64,000 bases of DNA, from assembly GCA_947449835.1 (NCBI GenBank), contig CANFSZ010000008.1:1-64000 (forward strand), given 5' to 3'. The translations under genes and the position numbers were made by a program. Within the stretch, counting starts at the first letter, position 1; each line of letters starts with the position of its first letter. This document shows, piece by piece, positions 1 through 64,000 of this stretch. The stretch is from Opitutia bacterium (GTDB lineage: Bacteria; Verrucomicrobiota; Verrucomicrobiia; Opitutales; Opitutaceae). The notes beneath the pieces are model-generated. The model searched no databases. It was not told the DNA's origin and saw nothing but the letters and a program-made list of their open reading frames with translations.

Positions 1-2
1 CG

Positions 3-98
3 ATCTTCGATTACATCGAGTCCTTCTACAACCGCTCCCGTCGCCACTCCTCAATTGGCTATCAAAGCCCGCTCGACTACGAATCCTCCCTCAGCTAA
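3..98 (+). mobile_element. C-terminal end of IS3-family-like transposase (rve/integrase domain), truncated by window start
   Basis: Frame 3 translates [31 protein letters not shown], the typical IS3 OrfB C-terminus (YNxxRxHSxLGYxSPxxYE). Confidence 0.85.
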
Positions 99-588
99 CT
101 AAACCATAACACGCCCAACGCGTGTCCGTCAGACTCGGGGAAGCACATAACGGTGTTCAAGGTCCTTAGCTGCCCATGCCCATTTCGGCTGATTTATCGC
201 CCAGTTCGTCGCATTTAACTTTAGCGAATTCCTATCGCGCTATGACTTCTTAATAGAATTTCCTGAAGTGCTTCGTCAGCTCAAAACCGGCAGCGCTTTA
301 AGGCTATTTTTATTTTCTCACCCTCTCTCGAATTTTTACTGCTGTAATGTTTATGGATGAATCAAAGAAGCACGAATACTCAATAAAATGTGGAGTGCAG
401 CTACGCTATGGTCCTGATGTGCTGCGGTTGGTTGAAAGCCCGGACTTTCGGGTTCACTTTGAAAAAAGTGCCTCGCTCGTTCCATCTAATCCAAATCAAA
501 CCCATGCGGACCGTGAAACCGATCTGGGTGCAAATTTGGTTGTCGGACTAGCTGGTGGCCTTAATTACTGTTAGTTAATAGCGCACAC

Positions 589-607
589 GCGCCGATCAAA
601 TCGGCGC
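589..607. repeat. Perfect 8-bp stem / 3-nt loop inverted repeat (GCGCCGAT-CAA-ATCGGCGC)
   Basis: Direct reading; no T-tract follows, so not a typical terminator. Confidence 0.7.
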
Positions 608-738
608 ACAACGTTTCACTTAGTGTGCCGCCGACTATAAACTTTGAACCACCTTTCTCTTTTTCAGGGCAGGTTTTCCGAGATTGGAACCATGGGTTGA
701 CCGGCCATTTTAGGGTATCCGTCTTACATGTTTTAAGA

Positions 739-968
739 CCGGAAGCTTAAGCTGCCCGAAATCACGCCTTGCCGGCAGCTTGCTCTAATAAATTACCGTG
801 GTAATGCCAGCCGTCCCTTAGTTCTAAAACACGTTTTTCCACGACATTAACTACCTCAAATTGTCCTTACGCGTATTAGCGACTGAAGATTAGTTGGTTA
901 AAAACTGGAAGCACAAGTTGGCCAACCCCCGACTGGAAGCACAAGCTGTCCACGGCGGCCAACTTGTG
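739..968. repeat. Three copies of ~19-bp repeat CYGGAAGCnYAAGYTGbCC (739-757, 905-923, 933-951) plus a 12-bp inverted partial copy (957-968)
   Basis: CCGGAAGCTTAAGCTGCCC, CTGGAAGCACAAGTTGGCC, CTGGAAGCACAAGCTGTCC; GGCCAACTTGTG is the exact reverse complement of CACAAGTTGGCC (912-923). Confidence 0.75.
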
Positions 969-1007
969 GGTAAATCGACAAACCGCTAAAACGATCGCCA
1001 AGCCGCG

Positions 1008-1084
1008 TGGTAGACCCGGAGGGATTCGAACCCCCGACCCCTTGGTTCGAAGCCAAGTGCTCTATCCAGCTGAGCTACGGGTCC
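1008..1084 (-). tRNA. tRNA-Arg (anticodon TCG), CCA encoded
   Basis: Reverse complement folds as a cloverleaf: GGACCCG-TA-GCTC..GAGC-CTTGG-CTTCGAA-CCAAG-GGGTC-GGGGG-TTCGAAT-CCCTC-CGGGTCT-A-CCA. Confidence 0.95.
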
Positions 1085-1204
1085 ACGCCTCAACGATCCG
1101 GCAAAGAGATATCGCCTTTATCTCGCAGGTCGAGCCTCCGCAGCATCTACGTGCCAGCCTTGCTCGTATCATAAATCTATCTAATCTGGTTTCTTATTCT
1201 GTCC

Positions 1205-2122
1205 GTGTCGCCTCTCCGCTCCAGCCTCTACGAATGCACTGTGATGCACCACCGCTTCACGCCGAAGGAGCATCGCTTCAACTACCGCATTTTCCTCTTC
1301 GCTTTCGACCTCGACGAACTCCCCGAATTACACCGGCGCCTCCCGCTGTTTTCGTTCAACCGACCCAATCTGTTTTCCTTCCGCGAACGCGATTTCTTTC
1401 CCGTCGCCGAACCGCTCCATCACGCCAGCGCCGGATCGAACGAACCACGCCCCAGCGAACATCCCGCGCCGGCCACGCCTGCTTCGCTCAAACAACGCCT
1501 CCTCACCCACCTCGCCTCGCGCGGCATCGAACTAACCGGCGGCCGGATCGTGTTGCTCACGCTTCCGCGCGTCTGCGGCTATTTGTTTAATCCCGTGTCG
1601 TTCTATTTTTGCTACGACGCGGCCGGCACGTGCGTCGCCTCGATCGCTGAGGTGACCAACACGTTTCGGGAAATGAAGCCGTACTTCCTCGGCCCCGACA
1701 ACGCTGTGGCCAACGCGCCCGGCACGTTTTATCGACGCACGCCGAAGCACTTTTACGTTTCGCCGTTTTCCGACGTCGATACAACCTTCGACTTCACCCT
1801 GCGCGCGCCCAGCGAACGTCTTTCGATCCAGATCGACGACTACATAGGCGGCGACCGCACCCTGACCAGCACCCTCGCCGGCCCGCGCCGCGCACTCACG
1901 GGCGCCCGCTTGGCGTGGTTCACTTTCAAATACCCGCTCATCACTCTCCGCATCATCGCGCTGATACATTGGCACGCGGCCTTGCTTTGGCTGCGGCGTT
2001 TGCCTTGGTTCGCCAAAGCCGCCCGCTCCACCGACCAACGCGATCTCTACCGTCCCCACGCCTCCATCGCCGCCACCGCGCCCGACGCAACCAAACTCCC
2101 CGCCCCTACCGAAGCCGCATGA
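1205..2122 (+). CDS. DUF1365 family protein
   Basis: YECTVMHHRFTPKEHRFNYRIFLFAFDLDEL...RVCGYLFNPVSFYFCYD; stop overlaps start of the following CFA gene (ATGA). Confidence 0.85.
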   Translation: MSPLRSSLYECTVMHHRFTPKEHRFNYRIFLFAFDLDELPELHRRLPLFSFNRPNLFSFRERDFFPVAEPLHHASAGSNEPRPSEHPAPATPASLKQRLLTHLASRGIELTGGRIVLLTLPRVCGYLFNPVSFYFCYDAAGTCVASIAEVTNTFREMKPYFLGPDNAVANAPGTFYRRTPKHFYVSPFSDVDTTFDFTLRAPSERLSIQIDDYIGGDRTLTSTLAGPRRALTGARLAWFTFKYPLITLRIIALIHWHAALLWLRRLPWFAKAARSTDQRDLYRPHASIAATAPDATKLPAPTEAA

Positions 2123-3414
2123 GCCAAGACTCCGCCACCACCTCGACCGCGCCCCTCGCCACGCGCGACAAACCCTCCTTTTTTCGCGCGGCCGTACTCA
2201 AAGCCTTCGGCGCCATGACCCGCGGCCATCTGCGCCTCGAATTACCCGACGGTCACATCCACGAAATCGGCTCTCAAGCCGACGCCTCCGCTCGCACCCT
2301 TCCGCTCGCGATTCCGGCCGCCGCGCACCTGCGCATTCGCCGCGAAAAATTTTTCACCAAATGCGCCCTCGCCGGCGATATCGGCTTTGCCGAATCGTAC
2401 ATCGACGGGGATTGGGAGACCCCCAACCTTACCGCCGTCATCGCGTTCTTTATTCTCAACGCCGACACCGCGCCCACCCTGTCAGGCTCCAGCCAAGCCC
2501 GCACGTTCGCCCTCAACTCCCTGCGTTCACTCAACCGTTTCGGCCACCTGCTGCGGCCCAATTCCCGCGCCACCGCCCAGCGCAACATCAGCGAACACTA
2601 CGATCTATCCAACGACTTCTTCGCCCTTTTTCTCGACCCCTCGATGATGTACTCGGCGGCGAAATGGACTTCGCCCACCTTCACACTCGAAGCCGCCCAG
2701 CGCGAAAAAAACGATGCCCTCTGCCGCCACCTCCGCCTAAAACCCACTGATCACGTGCTTGAAATTGGCACCGGCTGGGGCGGCTGGTCGCTCCAAGCCG
2801 CATGCACGTACGGCTGCCGTGTCACCACTGTCACAATCTCCCGCGAGCAACTCGAATACGCCCGCGCTCGTATCGCCGCCGCCGGCCTCTCCGATCGCAT
2901 CAGCGTCGAATTCCGCGATTACCGAGACCTCCAAGGCTCTTTCGATAAAATCGTTTCCATCGAAATGATGGAAGCGATCGGCCATCGTTATCTCCCTGAA
3001 TTCACGGAGGTGCTTCATCGCTGCTTGAAACCCGAGGGCTTGCTTGCGCTTCAGTTTATCACCTGTCCCGACGCCCGCTACGACCAATTCCGCCGCGGTG
3101 TGGATTTCATCCAGAAGCACATCTTCCCGGGTTCGCTTCTGCTCTCGCTGAACCGCGTCAATTCTGAGCTGAGCCGCGCGGGCGGATTTATACTCCACAC
3201 GGTCGATGACTTCGGCCCCGACTATGCGCGCACCCTGCGCGTGTGGCACGACAACTTCCTTGAGCGCCTCGATCAGGTTCGCGCGCTTGGCTTCGATGAC
3301 CGCTTCATCCGCAAGTGGAGCTATTACCTCAATTACTGCGAAGCTGCCTTCGCCCTGCGCAACATCTCCGTGGTCCACACGCTTCACACCCGAGCCAACA
3401 ACCTCAGCTTCTGA
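2119..3414 (+). CDS. Cyclopropane-fatty-acyl-phospholipid synthase family methyltransferase
   Basis: HYDLSNDFFALFLDPSMMYS, VLEIGTGWGGWSLQAA, SIEMMEAIGHRYLPEF; ATG chosen inside the longer ORF 1915-3414. Confidence 0.9.
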   Translation: MSQDSATTSTAPLATRDKPSFFRAAVLKAFGAMTRGHLRLELPDGHIHEIGSQADASARTLPLAIPAAAHLRIRREKFFTKCALAGDIGFAESYIDGDWETPNLTAVIAFFILNADTAPTLSGSSQARTFALNSLRSLNRFGHLLRPNSRATAQRNISEHYDLSNDFFALFLDPSMMYSAAKWTSPTFTLEAAQREKNDALCRHLRLKPTDHVLEIGTGWGGWSLQAACTYGCRVTTVTISREQLEYARARIAAAGLSDRISVEFRDYRDLQGSFDKIVSIEMMEAIGHRYLPEFTEVLHRCLKPEGLLALQFITCPDARYDQFRRGVDFIQKHIFPGSLLLSLNRVNSELSRAGGFILHTVDDFGPDYARTLRVWHDNFLERLDQVRALGFDDRFIRKWSYYLNYCEAAFALRNISVVHTLHTRANNLSF

Positions 3415-3418
3415 GTCC

Positions 3419-3814
3419 ATGCTCATTTTTCTACGCGCTCTTTTTATTGTCGTAATCGCCTCCATGGTGGCGGTGACAAGCTGGGCGAGTTTTCAATGTC
3501 CGCTCTTCGGTGTGCCACGTGCCGTCGCCACACACCCGTGGTTCATCGCGACGCTGTTCGACGCTTACTGGGGGTTTATCACGTTCTTCGTCTGGGTGTG
3601 CTACAAACAAACCTCGCTCCTCGCCCGTCTCGCTTGGTTCGTCGCGATCATGCTCCTCGGCAACATCGCCATGGCGGCGTACTGCCTCGCCGAGCTTTTT
3701 AGCATTTCAAGTCGCGACGCGCTCGTCGGCGTACTCACCGCGCGGCGAGAGGGTCCAGGCCAACTCGGCCTCGTGCTCGCCGCGCTGGGCATCGTCGTCA
3801 TTGCGTTAGCTTAA
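3419..3814 (+). CDS. Small integral membrane protein (possibly DUF1475-like)
   Basis: MLIFLRALFIVVIASMVAVTSWAS..., hydrophobic, tightly spaced in operon. Confidence 0.6.
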   Translation: MLIFLRALFIVVIASMVAVTSWASFQCPLFGVPRAVATHPWFIATLFDAYWGFITFFVWVCYKQTSLLARLAWFVAIMLLGNIAMAAYCLAELFSISSRDALVGVLTARREGPGQLGLVLAALGIVVIALA

Positions 3815-3823
3815 ACTCCGCCC

Positions 3824-4387
3824 GTGTCCGATTCCTTTTCGCCCGACTCACCCGCCGCCGCGCCGACCACGCCCGCGCGCAACTTTTGGCAGCGCCGCGT
3901 GCGCGATCCGATCGTCGCCCAACTCACGCAAGGCATCACCCCGGAAAAAATCGCCCTCACCGTCGCCATCGGCAGCGGCGTGGCGCTGTTTCCTATTCTC
4001 GGGACGACCACGTTGCTTTGCTTTCTCGTCGCCCTCGCACTTCGGCTCAACCAGCCGATCATCCAACTCATCAATCAGGCGCTGTGGCCGGTTCACATTC
4101 CGGTGATTTTCGGCTGCGTGAAACTCGGCGAACGTATCCTAGGGGCTCATCACGTGCCGATCAGCTTGCATCACATGCAACAGCTTTTCTGGAACCATCC
4201 CGGTGAATTTTTCCAAGAGTTCGGCGCCACGGCTGGTCATGCCATCGTCGGATGGGCCGTCGTCGCACCGTTTTACATGGGCGCCGTCTATCTGATCACG
4301 TTGCCCATCATGCGGACGGTTACGCGCCTCAAAGCTGAGGCCGCCGCCAAGGCCGCGACACTCAACCCCGAACACCCGATTCCATGA
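3824..4387 (+). CDS. DUF2062 family membrane protein
   Basis: QGITPEKIALTVAIGSGVALFPILGTTTLLCFLVALALRLNQPIIQLINQALWPVHIP. Confidence 0.8.
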   Translation: MSDSFSPDSPAAAPTTPARNFWQRRVRDPIVAQLTQGITPEKIALTVAIGSGVALFPILGTTTLLCFLVALALRLNQPIIQLINQALWPVHIPVIFGCVKLGERILGAHHVPISLHHMQQLFWNHPGEFFQEFGATAGHAIVGWAVVAPFYMGAVYLITLPIMRTVTRLKAEAAAKAATLNPEHPIP

Positions 4388-5172
4388 GCCCACTCGCCCT
4401 TATCGCCCTCGCGCTCGCCGGACTTTGCGCGCTGTTCGCCGGAATTTACTTCATCGCTCGGCGCATGGACAACTACGGGGTCGTCGACATCGCCTGGGCT
4501 TACGCCTTTGGCCTGCTCGCGTTTTTCTATGCCGCGTGCGGCCCGGGTTGGTCGGTCCGTCGCGCCCTCATCGCCACACTGGCGATCCTCTGGAGCCTGC
4601 GTCTCGGGACTCACCTCGCTATTCGCGTTATCGGCCACCATCCGGTCGAAGACGGACGCTACCTCCAACTCCGTCGCGACTGGGCCGGCAACTTTGCGCC
4701 AAAAATGTTTTGGTTTTTCCAAATGCAGGCGATCTCCGTCGTGATCCTCGGCGCGGGCTTTGTGATCGCCGCCCTCAACCCCGCGCCTGCGCTTCATCCG
4801 CTCGAAATCGCCGGTGCCCTGCTGTGGCTCTTCGCCCTCAGCGGCGAGGCCCTCGCCGACGCTCAACTCGCCGCCTTCAAAAAAGATCCCGCTCACCGCG
4901 GCCAAGTCTGCGCCGTCGGTCTGTGGCGATTCAGCCGCCACCCGAATTATTTTTTCGAGTGGCTCATCTGGGTCGCGTTCTTCGTCTTCGCCCTCGGTTC
5001 GCCCTGGGGCGGGATCGCGGTCATCGGGCCGGCGACGATTCTTTATCTGCTGCTGCGCGTCACCGGCATCCCGCTGACCGAGGAGCAAGCCGTCCGGAGC
5101 CGCGGTGACGCGTACCGGCACTACCAAAAAACCACGAGTGTCTTCATCCCGCGGTTTCCCAAAAAATCCTAA
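4384..5172 (+). CDS. DUF1295 / steroid 5-alpha-reductase-like membrane protein
   Basis: DNYGVVDIAWAYAFGLLAF..., GLWRFSRHPNYFFEWLIWVAFFVFAL..., multi-TM. Confidence 0.85.
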   Translation: MSPLALIALALAGLCALFAGIYFIARRMDNYGVVDIAWAYAFGLLAFFYAACGPGWSVRRALIATLAILWSLRLGTHLAIRVIGHHPVEDGRYLQLRRDWAGNFAPKMFWFFQMQAISVVILGAGFVIAALNPAPALHPLEIAGALLWLFALSGEALADAQLAAFKKDPAHRGQVCAVGLWRFSRHPNYFFEWLIWVAFFVFALGSPWGGIAVIGPATILYLLLRVTGIPLTEEQAVRSRGDAYRHYQKTTSVFIPRFPKKS

Positions 5173-5196
5173 AAAAACCTCTTGGTTTTTCCTTTC

Positions 5197-6207
5197 ATGA
5201 TCGACGCGCTCCTCGAAAAAAACCTCCTCCCTGATTGGCTCCTGCGCATAGGCATCCGCCGCCTCCTCGCGCAACGCATCCGCGACGAATCCGCCGTCTA
5301 CGATCGCGCCGCCTACGTCGCCGATCTCAAGACCCGCCCGCTCGCCGAGCAGACCGCCGCCGCCAACGAGCAACACTACGAAGTCCCCACCCGTTTCTAC
5401 CAACTGTGCCTCGGCAAAAACCTCAAATACTCCGGCTGCCTTTATCCCACCGGCCGCGAATCTCTCGACCAATCGGAGGACGCCATGCTCGCCCTTTACG
5501 CCGAGCGCGCCCAACTCGCCGACGGTCAATCCATCCTCGAACTCGGCTGCGGCTGGGGCTCCCTCTGCCTTTACAACGCCCAGAAATTTCCCGGTGCACG
5601 CATCACCGCGATTTCCAATTCGCGCACTCAAAAAGAGCACATCGACGCCGAAGCCAAAAAACGCGGCCTCACCAATCTCACGATCATCACCGCCGACATT
5701 AACGTCTTCGATACCGCGCCCGCGCAGTTCGACCGCGTCGTCTCCGTCGAGATGTTCGAGCACCTCAAAAATTACCAACTCCTTTTCTCGCACATCGCCC
5801 GCTGGCTCAAACCTGGCGGCCTGTTATTCACGCACATTTTCACGCACCACCGCCTGAGCTACCACTTTGTCGCCCGCGACGCTTCGGATTGGATGAGCCG
5901 CTACTTTTTTACCGGTGGCCAGATCCCCGCGCACGACCTGTTCCCGCAATTCCAAGACGACCTCAAACTCGTCTCCGACTGGAAAGTAAACGGCCGCCAT
6001 TACCAACAAACGGCCGAACACTGGCTCCAAAACATGGACGCCCACCGCGCCGAGATTTACCCGCTCTTCGTCCAAACCTACGGCGCCGCCGACGCGACGA
6101 AATGGTGGGCCTACTGGCGGGTCTTCTACATGAGCTGCGCCGAACTCTGGGGCTACCGCGCCGGCGAGGAATGGCTCGTGAGCCACTACCTTTTTCGCAA
6201 ACCGTAA
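5197..6207 (+). CDS. SAM-dependent methyltransferase, CFA-synthase superfamily (second copy, divergent)
   Basis: NEQHYEVPTRFYQLCLGKNLKYSGCLY, ILELGCGWGSLCLYNA, VSVEMFEHLKNY. Confidence 0.85.
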   Translation: MIDALLEKNLLPDWLLRIGIRRLLAQRIRDESAVYDRAAYVADLKTRPLAEQTAAANEQHYEVPTRFYQLCLGKNLKYSGCLYPTGRESLDQSEDAMLALYAERAQLADGQSILELGCGWGSLCLYNAQKFPGARITAISNSRTQKEHIDAEAKKRGLTNLTIITADINVFDTAPAQFDRVVSVEMFEHLKNYQLLFSHIARWLKPGGLLFTHIFTHHRLSYHFVARDASDWMSRYFFTGGQIPAHDLFPQFQDDLKLVSDWKVNGRHYQQTAEHWLQNMDAHRAEIYPLFVQTYGAADATKWWAYWRVFYMSCAELWGYRAGEEWLVSHYLFRKP

Positions 6208-6239
6208 AAATCTACCACCTTCTTCAACCCACCGCTCTC

Positions 6240-6998
6240 ATGCGCTTCCTGCCCCAACTTGCGGTTCTGTTTTTTTCCCTCATCGGCCTGCGCACGGCCG
6301 CGACCCCCGCCGTCGCCACGCTCCTCGCCGAAGCCCAGGCCGCGGAAACCCGTTTCGACTCCAAGTCCGCCCTCACGCTCCTCCTCCAAGCCGACGCCGC
6401 GCAACCCAACGACCCTGTCATCCTCCAAAAAATCGCGCGCCAATATTCCGACTCCACCCTCGATACCACCGATCTCGCCGAGCAGAAAAAACTTTGCGCC
6501 CTCGCTCTCACCTACGCCCAACGCGCCCATGCGCTCGCGCCCAAAAACGCCGTCTACGTCCTCTCCCTCGCGATCTGCTACGCCAAAATCGGTTTCTACG
6601 CCGACAATAAAACCAAGATCGCCAACTCCCGTCTCGTGAAAGATTACGCCGTCGAAGCCCTCGCGCTCGACCCCGACTACAGCTACGCCCACCACGTCCT
6701 CGGCCAGTGGCACCACGAAGTCGCCTCGATCGGACCCACCACGCGATTCTTCGTTCGCCTGATCTACGGCGGCCTCCCCGCCGCCTCCACCGCCGAAGGC
6801 GTGCAACACCTCCGCCGCGCCGTCGCCCTCGATCCGCAAAATCCTTCCCACCACGCCGAACTCGGCTTCGCGCTCCGCTCCGACGGCCAAGCCGAAGCCG
6901 CGCAACAAGCCTTCGCCCGCGCACTCGAACTTCCGCCCCGCGAAAAACACGACCTCGAATCGCAGGCCCGCGTCCGCGCCGCGCTTAAACGTTCCTAA
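6240..6998 (+). CDS. Secreted TPR-like repeat protein
   Basis: Signal peptide MRFLPQLAVLFFSLIGLRTA; TPR-type helices (ALDPDYSYAHHVLGQWHHE, ALDPQNPSHHAELGFALRSDG). Confidence 0.7.
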   Translation: MRFLPQLAVLFFSLIGLRTAATPAVATLLAEAQAAETRFDSKSALTLLLQADAAQPNDPVILQKIARQYSDSTLDTTDLAEQKKLCALALTYAQRAHALAPKNAVYVLSLAICYAKIGFYADNKTKIANSRLVKDYAVEALALDPDYSYAHHVLGQWHHEVASIGPTTRFFVRLIYGGLPAASTAEGVQHLRRAVALDPQNPSHHAELGFALRSDGQAEAAQQAFARALELPPREKHDLESQARVRAALKRS

Positions 6999-7078
6999 AC
7001 GTCCGCACGAAAATCAGGGCCGCCTCAGCACTGCACCGCGCGCTTGCCTCGCTCCCCGCGCTTGCCGACGTTGATCAC

Positions 7079-7618
7079 GTGCGCACTTACCCTCGCTTCA
7101 ACCGCCTGTTCCTCGTCTTGCTCCCGCTCGTGCTCGCCGGCTGCGTCTCGAGCGAGGTCAAACAACTCATCCCCATCACCGGCGGAAAAACCGTCGCGTT
7201 TTCTTTCGGCCCCAAAGGCGCCGAACCCGGTCGCGCCAACGGCTACGAGGTTCAAATCGCCGCGCTCCTGCCGGGCACCGATCCGAAGGAAAATTTTTAC
7301 CAATTCGCCTTCACCGCTCCCGTCGGCGCCCAAGTAAAACGCGTCCAAATTGAAGACGTCTCCGAAGAAGTCGCCGCCTTCCCGCTCATCGAGGACGCCA
7401 CGCCGAAACTCACCGGCAACCGCTGGCAAGCCGACTCCGCGAAACTCAAAGCCAGCGACCCGCATTTCGCATGGGCCATGACCATCCAAACTTCGATGCG
7501 CGTCTACCGCTTCACGATCACCGACGCCGCGGGCGCGCGCACCGAGATGCTCCACGTCGTCGGTTACCCCGATTTCATCAAGAGCATGATGCGCAAAAAG
7601 TGGGGCGAGAAATACTGA
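7079..7618 (+). CDS. Hypothetical lipoprotein
   Basis: GTG start; lipobox LVLAGC; compact ORF with no recognised family. Confidence 0.6.
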   Translation: MRTYPRFNRLFLVLLPLVLAGCVSSEVKQLIPITGGKTVAFSFGPKGAEPGRANGYEVQIAALLPGTDPKENFYQFAFTAPVGAQVKRVQIEDVSEEVAAFPLIEDATPKLTGNRWQADSAKLKASDPHFAWAMTIQTSMRVYRFTITDAAGARTEMLHVVGYPDFIKSMMRKKWGEKY

Positions 7619-7766
7619 CCGCCTCTCACTCTCGCCCGCGCTGAATAACCACTCACAGCGCGGCGCGTGTAGCCGACCACTTCGGCGTCATTACCAAAGT
7701 ATCTAAACGGTCGCCTCGGCCGTAATGCGTTTACGCCTCAACCCATCCGCGCGTGAATCGCGTTAA

Positions 7767-10166
7767 ATGATGACGGACTTGCTGGGTCAGGGTGATTTGG
7801 AACCGCCCATGGGCGACCTCTTCACCGCCGCGAAAATCGCCGCGTGTCGTGCGATCTGGACCCGGCCGCTGCTGCAGGAAAATAAAACCCCCGCGCGCCG
7901 CATCATCCACGCCCGCGTTCTGCGGCTGCACGGGCGGGCGCGACTCCATCGTCTCGGCGTACGTAAAGGCCAAGGTTATCACAAATGCGGCAGTCGCCAG
8001 GATCTCGATTGGATCACCGCGCTGCGCATGCTCGTCTTTCGCGGCGGCCGTTGGTTGAACGTGCTCAATTTAAACGACCTCAGAAAACCCCGCGACGGTG
8101 AAACGCTGTGGTTCGATCTCGCTGGCATAGAAACCACGGCCGTCTCCATCGAGATTCGACGCTCCGGGATCGACGAAGGTTGGACGCCATGGAATCTCGC
8201 GGCCACGGGCCTCACGCTCGAGGGCGAGCTCGTCGATCCACTCGGCCCCCGCCTCGAACGTCTCCTCGAGGTGGCGCCCGTCACCCTCACCAGGCTGCCT
8301 CGCGGCGTGACCGCTTCCGTGCACGACGGCCAAGTGCGTTACCGCACGCGCACGTTTGAAGTCGGATTTTTTCTCGCTCGTCCCGGTTTTTCGTTTTTCG
8401 GACTTCACGCTGAAGATACCACCCTCGCCGGCACGAATCTCCTCGCCGCCAAACCCGCTTTTTTCGCGCAAGGCCCGCAACTCCACGAACTCGGCGCGCC
8501 GCCCGCGATCATTCCCGCTGTGCGTTGCGACATCACGGGCACCACCCGCGTGCGCGGCGCGACGGTCGCGTACGATTTCCATGTCGGGACGCAACATTAC
8601 CAACTCACGTGGCGCATCACCGCCGCCGGCCTCACGTTGCGAGCCGCGCGCACCGCCACGCGCGACGCGCTCGCTTGGGTGAGCAGCGCTTGGACGATCG
8701 GCTGCCGCAACAGCGTCGCGCCCTCGCACGCACTTGGCCGACTGATTCAAGCAGGCGAAACGGGCGCTCTCGCGCTTCCGCTGCTGGTCAATTTCCCGCG
8801 CTTCGGCACGTTGGAATTCACCTCAACTTCCCCGCACCTGAGCGCACGAAGCGACTGTTTTCGCCACGCCGACCTCAACGTCCTCGAACTCAAACTCGGC
8901 GAACACGCCACCGCCGAGGGTCTGCATCGTCTGCCGAAAGGCCGCTTCAGCGCCCAACTCACGCTGCGCCCCAAAAGACCACCAGCCACCCTCCGCGCGC
9001 GCGCACCCGCCGTCGTAAAACGCGCCCTCGCGCGCACGTATTTCACCGCGCTCACGTTTCGCGCCGACACCGGCACACTCAGCAACAACGGCGCCTCCAT
9101 GCATTGCCCCATCTGCATGGACACATGGGCCGCGGTCACGCCGCCGATGCCCGCGCTCCTTCCCGGATTTCCCGCGAGCGAGCTACTGCGTTACTCGCTC
9201 GAGCGCTGGCTCGACGGTGGCCCCGGCTACGCCGCCGGTCGGCTCTTGCAAGACGGGCGCGCCCATGATGCCGCCGACGAATACCTGATGACGGGCACCT
9301 CCGCCCTACGCGGACTCGGTAATTTTTTACAAAAGACCGCCGACCGCGCGTGGTTCAAAAAATACCGCTCGCGCATCCTCCAGCTCCTCGCGGAAGCCCA
9401 AGACCGCGATCTCGACGGCGATGGCCTCATCGAAAGCGCGTACCGCACCGGCACGAGCGGCAGCGGCCAATGGAGCACGTGCTGGTACGACGTCGTCTCC
9501 TTCGGCTGGAAGGATGCTTTCGCCAACGCGATCCTCTACGGCGCCCTGCACGAACTCGCTCCCGCTCTCCGCAAATTCGGCCTCAATACCAAAGCCGCTG
9601 CGATCGAAACCTGGGCGGAGAAATTAAAACGCAATTACGCGGCCGCGTTTTGGAACGAGCCGACGGGTTGGTTCGGCGGCTGGCGTTGCCAACACGGGGA
9701 GTTGCACGACCACGCCTTCCTCGCCGTCAACGGTGCCGCCGTGTGCGCCGGCCTCGTCGAACCCGCCCGAGCGAAAGCGCTCCTCCAACGTCTCCTCGCT
9801 GAAGCCCAACGCGTCGGTCTGCCCGACGCCGCGCTCGGGCTGCCGGGAAATCTGCGCTCCATCCCCGATCACGATCTTGCCGACATCATGCAAGGTTACC
9901 CGCTCGGTTATTATCAAAACGGCGGCCGCACTCATGTGCAGACGCGGCACTGGGTGATGGCGTTGTACCGCGTCGGTTTGAAACGCGAGGCCGATGCGTT
10001 GCTCGAGCGACTCTGCGTGGGTTTTGCCGATGCGCTCGTCTTTGGCGGCAACCAAAGCGGCGTGGACTGGCGCTATTGGGACGACCGGCCGTGCGGGTAC
10101 GAAGGCTTGCTCACCGATCAATTCGGCGTGCTCGAAGCGATTTTCCACCGCTGGGGCCGCCGGTGA
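7767..10166 (+). CDS. Six-hairpin glycosidase-like protein (GH116 / amylo-1,6-glucosidase-type (alpha/alpha)6 barrel)
   Basis: RDLDGDGLIESAYRTGTSGSGQWSTCWYDVVSFGWKDAFANAILYGALHELAPAL... resembles D.DGDG.P...T.YD...GWKDA.; N-terminal start uncertain. Confidence 0.6.
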   Translation: MMTDLLGQGDLEPPMGDLFTAAKIAACRAIWTRPLLQENKTPARRIIHARVLRLHGRARLHRLGVRKGQGYHKCGSRQDLDWITALRMLVFRGGRWLNVLNLNDLRKPRDGETLWFDLAGIETTAVSIEIRRSGIDEGWTPWNLAATGLTLEGELVDPLGPRLERLLEVAPVTLTRLPRGVTASVHDGQVRYRTRTFEVGFFLARPGFSFFGLHAEDTTLAGTNLLAAKPAFFAQGPQLHELGAPPAIIPAVRCDITGTTRVRGATVAYDFHVGTQHYQLTWRITAAGLTLRAARTATRDALAWVSSAWTIGCRNSVAPSHALGRLIQAGETGALALPLLVNFPRFGTLEFTSTSPHLSARSDCFRHADLNVLELKLGEHATAEGLHRLPKGRFSAQLTLRPKRPPATLRARAPAVVKRALARTYFTALTFRADTGTLSNNGASMHCPICMDTWAAVTPPMPALLPGFPASELLRYSLERWLDGGPGYAAGRLLQDGRAHDAADEYLMTGTSALRGLGNFLQKTADRAWFKKYRSRILQLLAEAQDRDLDGDGLIESAYRTGTSGSGQWSTCWYDVVSFGWKDAFANAILYGALHELAPALRKFGLNTKAAAIETWAEKLKRNYAAAFWNEPTGWFGGWRCQHGELHDHAFLAVNGAAVCAGLVEPARAKALLQRLLAEAQRVGLPDAALGLPGNLRSIPDHDLADIMQGYPLGYYQNGGRTHVQTRHWVMALYRVGLKREADALLERLCVGFADALVFGGNQSGVDWRYWDDRPCGYEGLLTDQFGVLEAIFHRWGRR

Positions 10167-10197
10167 TTCCCGTTAGCCCCGACGCGGGCACGATCGT

Positions 10198-11631
10198 TTA
10201 GGCGGAAAACTCTTTCGCCAACTCGAGCCCGAAATAGCCGCGGGCGTTGGCGAAACAGATGTTTTTCACCATGCCGCCGACGAGCGCCATGTCGTGGGGG
10301 ATCTCGCCGCGCGCGATGTCGCCGCCGAGGAGATTGCACAACGTGCGCCGGAAATACTCGTGACGCGGATAACTGAGGAAGCTGCGCGAATCCGTGAGCA
10401 TACCGACGAAGCGCGAGAGCAGGCCGAGGTTGGAAAGCGAGTTGAGTTGCCACTCCATCGCTTCCTTCTGGTCGAGAAACCACCAGCCGCTGCCGAATTG
10501 GATTTTTCCGGGAATGGTGCCGTCTTGGAAATTTCCAATCATCGTCGCCATGACGTAATTGTCGGCGGGATTGAGATTGTAGATGACCATGCGCGGGAGC
10601 TGGTCGGTGGCGTCGAGCGCATTTAAGTAGCGCGAGAGCGCGACGGCCTGCGGGAAATCGCCGATGGAATCAAAGCCGGTGTCGGGCCCGAGCTTGGTGA
10701 GGAGGCGGGTGTTATTATTGCGGAGCGCGCCGAGGTGGAGCTGCTTCGTCCAGCCGCGCGCGGCGTCCCAGCGACCGAGCTCAAGCATGAGATACGAGCC
10801 GTAACGCGCAATGTCTTCGGCGGACGGCACGCGACCGGCGCGGGCCGCGTCAAAAACAGCTTGCGCCTGCGCGTGCGTGCACGGTTCGGCGAGCGCCGAT
10901 TCGAGGCCATGATCAGAGACGCGGCCGCCGATGGCGTGAAAATCGTCATGACGTTTTTTCAACGCGCCGAGGAAATCGTCAAACGTGCGCACGCCGTTAG
11001 CTGCGAAGGAACCGCCGGCCGCACCCGCGAGTTTTTCCATGTAAGCGTTGAACACCGCGGGGGCGCCCACGGCGAAGGCCTTGTCGGGCCGAAAGGTCGG
11101 ATACACGCGGGTCTTCAAACCACTGGCGCGGATCTGCTGGTGGAGCTCAAGCGAGTCGGCGGGATCATCGGTCGTGCAGACGACGGCGACGTTGGAGTTG
11201 GTCAGAAAATCGTGCACGCGCATCGTGGCCAACTGCGGATTGGCGCGTTCCCAGATGGAGTCAGCGCTCGCCGGGTTGATGATGTCGGTGATACCGAAAT
11301 AGCGGGCGAGCTCGAGGTGCGACCAATGGTAAAGCGGGTTGCAGAGCGTGTGCGGCATGGTCGCGCACCAAGCGTCGAATTTCTCGCGCGGAGTGGCGTT
11401 GCCGGTGATGAGGCGCTCGGAGACGCCGTTGGTGCGGAGAGCGCGCCATTTATAGTGATCGCCCCCGAGCCAGATCTCGGCGAGGTCGGCGAAGCGGTGG
11501 TTGTTGGCGATCTGCGCGGGCGGCAAATGGCAGTGGTAATCGTAGATCGGTTCGTTTTTCGCGAACGTGTGGTAAAGCTCGCGAGCAGCTGGGGTGGAAA
11601 GCAGGAAGTCGTCGTGGATGAATGCGGCCAT
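10198..11631 (-). CDS. uxaC: Glucuronate isomerase
   Basis: FIHDDFLLSTPAARELYHTFAKNEPIYDYHCHLPPAQIANNHRFADLAEIWLGGDHYKWRALRTNG. Confidence 0.95.
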   Translation of the reverse strand: MAAFIHDDFLLSTPAARELYHTFAKNEPIYDYHCHLPPAQIANNHRFADLAEIWLGGDHYKWRALRTNGVSERLITGNATPREKFDAWCATMPHTLCNPLYHWSHLELARYFGITDIINPASADSIWERANPQLATMRVHDFLTNSNVAVVCTTDDPADSLELHQQIRASGLKTRVYPTFRPDKAFAVGAPAVFNAYMEKLAGAAGGSFAANGVRTFDDFLGALKKRHDDFHAIGGRVSDHGLESALAEPCTHAQAQAVFDAARAGRVPSAEDIARYGSYLMLELGRWDAARGWTKQLHLGALRNNNTRLLTKLGPDTGFDSIGDFPQAVALSRYLNALDATDQLPRMVIYNLNPADNYVMATMIGNFQDGTIPGKIQFGSGWWFLDQKEAMEWQLNSLSNLGLLSRFVGMLTDSRSFLSYPRHEYFRRTLCNLLGGDIARGEIPHDMALVGGMVKNICFANARGYFGLELAKEFSA

Positions 11632-11675
11632 GGGGGAATCTAAGAGTTGTGGTTCAGGGACGTTCGCGGGGCGAC

Positions 11676-13541
11676 TCAGGCTTTGGCAATATCGTTAAGC
11701 ATCGCGGCGAGGTCGGTATAGCCAGCGAGACGCGTTTCGGCGGCGGTGCACGTCGCAGCGGAGGCGAGGCCGGTGTTGCGCGCGAGGAACAGGATGTAAG
11801 CGGCGATATTTTTCGCGAAGTTGAGGCGACCCTCGTCGCTGATCGTGTAAAAGCGGGCGCGTTGGCGGTAACCGGCGGGCGTGTGATCGCCGAGTGCGGC
11901 TTTCTCGGCGCGACCGTCGGCGGCGAGCACGTGGAGGAAATTATATTCAAACCAGAACATATGTTCCGGGCTCGGCGTGAGCGCTTCAAGCGCGGTGCGC
12001 GTAGCGGCTGGGCTGGCGAAGACGTCGGTGCCGTGGCCGGATTTCGCGAGGGCGTCGGTGATGAAAACGCGGGCCATTTTCTGCTCGGTAGCGTCGGTGC
12101 TGTAAGCGCCGAGCAGCGCGAGCTCGAGGGTGAAGCGGTACCAATCGCCCCACAGCGCTTGGTCGGCGGAGTTTTTTGAAGCGAAAAGTCCGCGGCCCAT
12201 TTCGTAGGTGTAGCGGCCGCTGGTTTTGATCTCGAGTCGGCCGCCGGTGACGGCGCCCATGACTTGATAATTTTCGGCGGATTTGCCGGAGCCTGAGTGA
12301 AAACCGATGCTCGCGCCAAAGTTCGCGCAGACGGCCCATTGTTTTTCAATGAGCGTGCGGAGCGCGGCGTTATCTGGGTAAGGCATGTTTTTCTGAAAAC
12401 CAAACGCCGGAGCAACGAAGTGGATTTTCATCCCGAGGGCTTCGCAGAGCGCGAGCATGATGGCGGTCGTCTCGGGCGTGGTGAGGCCGGGCAATTCATC
12501 GATCGAGAGTTCGCGCAGATACGCGCGGCCGACCTCGGTCGTGAAGGCTCGCGCGCGGGCCGCGGTGTATTTGCCGTCGCGGACTTTCATTTTTTGCAGC
12601 GACGGCCAGACGTAGGCGAGGAGCTTGGCGAAATCGGTTTCGTTGAGCGTGAGGCCGGCTTGGGCGACGCGAGCTTTGACCGTAGCGATGAGCGCGGCGG
12701 GGACGTGCGCGGCGCACCACGCGGCGGCATCGTCGGCGACCTTCGTCTGAGCGAGCTCGGGCGAGAGATCGAACGTGATGTAGCTGGCCAGCACGCAGCC
12801 TGTGACGAGGGCGTCTTCGCGACTGTCGAATTTACCGCCGATGGGCTGGTGATCGGCGTTGAACGACCAGGCGATGCCGCGCGTGTGGAAACCGGTTTTG
12901 AGTTTTGAAAGCACGCAGCCGTGGCTCATGCCTTCGACGCTTTGGCCTTGGTGGCCTTCGGGGACGTTGGTGCCGATGAAGGGAAACGGCACGGTGTCGA
13001 GTTTACCGGCGAGCATTACGTCGGTGTCGTAAACGAGTTCGCGCGGAATAGAGTTTTGGTTGGCGGTGACGCCGATGCCGAGTTGCGCCATCGCCCACTC
13101 CACCGCGGGCCAATGCAACGTCGTGAAACGCGCACCGATGCCGAGCGTGCTGCGGCCGAGTTGCTCCGTGGCGCTGGGGAAAATCGTGGACTGCGGGTTG
13201 TGCGCTTGGATCAGGTTTTTCAACCGGAGGAGATTGGCGAAGGTCGCCGGGAATATGGCCGCGGCGTCGGCGAGAGCCACACCGTCGGCGAGGGTGGTAA
13301 CCGCGGCCGCGCCCGTGCGGGCATCGAGGCGCCACGCGCAATCGCCCGTCGCCGCATCTTCGAGCAACACCCAGTTGCCGGCGGCCGTTTCAAAGCGGCT
13401 GTGCAGCCACGCATGGATCGGCTGCGCGTTTTGGATCGCGCTCCTCAACGCTGGCCAGTCCAGACAGAAATCGGGCGACACGCACGGGTTGGTGGCGATG
13501 CGCAGATTATTTTGCAGGAGGAAAGTGTTGATGGCGGACAT
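11676..13541 (-). CDS. uxaE: Tagaturonate/fructuronate epimerase-like protein (UxaE family)
   Basis: ANFGASIGFHSGSGKSAENYQVMG, overall UxaE-like; adjacent to uxaC in the same orientation. Confidence 0.6.
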   Translation of the reverse strand: MSAINTFLLQNNLRIATNPCVSPDFCLDWPALRSAIQNAQPIHAWLHSRFETAAGNWVLLEDAATGDCAWRLDARTGAAAVTTLADGVALADAAAIFPATFANLLRLKNLIQAHNPQSTIFPSATEQLGRSTLGIGARFTTLHWPAVEWAMAQLGIGVTANQNSIPRELVYDTDVMLAGKLDTVPFPFIGTNVPEGHQGQSVEGMSHGCVLSKLKTGFHTRGIAWSFNADHQPIGGKFDSREDALVTGCVLASYITFDLSPELAQTKVADDAAAWCAAHVPAALIATVKARVAQAGLTLNETDFAKLLAYVWPSLQKMKVRDGKYTAARARAFTTEVGRAYLRELSIDELPGLTTPETTAIMLALCEALGMKIHFVAPAFGFQKNMPYPDNAALRTLIEKQWAVCANFGASIGFHSGSGKSAENYQVMGAVTGGRLEIKTSGRYTYEMGRGLFASKNSADQALWGDWYRFTLELALLGAYSTDATEQKMARVFITDALAKSGHGTDVFASPAATRTALEALTPSPEHMFWFEYNFLHVLAADGRAEKAALGDHTPAGYRQRARFYTISDEGRLNFAKNIAAYILFLARNTGLASAATCTAAETRLAGYTDLAAMLNDIAKA

Positions 13542-13685
13542 GAGATGATTTTCTGAGTTTAAAAGAGGAGCGCACTACGTAAAACGGTCGGGAGGCGGTT
13601 GGCGCGAGCGGTGAAAAGAAAAGCTCCGCAGATTTCCGCTGCGCTGACAACACTCGGATTCGTGTCCGCGGAGGTTGATCGCGAC

Positions 13686-14171
13686 TTACCACTTGTCCGC
13701 AGTATCGCGGATCAACTGCTGCAAAATCGGGAAGCGCAGCTCGCCGTAATTCATCGCGTAGCGCAGTTGCCCTTCGCGAAAAATCCACGTCGTCGGCAGC
13801 CACGTAATGGGCAAACCGAGAAATTGCGTCATGCGCTCATCGCCCGTGCGCGCGGCGTTTGGATGGAGCAGGAGCTCGAAGTTGGATTGGGCGCCGACGC
13901 CGTTTTTGGCGAGAAGCTCGCGGCCGATTTCGTTGTGCCAGCTCGTGATGAAGATGAATTGCACCTCGGCGTTGGTGTCGATGAACGTGCTCCAGCCATT
14001 TTTCGCGAGCTCAGCGCCGCAGTTGGAGCACCAAGGCGCCCAAAAATGCACGACCGTGATTCTAGGGGACTTGATCGACTCAGCGACGTGTTTTTCGATC
14101 GGCAACAGTTCCGCCGCACGGGCCGAAAAAGCCAGAGCCACCCAAAAACCTAGGTAGAAAAAAATTTTCAT
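13686..14171 (-). CDS. Secreted thioredoxin-like protein
   Basis: Signal peptide; VVHFWAPWCSNCGAELAKN (WCxxC). Confidence 0.8.
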   Translation of the reverse strand: MKIFFYLGFWVALAFSARAAELLPIEKHVAESIKSPRITVVHFWAPWCSNCGAELAKNGWSTFIDTNAEVQFIFITSWHNEIGRELLAKNGVGAQSNFELLLHPNAARTGDERMTQFLGLPITWLPTTWIFREGQLRYAMNYGELRFPILQQLIRDTADKW

Positions 14172-14244
14172 CGCACGACGGATACGCAACCGCCCGCGGA
14201 GTGCAATTACCCGTTGTGTCATTTTCGGGATTGCGCGCGCTTCC

Positions 14245-16605
<2,361 letters not shown>

Positions 16606-16671
16606 TCATTAGATAAGATACGCGTAAAATTCAGGGGAGCCTTTTGAGGCGATCGGGAGTCAGATGGGGTG

Positions 16672-17058
16672 ATGAAAAACCAAAAAATTCTCCCCACCCC
16701 CGAAATCCTGGCCGCCAAAGTTATCGTTCGCGGCATCCACCTTGACCTCACCCCTGCGCTCCGCACGTACGCGGAGGGCGTCGCCGAGCGCCTCCTCCGC
16801 CACAACGAGCACCTCATCCGCGTCCGCCTCGACATCGAGCTCGATCACACGCGCGCCGTCGGCGACCAATTCATCGCCAAGGGCCACTTAGAAATCCGCG
16901 GCCCCGATCTGATCGCCAGTGTCGAAAGCGACGATGCTTACAAATCCCTGGATCTACTCGCCGACAAACTCGACGGCAGCCTACGCCGCCTCCACGGGAA
17001 ACACAAAAGCCACCGCCACGACGGCGCCATTGAGCCCGTCGAAGGCGTCGTGCTTTAA
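16672..17058 (+). CDS. hpf: Ribosome hibernation promoting factor / sigma-54 modulation protein family
   Basis: VIVRGIHLDLTPALRTYAEGVAERLLRHNEHLIRVRLDIE...DDAYKSLDLLADKLDGSLRRLHGK. Confidence 0.8.
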   Translation: MKNQKILPTPEILAAKVIVRGIHLDLTPALRTYAEGVAERLLRHNEHLIRVRLDIELDHTRAVGDQFIAKGHLEIRGPDLIASVESDDAYKSLDLLADKLDGSLRRLHGKHKSHRHDGAIEPVEGVVL

Positions 17059-17101
17059 ACCGCGCGCCACGCGCGCCCGCCGACGCGCCGAGAGCTAGGG
17101 C

Positions 17102-17845
17102 TCAACGATAGGGCTGGTGCAATTCCACCGGCTTGCTCTTGGCGCGTAGGCGCAAGTTCAGCATCTCCACCCCGAAGGCGAAGGACATGGAGAAATAAAT
17201 ATAGCCTTTCGGAATGTGCTGGCCGAGCGCCTCGCCCACCAGCGTCACGCCAATCAGAATCAGGAAGCTCAAAGCCAACATTTTCAAGGTCGGATGCCGG
17301 TTCACGAAATCACTGATCGCTCCCGCAAACGCCAACATCACGCCGAGTGCTAAGACTACCGCCGTGATCATGATCCACAGCTGGCTGACCATCCCGACCG
17401 CCGTGATCACCGAATCGAGCGAGAATACCACATCGAGCATTAAAATTTGCAAAATCGCTCCGCGAAACGAGGCGACTTTGCCGCCCGCCGTCGAATGTCC
17501 GTCCACGCCTTCGAGTTTCTCGTGCACCTCGACCACGCTTTTGCCGATCAGGAAAAGCCCGCCGAGCAGCAAGATCAGGCTCTTGCCCGTGATCCCGACC
17601 TCAAGGATCGGCAGCACAAACAACACCTTCGTCAGGCTCATCAGCCACGAAATACTAAACAGCAGCAAAATGCGCGTCACCAGCGCCAGCATGAGCCCGA
17701 GCTGACGCGCCTTGGCCTGCTGCTCCTTAGGTAACTTGCCCGCGAGGATCGAAATAAAGATCACGTTATCGATACCAAGCACGATTTCCAAGCCGGTGAG
17801 CGTGAGCAGCGAAATCCAAACCTGCGTATCGGTAAGCAATTCCAT
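17102..17845 (-). CDS. TerC family integral membrane protein
   Basis: GLEIVLGIDNVIFISILAGKLP..., MLDVVFSLDSVITAVGM. Confidence 0.9.
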   Translation of the reverse strand: MELLTDTQVWISLLTLTGLEIVLGIDNVIFISILAGKLPKEQQAKARQLGLMLALVTRILLLFSISWLMSLTKVLFVLPILEVGITGKSLILLLGGLFLIGKSVVEVHEKLEGVDGHSTAGGKVASFRGAILQILMLDVVFSLDSVITAVGMVSQLWIMITAVVLALGVMLAFAGAISDFVNRHPTLKMLALSFLILIGVTLVGEALGQHIPKGYIYFSMSFAFGVEMLNLRLRAKSKPVELHQPYR

Positions 17846-17923
17846 AATAGCGCGATTTCAGTACACCCGCCCCAATTCGGTCAATCCGACTTGGTCAAAA
17901 TCGGCCCACGGCGCCGAAAAATT

Positions 17924-18871
17924 TTACACTCCCACCCACGCCAGCCCCAGCCGTAACCACAGCGGAATCGTCAACAACCCCAGCCCCGTCGTACCGAGCA
18001 CGATCTGCACCGCCGTCAACGGCTGCCCGCCATAATGCCGCGCCACGATGATCGGGACCACCGCCGCGGGCATCGCCGCTTGCACCAGCAGTACGCGTTT
18101 CAACTCTACCGAAAGCGGCAGCCACTTCGCCGCCGCCAATATCAACAGCGGCAACAACACCAGCCGCACCCCACACGCCCAAAGCGCGATCTTCGGCTGC
18201 ACCAGCGCCCGCACATCGCCGAGGTAATTCGCCAAACTCACGCCCGTCATCAAAACCCCCAGCGGAATCGCGCACACCGCCAGCGAATGCACCAGATCGA
18301 TTAAAATTTTCGGCAGATACGGCGCCGCTCCCGCGAGGTTCAAAATCAGCGCCACCACCAAGGTGATGACGATCGGGTTCACCAGCTTCCGCCAACCTTC
18401 GCGCAACGATAGCCCGCTCAAGACCAACACGCCCACCGTCCACAACGCCGCCTCCACGCCGACATTATGCACGAGCAACACGCCGCGACTCTCCGGCCCC
18501 CAGATGCCCGCCATGATCGGCAACGGCAGATAACCATAATTCGCGATCCCCGCCGTCAGCGCAAAGGTCCGCAATCCCGTCCCCGCCGTGAGCCCCGCCC
18601 AACGCCCGACGACGCGGGCCAGCAAGATCCCGCCCGCCGTCGCGACGAAGCCCATCAACGGCGGCAACACCACGTTGTTCGCCGCCTGCAACGCCGCGTT
18701 GCCCGTCACCGATTCAAAAATGAGACACGGGAAACACACGTTCACCACCAGCCGCAGCAAACTCGTCTCCGCCTCGCCCTCGATCCAATGCACCCGCCGC
18801 ACCACGACCCCGATCGCGATCAACGCAAACACCGGGAGAATCAACTGCAGCAATTGCCAATAAGACATCAT
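17924..18871 (-). CDS. AEC (auxin efflux carrier) family transporter
   Basis: LILPVFALIAIGVVVRRVHWIEGEAETSLLRLVVNVCFPCLIFESV. Confidence 0.85.
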   Translation of the reverse strand: MMSYWQLLQLILPVFALIAIGVVVRRVHWIEGEAETSLLRLVVNVCFPCLIFESVTGNAALQAANNVVLPPLMGFVATAGGILLARVVGRWAGLTAGTGLRTFALTAGIANYGYLPLPIMAGIWGPESRGVLLVHNVGVEAALWTVGVLVLSGLSLREGWRKLVNPIVITLVVALILNLAGAAPYLPKILIDLVHSLAVCAIPLGVLMTGVSLANYLGDVRALVQPKIALWACGVRLVLLPLLILAAAKWLPLSVELKRVLLVQAAMPAAVVPIIVARHYGGQPLTAVQIVLGTTGLGLLTIPLWLRLGLAWVGV

Positions 18872-18950
18872 GAGAAAAGGGCGCCCATCACAAAACCCGA
18901 ACCCCCGTCCCGCAAGCGCCAAGCCTCAGCCGGCGTTTTAACCGCGCCAC

Positions 18951-19226
18951 TTATTTTTTCCCGCCCGCCGCGTCATCGCCGCCCCACTGCCAGCGCGGCG
19001 GTTCGCCCTTCCACCAACACACTGCCACCAATACCGCTGACAGCGCCAACGAGTATAAAACAAAAAACGGCGCGAACCGCTTCGAATGCTCGATCACCAA
19101 AGCCCCGCCCCCCAACAACACGACGTAAGCCACCGTCACTACCCAACCTTGCCAGCACGTCGGCAAACCCCAGCCCCAGCCAAACGTCTTCGCCGGAAAC
19201 CAATAGTTTTTCGGAGGTGTAGTCAT
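18951..19226 (-). CDS. Small hypothetical membrane protein
   Basis: MTTPPKNYWFPAKTFGWGWGLPTCWQGWVVTVAYVVLL..., two TM segments. Confidence 0.6.
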   Translation of the reverse strand: MTTPPKNYWFPAKTFGWGWGLPTCWQGWVVTVAYVVLLGGGALVIEHSKRFAPFFVLYSLALSAVLVAVCWWKGEPPRWQWGGDDAAGGKK

Positions 19227-19246
19227 GGATTTCAGCCCGACGAAAT

Positions 19247-19437
19247 TCACTTCAAGTTGCGATCAATTTCATCACGCTGCTGCCGATACTGCGCCGGCGT
19301 GATCTGGCCTTTTTCAAGGCGGCCTAGTTTCGCCGCGTCATCTCGCCATTTACCATCTGGCTCACGCAGCCCGCCCAAAACCAACATCCCGTGAAACCGA
19401 GCACCACCAACAACAACTGCTTCTTAAATTACGTCAT
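19247..19437 (-). pseudogene. Degraded small SHOCT-like membrane protein gene (nonsense + frameshift)
   Basis: Minus strand: MT*FKKQLLLVVLGFTGCWFWAG in one frame, then DGKWRDDAAKLGRLEKGQITPAQYRQQRDEIDRNLK* in another. Confidence 0.55.
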
Positions 19438-19477
19438 ATGAGTCGGCCAACACCCGCGCTGTTTGTGATCAAAACAA

Positions 19478-20749
19478 TTACGCTCCATCAGCGCCTGCCA
19501 TCGCCCGACCCGCCAGCCAGCCCGTCGTCCACGCGGCCTGAAAATTAAACCCGCCCGTCACGCCGTCCACGTCCAACACTTCACCGGCAAAGTGCAGCCC
19601 CGGACATAAACGACTTTCCATCGTCCGAAAATCCACCTCGCGCAACCGCACGCCACCACAGGTCACAAATTCATCTTTGTTCGTGCTCTTGCCGCTCACC
19701 GCAAACTCCGCCGAGCATACCTGCGCCGCCAAGTTTGCGAGCGCCGCGTTGCCCACATTCGTCCACGGCGTCGTCGCGCCGATGCCCGCCGCCACCACCA
19801 GCCGCTCCCAAAACCGCTGCGGCACGCCCGCGATCGGGCTCCAGGTCGTCACCTGTTTTTTCAAATTTTTCTCCCGCGCCGCCGCGAGCTCTTTTACCAA
19901 CGTCTCCCGTGTGTGGCCCGGTGAATAATTCACGATCAGCGTGAACTTATAATCCATCGTCGCCAGCTCCCGCGCGCCCCACGCCGAGAGCTTCAAAATC
20001 CCCGGCCCGCTCACACCCCAATGCGTCACCAAGAGCGGCCCCTGCTCTTTCAATTTCGTCCCGCGCACGCTCGTCTCGACGCGCTCCACCGCCACACCCG
20101 CGAGTCCTTCCAGCCGCGCATCGCGCGCGATGTTAAACGTAAACAACGAGGGCACCGCCGGCTCCACAGCGTGCCCCACGGCCTGCGCGATCAGGAGCCC
20201 CGCCGAAGATTTGTTGCCTCCGGTCGCGATCAGAACGCGATCCGCGCAGACCGTTTCGCCCGAGGTCAGCTCCAGCGCAAAATCCTGCTCACGCCGCGTC
20301 AGCGTACGCACGCCCGTGCTCGTGACGACACGCACGCCCGCCGCCGCGGCCGCGCGTTGCAGACATTCTACAATCGTCGCCGAATCATCCGTCACCGGAA
20401 ACATGCGTCCGTCGGACTCGGCTTTGAGCGTCACGCCGCGCGCCGCAAACCACGCCAGCGTATCGCGCGGCTGCCAGCGTGAAAACGCCCCGATCAATTC
20501 GCGCCCGCCGCGTGGATATTTCTGCACGAGCTCGCGCGGCTCAAAACACGCGTGCGTGACGTTGCAACGACCGCCGCCGGAAATTCTCACCTTGGCCAGC
20601 AAGTGCGCCGTCGCCTCGTACAACGTCACTGTTCCGCCCGCGCCCGTCCCTGCGACCATTCCGGCCTGTAACGCCTCCGCGGCCGCGATGGCCGCGAAAA
20701 ATCCCGCTGCCCCGCCGCCCACGATTACGATGCGCTTGTGCTCCGCCAT
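19478..20749 (-). CDS. NAD(P)/FAD-dependent oxidoreductase, HI0933/YhiN family
   Basis: RIVIVGGGAAGFFAAIAAAE, KVRISGGGRCNVTHA, HFAGEVLDVDGVTGGFNFQAAWTTGWLAG. Confidence 0.92.
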   Translation of the reverse strand: MAEHKRIVIVGGGAAGFFAAIAAAEALQAGMVAGTGAGGTVTLYEATAHLLAKVRISGGGRCNVTHACFEPRELVQKYPRGGRELIGAFSRWQPRDTLAWFAARGVTLKAESDGRMFPVTDDSATIVECLQRAAAAAGVRVVTSTGVRTLTRREQDFALELTSGETVCADRVLIATGGNKSSAGLLIAQAVGHAVEPAVPSLFTFNIARDARLEGLAGVAVERVETSVRGTKLKEQGPLLVTHWGVSGPGILKLSAWGARELATMDYKFTLIVNYSPGHTRETLVKELAAAREKNLKKQVTTWSPIAGVPQRFWERLVVAAGIGATTPWTNVGNAALANLAAQVCSAEFAVSGKSTNKDEFVTCGGVRLREVDFRTMESRLCPGLHFAGEVLDVDGVTGGFNFQAAWTTGWLAGRAMAGADGA

Positions 20750-20794
20750 CCACGGAAGCTGCGCCGCCGTGCGTCACCCGCCGAGCCGAAAAAT

Positions 20795-20828
20795 AAAAAA
20801 CCGCCGCCGGCCCGAAGGCTGGCGACGG
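20795..20828 (-). terminator. Intrinsic terminator after Spy-like gene
   Basis: Minus strand CCGTCGCCAGCC-TTCG-GGCCGGCGGCGG followed by TTTTTT. Confidence 0.85.
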
Positions 20829-20858
20829 TCGTGCGCTGCAGTGCGCTGCAAAAACGGA

Positions 20859-21275
20859 TTACTGCTGTTTCTTTTCGCCGCCCTTGCCGCCAGGGCCGCC
20901 ACGGCCGCCGCCCATTGGAGGCATTTCGTCAAATTTCTTCATCTGTTCGGGCGTGAGCGTGGCGCGGATTTTTTCGCGCGTGGCTTTCATCATCTCCATC
21001 ATTTTTTCGCGACGCTCTTCTTGGGGGATCGCGGCCATCGCGGCGGCTTGTTCTTTGTAGATCGCCGTGATCTTAGTTTTTTGCTCGGCCGTGAGCGTGA
21101 GCGCTTCGCTGAGGCGTTCGACTTGCTGCTCAGGTGTCATGCGACCACGACCGCCACCAGGGCCGCCGGGGCCACGTTTTTCGGCCGGAGGCGCTTCTTG
21201 CGCGATGCTGACGACGGGAAGTGCCACAGCGCCCAAGGCGAGGACGGTGATGAGCTGGCGGAGGGAGGTTTTCAT
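20859..21275 (-). CDS. Spy/CpxP (LTXXQ)-like periplasmic protein
   Basis: Signal peptide; LTLTAEQKTKITAIYKEQ... IRATLTPEQMKKFDEM. Confidence 0.7.
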   Translation of the reverse strand: MKTSLRQLITVLALGAVALPVVSIAQEAPPAEKRGPGGPGGGRGRMTPEQQVERLSEALTLTAEQKTKITAIYKEQAAAMAAIPQEERREKMMEMMKATREKIRATLTPEQMKKFDEMPPMGGGRGGPGGKGGEKKQQ

Positions 21276-21403
21276 AATAAACGAGTTTTGGTTAACGGGA
21301 TTTTTTGTTTTTTAAACCGCGAGCACCGAGCTCATCGGTCAGGAAAGATGACGTAGCCCCGTCGAGATAGTTACGCGCAAATCAGTCCACTGCGTTTCTT
21401 GGC

Positions 21404-21434
21404 AAAAAAATCGCCGCGGGTTTCAACCGCGGCG
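21404..21434 (-). terminator. Intrinsic terminator
   Basis: Minus strand CGCCGCGG-TTGAAAC-CCGCGGCG followed by ATTTTTTT. Confidence 0.8.
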
Positions 21435-21465
21435 CTGAGCCGAACCTGAAGTGTGTGCGAGCACC

Positions 21466-21843
21466 TCAGGTTTCGCCGGCAGCTTTCTTGCCCTTACGTC
21501 CGGGACGGCCTTCGGGTTTGATGGCATCAAATTCTTTTTGCTGCTCTGGCGTAAGGATCGCGCGAACCTGTTCGCGACCGGTTTTTAAAACGTCGGCCGT
21601 CTTCGTACGATCGCCGCGCACCGCTTTGAGTTGCTCGGCCTCGGTCTTGCGGATGGCCGCGAGTTTTTCCTGCTGCTCGGCGGTGAGTTTCAGTTTTTCC
21701 GTGAGCATCTTATCGTGCTCTTCAGCGGCGGCTTTGGCGCGTTGACCGGCTTTGGCGGGTTTATCAGCGGCTTGAGCGCAGGGCAAAGCAGCGATGAGAC
21801 CGAACGTGATCAGGGTCAGAAATAATTTGGCGGAGGTTTTCAT
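21466..21843 (-). CDS. Spy/CpxP (LTXXQ)-like periplasmic protein, second paralogue
   Basis: Signal peptide; LKLTAEQQEKLAAIRKTEAEQL... VRAILTPEQQKEFDAIKPEG. Confidence 0.7.
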   Translation of the reverse strand: MKTSAKLFLTLITFGLIAALPCAQAADKPAKAGQRAKAAAEEHDKMLTEKLKLTAEQQEKLAAIRKTEAEQLKAVRGDRTKTADVLKTGREQVRAILTPEQQKEFDAIKPEGRPGRKGKKAAGET

Positions 21844-21974
21844 ACGGATGGATTTTTTGAGGTTAAAATAATGACCGGGAAGGTCAGTTACCCATGAGAC
21901 GCCGCGCGCTATGCCGAGTTACATCGGTCGCACTAAGCTTGCAAAAGCTTCCGCGCCGCGCAGCGTCCTCGCCC

Positions 21975-22706
21975 ATGATTGAAGTCTCCGGCCTCACCAA
22001 GCGCTACGGCTCTTTCACTGCGGTGCGCGACCTGTCGTTTACCGTGCAACCGGGTGAAGTCCTCGGCCTCGTCGGGCCCAATGGCGCGGGCAAAACGAGC
22101 ACGCTGCGCAGTCTCGCCGGTATTATCCCGGCCAATGCCGGGCGGATTCGCATCGGCGGCGTCGATCTCGCCGCTGACCCCGTGGGCGCCAAACGTCAGC
22201 TGGCGTTTTTTCCCGACGAGCCACGTCTCTTCGACTACCTCACGGTCCGCCAGCACCTCAATTTTGTCGCCCGCATCTACGGCGTCGCCGATCACGCCAA
22301 GCTCGCGCAACCGCTCCTCGAGGAACTGGAGATTGCCGATAAAGCCGATCAACTGCCGGGCGAACTCTCGCGCGGCATGAAACAGAAACTCGCGATCGCG
22401 TGTGGATTGTTGCACGGCCCACGCGTGATGTTTTTCGATGAGCCGCTGACGGGGCTCGATCCGCTCGGCATCCGCCGCATGAAGGATTCCATTTTGTCCC
22501 GCGCGCGCGGCGGGGCGGCGATTGTGCTTAGTTCGCATTTATTGCACCTGCTGGAGGAGGTGTGCTCGCACGTGCTCATTTTGAAAAAAGGCGAAAAAAT
22601 CGCGCATGGCACCCTCGCCGAAATTTCCGCGCAATTCGCCCAAGGTGAAACCGGCGTAAGCCTCGAAGAAATTTTCATCCGCGCCACCGGCGGTTCGGAA
22701 CAGTAA
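21975..22706 (+). CDS. ABC transporter ATP-binding protein
   Basis: Walker A GPNGAGKTS, ELSRGMKQKL, Walker B RVMFFDEPLTGLDP. Confidence 0.95.
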   Translation: MIEVSGLTKRYGSFTAVRDLSFTVQPGEVLGLVGPNGAGKTSTLRSLAGIIPANAGRIRIGGVDLAADPVGAKRQLAFFPDEPRLFDYLTVRQHLNFVARIYGVADHAKLAQPLLEELEIADKADQLPGELSRGMKQKLAIACGLLHGPRVMFFDEPLTGLDPLGIRRMKDSILSRARGGAAIVLSSHLLHLLEEVCSHVLILKKGEKIAHGTLAEISAQFAQGETGVSLEEIFIRATGGSEQ

Positions 22707-22727
22707 TCGTCACCGCCTCTGACTCCC

Positions 22728-24497
22728 ATGCTCGGCGCCCTCCTATACTTGCGGCTCACTTCGTTAAAAAACATCGTGCTCTCGCGCCTGCGGCGTCTGA
22801 AGCAGCCGAAATATTTTTTAGGCGCAGCCGTGGGAGTCGCGTATTTTTACTTCGCTTTTTTCCGCCGGTTCTCGAGCGGTTCGACCTCACTGGCGGGTTT
22901 ACCCGCCAGTCTGCCTACGGGGCTCGCGCCTACCTTTGATTTCACCGCCACGCTCAGCGTTTTCGGCGCGCTCGTGCTGCTCGGGATCGTGCTGTTCACT
23001 TGGGCGCTGCCTAAAGAAAAACCCGGACTACCTTTCACCGAAGCCGAAGTCGCATTTCTTTTTCCTGCGCCCATTTCGCGGCGGCGGCTGATTCATTTTC
23101 GCCTACTAGGTGCGCAGATTCGCATTCTTTTTTCGGCGGTGATTTTCACGCTGCTTTCACGCGGTTGGAGTTTTTTGGGCGGTGGCGCACTTACGCACGT
23201 GTTGGGCTGGTGGTTAATTTTAACGACGCTCAACCTGCATTTGACCGGCGCCGCCCTCACAATCAATCGCCACATCGATAACGGTGCCAACCCAGCGGTT
23301 CGCCGCTGGCTCATCCTCGCTGGGGTCGCGCTCCTGCTCTTAGTTTCAACGCTCTCGATTGCAAACGCAGCGCCGCCGTTTCCCGAGGGCAACATCGGCC
23401 CCACCGATTTCTTTAGCTGGCTCGCGCGCTGCTTGGATAGCGGCTTGCTGCATGGGCTGCTGATCCCTGGGAAACTCGTCATCGCGCCTTTTCTGGCGGC
23501 CAACTCCGCAGAGTTTTTTCGCACCGTCGGACCGGCCGCGCTGATTTTAATCGGTCACTATTTTTGGGTCGCGCGCCAAGAAACCTCATTCGAAGAAGCC
23601 TCGATCGCTTACGCCGAAAAACGCGCCGCACGCTTGGCGCGACTGCGCGACGGCACGTATCGGCTCGGGCAGGACAAAGCCCGCCGCGAACCCTTTCGTC
23701 TCAACGTTCCCGGACGCGCAGAGGGGGCGTTTCTCTGGAAAAACTTATTAGGCACGCTGCCTTATTTTCATGCGCGCGTGTGGCTTGGCTGCGCACTACT
23801 CACGTGCGTCGCGGTGCCGTGGATTGTGCGAGGCGAACATCAAAAAATCGGGTCGAACATCATCATTACGTTCACCGCGATTTTTTCCGCGTACACCCTG
23901 TTGCTCGGGCCTCAACTCGCCCGCCAAGATCTCCGCAGTGATTTGCCCCATGCGGATATTTTGAAAACTTACCCGCTCGCCGGTTGGCAGATCATCCTCG
24001 GAGAAATCCTTACCCCCGTCGCCATTCTCACGGGCCTGCTCTGGCTCAACCTCCTCGCTCTAGTCCTAGCGCTAGCCCCGACGGCCGATAAAATCGCCTG
24101 GCTCACCCCTAGTTTCCGCCTCACTGCGAGCCTCTGCATCGCCGCCGTCATTCCCGTACTCTGCGCGCTGCAGCTTCTCATCCCCAACGCCGCCGCGCTG
24201 CTTTTTCCGGCCTGGTTTCAAGCCACCCGCCAACGCAGCGGCGGCATCGACGTCATTGGGCAACGCCTCATCTTTGTCTTTGGTCAATTTCTCGTCATTC
24301 TCCTTTCCCTTTTCCCTGCCGTCCTGGGTGCCGCCCTCGTAATCTTCGCGTCGCAATGGGTGATCGGCGCCTCCGCCGCCGTCGTTCTCGGCACCGTTGT
24401 CGCTTTGACGCTTCTTGGCGCCGAAGTCGCCTGCGGCTTGTGGTGGCTCGGTGAACGTTTCGAAAAATTCGACCTCGCCACCGAGCTCCGCCCTTAA
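22728..24497 (+). CDS. ABC exporter permease-like multi-TM protein
   Basis: Multiple TM segments; directly downstream of ABC ATPase. Confidence 0.75.
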   Translation: MLGALLYLRLTSLKNIVLSRLRRLKQPKYFLGAAVGVAYFYFAFFRRFSSGSTSLAGLPASLPTGLAPTFDFTATLSVFGALVLLGIVLFTWALPKEKPGLPFTEAEVAFLFPAPISRRRLIHFRLLGAQIRILFSAVIFTLLSRGWSFLGGGALTHVLGWWLILTTLNLHLTGAALTINRHIDNGANPAVRRWLILAGVALLLLVSTLSIANAAPPFPEGNIGPTDFFSWLARCLDSGLLHGLLIPGKLVIAPFLAANSAEFFRTVGPAALILIGHYFWVARQETSFEEASIAYAEKRAARLARLRDGTYRLGQDKARREPFRLNVPGRAEGAFLWKNLLGTLPYFHARVWLGCALLTCVAVPWIVRGEHQKIGSNIIITFTAIFSAYTLLLGPQLARQDLRSDLPHADILKTYPLAGWQIILGEILTPVAILTGLLWLNLLALVLALAPTADKIAWLTPSFRLTASLCIAAVIPVLCALQLLIPNAAALLFPAWFQATRQRSGGIDVIGQRLIFVFGQFLVILLSLFPAVLGAALVIFASQWVIGASAAVVLGTVVALTLLGAEVACGLWWLGERFEKFDLATELRP

Positions 24498-24522
24498 AAG
24501 GCAAAGCCGCCCGCGCGCCACC

Positions 24523-24894
24523 GTGACCCAGGATCAACTCACCGCCTTCGCCGCCGAAACGGTCACCGCGACGCAGCGCGCCCTCCCGGCCGCCTTGCGC
24601 CCCTTAGCATGCGCCGTACCGGTTCATTACGAAACCTTGCCCGATGCCGATACCCTCGCCGAAGGCTTCCCCGACGACATCCTCGGCCTCTTCTTCGGCG
24701 ACCCCCACGGCAGTTCCCTCAACCACGACCAGCCGCAACCGCCCCAGATCATCCTCTACCTGGAAAACCTCTGGGACTATGCCGAAGCAGACCGCCGCAT
24801 CTTCCGCAACGAAGTCCGCCTTACCTACCTCCACGAACTCGGCCACTACTTCGGCTGGGATGAGGACGATCTTGCGGCCCGCGGCCTTGATTAA
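24523..24894 (+). CDS. Metallopeptidase family protein (zincin-like, HExxHxxGxxxxD/E)
   Basis: RNEVRLTYLHELGHYFGWDEDDLAARGLD; GTG start. Confidence 0.8.
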   Translation: MTQDQLTAFAAETVTATQRALPAALRPLACAVPVHYETLPDADTLAEGFPDDILGLFFGDPHGSSLNHDQPQPPQIILYLENLWDYAEADRRIFRNEVRLTYLHELGHYFGWDEDDLAARGLD

Positions 24895-24942
24895 CCCCCT
24901 GAAGACCCCTCGCCACTCCACGCTTTCCAATTCCGCTATATC

Positions 24943-25665
24943 ATGCTTATGTCCCGCACCATGCAGTCTCCGTTTATCTTCGTTCAAAAACTCCTCCCCT
25001 TGGTCATCGCCGCGTGCTGCGTGCTCGCGCCCGCGCACGCCCTCGCCAAAACCGACCGCGCCGAACTCGTGACCCGCGTCGAATCCTGCGAGGCCATCCT
25101 CCAAAATTTTCAACGCGACCCACGCATCGCGATTCCCGCCCGCGTCCTCGCCAAAGCCAAGGGCCTCATCATCGTTAACCAGTTCAAAGCCGGCCTCATC
25201 TTCGGCGTCAAAGCCGGTTACGGCGTCATCATGGTGAAACAATCCACCGGCCGCTGGAGCCTCCCAGTCCTCATCAACGCCGGCGAGACTAGCATCGGCC
25301 TCCAACTCGGCGCCAGCGACGTCGAGACCATCCACGTCCTCACCGACGACCAAACCGCCCGTCTCCTCTTCCGCCAACGCTTCCGTCTCGGCGTCGACGC
25401 TAAAGCCGTCATCGGCCCCAAAGCCGCCGAAGCCAACAATCCCGATTACAAGATCATCGACGCGCCCATTTTGACCTACACTAAAAACGCTGGCGTGTTC
25501 GCCGGAGCGACCGTCAAAGCCGGCTACCTCACCCGCAGCGACGACGACAACGCCGCGCTCTACAACACCCTCTACACCATGCCCGAGCTGCTTTACAGCA
25601 ACTGGGTCAAAGCCCCCGCCGAAGTCCAGCCGCTCATGGACCTCGTCCAAAGCATCGCCCCCTGA
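24943..25665 (+). CDS. SYLF/Ysc84 lipid-binding domain protein, secreted
   Basis: IPARVLAKAKGLIIVNQFKAGLIFGVKAGYGVIMVK..., signal peptide. Confidence 0.85.
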   Translation: MLMSRTMQSPFIFVQKLLPLVIAACCVLAPAHALAKTDRAELVTRVESCEAILQNFQRDPRIAIPARVLAKAKGLIIVNQFKAGLIFGVKAGYGVIMVKQSTGRWSLPVLINAGETSIGLQLGASDVETIHVLTDDQTARLLFRQRFRLGVDAKAVIGPKAAEANNPDYKIIDAPILTYTKNAGVFAGATVKAGYLTRSDDDNAALYNTLYTMPELLYSNWVKAPAEVQPLMDLVQSIAP

Positions 25666-25684
25666 CCGAAAAGCACTCCCTTTT

Positions 25685-25713
25685 GGGCGGGCCCGCAAAG
25701 CCCGCCCTTTTTT
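25685..25713 (+). terminator. Intrinsic terminator
   Basis: GGGCGGG-CCCGCAAAG-CCCGCCC-TTTTTT. Confidence 0.9.
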
Positions 25714-25744
25714 GTGCCCCCGCCACCCTCACACTTAAAATTTT

Positions 25745-26155
25745 ATGAGCTCCCTCATCACCGGCTTTCACCACGTCTGCATTAAAACCCGCGACTGGGA
25801 CCGCACCCTCGCCTTCTACGTCACCGCCCTTGGCTTCACCGAAAAAATCACCTGGCGCACCGCGCCCAACCGCGCCGCCATGTTCGACACCGGCGACGGC
25901 AACTACCTCGAAGTTTTCGAAGACCTCGCATACACACCCGCGCCCAATGGCGCCGTCATCCACTTCGCCCTGCGCACCGCGCACCTCGATCAAGTCGCCG
26001 ACCGCGTCCGCGCCACCGGCGCCAAGATCACCACCGAGCCCAAAGACGTCACCATCGCCACCACCAACGCTCACGCGCCCGTCCCGATCCGCATCTTTTT
26101 CTGCGAAGGCCCCAACGGCGAAGTCATCGAGTTTTTCCAAAACACGCTGACGTAA
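25745..26155 (+). CDS. VOC/glyoxalase family protein
   Basis: GFHHVCIKTRDWDRTLAFYVTALGF...FFCEGPNGEVIEFFQ. Confidence 0.9.
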   Translation: MSSLITGFHHVCIKTRDWDRTLAFYVTALGFTEKITWRTAPNRAAMFDTGDGNYLEVFEDLAYTPAPNGAVIHFALRTAHLDQVADRVRATGAKITTEPKDVTIATTNAHAPVPIRIFFCEGPNGEVIEFFQNTLT

Positions 26156-26194
26156 AAAACCCGCAGCGCCGCCCCAGGCACCTCGCCCAACGCG

Positions 26195-26680
26195 TTAAAC
26201 GCGCTCCGCCCGCAGCGCCGCCACCAAGGCCGCCAACGCCGCCTCCGCCACCCGCGACTGCACCTCGACGCGAGTACAACCGGGCAAATCCACCCGCCCG
26301 GTCGTCACGGAAAATTCTCCGCGCGCATCGCGCATCGCGACCGCCCACCACGCCATCGGCGCGGGCACGCCGCGCGCCGGCGCTGCCTCCGCATAACCGG
26401 TCGTCGCCACGCCCACCTCCGCGCCGAAGCGCTCACTCACCCCGCGCGCCATCTGCGCCGCGATCTCAGCCGACACGCAATTAACCGCGACTGCCGAGGC
26501 GCGATCCACGCCGAGCCAAGCCACTTTTTGCTCCAAGGTATACGCCGTCACGCCACCGAGAAAATACCCCGAAGCCCCAGCAACACTCGCGACGCACGCC
26601 TGCACGTGGCCCGCCGTGAGGCTCTCCGCCACCGCCAACGTCCGCCGTGGCGCACGCAACATCAGCTCCTTGAGCTCCAT
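26195..26680 (-). CDS. CinA C-terminal family (nicotinamide-nucleotide amidase-like)
   Basis: LAVAESLTAGHVQACVASVAGASGYFLGGVTAYTLEQKVAWLGV...VATTGYAE. Confidence 0.8.
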   Translation of the reverse strand: MELKELMLRAPRRTLAVAESLTAGHVQACVASVAGASGYFLGGVTAYTLEQKVAWLGVDRASAVAVNCVSAEIAAQMARGVSERFGAEVGVATTGYAEAAPARGVPAPMAWWAVAMRDARGEFSVTTGRVDLPGCTRVEVQSRVAEAALAALVAALRAERV

Positions 26681-26840
26681 CGCTGCGGTTACCACGACGC
26701 TCCTTTCACCCAAAATTTTCGACAACCGAAAGCAGCTCTTCGGTTTTTTTTGAGAATGAAAAATTTCATGATCTCCCAGAGTTTACCCCCCGCCCGCACT
26801 CGCGCAGTACAAAAGCACGGGTTCATCGTAGCGCCGCCAC

Positions 26841-27599
26841 TCAAAACTTCACCTCGAGCCCGACCGGACAATGATCGCTGCCCAAAACCTGAGGCTCGAT
26901 CCAAGCCCGTTGCAACGCCGGCCGTAGCGCCGCACTCGCCATGAAGTAATCGATGCGCCAGCCGACGTTATTCGCCCGCGCCCCGGCGCGATACGTCCAC
27001 CAGCTGTAATGCCCCGGCCCTTTTTCAAACTCGCGGAACGTATCGATAAAACCCGCGCCCAGAAAATCCCGGAAACCCGCGCGTTCCTCATCGGAAAACC
27101 CCGGGCTACCCACATTTTCCTTGGGCCGCGCGAGGTCGATTTCCTCGTGCGCCACGTTGAGATCACCGCAAAACAAAACCGGTTTTTTCTGCTCCAATTT
27201 TTTCACGTAGGCGAGCAACGCGCGGTCCCATTCCTGACGAAAATCGATGCGCGCCAATTCCGGCTGCGCATTCGGCACGTATAAACCGATCACGTAACAC
27301 TCCGGAAATTCCGCCGTGATCGCGCGTCCCTCCGCATCATGCGCCGGCGAGCCCAACCCGAGCGTGACCGACATCGGCTTACGCCGCGAAAAGAGTGCGG
27401 TCCCACTGTAACCTTTTTTTTGCGCGGCGTTCCACGTCAGGTCATAGCCGGCGGGCCACACCACATGCTGCACGTCGCCCGGCAACGCCTTCACTTCCTG
27501 CAGGCAAATAACGTCGGCTTGAGCTGCGTTCATCCAATCGAGCAAACCCTTGCCGAGCGCTGCCCGCACGCCGTTTACGTTCCATGAAAGAAGTTTCAT
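26841..27599 (-). CDS. xth: Exodeoxyribonuclease III
   Basis: MKLLSWNVNGVRAALGKGLLDWMNAAQADVICLQEVKA...GWRIDYFMAS...SDHCPVGLEV. Confidence 0.92.
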   Translation of the reverse strand: MKLLSWNVNGVRAALGKGLLDWMNAAQADVICLQEVKALPGDVQHVVWPAGYDLTWNAAQKKGYSGTALFSRRKPMSVTLGLGSPAHDAEGRAITAEFPECYVIGLYVPNAQPELARIDFRQEWDRALLAYVKKLEQKKPVLFCGDLNVAHEEIDLARPKENVGSPGFSDEERAGFRDFLGAGFIDTFREFEKGPGHYSWWTYRAGARANNVGWRIDYFMASAALRPALQRAWIEPQVLGSDHCPVGLEVKF

Positions 27600-27829
27600 C
27601 CGCGCCGTTCAACGCGACCCCCAGCCCCCCGGCAAACCGATTCGCTCGCCCCGCCCTTACCCCCTCCTCGACTCCGGTTAAACCTTCCTGAAATTATGAC
27701 ATGAATTTTAACCAACATGAGCCCAATTTTCCTCGGATAAAAAACCAAGTTTCACCCACTAGGTGACACTTGATAGACTGCGTTTTCGACGTGAATTTTC
27801 TGGGATATTTTTTGAGGGTACAAGAGTAT

Positions 27830-27888
27830 GGGCGGGTTGATTACGAACCGCTCCCTTGCTTAACGACGCGGGTTGCGTCTTAGCTTTT
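27830..27888 (+). promoter_or_regulatory. Tandem hairpins in leader upstream of CGS-like gene; second followed by TTTT (possible attenuator)
   Basis: GGGCGG(G)TT-gattacg-AACCG(CT)CCC at 27830-27855; GCT(T)AA(C)GACGC-GGGTT-GCGTCTTAGC-TTTT at 27858-27888. Confidence 0.4.
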
Positions 27889-27913
27889 AGGCTTCCTTCG
27901 CCCTATCACCAAG

Positions 27914-29452
27914 ATGTCCGCCTTTCCCCATCTGCCCCTCGGTCAAGCCATCCCGCCCAGCCCGCACGCGGTATCTTGCAGCTTGCCGACGATGCGCTCC
28001 GTCCGCGGCTACGAGGAGAAAGATCCCGCCATCACCAGCCAGCTCGCTAACGGCTACCCGCGCTTCGTCGTGCATCCGTTCGCGCGTCAACTCGCCGCGC
28101 ACCTCGTCGCCACCAATCCCGCCCTCACCAGCCACACGCTCTGGCTTACGTCGTCTCTCGCTATCGCCGAAAATCTCGTGGCGCACCTTGCCCATCCGAG
28201 CGTGCAACTGTTCATCGATACGCCCGGTCTACACGGCGTCGCTCATCCGGCTGCCTCGGCGCCGCTCGCCGCTCTCACCAAAACCTACCTACAAAACCTG
28301 GGTGGCTTCATTTCGTCGCGCGAAGCGGAGGATCACCTGGTACGCCTCGAACTGCGGCCGGCGATTTATCCCGAAGCCACGTTCACCGGCGATGAGCCCG
28401 CTGAGATTCGCCGCCACCTCGCCCGCGCGCTCAACGCCGGCCACGCCGCCACGATCGCACCCGTGACCGACGCCGATCTTTTTCTCACCAACTGCGGCAT
28501 GAGCGCCATCTACGCGGCTTTTCGCGCCGTCGCCGATCTGCAAGCTACCCGCGGCCGCACGATCTGGCTCCAACTCGGTTGGTTCTACCTCGATACGATC
28601 GCGATCCTCAAAAAATTTACCGCCGGTCCCGGCGACTACGTTTACATCCGCGATATTTTTGACCTCGAAGCTCTCGAGCGCATCTTCGCTGCGCACGGCC
28701 AACGCATCGCCGGCGTCGTCGCCGAAGTGCCCACCAATCCGCTCCTTCAAACGCCCGATATTCCCGCCATCTCCGCGCTTTGTCGCAGCCATGGCGCCGC
28801 GATCCTCATCGACGCTTCCACGGCCTCGCTCTACAACCTCGACGTGCTGCCTCACGCCGACGTAGCGCTCGCCAGCCTCACCAAATACACGGGCAGCGCA
28901 GGCGACCTCACCGCCGGCTTGATCGCCCTCAATCCCGCCCGCCCCGACGCCACCGAGCTTCGCCGTCGACTCGCCCCCGCGCTCGAGCCGCTCTACCGTC
29001 GCGACGCCGCGCGCCTCGCGCACGAAATCGCCGCCACCGAATCCGTCCTCGCAAAAATCCACGCGAGCACGCCCCACGTCGTCGCGTTTCTCGAAAACCA
29101 TCCGGCCATCAAAGACGTTTTCTGGGCGCGCCACGCCACCAGCCGCGCGAATTTCGAAAAGCTCGCCCGCTCGCCCGAAGCCACCGGCGGCATGATCACT
29201 TTTACGCTCCGCGCGCCCGGCGCTTTGGAAAAATTCTACGACCGCCTGCGCCTGCCCAAAGGTCCGAGCTTCGGCATGACGACGACCCTCATCTGTCCGT
29301 TCATGTACCTCGCGCACTACGACCTTGTGACGACGCCCGCCGGCCTCGCCGAATTAGCCGCGAGCAAACTCGATCCCGATCTCCTCCGCCTCTGCATCGG
29401 TTGCGAAGCCGTCGAGGACATCATCGCCGCACTCGCCGAAGCGTTGGCTTAA
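27914..29452 (+). CDS. Cystathionine gamma-synthase-like PLP-dependent enzyme, long form
   Basis: LPLGQAIPPSPHAVSCSLPTMRSVRGYEEKDPAITSQLANGYPRFVVHP; PLP site DVALASLTKYTGSAGDLTAG. Confidence 0.8.
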   Translation: MSAFPHLPLGQAIPPSPHAVSCSLPTMRSVRGYEEKDPAITSQLANGYPRFVVHPFARQLAAHLVATNPALTSHTLWLTSSLAIAENLVAHLAHPSVQLFIDTPGLHGVAHPAASAPLAALTKTYLQNLGGFISSREAEDHLVRLELRPAIYPEATFTGDEPAEIRRHLARALNAGHAATIAPVTDADLFLTNCGMSAIYAAFRAVADLQATRGRTIWLQLGWFYLDTIAILKKFTAGPGDYVYIRDIFDLEALERIFAAHGQRIAGVVAEVPTNPLLQTPDIPAISALCRSHGAAILIDASTASLYNLDVLPHADVALASLTKYTGSAGDLTAGLIALNPARPDATELRRRLAPALEPLYRRDAARLAHEIAATESVLAKIHASTPHVVAFLENHPAIKDVFWARHATSRANFEKLARSPEATGGMITFTLRAPGALEKFYDRLRLPKGPSFGMTTTLICPFMYLAHYDLVTTPAGLAELAASKLDPDLLRLCIGCEAVEDIIAALAEALA

Positions 29453-29485
29453 AATCAACTCCGCGCGATCTCGCGCCGAAGTACC

Positions 29486-29764
29486 GTGGCCACGCCGCTC
29501 GCCTCCTGCACGCTCACGATCAAAGCCGTGCCAAACGCCCCGCGCAGTGCCGTCGTCGGCTGGCTCGGCGAAGCGTTAAAAGTCAAAGTCCACGCCCCAG
29601 CGCTCGAAGGCCGCGCCAACGACGAGCTCTGCGAATTTCTCGCCAACGCCCTCGCCCTCCCCCGCCGCGCCGTGACCGTTCTGCAAGGCGATAAATCCCG
29701 CCAAAAAGTCCTCCGCGTTGCCGGCCTCACGCTCGCCGAAGTCCGCGTCAAATTAGGCGTGTGA
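29486..29764 (+). CDS. DUF167/YggU family protein
   Basis: LTIKAVPNAPRSAVVGWLGEALKVKVHAPALEGRANDELCEFLA...GDKSRQKVLRV. Confidence 0.9.
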   Translation: MATPLASCTLTIKAVPNAPRSAVVGWLGEALKVKVHAPALEGRANDELCEFLANALALPRRAVTVLQGDKSRQKVLRVAGLTLAEVRVKLGV

Positions 29765-31093
29765 TCGCGTCAGGCGCGCGAAGCGCCAACCCAGGAAAAT
29801 CGCCGCGAAACCCAAGCCTGCGGCCAACGCCGACCAAATCCCCACGGCGCCAAATTTCCCGTGCACGCCGAGGAAAAAACCGCCCGGAATTGCTACGCCC
29901 CAATACGCGACGAGCGTGATGATCGCGGGCAACTTCACATCCTGCAGCCCACGCAACAGCGCCGCGCTGATCACCTGCGCGCCATCGACGATTTGAAACA
30001 GCGCCGCCACGACGAGCAGCTGCGCCGCCAACGCCACCACGCCCGCGTCGTCCACAAACCAGCCCGCCACCGCGCGACCCGCCACGAGATAAATCACCAT
30101 AAACACCGCCGCGATGATGACGCCTAGGCCCAACGCGCTAAACCCGATCGGTCGCAACCGCGCCGGCTCCTTCGCGCCTACCGCCGCGCTCACGCGCATG
30201 CCCGCGGCCATCGAAAGCCCGAGCGTCACCATGAACGTCGTGCCCGCACACGTGAACGCGATCTGATGCGCCGCCAACGCCGCCGCGCCCAGCCAGCCCA
30301 TCATAATCGCCGCCGCCGCAAACGCGCCGCTTTCAAAAAATAAAATCCCCGACGTCGGCAACCCGAGTTGCAGCATTTCTTTTAACCGCGTCGTCGAGAG
30401 CGGCGCCCACCACTGCTTCGGCCACGCCGCGCGCGCCGCCGGATCTCGCCGCATCCACTCGAAAATCACCCACGCGCCGAGCGTCCGCGAAATCAACGTC
30501 GAGATACCCGCGCCCGTCAGGCCCAAAGCCGGCGCGCCGAGATTTCCGTAAATAAAAATCCAATTCAAAAAAATGTTCAGCCCGACGCCTCCGAGCATGA
30601 TGAACATCGGCACCCAGGGCCGGCCCATCGCCTCGGCAAATTGCCGCAACGCCAGATACACCAACACCGGCGTGATCGACGCGCCGATCAGCCAGAAAAA
30701 TGGATTCACCAGCGCCAGCACTTCCGGTGGTTGCTGGAACCAGTGCAACTGCCAGCCGAGCGCCACCATCGCCAGCGTCTCGAGCACGCCGAAACCCAGC
30801 GCCAAGGCCAACCCATGCCGCAAATATTCTCCGCAATCCTGCAAGCGCGCCGCGCCGCGCGCACGCGCCACAAACACCGCCACCGGAATCATCAACCCGA
30901 TCCCGATCACATAGAAAACGCCAAACACATTGCCGCCAAACGAGGACGCCGCCAAAGGCACCGTGCCAGTCTGGCCGATCATCACGCTATCAGTGATGCC
31001 CATGAGCATCTGACTGACTTGGCCGACGATGATCGGTACCGCCAGCGCGAGGGTCGGCCGAACTTCGGCAAAAAAAGATGAAAAGCGGCGCAT
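29753..31093 (-). CDS. MATE family efflux transporter
   Basis: LALAVPIIVGQVSQMLMGITDSVMIGQTGTVPLAASSFG. Confidence 0.92.
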   Translation of the reverse strand: MRRFSSFFAEVRPTLALAVPIIVGQVSQMLMGITDSVMIGQTGTVPLAASSFGGNVFGVFYVIGIGLMIPVAVFVARARGAARLQDCGEYLRHGLALALGFGVLETLAMVALGWQLHWFQQPPEVLALVNPFFWLIGASITPVLVYLALRQFAEAMGRPWVPMFIMLGGVGLNIFLNWIFIYGNLGAPALGLTGAGISTLISRTLGAWVIFEWMRRDPAARAAWPKQWWAPLSTTRLKEMLQLGLPTSGILFFESGAFAAAAIMMGWLGAAALAAHQIAFTCAGTTFMVTLGLSMAAGMRVSAAVGAKEPARLRPIGFSALGLGVIIAAVFMVIYLVAGRAVAGWFVDDAGVVALAAQLLVVAALFQIVDGAQVISAALLRGLQDVKLPAIITLVAYWGVAIPGGFFLGVHGKFGAVGIWSALAAGLGFAAIFLGWRFARLTRSHA

Positions 31094-31191
31094 GGAAAAG
31101 ACGCGGACTGTTTCGTGCCCCGCCGCTTCGTGCAATCCGCTTCTCGTAACTGATCGCGCAAAGCGCCGTGGGTTTTCCACGGCGCCGTGAC

Positions 31192-32037
31192 TTACTTCGC
31201 GTTGAGGAGCATGTCTTCCATCAACGTGAGCGCTGTGGCTTCGGTGATGTCGGCCGCACTAAATTTTTTCGCGGCCTGCGCCGCGCCCGCTCCGAGCACA
31301 TCGCTCGCCGAGGCTTGGCCCAAAATCGCGGCGTCTTTCAGGCGGATGGCTGTCATCTGAATATCGGGCACGGCGACCGTGGTGTCGCCGGAAACTTCGG
31401 CGGCGATCAACGTGCGGGTGGAAATGAGCACTTCAATCGCGATGTCCGCGGACTGCGCGAGCGCGTCGCGTTCCTTGGTGGCTTGATCACCGAGCAAACG
31501 AGCGCCGGGTTGCGCGCTGAGCATCACGCCGGCGATGCGTTGATCGGAAAGTTTGGCGCCGCCGCTGCGAAACGCACGGCCGACGAGGCGCTCGATGTCG
31601 CGCACGGTTTGTTGATCGGCAAGCGTGGGCGTGGGTGTGGATGCGTCCTTCGTGGCGTAGGTCGAGGCACCTTTAGTTTTGGTCAAAGTAGTTTTGCCGT
31701 CGGCGGATTTCTCGGTGTAGGATTCGGTGCGGCCAGTGAGTTTGAGGCCGGCGGCATCGACGAGCGAACGGTTCACGTAGATAACAAGGCGCGGCGCGCT
31801 CGCGGCGCCGTAAGCGGCGCGGAATTTATCGACGACAGCCTGCGCGGCGGCGGGCGAGATGAGCGGGGCGGCGTTGGCGCTGTAGAGACGTTGTTCTGCG
31901 GGCGCGGCCGGTTGAGCGGGGGGCGCGGGCCAGGCCTGCGTGACGGGAACCGGCGGCTCGGTGGCGGGCGCGGTGGCTTGCGCGAGCGCGACGACACTGA
32001 GTGCGGGCAAAACGAGAGGAAGGAAAAGTGCTTTCAT
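31192..32037 (-). CDS. Hypothetical secreted protein linked to LpoB cluster
   Basis: Signal peptide MKALFLPLVLPALSVVALAQ; follows YcfL-like gene in the same orientation. Confidence 0.55.
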   Translation of the reverse strand: MKALFLPLVLPALSVVALAQATAPATEPPVPVTQAWPAPPAQPAAPAEQRLYSANAAPLISPAAAQAVVDKFRAAYGAASAPRLVIYVNRSLVDAAGLKLTGRTESYTEKSADGKTTLTKTKGASTYATKDASTPTPTLADQQTVRDIERLVGRAFRSGGAKLSDQRIAGVMLSAQPGARLLGDQATKERDALAQSADIAIEVLISTRTLIAAEVSGDTTVAVPDIQMTAIRLKDAAILGQASASDVLGAGAAQAAKKFSAADITEATALTLMEDMLLNAK

Positions 32038-32054
32038 GGCGGGGACGGCGCGGT

Positions 32055-32471
32055 TCAACGGGCTTGGCGGACGCGGATGGTGTATTTTTTCGCGAGGGTG
32101 TTCATCGCGGTGAAGCGGACGGCCTCGGTGGAATTCTCGGCGAGGATGAGCGTCTGGAACGGCGTCTCGTCGCCGGTGGTGAAGCCTTGGTCGTCTTTGA
32201 AGACGGCGTTGATCTGCACTTCGATGCGGCGGGCTTCGCGGTTTTTCACGTTGGCGACGACTTCGAGGCGGCCGTCGGCGAGCGTGCGTTCTTGGAGGCC
32301 GGTGCAGGTGACGGAGACTTGCGTGGGTTTATCGAGGAGGACGAATTTTTCGGTGTTCTCGACGGTGTAGCGGGTGGTGTCCTGGGGCGTGAAGGGGCCG
32401 GGCGTGGCGCAACCGGCGAGCAGCACGAGGCCAGCGGTGGCGGCTAGGAGGAGGGAGGTTTTGATGTTCAT
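32055..32471 (-). CDS. YcfL/DUF1425-like lipoprotein
   Basis: Lipobox VLLAGC; GLQERTLADGRLEVVANVKNREARRIEVQINAVFKDDQGF. Confidence 0.75.
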   Translation of the reverse strand: MNIKTSLLLAATAGLVLLAGCATPGPFTPQDTTRYTVENTEKFVLLDKPTQVSVTCTGLQERTLADGRLEVVANVKNREARRIEVQINAVFKDDQGFTTGDETPFQTLILAENSTEAVRFTAMNTLAKKYTIRVRQAR

Positions 32472-32512
32472 AACGGTAAGCGTTGGTGGTGGTGTGAACG
32501 TGTGACTCGTGA

Positions 32513-33706
32513 TCAGCGTTTAAGTTCGCTCAAAAATATCACGGTGTCGCGATCGACGGGATCAACATGCAGGGTGAGGGTTTGCGTGAGTCCGCGCAGG
32601 GTCTGGCCGGTGGCGTCTTGGAACTCGAGGGTAGCGGGATAATCGCCGGGGGCGAGGCGGAGCGCGGCAAAGCTGAGGCGTTGCGGGAGGTTGTCCCACA
32701 TGCGGATATCGGCGCGCGGGGTGGTCGCGGCGGAGGCAATTTTGCCGATGAGGCCGATGGCGCCGAGGGCCACGGCGGCGCGGTCGCCGTCGCGGCTGCC
32801 GTTGTTGGCGGCGATCAGGGCGCCGATCAGGGCGACGTCGCCGACGGTATTGGTGGTGCGCTTAAACACGGCTTTGCCGCCGAGAATATAATCCATGACG
32901 CGCCCGCCGCGCGTGGTGGCCTGGAAGTTGAGATCGTCGTAGGCGGGGAGGTTTACCGTCTGGCCGTTGACGTTGAGCGTGGCGGCGTGGGCGGCGGAAT
33001 TTTTGACGAAGAATTTGAGTTGTTCACTGTATTCGCCGCCGCCGTATTTGCGCGGGCCGGTGCCGTATTCGGCGAAAATGAGGACGTTGGCGGCGGGATC
33101 GTAGGCGGGGAGTTTTAGGTTTTTGGCGTTGGCTTGAGCGCGGGCAAAGGCGTCGGAGCCATCGGCGGCGAGTTTGGCGGAGACGAAGCCGTCGAGATAA
33201 TCGAGCAGGACGTAATCGCTTTTGTACTCGGCGGTCTCGGCGTCGCTGTCGATGAGTTGGCCGGAGCGGTAACAGGCGCGGGCGTTGTCGGGCTGGCCGT
33301 CGCGCCAGTAAAGGAGGCCGCGATAATAGTAGGCCATGACGCGTTCGTAAGGCTCGCCGATAAACGTCTTGGTGCTTTCGGCGGAAAACAGGCTGCGGGC
33401 TTTTTTCGCGTCGGCGTCGTTGGCCAAAATGCCGCCGATCAAGGGCAGCGCGGAGTCGAGGTGGAGCTTGGCTTCGTCGGGCTGGCCGGCGCGGAGGGCG
33501 CTGGCGGCAATGCGGTAATCCCAGAGCATGCGGTCTTGCACAGGCGCGGCAGCGCGATGGGTGTTGCCGTCGATGATCGGGTCGCCAGTGAGTCGGGGCT
33601 GCGGGCGCTCAGGCACCGTTGCGCAACCGCTGAGACCGAACAACGCCAAGACCAACGCCGCGCCAAGGATGAGAGAAGGGGAAAGGAAATTAAGGCGATT
33701 TATCAT
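32513..33706 (-). CDS. COG3014-like lipoprotein
   Basis: Lipobox LFGLSGC; YERVMAYYYRGLLYWRDGQPDNARACYRSGQLIDSD...YLDGFVSAKLA. Confidence 0.7.
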   Translation of the reverse strand: MINRLNFLSPSLILGAALVLALFGLSGCATVPERPQPRLTGDPIIDGNTHRAAAPVQDRMLWDYRIAASALRAGQPDEAKLHLDSALPLIGGILANDADAKKARSLFSAESTKTFIGEPYERVMAYYYRGLLYWRDGQPDNARACYRSGQLIDSDAETAEYKSDYVLLDYLDGFVSAKLAADGSDAFARAQANAKNLKLPAYDPAANVLIFAEYGTGPRKYGGGEYSEQLKFFVKNSAAHAATLNVNGQTVNLPAYDDLNFQATTRGGRVMDYILGGKAVFKRTTNTVGDVALIGALIAANNGSRDGDRAAVALGAIGLIGKIASAATTPRADIRMWDNLPQRLSFAALRLAPGDYPATLEFQDATGQTLRGLTQTLTLHVDPVDRDTVIFLSELKR

Positions 33707-33723
33707 CGGACAAGAAGCAGATG

Positions 33724-33763
33724 AAAACGGCGGGCGCGGCGCAAGGCCGACACCCGCCGTTTT
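33724..33763 (-). terminator. Perfect 11-bp inverted repeat with T/A tracts, possible terminator/attenuator between lpoB-like and COG3014-like genes
   Basis: AAAACGGCGGG ... CCCGCCGTTTT with a nested CGGC/GCCG stem. Confidence 0.7.
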
Positions 33764-33793
33764 GATTTAAAGAAAATGCGGAGCGAGCGCGGC

Positions 33794-34423
33794 TCAGCGA
33801 TAAGCGGCGTCTTCGAGGCCCTGTTTCTTGATCTCGGCGGAGCTCTCCCAGATGATCTCGCTGGTGCGGGCGTCGGTGAGACGGAAGCTGTAAAGGATGT
33901 AATCGCTCGTGCCCTTCGAGGTCTTGGTGGTCAGACCTTGGAGTTTGCCGGTGAGGAAATAATCGGCGCCGCGGAATTCGACGACGGAAGGATCGGCGCT
34001 GGCTGTGACTTGGCCGTTGCGCTTGAGCTCGCGCTCACGCTCGAGAGTTTTCATCATTTCGCGATCGAGGAAGCGCACGCGGCCGAGGGCTTTTTCGTTC
34101 AGCTGGGTGCGAATGCGCGTGAGGAAAATGTCTTTGCTGATGGGGAAACGCGTCTCGTTGACAACGGGTTCGAGGACGATGCGCGGGGTTTGTTTGGCGT
34201 TGGCGATTTCCGGGATGGCCAGGACGCCCCGGGCCATTTTGTCCGTGACGGTGACGAGGTCTTGCGACTCGACGCCGGTGCCAGCGACGAAGCCGCGTTC
34301 GTCGGCTTTCATTTCGGTGACCGGGACGCCCGAGGGGCTTTCCACGCCGGTCGCGCAACCGGCGAGAAACAGAGCGGGCGCAGCCACGCTGGCGAGGGTA
34401 AGAAGACGAAGGGAGGTGTTCAT
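33794..34423 (-). CDS. LpoB-like penicillin-binding protein activator lipoprotein
   Basis: Lipobox LFLAGC; PRIVLEPVVNETRFPISKDIFLTRIRTQLNEKALGRVRFLDRE...ADYFLTGKLQGL. Confidence 0.8.
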   Translation of the reverse strand: MNTSLRLLTLASVAAPALFLAGCATGVESPSGVPVTEMKADERGFVAGTGVESQDLVTVTDKMARGVLAIPEIANAKQTPRIVLEPVVNETRFPISKDIFLTRIRTQLNEKALGRVRFLDREMMKTLERERELKRNGQVTASADPSVVEFRGADYFLTGKLQGLTTKTSKGTSDYILYSFRLTDARTSEIIWESSAEIKKQGLEDAAYR

Positions 34424-34481
34424 GGTAAGGTGTTAATAAATGAGAAAGTGACAGAGGGAGATTTGAAACGCTGGAACGCTA

Positions 34482-35084
34482 TCAGTTCCGGCCAAACATG
34501 CGATTGGCGTCGCTCATCGATGACGCGGGTGCCGCTGGCGCCGTGATCACGCGGGATTGCGCCACGGCGGCTGGAACTGAGGACGGCGCGCTGGCGACGG
34601 ACGCCGAGGGGCCGGAGATGGCGGCTTCGCGGCGGCTCGCATTATTGTCCGCGATGGCCCCGATTAAAAGCCCTGCGGCCGCGCCATAAGCCGCTCCGCG
34701 CCAAGCACTATGGCCGAGCGAACCGCTGTTGTTGCCAATTATCGCTCCGGCGATGGCGCCGAGCGTGAGGCCGTTACCGACGTAATTGGGCCGAGTATCC
34801 GCGGTGTCGTAGTAGCCGCCATCGTAAACGTAAACTGGCGCTGGCCGATAAACATAAGGCCGATAATAATAACCGTACGAAGCGGGATAATACCCGTATG
34901 AAAGCGAATAGGCCGGGCCGTAATAACCCAAGCTGTAGCTGATAGAACGGTGATTGCGGCCGTAGTTTTCATAAGACCGTCCATGATCGCCCGAACGGCT
35001 ATTCGAGCCGCCCCGGGATGACTCCGCCTGAGCCGGCGAAGACAACAGAGCGAGGGCTAGACCAAGCGCAAAAAGGGTTTTCAT
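34482..35084 (-). CDS. Secreted Tyr-rich / glycine-zipper protein
   Basis: YSLGYYGPAYSLSYGYYPASYGYYYRPYVYRPAPVYVYDGGYYD, then GLTLGAIAGAIIGNNSGSLGHSAWRGAAYGAAAGLLIGA. Confidence 0.7.
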   Translation of the reverse strand: MKTLFALGLALALLSSPAQAESSRGGSNSRSGDHGRSYENYGRNHRSISYSLGYYGPAYSLSYGYYPASYGYYYRPYVYRPAPVYVYDGGYYDTADTRPNYVGNGLTLGAIAGAIIGNNSGSLGHSAWRGAAYGAAAGLLIGAIADNNASRREAAISGPSASVASAPSSVPAAVAQSRVITAPAAPASSMSDANRMFGRN

Positions 35085-35230
35085 AACGTTAAAAGAATGG
35101 GTGGTAGTGCTCTAGACACGACCGTCAAGGCAAGGTTTCAGCAGATCGCAACCGACGCAAATTTCCACGCGATTTCTTAACCAACCCCTCCCAACCGGCA
35201 GTCCCTTGCCCGCCCAACGCGCCCTACCTG

Positions 35231-36226
35231 TTAAAACACCCCCACTATCACCGCCAGTGCCACCAACGACGTGAGCGTGCTCAACACGATCGCGCCCGCC
35301 GCCAGTCGCTCGTCGCCCTTCATTTCCGCCGCCATCGTGTAAGAAATCACCGCCGAGGGCGTCGCCAGAAAAATCAGGACCGTCTTCAACTCCACGGCGC
35401 CCAGCCCCAGCGCGCGCCCAGCCACCCAGCCGAGCGCCGGCGCGGCCACGGTCTTCAACAGCGCCACGATCAACGGCGTGCGCCACGCCGCCCCGAGTCG
35501 CACCGTCACCAGCGAGCCGCCCACACCGAGCAACCCCAAGGGCAACGCCATCTCGCCCAGCGCGCCGAACGTTTTGTTCACCACCGTCGGCAACTCCCAA
35601 CCCGCCAACGCACACCCGATGCCCGCCAGCGACGCCAAGAGCGGCGGCGTAGTCGCCAACTGCCGCAAAAACGGCCCCAGCATTCCCCACCCGATCCGGT
35701 GTTGGCTCAACAGCAAGACCATGACGCCCCCGACATTAAAAAAAATCATCATCGGCGCCATCGTCAGCACCGCCGCCGCGCGCAGCGAGATGCCGCCCGC
35801 CAGCGTCACGTCCGGCAGCGCATAAATAATCGGTAGCCCCACGAAGGCCAGATTCCCGCGAAACGCCCCTTGGACAAACGTCCCCGCCACCGCGCCCGGC
35901 ACGCGCATCAACCACGCCACGGCGTAGCCCAGCGCCAATACCGCCAGCGTCGCCGCCATCATCCCGCCCAGCATCGCTTTCGCGCCCGTCACGCCGTGGA
36001 TCGACCCCGCCAATTGCGTGAACAACAGCGCCGGCAAGCCCAGCCAATACGTGACGCGATTCGCCTCCTTCAAAAATCCCTCCGACCAAAATTTCGACGC
36101 CTGCAAACCCGCCCCGATGGCGATCAGCAAAAAAACGGGCGCGAGGGTGTTAAGAATCAGCACAGCCCCAGCCAAACGCACCACCCCCCACGCACACAAG
36201 CCACGGCTTTTTAACGCGCTCAGCAT
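35231..36226 (-). CDS. AEC family transporter (second)
   Basis: LILNTLAPVFLLIAIGAGLQASKFWSEGFLKEANRVTYWLGLPALLFTQLA. Confidence 0.85.
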   Translation of the reverse strand: MLSALKSRGLCAWGVVRLAGAVLILNTLAPVFLLIAIGAGLQASKFWSEGFLKEANRVTYWLGLPALLFTQLAGSIHGVTGAKAMLGGMMAATLAVLALGYAVAWLMRVPGAVAGTFVQGAFRGNLAFVGLPIIYALPDVTLAGGISLRAAAVLTMAPMMIFFNVGGVMVLLLSQHRIGWGMLGPFLRQLATTPPLLASLAGIGCALAGWELPTVVNKTFGALGEMALPLGLLGVGGSLVTVRLGAAWRTPLIVALLKTVAAPALGWVAGRALGLGAVELKTVLIFLATPSAVISYTMAAEMKGDERLAAGAIVLSTLTSLVALAVIVGVF

Positions 36227-36379
36227 GATCTCGCGTATTTTTAATTGCGTCAGTCGCGAGCTCTAAGTCCTATCATTTCAGCCTAAAACACAGTACCCAC
36301 CTGTGTTTACCCCACCCCCTCGCTGCGCAAACGGATACCCCTCCTTCGCGTGGCCCATGTCAGCCCATTCATTTACCCC

Positions 36380-39300
36380 ATGAAAACTGCCTGCCTGACT
36401 CCATGCAATCTGTCCGCCGCCGCCGTGCGTTTCTGCACGCGCTTGAGCGTTTTAGTATGCGCGTTGTTTCTCACTGTAGCCGCAGCCTCTGCGGCTGAAG
36501 CCAGCGGTAGCGGCACGATCACCGGCGCCGTCAGCAACGCCGCCACGCGCAACCAGCTCGCCGGCGCCCTCGTCGCCATCCCCGCGCTCAATCTCTCCGC
36601 GCTCTCCGACAACGCCGGACGTTACACGCTCACCGGCATCCCCGAGGGCACGCAGGAAGTCGTCGTAACCTACATCGGCCTCGATGCTACGCGCCGCCGC
36701 GTGGTCGTGAGCGGCGCGCAAACGATCACCAGCGATTTCGAACTGACCGCCGGTATCTACAAACTCGAATCGTTTAAGGTCACTGGCGAACGCGAGGGCA
36801 ACGCCGCCATGATCACCGAAAAGCGCAACGCCACCAACGTGAAGGACGTCATCGCCATGGATTCCTTCGGCTACCTGCCCAACATGAGCGCGGGCGAAGT
36901 CGTGCAGCGTCTCCCCGGCGTCGCCGGCAGCCCCACCGACGAAGGCCTCGCCTACCGCTTCAACATCCGCGGCATGGACCCCACGCTCAACAACGTCACC
37001 GTCGACGGCGGCTCGCTCACGACCCTCGGCACCAACCGCAGCTTCGAACTTCAGTCCATCACCGGCGCCATGTTCGAAGGACTCGAACTCATCAAAGGCC
37101 AGACGCCCGACAAAGGCGCGGATTCCCTGGGCGGCACCATCAATTTCAAGACGCGCTCTACCTTCAGCATGAAGGAAGACCGCCGCACCACCTACAACGT
37201 GAGCATGCGCTGGGCCCCACCGTTTTTCGAGCAGACTCCGATTCGCTCGCAACACCGCTCGCACCCTATCTTCAATCTCACGCACCAACAGGTTTTCAGC
37301 ATCCTCGGCGGCCACCGCAACCTCGGCACGTCCGTTAATTTGTTCTACTCGGAAAACGCCGTCGGCGGCTTCGAGGCCGTCTTCGACCGCACGTTTATCA
37401 ACGACGGCCCCGCCCCGGTCTTCAATTACCAGACCTGGGACAACACCAACAACCGCAAGCAACAGAGCGTAAACTTTAAGACCGACTTCAAATACTCCGA
37501 GAACACGAAGTTCACCCTCAACGTCACCGAAAACGACAACTTCGAGCGGCTCCGCCGCCGCGTCCGCGTCACCGCCGCCGCCTCGGGCAACAGCAACACC
37601 CAAGTTCCCAGCGCCTCGACCGGTATCGTCCCGGGCGCCTTCACCAACCAGGTCACCGTCGTCAAAGCCATCCCCAGCACCTCCGCCGCGGCCACCAACA
37701 CCAACAACATCGACGTCCAAATGGATGGCCCGCTCAATTACTACGTGCGCATGGGCCGCGCGGACCTCAGCGCCGAACACACCTACGGCAACCTCTTCAT
37801 CGAATACACCGGCGGCATCGCCCGCACCACGCTCAACACCGGCCAAGGCCGCGGCGGCCAACTCAACATGCGCCTCTTCGACCCCAGCGCCCAAGTCCCC
37901 GGCCGCGCCATCTACTTCGGCGGCGCCGGCTGGATCATCGACCAAACTCAAAACGAACTCTACCCGCGCTTCATCCAAAACGGCGGCCCCGATTTCACCA
38001 ACCCCAACAACTACCTGCCCCGCGCCACCGACGGCCTGACCCAAGCCCGCAACGAACAAGACCAGTTGCAGAAACAATTCCGCTTCGACGCGCGCTACAC
38101 GCTGCCCATCGCCGCCCCCACCTCCGTCAAAGCCGGCTTTCACTGGCGCTCCCTCCAGATGGATCAATGGGGCAAAGACCGTCACCGTTGGAGCTACAAA
38201 GCCGCCACCGCCTACGACGCCAGCCAACGCATCGCGCCCGACGCCAGCTACGTCAGCTACGACATGATCAAGACCGGCCGTAAAATCCCCTTCTGGCAGG
38301 CCGAAGGCCTCACCAAAGACGGCCGCCCCGCCGATCCCTCGCTCTGGATCGAAGACATGTATTACAACGAGAGCCAAAAATACGTCGGCACCAACGGCGT
38401 GACCGAATCCATCGGCGCCTACTACGCGATGATTCAAGGCCGCCTCGGCAGTCGCGGCTGGCTCGCCCGCACCGGCTACCTCGCCGGCATCCGCCTCGAA
38501 GACGTCAAAACCCGCAGCTTCGGCTGGGTCCGCGCCCGCGTCGCCACCACCGCCGCCCAACAACTCGCCGATCCCATCGGCTCCGCCACCAAAGATTACG
38601 CCAACAGCGACCGTCTCCTCTACGGCAAGTTCGACCAAAAATTCCCCAGCATCCACGCCTACCACGACATCACCAAGGACCTCAAATTCCGCACCAGCTA
38701 CTCCACCAGCTACGGCCGCGCGCCCCTCGCCAATCTCCTGCCCGGCGAAACCATCGACGAGGTCAACCAACGCCTCACCGTCAACAACCCCGCCCTCAAG
38801 CCCCAACAATCCAAAAACTGGGACCTCACCCTCGAATACTACTTCGAACCCGTGGGCAGCTTGACCGTGGGCTGGTTCCACAAAGACATCCGCGACTTCA
38901 TCGTCACCAACCAAGACGCCCGCATCATCCCCGACGGCCCCAACAACGGCTACGACGGCGAATACGCGGGCTTCACAGAGCGCACCTCCTTCAACGGCGG
39001 CACCGTCACGGTCAACGGCTGGGAATTCGCCTACCAACAACAGTTCACGTTCCTGCCCGGCTTGCTGAAAGGTTTGTCCACCTCGCTCAACTACAGCTGG
39101 ACCGACCAACACGGCCTGCGCGAAGGCACCCGCTATCTCACGCGCCGCGAGATCGCCGGCTTCATCCCGCACGCCGCCAACGCCTCGCTGAATTGGCGCT
39201 ACGGCAAAACCAGCCTGCGCGCGCTCTACAACTTCACGGGTGAAAACATCACCACGTTCAACCCCACCTACCCCGCGCTCAACCAATACCGTTACTCGAT

Positions 39301-39475
39301 GAAGACGTTGAACCTCGGCGCCGGTTATCAATACCAACCCAACCTCGGCTTCACGATCGACGCTTCCAACGTCCTCAACGAACCCCAGCGCTGGTACATC
39401 GGTTCCAAAGACCGCATGCGCCGCACCACGATCAACTTCGTCACCATCACCATCGGCGTAAACGGTCGCTTCTAA
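36380..39475 (+). CDS. TonB-dependent receptor with N-terminal carboxypeptidase-regulatory-like domain
   Basis: GTITGAVSNAATRNQLAGALVAIPALNLSALSDNAGRYTLTGIPEGTQEVVVTYIGLD; plug GEVVQRLPGVAGSPTDEG; C-terminal beta signal ending ...GVNGRF. Confidence 0.93.
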   Translation: MKTACLTPCNLSAAAVRFCTRLSVLVCALFLTVAAASAAEASGSGTITGAVSNAATRNQLAGALVAIPALNLSALSDNAGRYTLTGIPEGTQEVVVTYIGLDATRRRVVVSGAQTITSDFELTAGIYKLESFKVTGEREGNAAMITEKRNATNVKDVIAMDSFGYLPNMSAGEVVQRLPGVAGSPTDEGLAYRFNIRGMDPTLNNVTVDGGSLTTLGTNRSFELQSITGAMFEGLELIKGQTPDKGADSLGGTINFKTRSTFSMKEDRRTTYNVSMRWAPPFFEQTPIRSQHRSHPIFNLTHQQVFSILGGHRNLGTSVNLFYSENAVGGFEAVFDRTFINDGPAPVFNYQTWDNTNNRKQQSVNFKTDFKYSENTKFTLNVTENDNFERLRRRVRVTAAASGNSNTQVPSASTGIVPGAFTNQVTVVKAIPSTSAAATNTNNIDVQMDGPLNYYVRMGRADLSAEHTYGNLFIEYTGGIARTTLNTGQGRGGQLNMRLFDPSAQVPGRAIYFGGAGWIIDQTQNELYPRFIQNGGPDFTNPNNYLPRATDGLTQARNEQDQLQKQFRFDARYTLPIAAPTSVKAGFHWRSLQMDQWGKDRHRWSYKAATAYDASQRIAPDASYVSYDMIKTGRKIPFWQAEGLTKDGRPADPSLWIEDMYYNESQKYVGTNGVTESIGAYYAMIQGRLGSRGWLARTGYLAGIRLEDVKTRSFGWVRARVATTAAQQLADPIGSATKDYANSDRLLYGKFDQKFPSIHAYHDITKDLKFRTSYSTSYGRAPLANLLPGETIDEVNQRLTVNNPALKPQQSKNWDLTLEYYFEPVGSLTVGWFHKDIRDFIVTNQDARIIPDGPNNGYDGEYAGFTERTSFNGGTVTVNGWEFAYQQQFTFLPGLLKGLSTSLNYSWTDQHGLREGTRYLTRREIAGFIPHAANASLNWRYGKTSLRALYNFTGENITTFNPTYPALNQYRYSMKTLNLGAGYQYQPNLGFTIDASNVLNEPQRWYIGSKDRMRRTTINFVTITIGVNGRF

Positions 39476-39525
39476 AAACTCACGCGGCGCGCCCGTCGCA
39501 CGGCGCGCACCGACTCGTTTTAACC

Positions 39526-39558
39526 CGCCCTGCGCTCACCGCGCGGGGCGTTTTTTTT
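39526..39558 (+). terminator. Strong intrinsic terminator for TonB receptor gene, overlapping 3' end of convergent gene
   Basis: CGCCCTGCG-CTCACCG-CGCGGGGCG-TTTTTTTT. Confidence 0.88.
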
Positions 39559-40348
39559 CGAGATACGCCGCCAGCTCTTTGAGGCGATCCGTGTTGATCA
39601 GATCGACGCCGCACGCGTCTAAGATTTCCCACGCCGCCGGCGTATCCGGCGCCGCCCACAACCGCAGCCGCCGCCCCTGCGCGTGCGCCTGCTGCACGCG
39701 GGTTTTAATTTTTTCACGATCCGCCTCTGGAAACGGTCCGTCGCCGCGCCAGCTCGAAAGTTTCGCCCACGTATCACTCACGAGCGGAATCAAACTCGGC
39801 GCACTCAGCGGCGCGTCCAAATCTCCCAAGCGTCCATCCATCGCCGCGTAGCGCAGCGCCGCCTGCTCCATCGCCGCCCGCGCCCGGTTGCCCGAAATAA
39901 TCACCGAAATCGCGCCCGGTTTCACCTCGCCGTTTTCGTAGCGCGTCACCATCTCCGCGTATCCCGCCAACACCCGATGCAACGCCGCGTACGTCGCAGC
40001 TGCCTCCGTCTTCACGTCGATCAACAACGTCACGCCCACGCCATCGCCGTAAACGCTCCCGCCGTTGGCCGCGATCCGCGCGCGCAAAGGCTCGAGGTAA
40101 AGCGCCTCGAGGGTTTTCTCCGGCGACACGGCCTTGCGCTCGTGCGCCACGAGTAATTTTCCATCCACCAAAAACACATCGGCTTCGATGCTCCCGAAGC
40201 GCGCAGCGAGCGCATCAAACAACGGCCGCGAGTGCGCGTAGTCGTTGTGCGCATGCGCACGCGTGAGCGTTCGCGTCTGCGCACCCGCCTGCGCCGCGCC
40301 AACGATCAGCCCAACCAAACTCAGCAAAAATCGTAAAAATAATTTCAT
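39536..40348 (-). CDS. Secreted GDPD/PI-PLC-like phosphodiesterase family protein
   Basis: RAHAHNDYAHSRPLFDALAARFGSIEADVFLVDGKLLVAH, signal peptide. Confidence 0.8.
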   Translation of the reverse strand: MKLFLRFLLSLVGLIVGAAQAGAQTRTLTRAHAHNDYAHSRPLFDALAARFGSIEADVFLVDGKLLVAHERKAVSPEKTLEALYLEPLRARIAANGGSVYGDGVGVTLLIDVKTEAAATYAALHRVLAGYAEMVTRYENGEVKPGAISVIISGNRARAAMEQAALRYAAMDGRLGDLDAPLSAPSLIPLVSDTWAKLSSWRGDGPFPEADREKIKTRVQQAHAQGRRLRLWAAPDTPAAWEILDACGVDLINTDRLKELAAYLEKKRPAR

Positions 40349-40499
40349 GAAAATATCGCGTTGGAAAATCCACGCTAACTCCGCCGCGCCGGCATATCCA
40401 GAGCTCAATCCGATCCGCGAAAAAAAATTTCCTGGCTTCGTCCGCGCGCTCGACTCCCGCGCGCTCAGTCGTCCACGCTTACGGTCACTTCCTTCCACC

Positions 40500-40826
40500 A
40501 TGCCCCTCCCGACCCAGTTCACCAGCGTCACCGTTCACACCAAGGCCAACGTCTATTTCGACGGTAACGTCGTCAGCCACACGGTCCTCTTCGCCGACGG
40601 CGCCAAGAAAACGCTCGGCCTCATCCGCCCTGGTTCGTACCACTTCGGCACCGATGCCGCCGAGCGCATGGAAATCGTCGCCGGCACCTGCACCGTCACG
40701 CTCGATGGCCAGACCGCCGCCCAGACGTACGCGGCTGGCACGTATTTCGACGTCCCCGGCAAGAGCGGCTTCACCATCGCCGTGCCCGCCGGCCTCTGCG
40801 AATACATCTGCTCGTTCCTCCCGTAA
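40500..40826 (+). CDS. ppnP: Pyrimidine/purine nucleoside phosphorylase (DUF1255/YaiE family)
   Basis: FTSVTVHTKANVYFDGNVVSHTVLFADGAKKTLGLIRPGSYHFGTDAAERMEIVAG. Confidence 0.9.
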   Translation: MPLPTQFTSVTVHTKANVYFDGNVVSHTVLFADGAKKTLGLIRPGSYHFGTDAAERMEIVAGTCTVTLDGQTAAQTYAAGTYFDVPGKSGFTIAVPAGLCEYICSFLP

Positions 40827-40937
40827 TCGATTCCATGTGACGCCCCGCGCGCGGCTCCGCGGCGGCGGCGTCACTTAGATTTTATTTCGCCCGAGCCGGA
40901 GCTTGTCGCTGCACGCCCGCTGCGGCAGCTTTGCCGC

Positions 40938-42077
40938 ATGAAACGCCTGCTCGCCGTCCTGTTCGTTTCCTTGCTCGCACTCGCCGCCGCCCGCGCCGCC
41001 GCGCCGCAACTGCCCGACGGACTCTACGCCGAGTTCATCACGCCGCGCGGCACGCTCACCGCGGAGCTGTTTCCCACGCGCGCGCCGCTCATTTGCACCA
41101 ATTTCGTCGGCCTCGCCGAGGGCACGCTCGCCCCGCGCCACGGCCAACCTTTTTACAGCGGCCTCACCTGGTACCGCGTCGTCCCGGGCTTCGTACTGCA
41201 AAGCGGCAACCCCGGCCTAAAAGACACCGACGACGAAGCCCACCCCATTCCGCACCACTTCCCCGACGAGTTCGCCCCAGGCCTCCGCCACGACTCGGCA
41301 GGCGTCCTCTCCATGGCCAACGCCGGACCCGACACCAACTCGTGCGAATTTTTTCTCACCCTCGCGCCCACCCCGCGCCTCGATTTTCTGCACAGCGTTT
41401 TCGGCCGCATCGTCCGTGGGCTAGAGCTGCTCCCGCTCATTCGCGCCGGTGACGCTCTGACGATTAAAATTCTCCGCATCGGCTCGGCCGCCCGCGCCTT
41501 CCGCGCCGACGCCACCGCCTTCGCCGCACTTGCCTGCGCCGCCAAAAAATACACCGCCGCACGCGCGCCCGGCCCCACCGCGGCCTTCGACGACCCACAA
41601 AACCTCCTCCCCACCGAGCCCCCGCGCGCGAAAAATTTTAACTACAAACTCGCCAACGTCGAACGCGCCACCGGCCTCAAAATCCGCGCCCGGCTCTTCG
41701 CCCAATCCCCGCCCGCAGCCGCCGATGCCGCCCCTGGCCAATTCATGCGCGCCCTCGCCCGCCAACTCGGCACCGAGCACGCCGGCGCCACCGTCGCCTA
41801 CTTCGCCGACGAAAAAGACTGGCGCGTCTGGATCGGCGACGCCTCCACCGCAACCTTCCTAGGTCGCCCCGCCACCGCCGCGGATCTCGGAGACGACGGC
41901 GCCTTCCACGCCGCAAAAGACGCCTTTCTCACCGCCGCCCAAGCCGCCGGCGACCAAGCCTACGCCGCCCAAAAAAATTCTGCTCCACCCGCGACGCCGC
42001 CCCCGCCCGCCCAACACCTCAAACTCCAAACCGACGCCCTCCTCGACGCCCTCATCACTCGACTCGAACCCAAATGA
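40938..42077 (+). CDS. Secreted cyclophilin-type peptidyl-prolyl isomerase with ~190-aa C-terminal extension
   Basis: AEFITPRGTLTAELFPTRAPLICTNFVGLAEG...GVLSMANAGPDTNSCEFFLTLAPTPRLDFLHSVFGRIVRG. Confidence 0.88.
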   Translation: MKRLLAVLFVSLLALAAARAAAPQLPDGLYAEFITPRGTLTAELFPTRAPLICTNFVGLAEGTLAPRHGQPFYSGLTWYRVVPGFVLQSGNPGLKDTDDEAHPIPHHFPDEFAPGLRHDSAGVLSMANAGPDTNSCEFFLTLAPTPRLDFLHSVFGRIVRGLELLPLIRAGDALTIKILRIGSAARAFRADATAFAALACAAKKYTAARAPGPTAAFDDPQNLLPTEPPRAKNFNYKLANVERATGLKIRARLFAQSPPAAADAAPGQFMRALARQLGTEHAGATVAYFADEKDWRVWIGDASTATFLGRPATAADLGDDGAFHAAKDAFLTAAQAAGDQAYAAQKNSAPPATPPPPAQHLKLQTDALLDALITRLEPK

Positions 42078-43411
42078 AACTCCTTTCCCTCCACGCCCTC
42101 GCGTTGCTCGTTGCACTCGCTACGCCGCTCCGCGCCGCCGATGGCACCACGCCCGTGGTCGTAGCGCAAAAACTCGCCGCCGATTATCCCTCGCTCCTCG
42201 CCCTCTACTCCGACCTCCACGCCCACCCCGAGCTCTCGCTCATGGAGGAAAAAACCGCCGCCAAACTCGCCGCCGAACTCCGCGCCCTCGGTTTTGAGGT
42301 CACGGAAAAATTTGGCGGTCACGGCATCGTCGGCGTCCTCAAAAACGGGCCAGGCCCCACGCTGCTTGTTCGCACGGATCTCGACGGCCTGCCCGTCCTC
42401 GAAGAAACCGGCGTCCCGTATGCCAGCACCACCCGCGTCACCGATCTCACGGGCAAAGACGTCCCCGTCATGCAGGCCTGCGGTCACGATCTGCATATGA
42501 CGATCTTCACCGGCACCGCTCGCCAACTCGCCGCCCACCGCGACCGTTGGTCGGGCACCGTCCTCTTCGTCGGCCAACCCGCCGAGGAACGCGGCATCGG
42601 CGCCCGCGCCATGCTCAAAGAAGGCCTCTATCAGAAATTCCCCAAGCCCGACTTCGCCCTCGCCGTCCACGACAGCGCGACGCTGCCCGCCGGCACCATC
42701 GGCATCCTCGAGGGTTTCAACTGGGCCAACGTCGACACCGCCGAAATCACCGTGCGCGGCGCCGGCGGCCACGGCGCTTACCCGCACGCCACCAAAGACC
42801 CGATCGTCCTCGCCGCCCGCATCGTCACCACGCTCCAGACGATCGTCAGCCGCGAGACGCGCCCGCTCGATCCCGCCGTCGTCACCGTCGGCTCCATCCA
42901 CGGCGGCACCAAATCCAACATCATCCCCGACGAGGTAAAACTCTCCCTCACGCTCCGCTCGTACTCCGAAACCGTCCGCCGCCACACCATCGACGCCGTG
43001 AAACGCATCTGCCGCGGCGAAGCCATCGCCGCAGGCCTCGCCGAAGACCGGATGCCCATCGTAGAGATTCTCGAAGGCGAATTCACTCCCGCGTCCTACA
43101 ACGACCCCGCGCTCACGCGCCGCGTGCGCAACGTGCTCACGCCGTGGCTCGGCGCCGAACGCGTCGTCGGCATCGATCCCGAAATGGGCGGCGAAGATTT
43201 TGGCCAATTCGGCCGCACCGCCGAAAAAGTGCCGATCTGCATGTTCCGCGTCGGCGCGGTCGATCCCGTGAAATTCGCCGAGAGCCAACGCACGGGGGCG
43301 CCGTTGCCTTCGCTGCATTCGAGCAAGTTCGCGCCGTTGCCCGAACCTGCGATCAAGACCGGCGTCACCGCGCTCACCGCGGCCGCGCTCGATCTGTTGG
43401 CCAAAAAATAA
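42074..43411 (+). CDS. Secreted M20 family amidohydrolase/peptidase
   Basis: DLHAHPELSLMEEKTAAKLAAELRALGFEV, ACGHDLHMTIFTG, GAGGHGAYPH; 4-bp overlap with cyclophilin. Confidence 0.92.
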   Translation: MKLLSLHALALLVALATPLRAADGTTPVVVAQKLAADYPSLLALYSDLHAHPELSLMEEKTAAKLAAELRALGFEVTEKFGGHGIVGVLKNGPGPTLLVRTDLDGLPVLEETGVPYASTTRVTDLTGKDVPVMQACGHDLHMTIFTGTARQLAAHRDRWSGTVLFVGQPAEERGIGARAMLKEGLYQKFPKPDFALAVHDSATLPAGTIGILEGFNWANVDTAEITVRGAGGHGAYPHATKDPIVLAARIVTTLQTIVSRETRPLDPAVVTVGSIHGGTKSNIIPDEVKLSLTLRSYSETVRRHTIDAVKRICRGEAIAAGLAEDRMPIVEILEGEFTPASYNDPALTRRVRNVLTPWLGAERVVGIDPEMGGEDFGQFGRTAEKVPICMFRVGAVDPVKFAESQRTGAPLPSLHSSKFAPLPEPAIKTGVTALTAAALDLLAKK

Positions 43412-43490
43412 TTTCGCCCGCGCCGCCCCGCGCGGCCGCGAGTTTGCCATTTTAAAATTTCTCGGCGTAGTCCGCTCACAAACACTTTTC

Positions 43491-44045
43491 ATGCCCGCCA
43501 AATCTTCTCCGCTCCGCAGTTTCTTTTTTCTCGGCCTGCTGGGCGTCGTGCTCATCACGATCGCCTTCGTCGTACGCTCCGGCTTGCTCGCGCGCAAAAA
43601 TCCCGGCCGCCCGATCAACGCCAACATGCGCGCCGCACTCGCCGCGAGCACCCCGCAATTCAGCACCGAGGACGCGATGCTCCTCGCGCAGACGTACGGC
43701 ACCGCCAAAAAACTCCCATCTGGCCTGCGCTACATCGAGCGCGCTCCAGGCACCGGCAACGCCGGCCCACGCCTCGGCGGCGAAGTCATCGTCCACTACG
43801 ACGGCCGCCTCCTCGACGGCACGCCCTTCGACAGTTCTTACAAACGCGGCGTCCCTTTCAGTTTCCGTCTGGGCCTCGGCACGGTCATCGCGGGCTGGGA
43901 TGAAGCGTTTCTCACCATGCGCAAAGGCGAGAAGCGCACGCTCATCATTCCGTACTGGCTCGCTTACGGCGAAAAAGGGAAACCACCCAAGATCCCGCCG
44001 AAGGCCACGCTCATCTTCGAAGTTGAGCTCCTCGATTTCCGCTGA
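43491..44045 (+). CDS. FKBP-type peptidyl-prolyl isomerase, membrane-anchored
   Basis: GEVIVHYDGRLLDGTPFDSSYKRGVPFSFRLGLGTVIAGWDEAFLTMRKGEKRTLIIPYWLAYGE. Confidence 0.93.
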   Translation: MPAKSSPLRSFFFLGLLGVVLITIAFVVRSGLLARKNPGRPINANMRAALAASTPQFSTEDAMLLAQTYGTAKKLPSGLRYIERAPGTGNAGPRLGGEVIVHYDGRLLDGTPFDSSYKRGVPFSFRLGLGTVIAGWDEAFLTMRKGEKRTLIIPYWLAYGEKGKPPKIPPKATLIFEVELLDFR

Positions 44046-44087
44046 GCGCCGGAGTTAATAGAGCGCGGAGCCACCCGGCGCGTGCGC

Positions 44088-44927
44088 TCACAAACCGACG
44101 AGCGAACCGTTGCGCTTGAGCCAGAGTTCCGCCTCGCGCCACGGCGGGCAGACTTCCTCGACGCGCGCCCAAAAACGCTCGGAGTGGTTCATCTCCCGCA
44201 AGTGCATGAGCTCGTGATAAACGATGTAATCGCGCACGCTGTCCGGCGTCTGCACGAGCCGCCAATTGAGTGAGATCGTCCCGGTCGCTGAGCACGAGCC
44301 CCAGCGCGAACGTTGGTTGCGCACCGTGACTTGTTTCACTTCCACGCCGACCGTCGCTGCGAGTTCCCACGCGCGCGCCGGCAACTCGATCTTCGCCCGC
44401 CGCGCAAATTGCGCCTCGAGCGTCGGCCGCAAATCTCCGTCGAGCCGCGGCACGCGAAACACATCGGCCGCGAGACACACTTGCGGTTTTTCGCCCGTCG
44501 CCGCGACGCGCAATTCCGCTAATTCGCCGCGCCAAAGCACGCGCGCGCCGAGCGGCCAAACTTCCGCGGCACGCGGGCGGTGACGTTGCCGCGCGCGCGC
44601 GCGCTCGAGCCATTCGCCTTGCTGCGCGACGAAGCGCTCCGCCTCGCGCTGCGAACCGCGCGCCGGGATCGTCGCCACCGCGACGCCGTCACGCCGCAGC
44701 GTGAGCCGGTAATTTCGCGCCTTCAGGCTGCGTTCGAAAACAATCTCCGGCTGCTCCGGCGCCGTCTCCGGGAGCGGCACAAATTCACCAGCGGCCGCCA
44801 ATCCTGTCGTCACCCCGACTGCCGCCGGCGGCGCGCGATGGACTCCCGCCGTCGGCGCGAAAAGCCCGAAAAGATCCTGTTGTTGCCCGTGGGTGCTCAC
44901 GTGATGGATCCGAGCAAAACCATTCAC
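44088..44927 (-). CDS. YgjP-like metallopeptidase (M48/SprT-like, DUF45)
   Basis: NQRSRWGSCSATGTISLNWRLVQTPDSVRDYIVYHELMHLREMNHSERFWARVEEVCP. Confidence 0.88.
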   Translation of the reverse strand: MNGFARIHHVSTHGQQQDLFGLFAPTAGVHRAPPAAVGVTTGLAAAGEFVPLPETAPEQPEIVFERSLKARNYRLTLRRDGVAVATIPARGSQREAERFVAQQGEWLERARARQRHRPRAAEVWPLGARVLWRGELAELRVAATGEKPQVCLAADVFRVPRLDGDLRPTLEAQFARRAKIELPARAWELAATVGVEVKQVTVRNQRSRWGSCSATGTISLNWRLVQTPDSVRDYIVYHELMHLREMNHSERFWARVEEVCPPWREAELWLKRNGSLVGL

Positions 44928-44967
44928 CCGCGCGGCGCCAGCGTCTTTGTGGCAAAAAATCCGACGC

Positions 44968-45405
44968 TCATAGCAACTCCAGTTCCCATTTGAGCGGCTG
45001 GCCTTTTTTCACGGTGAGCCACGCGAAGCTCGCCGGCGCTCCGCGATTGGGGCGCGTGATGCAGCCGGGATTCAGCCAACGCACGCCGTGCGCCACCTCA
45101 TCGCGCGGCACGTGGGTGTGCCCGTGCAACACCACGTCCACGCCCGCCGGCGGGTGTTTCGGCGCGATGTGTTGCAGAAAAAATCGCACGCCTTCGCGCT
45201 CCAGCGCCAACTCCAGCGGCCATAGCGCCTCCCACTCGTTGTTGCCCAGCACGATGTGCAAGGGCTTCCCGAGCTGCTTGAATTCCACGAGCGTCTCCGG
45301 CTCGCACACGTCGCCGAGATGCCAGATCTCGTCCGCGTCTTGCAAGCGCGCCGGCAAATCTTCGGGGTATTTGTCGTGGGTGTCTGAGATGACCGCGATG
45401 CGCAT
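44968..45405 (-). CDS. YfcE/MJ0936-type metallophosphoesterase
   Basis: MRIAVISDTHDKYPEDL...HLGDV...VLGNNE...LHGHTHVPRDE. Confidence 0.9.
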   Translation of the reverse strand: MRIAVISDTHDKYPEDLPARLQDADEIWHLGDVCEPETLVEFKQLGKPLHIVLGNNEWEALWPLELALEREGVRFFLQHIAPKHPPAGVDVVLHGHTHVPRDEVAHGVRWLNPGCITRPNRGAPASFAWLTVKKGQPLKWELELL

Positions 45406-45471
45406 GGCGAAAAACACTGAGCCCGCCACGCGCCATTTGACAGCGGATTTTCCACGCCGACGCTTCCGACC

Positions 45472-46782
45472 GTGCTCCGCGCGCTCGCCATCGATTTTAA
45501 TTCTTACTTCGCCTCCGTCGAACAACAGGAGCGACCGGAACTCCGTGGCCAACCCATCGCCGTCGTCCCGTTGCTCACCGAATCCACCGGCGTGATCGCC
45601 CTCAGCCTCGAAGCCAAAAAACTCGGCCTAAAACGCAACGCCCGCCTCGCCGAAGCCCGCCGTCTTTGCCCCGGCCTCATCGCCGTCGAATCCCGCCCGG
45701 AGGTTTACATCGATTACCACCACCGCTTGCGCGCGGTCGTCGAAACGCTCGTGCCGGTGAAAAAAGTCCAGTCCATCGACGAGCTCGAATGCGAACTCTC
45801 CGGCGACTTCACCGTCCCCGCCCGCGCCCTCCGCCTCGCCGAGCAGATCCGCGCCCGCATCGTGCGCGACGTCGGCCCGTGGCTGCGTTGCTCGATCGGC
45901 ATCGGGCCCAACTGGTTCCTCGCCAAACTCGCCTCCGATCTCGAGAAACCCGACGGCCTGGTCCTCTTCGAAGAAACGGACATTCCCAGCAAACTGATCG
46001 CCCGCGATGTCCAACTCAGCGACTTCACCGGCATCGGCGAAAGCATGGAGCAACGCCTCCGCGCCGCCGGCATCGGCGACGTCGCCGCGCTCTACGCCGC
46101 CAGCAGCGCCCAACTCCGCGCCATCTGGGGCAGCGTCGAAGGCGCCCGTTTCCACGACTGGCTCCACGGCGGCCTCCAAGAACGCGAGGCCCCGAAGACC
46201 AGCACCCTCGGCCACAGCCAAGTCCTCCCGCCCGAGCAACGCCAACCCGCCGCCGCCCTCGCCGTCCTCCACCGCCTCCTGCAAAAAGCCGCCATGCGCC
46301 TCCGCCACGAGCACCTCTACGCCGGCGGCCTGCGCGTCTCCGTGCGCCACCGCGACGACACCGATTGGTCCGCCGATCTCCGTTTCAACGAAACCCAAGA
46401 CACGCTCCGCTTCATCGCCGCGTTAAACACCTTGTGGGCCCGTCGCCCGCGCGCGCTCGCCAGCCAAGCCCCGCTCCGCGTCAGCATTTTGTTCGATCAC
46501 CTGCTCCCGTCCACGCAACACACCGGCGACCTCTTCGAAGCCGAAAAAGAAAAAACCCGCGACAAACTCAACCTCGCGGTCGATACGCTGAACCAGACGT
46601 TCGGGAAAAACTCCGTGTATTTCGGAGGGGCGCACGGCGCCACCGGCTACACCCCGATGCGCATCGCCTTCACCCGCATCCCCAACCCCCAACTCGAAAA
46701 CATCGACGCCTCCCGCCAACGCCGCCTGAAACCCACCCCACCACCCGCCCCGCCCCCCGATTTCCCCGAAAACGAAGCCTAA
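45472..46782 (+). CDS. Y-family (DinB-like) DNA polymerase
   Basis: ALAIDFNSYFASVEQQERPELRGQPIAVVP, VQSIDELECEL, CSIGIGPNWFLAKLASDLEKPDGL, FTGIGESMEQRL; GTG start. Confidence 0.85.
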   Translation: MLRALAIDFNSYFASVEQQERPELRGQPIAVVPLLTESTGVIALSLEAKKLGLKRNARLAEARRLCPGLIAVESRPEVYIDYHHRLRAVVETLVPVKKVQSIDELECELSGDFTVPARALRLAEQIRARIVRDVGPWLRCSIGIGPNWFLAKLASDLEKPDGLVLFEETDIPSKLIARDVQLSDFTGIGESMEQRLRAAGIGDVAALYAASSAQLRAIWGSVEGARFHDWLHGGLQEREAPKTSTLGHSQVLPPEQRQPAAALAVLHRLLQKAAMRLRHEHLYAGGLRVSVRHRDDTDWSADLRFNETQDTLRFIAALNTLWARRPRALASQAPLRVSILFDHLLPSTQHTGDLFEAEKEKTRDKLNLAVDTLNQTFGKNSVYFGGAHGATGYTPMRIAFTRIPNPQLENIDASRQRRLKPTPPPAPPPDFPENEA

Positions 46783-46861
46783 GTCCAATCGGCCCAAACC
46801 CCACCCTTGACACGGTTCGAGCCGTCGGACACTTCAGTCACCCCTTAATCGCTCAAAAGTC

Positions 46862-46999
46862 ATGAAACCCACCTTCCGCCCCCATCGTTTAAAGCGCGCC
46901 CGCAAGATCGGCTATCGCGCCCGCATGGCCACCAAAGGTGGCCGTAAAGTCATTCGCGCCCGCCGCCTCAAAGGTCGTAAGCGCCTGACCGTCGTTTGA
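46862..46999 (+). CDS. rpmH: 50S ribosomal protein L34
   Basis: [45 protein letters not shown] (not in supplied ORF track because <60 aa). Confidence 0.96.
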
Positions 47000-47040
47000 T
47001 TCCGTGCGGTTTCGGCCGCGTCTCAACTCGCCGCGGCCCC

Positions 47041-47436
47041 ATGCGTTTTCGCCCTGAGCAGCACCTTCGCCGCCAGGATGAAATTCGTGCTGTCCGCACC
47101 GAAGGCCGCCGCGTCGATGCCCGAGCCTTCACCGTTTGGTGGCGTCCCCGGCCGACGGCCGATTCCACCGCAACCCTCGCAACACCACGCGCCTGCGTGA
47201 TCGCTTCCACGGCCGCCGTCGGCAACGCCATCCACCGCAATCGCGCCAAGCGACGCCTCCGCGAACTCTTTCGCGCTCATCAAAACCAACTCCCGCGCGA
47301 TTGCGACCTGCTCTTGATCGCCCGCGCCGCCGTTTTTCACCGGCCTTACGCGGAGTTGGAGAAACATTTCCTCCAAGCCTGCGGGCAAATCTCCGCCGCA
47401 CCGCTTGCGCCGCCTGCGCCGTCCGCCCATGCCTGA
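47041..47436 (+). CDS. rnpA: Ribonuclease P protein component
   Basis: [26 protein letters not shown]...[20 protein letters not shown]. Confidence 0.93.
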
Positions 47437-47770
47437 GCGCCGTTCCCGTTTTATCTCACGTCTCGTCGGCTTGCCTGCGGCCGGATTGGTTGTGCTCGTG
47501 CGGCTTTATCAACGCATCCTTTCGCCCGCGCTCCCCGTTTTCCTCGGTCCCGGCTGCGGCTGCCGTTTCACCCCGACGTGCTCGCACTACGCGATCGACG
47601 CCTTGCGCGGTCATGGCACGATCATCGGCCTCTGGCTCGCCGGTCGACGCCTCTTGAAATGCACGCCGCTTCACCCCGGCGGTGAAGACCCCGTGCCCGC
47701 GCCCCGCCGCCGCCTTCGGTGCGCGACCAGGCCGCATCTCGCCCCTTCTCTTTCCGGCCCCCTTTCCTAA
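47429..47770 (+). CDS. yidD: Membrane protein insertion efficiency factor YidD
   Basis: [41 protein letters not shown]...[12 protein letters not shown]. Confidence 0.95.
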
Positions 47771-49573
47771 ATGGACAAAAAAAATCTGATCCTCGGCATC
47801 GCTCTCATCTGCGGCGCCTTCGCCAGCCTCTACGTCGGCCAAAAAATCGCTCCGCAACCGCCCGCGCCGCCCGCTGCCGTGCGCGAAGCTATGGCGCAAC
47901 AAGCCGCACAAACCGCCGCCGCTGGCACCACCGCGCAACCGCCCGCCCTCGGCGCCGGTGGCCCCCAGGCTAATTTCGCCGCCGCCACCGGCGACAACGC
48001 CCAAGCCCAGGTCACCACGCTCGAAAACGATTTCATCCGCGTGCGCTTCACGGATTTCGGCGGCGCCATCCGCGACATCGCGCTCAAGCAATACCCCGCC
48101 GCCCAAGGCCGGCCCGATCCGTTCATCTTCAACGAGCTCCACGCCGACCCGATGCTGGCGCTCACAGAATTCCCCGGTCTGGACCGCGGCACCCGCTACG
48201 CCTTGGTCAGCAGCAGCAGCACGGAGATTGTTTTCCGCGCCGTCCTCGACGGCCGCCTCGAAGTCACTCGCCGCTACGTGCTCGCTCTTTCCGTTGACCC
48301 GAAAGTCGGCACCGATCCTTACCAAGTCCGCCACGAGACGACCTTCCGCAATCTCACCGACAAGACCGCCGTCCCGCTCCGCATCGCCCTCGCCCTCGGC
48401 ACCGCCGCTCCGGTCAACGCCCTCGATTACGGTCTTCAGCTCAAAACCGGTTTTCACACCCCCGACACCCAGAAATTCATCGCTCGCTCCGAACTCGAGG
48501 GCGGCGGTTTCTTGGCTAACTTCGGCATCGGCTCCAGCCAACCGCTCTCGAGCGTGACTAGCCCCGGCCCCATTCTTTGGGCTTCCGTGAAGAACCAATT
48601 CTTCACCAGCATCCTCACGCCCGACGCCCCCGCCACCAGCCTCGTTACCCGTCGCGTCAAGCTCCTCACCGCGCTCCCCGACGCCGACCGCAACGCCTAC
48701 GGTATCGCCGGCGCCGCCCAGTTCGAACTCCCCGCGCTCGCCGCCGGCGCCAGCGCCAAGCTCGGCTCCAACTTCTACGTCGGCCCCAAAGAATACAAAC
48801 GCCTCGCCAACGGCGACGTCTTCAAAGCCGACCAAGACAAGGTCATGGACTACGGCTTTTTCGGCTGGGCCTCCAAACTCTTGATCACGCTCATGACGTG
48901 GATGCACAGCTGGGCGGGCAATTGGGGCCTCGCCATCATGCTCACGACGCTCGCGCTCAAACTCGCGTTCATCCCGCTCACGCTCGCCTCGACCAAATCC
49001 ATGAAGCGCATGGCCAAGCTCCAACCCGAGCTCGCCGCCATCAAAGAAAAATTCAAAGACAACCCCCAGAAGCAGCAGCAAGCCACGATGCAGCTCTTTA
49101 AAGATCGCAAAGTGAACCCCGTCAGCGGCTGTCTCCCGCAACTGCTCACGATCCCGTTCTTCATGGGTTTTTACTCGATGCTCTCCAGCACGGCGGAGCT
49201 GCGTTACGCGCCGTTTCTGTGGGCCCACGATCTCGCCTCGCCCGACACACTCCTCCATCTCGGCCCGATTCCGCTCAACGTCCTCCCGCTGCTGCTCGGC
49301 GTCACCATGATCTTCCAGATGAAGCTCACGCCCACCTCGCCCACTATGGACGCGACGCAGGCCACGATGATGAAGTTCATGCCGATCATCTTCACGTTCT
49401 TCTGCTACAGCCTGCCTTCGGCCCTTTCGCTCTACTCGACGACCAACGGTCTGTTCACCATCGCGCAGCAGCTCCTCATCAATCGCATGAAGGACGAAGA
49501 TGAAGCGCCCGCGACCCCAGCCGTCGCTCCCGGCGGCAAGCCCGTGAAAAACGTCACGCCCAAGAAAAAATAA
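47771..49573 (+). CDS. yidC: Membrane protein insertase YidC
   Basis: MDKKNLILGIALICGAFASLYVGQ...WASKLLITLMTWMHSWAGNWGLAIMLTTLALKLAFIPLTLASTKSMKRMAKLQPE. Confidence 0.96.
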   Translation: MDKKNLILGIALICGAFASLYVGQKIAPQPPAPPAAVREAMAQQAAQTAAAGTTAQPPALGAGGPQANFAAATGDNAQAQVTTLENDFIRVRFTDFGGAIRDIALKQYPAAQGRPDPFIFNELHADPMLALTEFPGLDRGTRYALVSSSSTEIVFRAVLDGRLEVTRRYVLALSVDPKVGTDPYQVRHETTFRNLTDKTAVPLRIALALGTAAPVNALDYGLQLKTGFHTPDTQKFIARSELEGGGFLANFGIGSSQPLSSVTSPGPILWASVKNQFFTSILTPDAPATSLVTRRVKLLTALPDADRNAYGIAGAAQFELPALAAGASAKLGSNFYVGPKEYKRLANGDVFKADQDKVMDYGFFGWASKLLITLMTWMHSWAGNWGLAIMLTTLALKLAFIPLTLASTKSMKRMAKLQPELAAIKEKFKDNPQKQQQATMQLFKDRKVNPVSGCLPQLLTIPFFMGFYSMLSSTAELRYAPFLWAHDLASPDTLLHLGPIPLNVLPLLLGVTMIFQMKLTPTSPTMDATQATMMKFMPIIFTFFCYSLPSALSLYSTTNGLFTIAQQLLINRMKDEDEAPATPAVAPGGKPVKNVTPKKK

Positions 49574-49579
49574 GCTCCC

Positions 49580-50305
49580 ATGGCCGGCCATAACAAGTGG
49601 TCCAAAGTTAAGCGCCTGAAAGCCGTCACCGACGGCCGCCGCAGCAAAGTTTTTTCCAGCCTCTCTCGCGAGATCACCCTCGCCGCCAAAACCGGCGGCG
49701 GTGATCCCGACGGCAACGCGCGCCTCCGCACGCTCCTCCTCAAGGCCCGCGAGGCCAACATGCCCGCCGAAAACCTCGATCGCGCCATCAAGAAAGGCAC
49801 CGGCGAACTCCCCGGCATCGTCTACGAACAAATGACCTACGAGGCCTACGGCCCGGGCGGCGTCGCCTTCGTCGTCCAAGTCACCACCGACAACAAAACC
49901 CGCGCCGCCAAAGACCTCCGCGCGATTTTCTCCCGCCACGGCGGCAACCTCGCCGCCTCTGGGGCCGTGATGTTTCAATTCCTCCACGCCGGCCAATTTC
50001 TGATCGCTCGCGAAGCCGTCACCGAAGACGCCCTCACCGAACTCGCCCTGGAAGCCGGCGCCGACGACATCATCGCCACCGCCGAAGGCTACGAACTGCG
50101 TTGCGCCTTGCACGCCTTCGACCGCATCGCGCACACCCTCGACGATCGGAAAATCAAACCCGTCAGCGCCGAGCTCGCCTACATCCCCACCACTACGGTC
50201 GCCACCCCCACCGGCCACCTCGCCACCGATCTCGCCGAGCTCCACGAATCCTTGGACGCCCTCGACGACGTCCAACACGTCTTCTCCAACGAAGACGCCC
50301 CCTGA
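49580..50305 (+). CDS. YebC/PmpR family transcriptional/translational regulator
   Basis: MAGHNKWSKVKRLKAVTDGRRSKVFSSLSREITLAAKTGGGDPDGNARLR. Confidence 0.95.
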   Translation: MAGHNKWSKVKRLKAVTDGRRSKVFSSLSREITLAAKTGGGDPDGNARLRTLLLKAREANMPAENLDRAIKKGTGELPGIVYEQMTYEAYGPGGVAFVVQVTTDNKTRAAKDLRAIFSRHGGNLAASGAVMFQFLHAGQFLIAREAVTEDALTELALEAGADDIIATAEGYELRCALHAFDRIAHTLDDRKIKPVSAELAYIPTTTVATPTGHLATDLAELHESLDALDDVQHVFSNEDAP

Positions 50306-50385
50306 TTCGCCGCGCGCTCTCTTCGCGTCATATCACCTCCGCGCCCTTGCCTCGCCCCGCCGTTGCGCCTCAGCTTCCACCACGC

Positions 50386-51618
50386 ATGACCGACGAAACC
50401 CAGGCCCCCGCCGCCCCCGCGTCCACGCCGCCCTACCTCGCGGCCGACGACGTCGGACTCGTCGCGCCCCAAGATTTTGTGTGCCCGCGCGCCTTCACGT
50501 TTAAGAACGGCCAAGAACTCATCGGTCTCACACTCCGCTACGAAACCTACGGCACGCTCAACGCCACCCGCGACAACGCCATCCTCATCTGTCACGCCCT
50601 CAGCGGTAACCATCACGCCGCCGGCTGGCACACGCCCGCCGACAAAAAACCCGGCTGGTGGAACAACCTCATCGGCCCCGGCAAAGCTGTCGATACGCGC
50701 CGCTTCTTCGTCATCTGCGCCAACGTCCCCGGCGGTTGCTCCGGCTCCACGGGTCCATCCTCGCTCAACCCCGCCACCGGCGAAGCCTACGGCCTACGTT
50801 TCCCCGCGCTCACCATCGTAGACATGGTGCGCGCGCAGAAACTTCTCCTCGACCATCTCGGCGTCGCCGAGCTTCACACCGTCATCGGCGGTTCGATGGG
50901 CGGCATGACCGCGATGCTCTTCGCAATCGAGTTTCCCCGCTTCACCCGTCGCCTCCTCGCCATGGCTACCACCGCGCGCGAGGGCGCTCAAGCCATCGCC
51001 TTCAACGAGGTCGGCCGGCAAGCGATCATGCAAGACCCCGCGTGGCTCAACGGCGATTACGCGCGCGACGGCGGCCCCCGCGTCGGCCTCGCCATCGCCC
51101 GCATGATGGCGCACATCACCTACCTCTCCGACGCGTCAATGGACCGCAAATTCGGCCGGCGCACGATTCAGTCTCGCGAACAAAGCCCAGAACTCCGCGC
51201 CGAGCTCGCGCAACAACCCGCCACCGCCGACTTCAACCTCCAGTTCGAAGTCGAGAGCTACCTGCGCCACCAAGGCCAGACGTTTATTAATCGTTTCGAC
51301 GCCAACTCGTACCTCTACATCACGCGCGCGCTCGACCAATTCGATCTCGATCACGCGTACGGCTCGCTCGAAAACGCCTTCGCTCCCGTCCTCGCGGAAT
51401 CGCTCATCGTCGGCTTCACCAGCGACTGGCTCTTCCCTCCCGAGCAAAACCGCCAGATCGCACAAGCCCTCCTGCGAGCCAGCAAACGCGCCAGCTACGC
51501 AGAACTCGCCACCGATCTCGGCCACGATTCTTTTTTACTCGAGAGCGAAGAACTCTACGCGCTCATCCGCGGTTTCCTCGAGCGCGTGCCCGCCCCAACC
51601 CTCGACTTCGCGATCTAG
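50386..51618 (+). CDS. metX: Homoserine O-acetyltransferase
   Basis: RYETYGTLNATRDNAILICHALSGNHHAAG...GPSSLNP...VIGGSMGGMTAMLFAIEFP. Confidence 0.94.
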   Translation: MTDETQAPAAPASTPPYLAADDVGLVAPQDFVCPRAFTFKNGQELIGLTLRYETYGTLNATRDNAILICHALSGNHHAAGWHTPADKKPGWWNNLIGPGKAVDTRRFFVICANVPGGCSGSTGPSSLNPATGEAYGLRFPALTIVDMVRAQKLLLDHLGVAELHTVIGGSMGGMTAMLFAIEFPRFTRRLLAMATTAREGAQAIAFNEVGRQAIMQDPAWLNGDYARDGGPRVGLAIARMMAHITYLSDASMDRKFGRRTIQSREQSPELRAELAQQPATADFNLQFEVESYLRHQGQTFINRFDANSYLYITRALDQFDLDHAYGSLENAFAPVLAESLIVGFTSDWLFPPEQNRQIAQALLRASKRASYAELATDLGHDSFLLESEELYALIRGFLERVPAPTLDFAI

Positions 51619-51620
51619 CC

Positions 51621-52226
51621 ATGACCCAGCCCGTCGAAAAACGCACCGTAGACATGCAGATCATCGGAGACTGGGTCGAGCCGCACACGCGCGTCCTCGA
51701 CCTCGGCTGCGGCCGCGGCGAACTCCTCGATTACCTCGTCCAGACGAAACACGTTTCCGCCCTCGGCGTGGACCTCGATTTCGCGAAAATCACGGCCTGC
51801 GTCCACCGCGGCGTTTCCGCTTATCAAGGCGACATGATAGCCTGCATGGCGTCCTTTCCCGCGCGTCACTTTGACCGCGTCATTTGCTCGCGCACCGTGC
51901 AAGAACTCCACGCCCCCGCCACCGTCATCGCCGAAGCCCTACGCGTCGCCCGCTCGGTCACCGTCGGTTTCGTCAACCACGGCTTCTGGAAAAATCGCCT
52001 CGATCTGCTCGTGCGCGGTCGCAAAGCCCGCAACGCTGTTTACACCACCGCTTGGGCCGAAAGCCGCCCCGCCAATCCTGTTTCCGTCGCCGACTTCGAA
52101 GATTTTTGTACCGCCGAGGGCATCCGCATCACGCGCCGCGCCCACTTGTTGGGCGACTGGAAAACACCGTGCCCCGCTCTGCCCAATTTGCTCGCCGGCT
52201 ACGCCCTCTACGATCTCACGCGCTGA
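51621..52226 (+). CDS. metW: Methionine biosynthesis protein MetW
   Basis: RVLDLGCGRGELLDYLVQTKHVSALGVDLDFAKITACVHRGVSAYQGDM; directly follows metX. Confidence 0.92.
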   Translation: MTQPVEKRTVDMQIIGDWVEPHTRVLDLGCGRGELLDYLVQTKHVSALGVDLDFAKITACVHRGVSAYQGDMIACMASFPARHFDRVICSRTVQELHAPATVIAEALRVARSVTVGFVNHGFWKNRLDLLVRGRKARNAVYTTAWAESRPANPVSVADFEDFCTAEGIRITRRAHLLGDWKTPCPALPNLLAGYALYDLTR

Positions 52227-52236
52227 GCGTTCGCCG

Positions 52237-52761
52237 ATGCCCACCAGTCTGCGCCTCTTGTTTCTGACGTCGCTCTTCGGCACCGCCGCCTGCACCGCCG
52301 CGCACGTCCTCACCTTCGTCGACATCGCATTTTATCCGATCCTGATTTTCGTGCCGTTGCTGTTTCTCGTCTGGCCGCTCGTGCTCTGGCAACTGCGTCG
52401 CATTCCGCGCAAAAACATTTTCTCCGAAATTTTTGGCCCGATTCCCAATGCCCTTAAACTCGGCGCCGCGCTCCTGCTGGCCTACGTTTTTATTAATTTT
52501 TTCCTCTGCCTGCGGCTCAACGAAGGCGGCGAACCCGCCCGCCTCGCTGAAAATAAATTCGCCCTTAAGACGTCCGAAAAAATCATCCGCGAGCTGACGC
52601 CCGAGGGGTTTCGCCACGCGCAAGCCATCCAAGTCCGCCTGCTCACGGGTCACCTGTTGGTCTTCTTCGCCCTCGCCGCCTGCGCCACGCATATCTGCTG
52701 GCTCAAAACCGGCCCCGCGATGGCAGACGCAAAAATCGCCCCATCGGAAGACGCCCGTTAA
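52237..52761 (+). CDS. Hypothetical membrane protein
   Basis: Four hydrophobic segments; follows metW closely. Confidence 0.6.
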   Translation: MPTSLRLLFLTSLFGTAACTAAHVLTFVDIAFYPILIFVPLLFLVWPLVLWQLRRIPRKNIFSEIFGPIPNALKLGAALLLAYVFINFFLCLRLNEGGEPARLAENKFALKTSEKIIRELTPEGFRHAQAIQVRLLTGHLLVFFALAACATHICWLKTGPAMADAKIAPSEDAR

Positions 52762-52790
52762 TGTCAGGCCAGAGCACTAAGCCGAGCGGT

Positions 52791-55208
52791 TCAAGGCGAG
52801 GCATTCCCCGTCAGAACCTTCATAATCTGGCCGGTGAAAACCTCACTCATGGATGCTTGAACCGCATTATGTCCAATAAAAATCTGCGTGGCGTTCGCTG
52901 GATAAAACTCTTGGTCACTTTCCAAAAGTGTACGCCCATCTAGTTTCACCCATAATTTTTTTCGGCCCATGACCCCAGAAGAACCTAGAACTGTCGGGAA
53001 ATTCAAAGAATCCATGTGCACCTCAATCTCATGATCGCGCATGTCGTCGGGCACGAATGACGGCGACACGGGGCCGCCATAGCCCCAGTGATCAAGCCCA
53101 AGCACGGCGCTCTTCTCGTCTAAATACCGCACAAAAAGCGCGTCGGCGCGGCCGGCCTCACCGGTCTGGATCAACGGCTCGATCGTACCCGGAGCGCGCG
53201 GGGGCCCGAAACGCAGCCGCAAAATTACCCCGCCCTCGCCTTTAGGGATTTGGTGGTGCGTCGGCTGATCAAGGGTGCGACGTGCGAGTATTTGACCAGA
53301 AAACCGAGCCCCAAAATTTGTTATCCCCGGCGTCTCACCGATGTAGCGCGTAGCGGGTGACGCATCATAAGTTTTTTGCTGTTTAGCGATAATTTCCTGC
53401 CCATCCCACTCCACCTTTACCTGCTGCCGCAGGAATACATCCGCGACAGACCGTAGCTGCTCATACCGAGGATGTGTAACTGGAGGAAACAGGGAACCCA
53501 TCGAGATCACGACCGTATGCTCCTGACTATAATCTACCGGGATCGCCGCCGACACCGGACCGCCACGACCTGTGTGCTCCATTCCGATCACGATATGCCC
53601 CTCATCTCTGTAATGAATCCAGATATAATCTGCGTTTGCGCCATATCCCGTCATCAGCAACGGCTCCGTCCGAGCTTGGGTGAATTGCGGTAATTTCAAC
53701 CTCAACTCCAACGGTCCATCGCGCCGTCCTCTAAAATCCTCCCACCAAGCCACCGGTACATTAAAAAAACAGGCCAACCTCCGATAGCCCGCCTCATCGC
53801 GCAGCTGCAATAAATTGAGGTGCTCGCAACTAGCGAAAAAATTTACCGCTGCCGAAAATAATAATGCCCCCCACCAAACCGACCGAACCGGCCAACGCCA
53901 CCACGCCGTCCACCCTGCGAACCCATACTCCAAAATCAAAATACCCCATCCCGCCAACAAGATCCAAGCGGGCAAAAAATCCACAAAATACCGATTCGTC
54001 GCGCCACCGAAAAAACACACGGTCAGCCCGCATATTACCGCGACCAACCCCACCGCCCATAACCATGCGCGCCCGTTCGGGCGAGCTGTGTCACCCCGCA
54101 AGGCGACCAAGCAAGCCAACGCACACCAGACCACCGGCAGATTCGTCAACAAACCAAACACACTCTCAACCCCGAGTTGTCCCGCTGGTGCCGGCGGCAC
54201 CCGAATCCCGATAAAAAAAGGAAAATACCAACTCCACTGCCCTGGCTCCCACAGGTAGAGCCGGACATGATACCAAAAATAACCGACCCCGAAAAACGTC
54301 TGCTTCGTATTATCAACCCCCGCCAGTTGGTATTTTTGGCCGAATTCCAAAACGCTTCCGAAGCGCACCCAATTATAAAACATCAGCGCGAACCCGATCA
54401 TTGTGATCGGCGCCACCACCGCCACCAGCAAGCGCGCGGCCTCGCGCCGCCCAGCCCCAAACCGCCGCCACTGCACCCCTACAGGCACCAACAACATCGC
54501 CGCACCCAACAACACCGGTGGCCGCGCCGCCACCGCCAGACCATAAGCTAGACTCGCTAACACCGCCCAACCCACTCGCCTGCGACTCGCATGCAACACC
54601 TGCCACACCGCCGCCAGCGCCAACATCACAAAAAATGACGCACATGCGATCGGAACCTCCCACACATCTGGGCGGCGCAACATGATCGGCATCGCGTTCG
54701 CCAGTCCGAGTCCCGCCACTAAAGCCCCCAGGACCACAACCCCCATTTGGGGAAAATACCGCCGCCGTGCCGCCGCCAACAAAACAACCGTCACCAAAAA
54801 ACTTCCGGCACAAAAAATCGCCACGGTCTCACTATGCCACAAATATTCCCCGCTTAGAATTTTGTAGGGCAACAGCAACACCAGCGCCGGCGTTGCCCCA
54901 AAGTAGATGTAGTATCGCCCTTGGAAATACGTCGCATCATGCAACCGATAGGAATGGTTCTGCGCGGGGTCGTACGGATTAGCCAAGCGAGCCATTTCCA
55001 CCGGCGGCTCTTTTTTCAAATAAAGATGCCCATCGCAAAACCCATCGACCAACAGGTTGTAGTAAGCCTCACGCGCAGTGGGATTACCCAACTGCGAGAC
55101 TGCCGGCCTCGCGATCCAGAAATAAACCCAGACCACGATAGCACTCGCCGCGCAGAGCACCGCTCGACTCAACCAATTATACCACGCAGGAAACGACAAC
55201 GACATCAA
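52791..55208 (-). CDS. Multi-TM protein, glycosyltransferase-39/PMT-like, with duplicated C-terminal soluble domain
   Basis: N-terminal ~480 aa multi-TM with conserved polar loops; C-terminal ~300 aa contains two homologous repeats (see findings). Confidence 0.7.
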   Translation of the reverse strand: MMSLSFPAWYNWLSRAVLCAASAIVVWVYFWIARPAVSQLGNPTAREAYYNLLVDGFCDGHLYLKKEPPVEMARLANPYDPAQNHSYRLHDATYFQGRYYIYFGATPALVLLLPYKILSGEYLWHSETVAIFCAGSFLVTVVLLAAARRRYFPQMGVVVLGALVAGLGLANAMPIMLRRPDVWEVPIACASFFVMLALAAVWQVLHASRRRVGWAVLASLAYGLAVAARPPVLLGAAMLLVPVGVQWRRFGAGRREAARLLVAVVAPITMIGFALMFYNWVRFGSVLEFGQKYQLAGVDNTKQTFFGVGYFWYHVRLYLWEPGQWSWYFPFFIGIRVPPAPAGQLGVESVFGLLTNLPVVWCALACLVALRGDTARPNGRAWLWAVGLVAVICGLTVCFFGGATNRYFVDFLPAWILLAGWGILILEYGFAGWTAWWRWPVRSVWWGALLFSAAVNFFASCEHLNLLQLRDEAGYRRLACFFNVPVAWWEDFRGRRDGPLELRLKLPQFTQARTEPLLMTGYGANADYIWIHYRDEGHIVIGMEHTGRGGPVSAAIPVDYSQEHTVVISMGSLFPPVTHPRYEQLRSVADVFLRQQVKVEWDGQEIIAKQQKTYDASPATRYIGETPGITNFGARFSGQILARRTLDQPTHHQIPKGEGGVILRLRFGPPRAPGTIEPLIQTGEAGRADALFVRYLDEKSAVLGLDHWGYGGPVSPSFVPDDMRDHEIEVHMDSLNFPTVLGSSGVMGRKKLWVKLDGRTLLESDQEFYPANATQIFIGHNAVQASMSEVFTGQIMKVLTGNASP

Positions 55209-55869
55209 CTGAGCAAAGCTAGTTTAGTTTCACTCGCCTAGCGGAAAAAATTCACTTGCGCAACCCGACCGCCCTCATGGTTCCACCCTGGAATCGGCAC
55301 CCCATGTTTAGCAAATTTACCGGCGATTCCTGTGCGTCTCTTGTCAATTTTTCGTCAAGAGTAGCGCCGAAGTTTTTCCATTTTCGCTATACGATCAGCA
55401 GCATGTTAGCCTTAACCGACGTCAATTTCTTCTCCTCTAGGAAATCACGCTCACCTCGTATACCACGATTCACGCGCCCACCTCCTCGAGGCTCACCTAA
55501 TCTTAAAACTCTGCTAGATCGGCCAACCCCGCGAGAGCATCCCAGACGATGACGCGTAGCCCGTCTCATAAACAAATTTCTAACCCTGAGCCGCGATGAA
55601 AATCCACGCGCCTGCCAAAGCTCCGCGCGCTCATGCACCTCGGGTGCGAGCAAACGCTGGAAGGCCGCCGCGTCATAAATTAGGCCTTCAGCGCGCCTTT
55701 ATTCTACGTCCCCTACTCAGCCTGACTGGTATGCCGCGCCCGCTTCGAAGATAAACGCGCGCCGCTAAGACTCGCCGAACTGGACGACTACCCGGCGCAC
55801 TGCAACGCAGTCGTTGGGGTTTTGTATTTTCTCCGAATTCTTCGCGGCCAAGATCTCGACGGGGGTCTT

Positions 55870-58209
55870 CTATTTAATTTTTGCACCCCAACGATTCGCC
55901 TCGGCCGGCGCCAATGGTAGCGGCTCGACCAGCCAAGCGGCTGGTTTTTCACCGCTGTATATAACCGCTTCTTCGCCTTTTTTCAGATCGAGTTCGATCA
56001 GTCCGTCGTGCTGGCGCAGATTCGCAGTCGTGGTGCCTTCGATCCGGAGCGTTCCAGGGAACGTCGCCTGAATCCGGCAAGGTTCGCCAGCGAGACTCTT
56101 GACATGGATAAACCGAGTCACGCCAGCCTCGCGCACGGAGCTGACCAAAAACGCTCCTTCAACGCGCAGACCAAAAAACCGCGCATCCGACCAACTAGAC
56201 GGCATCGCCGGAAACACGCGGATTACGCCCGAGCCGTCTTGCACCATGAGATCGAGGACGTTGCGCGCGGCGGAAATCGGCGACTCAAACGTCGGCCAGC
56301 CGTTTTCGCTGTAAAGCGTGTTGGCGCCGACGGTGGGCACCGGTTTTTTTTGCGGCGGCATAATGAGCAGCGCGCGTTGAATCCAGCGCAATGCTTGATC
56401 GCCATCGCCCGCGCTCGACCAGAGCGACGAAGCGCCGGTGTATTTGAACATGCAGTTGTCGCCTTCGAGATCCGTGAAACGCCGGATCGACTGCGCCGCC
56501 AGCGGCGCCAGCGCGGGCTGCGCAACCGGATCGATCAAACGCAGCGGCCAGAGCGCGAAGAGGTGACTAAAATGGCGATGCGATTTATTAAACGGCACGT
56601 CTTTGCCGATCATGATACCCGTCGCGGGATCGATGGGGTAATCGGCCATTTTGGCGAGGCGTTCACGCCATTGCGGCAGGAGCGGATCGTCGATGTTGAG
56701 GCGCTGCGCACAGGCGATGAGAGTTTTGAAACCCCAAGTAGCGAGCGCGAGGTTGAGGCTGGTGTCCTGCGCGTTGCCGTACTCGTCCGAATACGTGAGC
56801 GGAATGTGATAACGCCCGTCTTCGCAGAGATGCAGAATGCGCAGATAAACGTTAAACGTCCGGCGCATGAGCGGATAAATACTCTCGCGCAACCGCGCCT
56901 CATCCATCGTGCGCTGACTGTACGTGTAGAACTGCTGCATGAGCCACGGCAACACGATGAGGTTCATCGGCTGCGTGCTCTTCGGATCATCGGTCAAAAA
57001 CACCCCGGCCTCCAACTCATCCCAACCCACGGGATTCGCCACCGCTGAACAGTCGGCGCGAAAATTTTCCGGCACATTGGCGCTGAGTTGCGCGCGGTGT
57101 TTTTCGATCAGGCGATAAAGCGGGTCTTCGAGATCCAAGTGGTTCGTCAGGCCCAACGTCGAATACGTGAGCTGCACATTAAGATTCATCCAGAGCGCCG
57201 CCCAGATCGAGGGTTTGAACCACGGTCCCATCAGATCGATGACCGGTCCTTCAGCCCGCGTCGCGCTGGCGAGTTTGTAGAGTTGGATCCAATAAAAACT
57301 TTCCAGCCGGGCCTCGGGCACCGACACAAAACTCACCGGATAAAACGCGTGCCACCAACGGCGATGCGCCTGCTCCATCTCCACTACGGACCGCCGCTCG
57401 TAAGTCTTGAGTTGCTTCACGGCATCCGCCGTAGAGCCCAACGGCGTGGCTGGATTTGATCCAAAACGATTCGCCACCGTGACCAACACCGTGCGCTCAT
57501 CGGCCGCCGTCGGCGTCTCGCTCCATGCCGTAGCGTAATCGCTGCCGGCGAGCAACGTCTGCGTGGTGACGCTCACGCCGTCCACGGCCTCGGTTTTGAA
57601 GGGCGGATTCGGCACAAAGATAAAGCCTTTGTCGCGCGTGGGTCGCAGCATGTAACGCTGGCTGTCGCCTTGTTGCGGACGAAACGTGCAAGCGGCGGCG
57701 CGTTCATTACCCGTGGTTTTTAGGTTCATCACGATCACCTCTTCGCCCTTGGGCACGAAGCAGCGCAACGCGATCGCCCCTTCCGTCGTATGTAAGGTGC
57801 CGGTGATTTCGGCGTTCCAGAGATCCGTGCGCAGTTCGGTTTTCGTGATCGTGCCACGCGGGGTGAGCAAAAGTTGTCCGATGGGTAGTCGAATTTTCGC
57901 GTGTCCTAGACGCGTGCCGTCAGTGCGGTGATCGTAGACGTCGCTGCGCCCGATCTCGAAACGTAGGGTGTTAGGCTGTTGATCGTCTTTGAACACCATC
58001 GCGCCGAAAAGTCCGTTACCAACAAATGCGCCTTCAAAGTAATCTTCCGGCAGCCGCTCCCAAACAAGATCGTGTTGCCCGAGATATCTTGGCCAATCCA
58101 CCTGCAGGCTTACCTGCGGATTCGTGGCGCCCGCGAGCGTCCACAATGCGGCAAACCAAAACAGACCGAAACGCACGAGCAGGGGCGCGGGAAAATAAAA
58201 ATGACGCAT
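55870..58209 (-). CDS. Secreted glycoside hydrolase family 95-like (alpha-L-fucosidase/galactosidase superfamily)
   Basis: DLVWERLPEDYFEGAFVGNGLFGAMVF...LPWLMQQFYTYSQRTMDEARLRESIYPLMRRTFNVYL...HRHFSHLFALWPLRLI...GDGDQALRWIQRAL. Confidence 0.75.
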   Translation of the reverse strand: MRHFYFPAPLLVRFGLFWFAALWTLAGATNPQVSLQVDWPRYLGQHDLVWERLPEDYFEGAFVGNGLFGAMVFKDDQQPNTLRFEIGRSDVYDHRTDGTRLGHAKIRLPIGQLLLTPRGTITKTELRTDLWNAEITGTLHTTEGAIALRCFVPKGEEVIVMNLKTTGNERAAACTFRPQQGDSQRYMLRPTRDKGFIFVPNPPFKTEAVDGVSVTTQTLLAGSDYATAWSETPTAADERTVLVTVANRFGSNPATPLGSTADAVKQLKTYERRSVVEMEQAHRRWWHAFYPVSFVSVPEARLESFYWIQLYKLASATRAEGPVIDLMGPWFKPSIWAALWMNLNVQLTYSTLGLTNHLDLEDPLYRLIEKHRAQLSANVPENFRADCSAVANPVGWDELEAGVFLTDDPKSTQPMNLIVLPWLMQQFYTYSQRTMDEARLRESIYPLMRRTFNVYLRILHLCEDGRYHIPLTYSDEYGNAQDTSLNLALATWGFKTLIACAQRLNIDDPLLPQWRERLAKMADYPIDPATGIMIGKDVPFNKSHRHFSHLFALWPLRLIDPVAQPALAPLAAQSIRRFTDLEGDNCMFKYTGASSLWSSAGDGDQALRWIQRALLIMPPQKKPVPTVGANTLYSENGWPTFESPISAARNVLDLMVQDGSGVIRVFPAMPSSWSDARFFGLRVEGAFLVSSVREAGVTRFIHVKSLAGEPCRIQATFPGTLRIEGTTTANLRQHDGLIELDLKKGEEAVIYSGEKPAAWLVEPLPLAPAEANRWGAKIK

Positions 58210-58356
58210 CGCATCTTGATGCGGATTAAACTGCTGCGCAGCAAGCCGGCGGCACGCCGTTTTAAAAACCAAACGGACATGAATGCTCGTAAGCTGAGAC
58301 AACGCCTACGCCATACAGGTGAAGCCCTCGTCGATTAGCGGCAAGACCGCGGCGGC

Positions 58357-60636
58357 TCAGTCCACGAAGATTTCACAGATCGACCAAGGCGTTTCTTTGC
58401 GCGAGGCTACGTTTTTGATGATTACATAACGGCCGCGAGCTCCAGCAGGCAAATCGATCACGGTCTTGTTGGTTTGGCCAACACCGCTTGCAACGACTTT
58501 ACCGGGTGAAGCGACATCATCAGTGACGTACACTTCGTAGCTTTCGGGAAACTCCGCGCCGCGCCCCGTCTGGTCGAGCGTGATCCGACGCAACGGCCGC
58601 GAGAGCCTGAAATCGATTTCCACCCATTCGTCACCTTCGGCCGGTACGGTCCAGCGATTGCCCGTGTTTCCATCCATGAGGTTTTTTAAATCCGCCATCG
58701 TCGAGGCCCGCAGCTTGGCCGGACCTGCCTGATTAGCGCGAATCACCGCGGCACTTTCAGCGGCCGCGGCTCCTACCTCGATATCAGATTGCACGTTCTC
58801 GACGAGCGCCAAGGCCGGCGCATCCGCCGCCCGCTTCAACAAAGCAATCAAAGCCAACCGCGATTCCGCGGCTGCGCTGACCGCCAGCAGTCGCGCAACG
58901 AGCGCGGTGGCGTCGGCGCTCCAAGGAGCCCGATTGCGCTCGAAGGCGGCGATCACGCCGGTGACTGCGCTCGCGCGCACGGTGGGCAGAGTCGTGCGCT
59001 CGGCGACGCTCACAAGCGCGGGGATCGCGGTGTCATCGGTCCAGCGTACGAGCGCGCTCGTCGCAGCCTCGGCTAATTTAAAATCTGCACTCAACGCCAG
59101 TTTGCCCGCGGACACCGCACTCGGCGCGCCGCCGATGCGACCAAGCGCGGGGAGCAGACGCAGCGCAAGTTCCGCCGCCGCCGTTTCCAGCGCGGCGTAA
59201 AGGGTAGCGCCGCGGCTGGCGACATCGGGGTTACGCAACGTGATGCTCACTAGCGCGCGCAAGGCGCGGGCTTGCTCATTCGTATCCGTCGCGACGATAG
59301 CCCAATCAAGGACGATTTTATTGTCCGCTGGCGGAGCAAGTTCTCCGAGCGCGGTGACGGCGGCCGCACGTATGGCCGAATCAGGATCGGTCCGAAGTTT
59401 AACCAGAAGCGGCAAGCCTTCGCTAAGACCGCGCAGCGCGATTTGCTCGATCAAGACGACGCGCAAAGCGGTTTCCCCGCGCTCGGCGCCGGTGAGAATG
59501 GCGGCGTTCAACGCGGGGCCGTTAAGGCGCGCGAGGCTGGCCTTGGCGGTTTTGCTTTCGGCGGCCGCGGTGCCTGCTGCGATGTGGGTGAGGGCGGTCA
59601 TAGTCTCGATCGTGCCGGGTAAAAATCCCAAGGCTTCGATCGCCGTCGTGCGCACCTTGGCGTCTTCGTGCGCACTCGCTTTAAGCACGGCGGACGTGCC
59701 CGCTGCGTCGCCGCGACGCGCCATAGCCGCGATCACCGCGGATTGCGTGAACTCATCCCAACTAGAAAGTTTAGCCGCGAGCGACGGAATGATTTGGGGA
59801 GCGCGCGAAGAATAGATGGATTCGAGGACGACGTGTTTCGCAGCCGCGTCGTTGCCGTCGAGCACGTCCAACGTGGTGGCGATTGAAGGATCTAGTTGAA
59901 GCAGAAGCCGGAGCGCCGCGATGCGATGCACGGGATCCGCGGCGCGCGCACGTAAATCCGCCAACACCGCCAACGCACTGCCAGCGGCGAGACGCGGCGC
60001 GAGGGCGAGTTTGGCTGCCGCGACCGCGGCGGGGCTGGGCTCAGGCACAGCCTGCAAGACGACCGCCGCGCTATGATCGGTGATGAGCCCCAGGGCGCGC
60101 GCAGCCGCCGCGGACGTCGACGGATCGTTGTCGCCGAGTAATTTCGCGAGCGCGGGTACAGCGGCAACGATTTGCCGGCGAGCAATCGAATCGATCAGCG
60201 CGATTCGCGTACGCGCCGTGGTCTGGTTGAGGGCCGCAAGAAAAAGCGTGTCGATCACAGCACCGGGCGCGGGTTCGAGCGCGAGTCGGGCAAGATCGGA
60301 GTCGCGTTCGTCGGCGAGCATCGCGGGAAGCGGTTTGAGCCCCGCCGTGGTGAGTTTTTCCGGCGCAAGGCCGAGAACCCAACCGAGGCGTTGGCAGAGG
60401 ACTTGGCGTGCGGCGTAGGTCGTATCACTTACACGCAGACCGGCGAGGAGACGTTGCTCGACCGCCGCGAGCTTCACGGGGTCCGTGCCAGCGGCGTAAA
60501 GTTCACGGTCGAGCGCTTCGACGGCCTGCGGGCTGCCGGAGTAATCGAGCTGGGAAAGCGTAGGCTCAGCCGCGACGGACGAATGAGCAATCATCGCGAA
60601 AACGAAACCAGCGGTGAAAAAAGTGGGGCGCAACAT
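58357..60636 (-). CDS. Secreted HEAT-repeat protein with C-terminal discoidin/F5-8C-like domain
   Basis: HEAT-type alpha repeats (IPALVSVAERTTLPTVRASAVTGVIAAF); C-term LMDGNTGNRWTVPAEGDEWVEIDFRLSRPLRRITLDQ. Confidence 0.75.
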   Translation of the reverse strand: MLRPTFFTAGFVFAMIAHSSVAAEPTLSQLDYSGSPQAVEALDRELYAAGTDPVKLAAVEQRLLAGLRVSDTTYAARQVLCQRLGWVLGLAPEKLTTAGLKPLPAMLADERDSDLARLALEPAPGAVIDTLFLAALNQTTARTRIALIDSIARRQIVAAVPALAKLLGDNDPSTSAAAARALGLITDHSAAVVLQAVPEPSPAAVAAAKLALAPRLAAGSALAVLADLRARAADPVHRIAALRLLLQLDPSIATTLDVLDGNDAAAKHVVLESIYSSRAPQIIPSLAAKLSSWDEFTQSAVIAAMARRGDAAGTSAVLKASAHEDAKVRTTAIEALGFLPGTIETMTALTHIAAGTAAAESKTAKASLARLNGPALNAAILTGAERGETALRVVLIEQIALRGLSEGLPLLVKLRTDPDSAIRAAAVTALGELAPPADNKIVLDWAIVATDTNEQARALRALVSITLRNPDVASRGATLYAALETAAAELALRLLPALGRIGGAPSAVSAGKLALSADFKLAEAATSALVRWTDDTAIPALVSVAERTTLPTVRASAVTGVIAAFERNRAPWSADATALVARLLAVSAAAESRLALIALLKRAADAPALALVENVQSDIEVGAAAAESAAVIRANQAGPAKLRASTMADLKNLMDGNTGNRWTVPAEGDEWVEIDFRLSRPLRRITLDQTGRGAEFPESYEVYVTDDVASPGKVVASGVGQTNKTVIDLPAGARGRYVIIKNVASRKETPWSICEIFVD

Positions 60637-60654
60637 GGCGGCAATTTTTGAGGG

Positions 60655-61959
60655 TTAGAGGGCGTAGCCGGCGCGACGAGGACGATCGAGGAGGCGCGAA
60701 GCGACGGGGTCGCCGATGATTTCCTCTGAAACGGGATCCCAGCGGATAGCGCGACGCACTTGGGCCGCGATCACATTGAGGTGACAGACCGTGGCGCTAC
60801 GGTGGCCGATTTCGACGTCGGAGATGGGTCGCTGGCGGGAGCGGATGCAGTTGAAGAAATCGGTGTGATGTTCGTCGCTGGCGTACAAGTGAATGTCTTC
60901 GCCGCGGAGCGGGCGCGCGATAAGTTCGGCTGGGTCGGAGCCAAAAAAATCGTTACGCGAGACCCAGACTGTGCCTTTGGTGCCTCGGAATTCGATCATG
61001 CCACGCAATCCTGGTTCACCGTCGTAGCGCTCGACACGGACGCCATTGGCGTAAACGTGCGTCTGGAATTTGCAGCCTTCGTAACCGATGGGGATAAATT
61101 CAACGGGACCGGAGTGATCCATGCCGAGGGCGTTTTGAATAATGTCGAAGTGATGCGCGCCCCAGTCGCCATTTTTGCGGCCACCGTATTCTAAGAAGCA
61201 GCGCCAGCCGCCGCCGTAGTCGCCTTTGACGCGCAGTGCGTTGTAGGGGCGCCACGGCGTGGGCCCAAGCCAGCGGTCGTAGTTGAAATCGGCCGGGACG
61301 GGCTCTTCGGGTAGCTGCGCTGCGGGGGCAAATTCACCGAGCCGCGTACGGATCAATGTGATGTCGCCGATCCAGCCATTGCGCACGATCTCGGCCGCTT
61401 TGCGGAAGGATTTATTGGAGCGTTGTTGCGTGCCGGTCTGAAAAACTCGGCCGTGATGACGGGCCGTCTCGACGAGTACGCGACCTTCGCGGACGGTGAG
61501 CGTCTGCGGTTTTTCGCAGTAAACGTCTTTGCCGGCTTTCATCGCAGCATTGGCCACGGCGGCGTGCCAGTGGTCGGGCGTGCAGACAAACACGGCGTCG
61601 ATGTCGGTGCGCGTGAGCAACTCTTCGTGCGTCGCATAAATATCGGGACCACTGGCCGGCGTGCCGCTATCTTTAAGTTTTCCGTAAGCGGCGCCGACCC
61701 GCGCGCGCATTTTTTCGGCTTTGCTGCGCATGACGTCGCACGTGGCGACGATCTGACAATCCTCGGGGCGACCGAGAAGAGCCCCCACGTGGGCGTTGCA
61801 GATGAGGCCGTTGCCCACGAGACCGAGCGTGATACGGTTACTCGGAGCGCCCTGGCCGAAGAGCGAGGCAGGGAAAAAATTAGGCGCAGCGGCGTAGGCG
61901 ATAATGCCAGCCAGACCGCGCTTGAGGACCGTGCGACGCGTGAGGTGTGCGTTCTTCAT
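60655..61959 (-). CDS. Gfo/Idh/MocA family oxidoreductase with Tat signal
   Basis: LTRRTVLKRGLAGIIAYAA; ITLGLVGNGLICNAHVGALLG; YCEKPQTLTVREGRVLVETARHHGRVFQTGTQQRS. Confidence 0.92.
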   Translation of the reverse strand: MKNAHLTRRTVLKRGLAGIIAYAAAPNFFPASLFGQGAPSNRITLGLVGNGLICNAHVGALLGRPEDCQIVATCDVMRSKAEKMRARVGAAYGKLKDSGTPASGPDIYATHEELLTRTDIDAVFVCTPDHWHAAVANAAMKAGKDVYCEKPQTLTVREGRVLVETARHHGRVFQTGTQQRSNKSFRKAAEIVRNGWIGDITLIRTRLGEFAPAAQLPEEPVPADFNYDRWLGPTPWRPYNALRVKGDYGGGWRCFLEYGGRKNGDWGAHHFDIIQNALGMDHSGPVEFIPIGYEGCKFQTHVYANGVRVERYDGEPGLRGMIEFRGTKGTVWVSRNDFFGSDPAELIARPLRGEDIHLYASDEHHTDFFNCIRSRQRPISDVEIGHRSATVCHLNVIAAQVRRAIRWDPVSEEIIGDPVASRLLDRPRRAGYAL

Positions 61960-62159
61960 GATGGGGTGAAACAGGGGCTGAGATTACGGGGCGCTAACTC
62001 AAACCTAGACCAGGGCGACCCGTTGGTTATCCAAGGGCTTATCCAGAGATTTACCTGATTCACGCTCTTGCCGAGCTTAAAGCTACCGCGCCGGCCGGTA
62101 AACTTACCCCGCTACAGGAATATCCTAAACCCACGCACGATCGGTATATTAACCCCGAT

Positions 62160-62522
62160 TCAACGCGCCAACGATTTCGCGTGTTGCGTGTGCTTTTGCT
62201 CGAGGCTGCCGCACACCAATTCACAGAGCGTAAAAATAGATTTGTCCCCGATTCCATAAAACACCTGCAAGCCCACTTTCCGACGCGTGAGCACCCCGGC
62301 GTCCATTAAGGTCTGCAAATGACGCGATACGTTGGCCTGGGTGCCTCCGCTCAGATCTACGAGCTGGCCAACGCTCTTCTCACCATCGAACAACGCATGC
62401 AAGAGCCGCAGCCGCATAGGCTCCGCCAACGCCGCAAAACGCCGCGCGACCAGCCCTAACGCCGCATCCGTCATTACTCGTGGTTTCTTTGCCATATCGA
62501 AAACGGAGCATGTCCTTGACAT
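62160..62522 (-). CDS. ArsR/SmtB family transcriptional regulator
   Basis: FAALAEPMRLRLLHALFDGEKSVGQLVDLSGGTQANVSRHLQTLMDAGVLTRRKVGLQVFYGI; start could also be 62495 or 62540. Confidence 0.92.
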   Translation of the reverse strand: MSRTCSVFDMAKKPRVMTDAALGLVARRFAALAEPMRLRLLHALFDGEKSVGQLVDLSGGTQANVSRHLQTLMDAGVLTRRKVGLQVFYGIGDKSIFTLCELVCGSLEQKHTQHAKSLAR

Positions 62523-62555
62523 AATTTCAAGTATATGCACATATAATCATATACT
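62516..62555 (+). promoter_or_regulatory. Promoter-like TTGACA(20 bp)TATAAT overlapped by perfect inverted repeat AGTATATG-N10-CATATACT (62530-62555)
   Basis: Direct reading of intergenic region between divergent ArsR and DUF2892 genes. Confidence 0.7.
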
Positions 62556-62594
62556 AAAATATAAACACTCGCTTCCCACCCTTTGGCTCTCATT

Positions 62595-62825
62595 ATGAAA
62601 ACTGAATCGTTTATCCGCATCCTCGCGGGCGGCATGATTTTAATCAGCGTCGCGCTCACCCAGTTCGTCGACGTCCGCTGGCTGTGGTTCACCTGCTTCA
62701 TCGGGCTCAACCTCATTCAATCTGCCATCACTGGGTTCTGCCCGCCGACATTTGTCCTCGGCAAACTCGGCTGGATAACTCCCGACGGCTGCATCCACTT
62801 CGGCGGCGCTCGTCGTAACTCATAA
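62595..62825 (+). CDS. DUF2892 (YgaP TM-like) membrane protein
   Basis: ESFIRILAGGMILISVALTQFVDVRWLWFTCFIGLNLIQSAITGFCPPTFVLGKLG. Confidence 0.9.
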   Translation: MKTESFIRILAGGMILISVALTQFVDVRWLWFTCFIGLNLIQSAITGFCPPTFVLGKLGWITPDGCIHFGGARRNS

Positions 62826-62837
62826 AAACGTCCCGTC

Positions 62838-63857
62838 ATGCGCCTGCTTCCGCTTCTTATCACCAGCCTCACATTCGTGGTTGTCGGCTGCAGCCGACCT
62901 AATGCTCCTGCACCAGCATCCACCCAGACTCCGACAAAGGTAAGCACGACTCGCCTCGAGACCGTCAACCTCCCGCTTACGCAAGCGCTCCCTGCTACCG
63001 TTCACCCGCTTGAGAGCGCCACCCTCGCCGCCCGCGTCATGGGTAGCGTTAACGGCGCGGATTTCGCCGTCGGTCAATCCGTCAAAGCGGGCGAACTCCT
63101 GCTCTCACTCAACGCCGCCGAACTTCCGGCGCGTCTCTCTCAAGCGCGCGCCGCGCTCGCCCAAGCTGAACGCGAAGCCATCCGCGAAGCGGCTCTCGTC
63201 CGTCAAAACGCTACTGCGGCGGATAACGCTCTCGCCGCCGAAGATCACCGCCGCATTGCAGCCGCCTACGTAAACGAAGCCGAGGCGTTACTTAGTTACA
63301 CGCGGATCGTCGCGCCGTTCAGCGGCACCATCACCAAAAAATTTGTTAACTCCGGTGATTTCGCCGCTCCCGGCACCCCGCTACTCGCGATCGAAGCCCG
63401 CGATCGGCTCCGCGCCGAAGTCCAAGTTCCCGCCACCTTTGCCGCGCCCGCCGCTGGGTCCGTCCTGCCTGTTCAACTCGATCCGGCCAGCGACCCGTTG
63501 AATACCGAGCTCGTAGAATTTTCCGCCGCCGCCGATCCACTCACGCAAACCCGTTTAGCCAAACTCGAACTCCCCCAAAACTCCGCGGTCCGCTCGGGGC
63601 AATTTGTACGCGTTCTCTGGCCCATCGGCACGGCCCCGTCTCTCTTAATTCCAACCAGCGCCGTTCAGCTTTTCGGTCAAATGGAGCGCGTTTTCGTCGT
63701 TACCTCGGAAGGCCGCGCGCAACTCCGCCTAGTAAAAACGGCCACACATTCCAGTGCGTTGACGCGTATTCTCGCCGGTCTCGCCGCGGGTGAAACCATC
63801 ATCCTCAATCCTGCCGCCACCCTCCGCGACGGCCAATCGGTGATCGTTTCGCCGTGA
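62838..63857 (+). CDS. Efflux RND transporter periplasmic adaptor subunit
   Basis: Lipobox VVVGC; ATLAARVMGSVNGADFAVGQSVKAGELLLSLNAAELPARLSQARAALAQAE...TRIVAPFSGTITKKFVNSGDFAAPGTPLLAIE. Confidence 0.93.
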   Translation: MRLLPLLITSLTFVVVGCSRPNAPAPASTQTPTKVSTTRLETVNLPLTQALPATVHPLESATLAARVMGSVNGADFAVGQSVKAGELLLSLNAAELPARLSQARAALAQAEREAIREAALVRQNATAADNALAAEDHRRIAAAYVNEAEALLSYTRIVAPFSGTITKKFVNSGDFAAPGTPLLAIEARDRLRAEVQVPATFAAPAAGSVLPVQLDPASDPLNTELVEFSAAADPLTQTRLAKLELPQNSAVRSGQFVRVLWPIGTAPSLLIPTSAVQLFGQMERVFVVTSEGRAQLRLVKTATHSSALTRILAGLAAGETIILNPAATLRDGQSVIVSP

Positions 63858-64000
63858 ACACCTCTACGCCACTTTCAACCCCAACCTCGGGTCAGCCCTA
63901 CGGTTTCGCGGGCAAACTCGCCGCCGTCTTCGCCACTTCGAAGCTCACGCCCATTATCGTGCTGGCGTCGATTCTCCTCGGCGTCTTCTCGATTTTGATG
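63854..64000 (+). CDS. Efflux RND transporter permease, N-terminus, truncated by window end
   Basis: GTG start overlapping adaptor stop; ...GFAGKLAAVFATSKLTPIIVLASILLGVFSILM. Confidence 0.85.
   Translation, partial: MNTSTPLSTPTSGQPYGFAGKLAAVFATSKLTPIIVLASILLGVFSILM

Follow-up and report, generated by a model that had tools for sequence, protein, structure and literature searches.

Tandem laminin-G-like domains on a membrane protein with a GT-C core fold in Opitutaceae

What would a membrane protein that resembles a glycosyltransferase do with two copies of the same C-terminal domain? The question is raised by a gene in the window, the 64,000-nucleotide stretch of an Opitutia bacterium genome analyzed here, whose 805-residue product contains both copies within its final 312 residues (Table 1). 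The open reading frame begins with TTG, directly followed by an ATG at position 55205. With a GC content of 55.7%, the gene at 52791–55208 is AT-richer than most of the window (61–64%).

Table 1 Features of the window gene and its product; positions refer to the window
Feature	Position	Strand	Basis
Whole gene, 805 aa: GT-C membrane core and two C-terminal lectin-like domains	52791..55208	(-)	ORF; AlphaFold2
N-terminal membrane core, aa 1-493, GT-C fold, ~11 predicted TM helices	53730..55208	(-)	Foldseek; hydropathy
D91 codon, first extracytoplasmic loop, motif HDATYF, candidate catalytic base	54936..54938	(-)	Conservation
Repeat 1, aa 498-645, laminin-G/galectin-like beta-sandwich, 'first'-type signature (L-[FY]-P-P...H-P)	53274..53717	(-)	
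Inter-repeat linker, aa 646-658	53235..53273	(-)	Low pLDDT in AlphaFold2 models
Repeat 2, aa 659-801, laminin-G/galectin-like beta-sandwich, 'last'-type signature (DHWG, GHN)	52806..53234	(-)	
D706-H707-W708-G709, last-position repeat motif, candidate ligand site	53082..53093	(-)	Conservation among last-position repeats

A duplicated domain and a GT-C membrane core

The initial annotation had claimed an internal duplication at residues 499–798 (positions 53714–52815), within about three residues of the domain edges in the AlphaFold model. The duplication is genuine and its location is confirmed: the two repeats, each of ~145 residues, align over 151 columns with 31% identity and 50% positives (BLASTP E = 4e-21), and their Smith-Waterman score of 181 compares with a mean of 28.6 (s.d. 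4.9) and a maximum of 54 in 1000 shuffles. A profile seeded on the two repeats of the window found one to five copies in more than 100 related open reading frames, and the signature first read from the window protein (G..AD..Y..G..H.G.GG..S..SL.P) is kept throughout the repeat family.

The domain had also been described as apparently new, and this assessment stands. Neither the whole window protein nor its C-terminal part matched any model in Pfam or NCBIfam at E 1. When 37 family repeats were compared with Pfam models, all matches were at chance level, and none of the 37 matched the LamG models (Laminin_G families) at E 0.1. AlphaFold2 predicted the tandem region, from 90 sequences, as almost wholly beta (pLDDT 90.3, pTM 0.83), and the full-length protein, from 83 sequences, with pLDDT 92.3 and pTM 0.91. 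Foldseek matched the tandem region to laminin LG4-5 (E = 2.4e-9) and galectin-9 (E = 8.9e-8), and also to galectin-8, neurexin, Gas6, SHBG and CBM40, placing the repeats in the beta-sandwich jelly-roll fold of the concanavalin A-like/laminin-G type. TM-scores normalized by single-domain targets were 0.42–0.55, and the lower TMq and high rmsd of the two-domain alignments probably reflect differing domain orientations. By sequence, weak matches point in the same direction, namely to agrin LamG (E = 0.0039 with the single-repeat profile, E = 0.0015 with the tandem profile) and to CSPG4 LamG (E = 0.022). The earlier guess of a laminin-G-like beta-sandwich is thus borne out by structure prediction, with agrin LamG turning up in the sequence comparisons too. 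The repeats share their jelly-roll fold with laminin-G/neurexin LNS, galectin and CBM40 domains, but differ from them in having a signature of their own, no Pfam match and a distribution that we find confined to one bacterial family; the repeat domain is a novel sequence family within an established fold. Matches to viral structures were mostly generic LamG/ConA-like ones, and a plasmid search returned none. The top PDB sequence match, the CFA/I fimbrial subunit (E = 6.6e-4), was rejected because none of its stretches passes on its own and the chain fuses three parts.

For the N-terminal core, Foldseek returned the glycosyltransferases AglB (3wak, E = 4.2e-5), ArnT (5f15, E = 6.1e-5) and EmbA-EmbB (7bvf, E = 8.9e-4), all with a probability of 1.00, as well as PglB and ALG3 (probability likewise 1.00) and ALG9, with moderate TM-scores of 0.25–0.50 depending on the target. 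On a model with pTM 0.91, the core thus has the membrane fold of the GT-C superfamily, which upholds the GT39-like core proposed by the initial annotation as an ArnT/PMT-like GT-C core. Its membrane fold is common to ArnT/PMT-type transferases, from which the window protein differs by its C-terminal lectin-like domains and by matching neither of the PMT Pfam models (PF02366, PF13231); one relative shows a sub-threshold PMT match (20.6 bits against a cutoff of 22.7, E = 3.6e-4). A profile from the full-length alignment retrieved no Emb proteins from the PDB chains at E 1. Arabinanase matches to the core cover a stretch of ~30 residues and were judged to be due to chance.

Hydropathy and the positive-inside rule are consistent with 11 transmembrane helices, N-in and C-out, a predicted topology whose count takes segment 101–119 as a juxtamembrane helix and 208–247 as two helices, in line with the AlphaFold helices. 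The first outer loop contains the conserved acid expected of the GT-C superfamily: position 91 is Asp in 82 and Glu in one of 83 homologues, making D91 a candidate catalytic base by analogy. R229, R282, R406 and Y407 are near-invariant in the same set. From the AlphaFold2 models and Foldseek matches, we therefore describe the protein as a GT-C membrane core followed by two laminin-G/lectin-like domains.

Distribution and history of the modules

We searched samples of the window's family, order and phylum with the repeat profile. The domain was found in 69 of 252 genomes of Opitutaceae, the window's own family; in five of 388 genomes sampled throughout the phylum, all of them Opitutaceae; and in 15 Opitutaceae among 373 genomes of the order, together with one marginal partial match in another family (G748, E = 4.5e-4, 53 residues) that was judged to be a chance hit. 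When the core motif was compared with ~85,000 species genomes, the best 80 stretches were Verrucomicrobiota records only. The window genome encodes five such genes, since contig C13 carries four paralogues with two to four repeats each; in the 1104-residue C13 paralogue, the extra copy is a divergent region that the repeat profile does not call.

Complete open reading frames carry one, two, three, four or five repeats in 16, 30, 31, 9 and 1 cases, respectively. In most proteins, the repeats follow the same type of core as in the window protein. They also follow a second, large type of membrane protein without a Pfam match (L117, L058, L064) and an ArnT-like core with a PDE motif, recognized by eye (L122, L064), and a 1959-residue fusion in L054 combines these two types, with repeats. 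The large type comprises ~950 residues without repeats and more with them, and lies in the same clusters (L010:2235-5087; L117:11277-15941; L058:3100-6726). Repeats stand N-terminal to a core in L068, L071, L063, L060 and L097; in three of these (L068:14847-17054, L071:13645-15891, L063:16219-18555), the usual order is reversed, with one repeat between a transmembrane helix and the membrane core. Finally, proteins consisting of repeats only (L053, 416 residues, 16628-17875; L054, 380 residues; L122, 555 residues, 10744-12408; L136, 558 residues), two or three of them in L053, L122 and L136, appear to be secreted, judging by their hydrophobic N-termini. Stops within further family copies (G004:C8:15458-16228, G033:C86:3673-4107) suggest decaying paralogues in tandem clusters.

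Among 204 repeats placed in a tree, the nearest neighbour was position-matched for 57 of 65 first repeats and 56 of 65 last repeats, and lay within the same protein for only two of the 204. A recent tandem duplication inside the window gene was therefore rejected; the copies diverged before the proteins did, and the duplication is ancient because first copies and last copies fall into distinct lineages. Signatures differ by position: first repeats show L-Y-P-P...H-P, last repeats D-H-W-G together with G-x-N-x-x-G. Within the DHWG motif of last-position repeats, D, H, W and G reach frequencies of 0.86, 0.78, 0.89 and 0.83, and first-position repeats have no conserved Trp at the site equivalent to W708, a residue of the last-type repeat that we regard as a candidate carbohydrate site. 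Repeat 2 of the window has the DHWG motif, but carries Q784 where Gly is usual in last repeats. Its closest neighbour in the tree is a middle repeat from L064, and the last repeats of the L052 and L057 orthologues lie further away; its affinity to L064 may reflect domain exchange.

Exchange may also have occurred between module types. A midpoint-rooted tree of 102 cores groups the window protein with its two closest orthologues, and their sister group is a clade of 33 repeat-less proteins (SH-aLRT 96 for the node, 83 for the other branch). All 12 repeat-less proteins scanned, taken from different parts of this clade, carry TPRs after the core. The TPR-bearing core relatives, located in L077, L081, L084, L088, L093, L095, L096, L100, L104, L106, L109 and L125, have an architecture reminiscent of animal TMTC O-mannosyltransferases. 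Although the rooting at the midpoint calls for caution, the simplest reading is that the lectin-like repeats were replaced by TPRs.

Gene neighbourhoods and the possible ligand of the repeats

The paralogue cluster on C13 includes genes for an HddA-like heptose-phosphate kinase, a nucleotidyltransferase, an NAD-dependent epimerase and a Gfo/Idh oxidoreductase, as well as MBOAT and Acyl_transf_3 O-acyltransferases. The substrate of the kinase is uncertain because its match to NF049969 (E = 1.2e-47) is far below the equivalog cutoff. On other membrane proteins and in repeat-only proteins, too, the domain is mostly encoded within sugar-nucleotide clusters. Comparing repeat-bearing with repeat-less loci of at least 9 kb, we found the kinase in 16 of 41 versus 0 of 23 (p = 2.4e-4), the epimerase in equal numbers (16 of 41 versus 0 of 23, p = 2.4e-4) and the oxidoreductase in 21 of 41 versus 0 of 23 (p = 1.1e-5), in Fisher tests that ignore kinship and with repeat-less loci that mostly hold proteins of one clade, several of these coming from the same genome. 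Against a role in glycan assembly, the window's own gene stands apart from the glycan cluster, flanked by genes of metX/metW type, identified by reading only, and by a GH95 hydrolase. Its orthologues in G004 and G010 are located inside paralogue clusters. The adjoining gene on the same strand (55870-58302) encodes this GH95-type glycoside hydrolase, of the alpha-fucosidase family, and 58357-60636 a HEAT-repeat protein ending in an F5/8 type C (galactose-binding-like) domain.

In one C13 paralogue (L009:14940-18164, genome G000), a GtrA/DPMS-type transmembrane domain (PF04138, E = 9.8e-14) is fused to the N-terminus, giving by its sequence a putative flippase and a GT-C enzyme in a single chain. 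In three-component systems, GtrA is proposed to flip undecaprenyl-phosphate-sugar (PMC11127046). The GT-C enzyme of such systems acts in the periplasm, as we propose for the family studied here, but the window gene shows no GtrB or GtrA partner that we could identify; the fusion in this one paralogue gives indirect support to a lipid-phosphate sugar donor.

We therefore favour, with a probability of about 0.6, an inner-membrane GT-C transferase that uses a polyprenyl-phosphate sugar donor and holds its acceptor glycan with periplasmic lectin-like modules. The core would accept a sugar from the polyprenyl-phosphate carrier and add it, at the periplasmic side of the membrane, to an envelope glycan that is being built, and the two laminin-G/lectin-type domains beside the active site would hold or position that acceptor, as in EmbC. 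Computation supports the duplication, a core of GT-C fold, repeats that fold as beta-sandwiches and a link to sugar-nucleotide clusters, as well as a periplasmic C-terminus, to which the topology prediction and the secreted repeat-only relatives both point; that the core is catalytic, that its donor is lipid-linked and that the repeats bind glycan is what we infer. Enzymes of this kind are already known, since GT-C enzymes with lectin-like C-terminal modules have been described. The C-terminal lectin-like module of Mycobacterium tuberculosis EmbC binds the acceptor and is required for activity and chain extension (PMC3044687), and EmbB has periplasmic jelly-roll domains (PMC7305291). Like the window protein, mycobacterial EmbA/B/C combine a GT-C core with subsequent periplasmic beta-sandwich lectin-like modules, and EmbA-EmbB is among the Foldseek matches; unlike them, the window protein carries tandem repeats of a single family, shows no sequence similarity that we could find and comes from different taxa. 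The role suggested by the initial annotation, that the repeats bind the glycan or acceptor, would fit both this precedent and the gene neighbourhoods.

Since proteins, steroids or metals are ligands of laminin-G folds as well, sugar binding does not follow from the fold. The repeats might instead bind protein acceptors or partner subunits, in which case the enzyme would glycosylate proteins or belong to a multi-protein assembly. Many of the closest solved matches (laminin LG4-5, neurexin, Gas6) are protein binders, and the sister clade of the core has TPR arrays, which are protein-binding modules, at the same place. The GT-C O-mannosyltransferases TMTC1-4 have their TPRs in the ER lumen, and match the 11 transmembrane helices, the N-in, C-out topology and the outward-facing C-terminal repeats predicted for the window protein (PMC7801869); they differ in that TMTC1-4 carry TPRs, whereas the window protein carries lectin-like domains and TPRs occur in its sister clade. 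Against protein binding, genes of sugar-nucleotide synthesis accompany the repeat-bearing genes and not the TPR-bearing ones, and the sugar binders galectin and CBM40 are among the best fold matches; we consider it rather unlikely. Still less probable is a mainly structural role without a ligand, with the repeats as spacers or a periplasmic scaffold that stabilizes the enzyme or sets its distance to the peptidoglycan. Such a role would explain the variable copy number, and first copies may indeed only support, because DHWG is conserved mainly in last-position repeats; it sits poorly with position-specific signatures kept among distant proteins and with the domain's presence in secreted proteins that have no membrane core. 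That the core is related to GT-C enzymes but inactive, or does a job other than transfer (for example as a flippase, polymerase or sensor), would agree with its lack of a Pfam family match and of any characterized member that we could find, and is very improbable given the near-invariant D91, R229, R282, R406 and Y407 and best fold matches that are active GT-C enzymes.

Returning to the acceptor-holding transferase, a search that took in few subscription papers yielded no literature on the repeat domain family, the core family or the module exchange, and all three appear undescribed. For a poorly studied group of environmental bacteria, this adds one domain family and one GT-C family that are not yet catalogued. 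More tentatively, and we hold this to be doubtful, Opitutaceae might possess a modular system in which one extracytoplasmic glycosyltransferase core is re-targeted by swapping its C-terminal module, tandem lectin-like domains directing it to glycans and TPRs to proteins, with the lectin module also placed on other membrane proteins and deployed as secreted multi-domain lectins. Closely related cores that bear lectin-like domains in one case and TPRs in the other provide a natural test of what makes a GT-C enzyme select a glycan or a protein as its acceptor, a question also posed by EmbC-like and TMTC-like enzymes.
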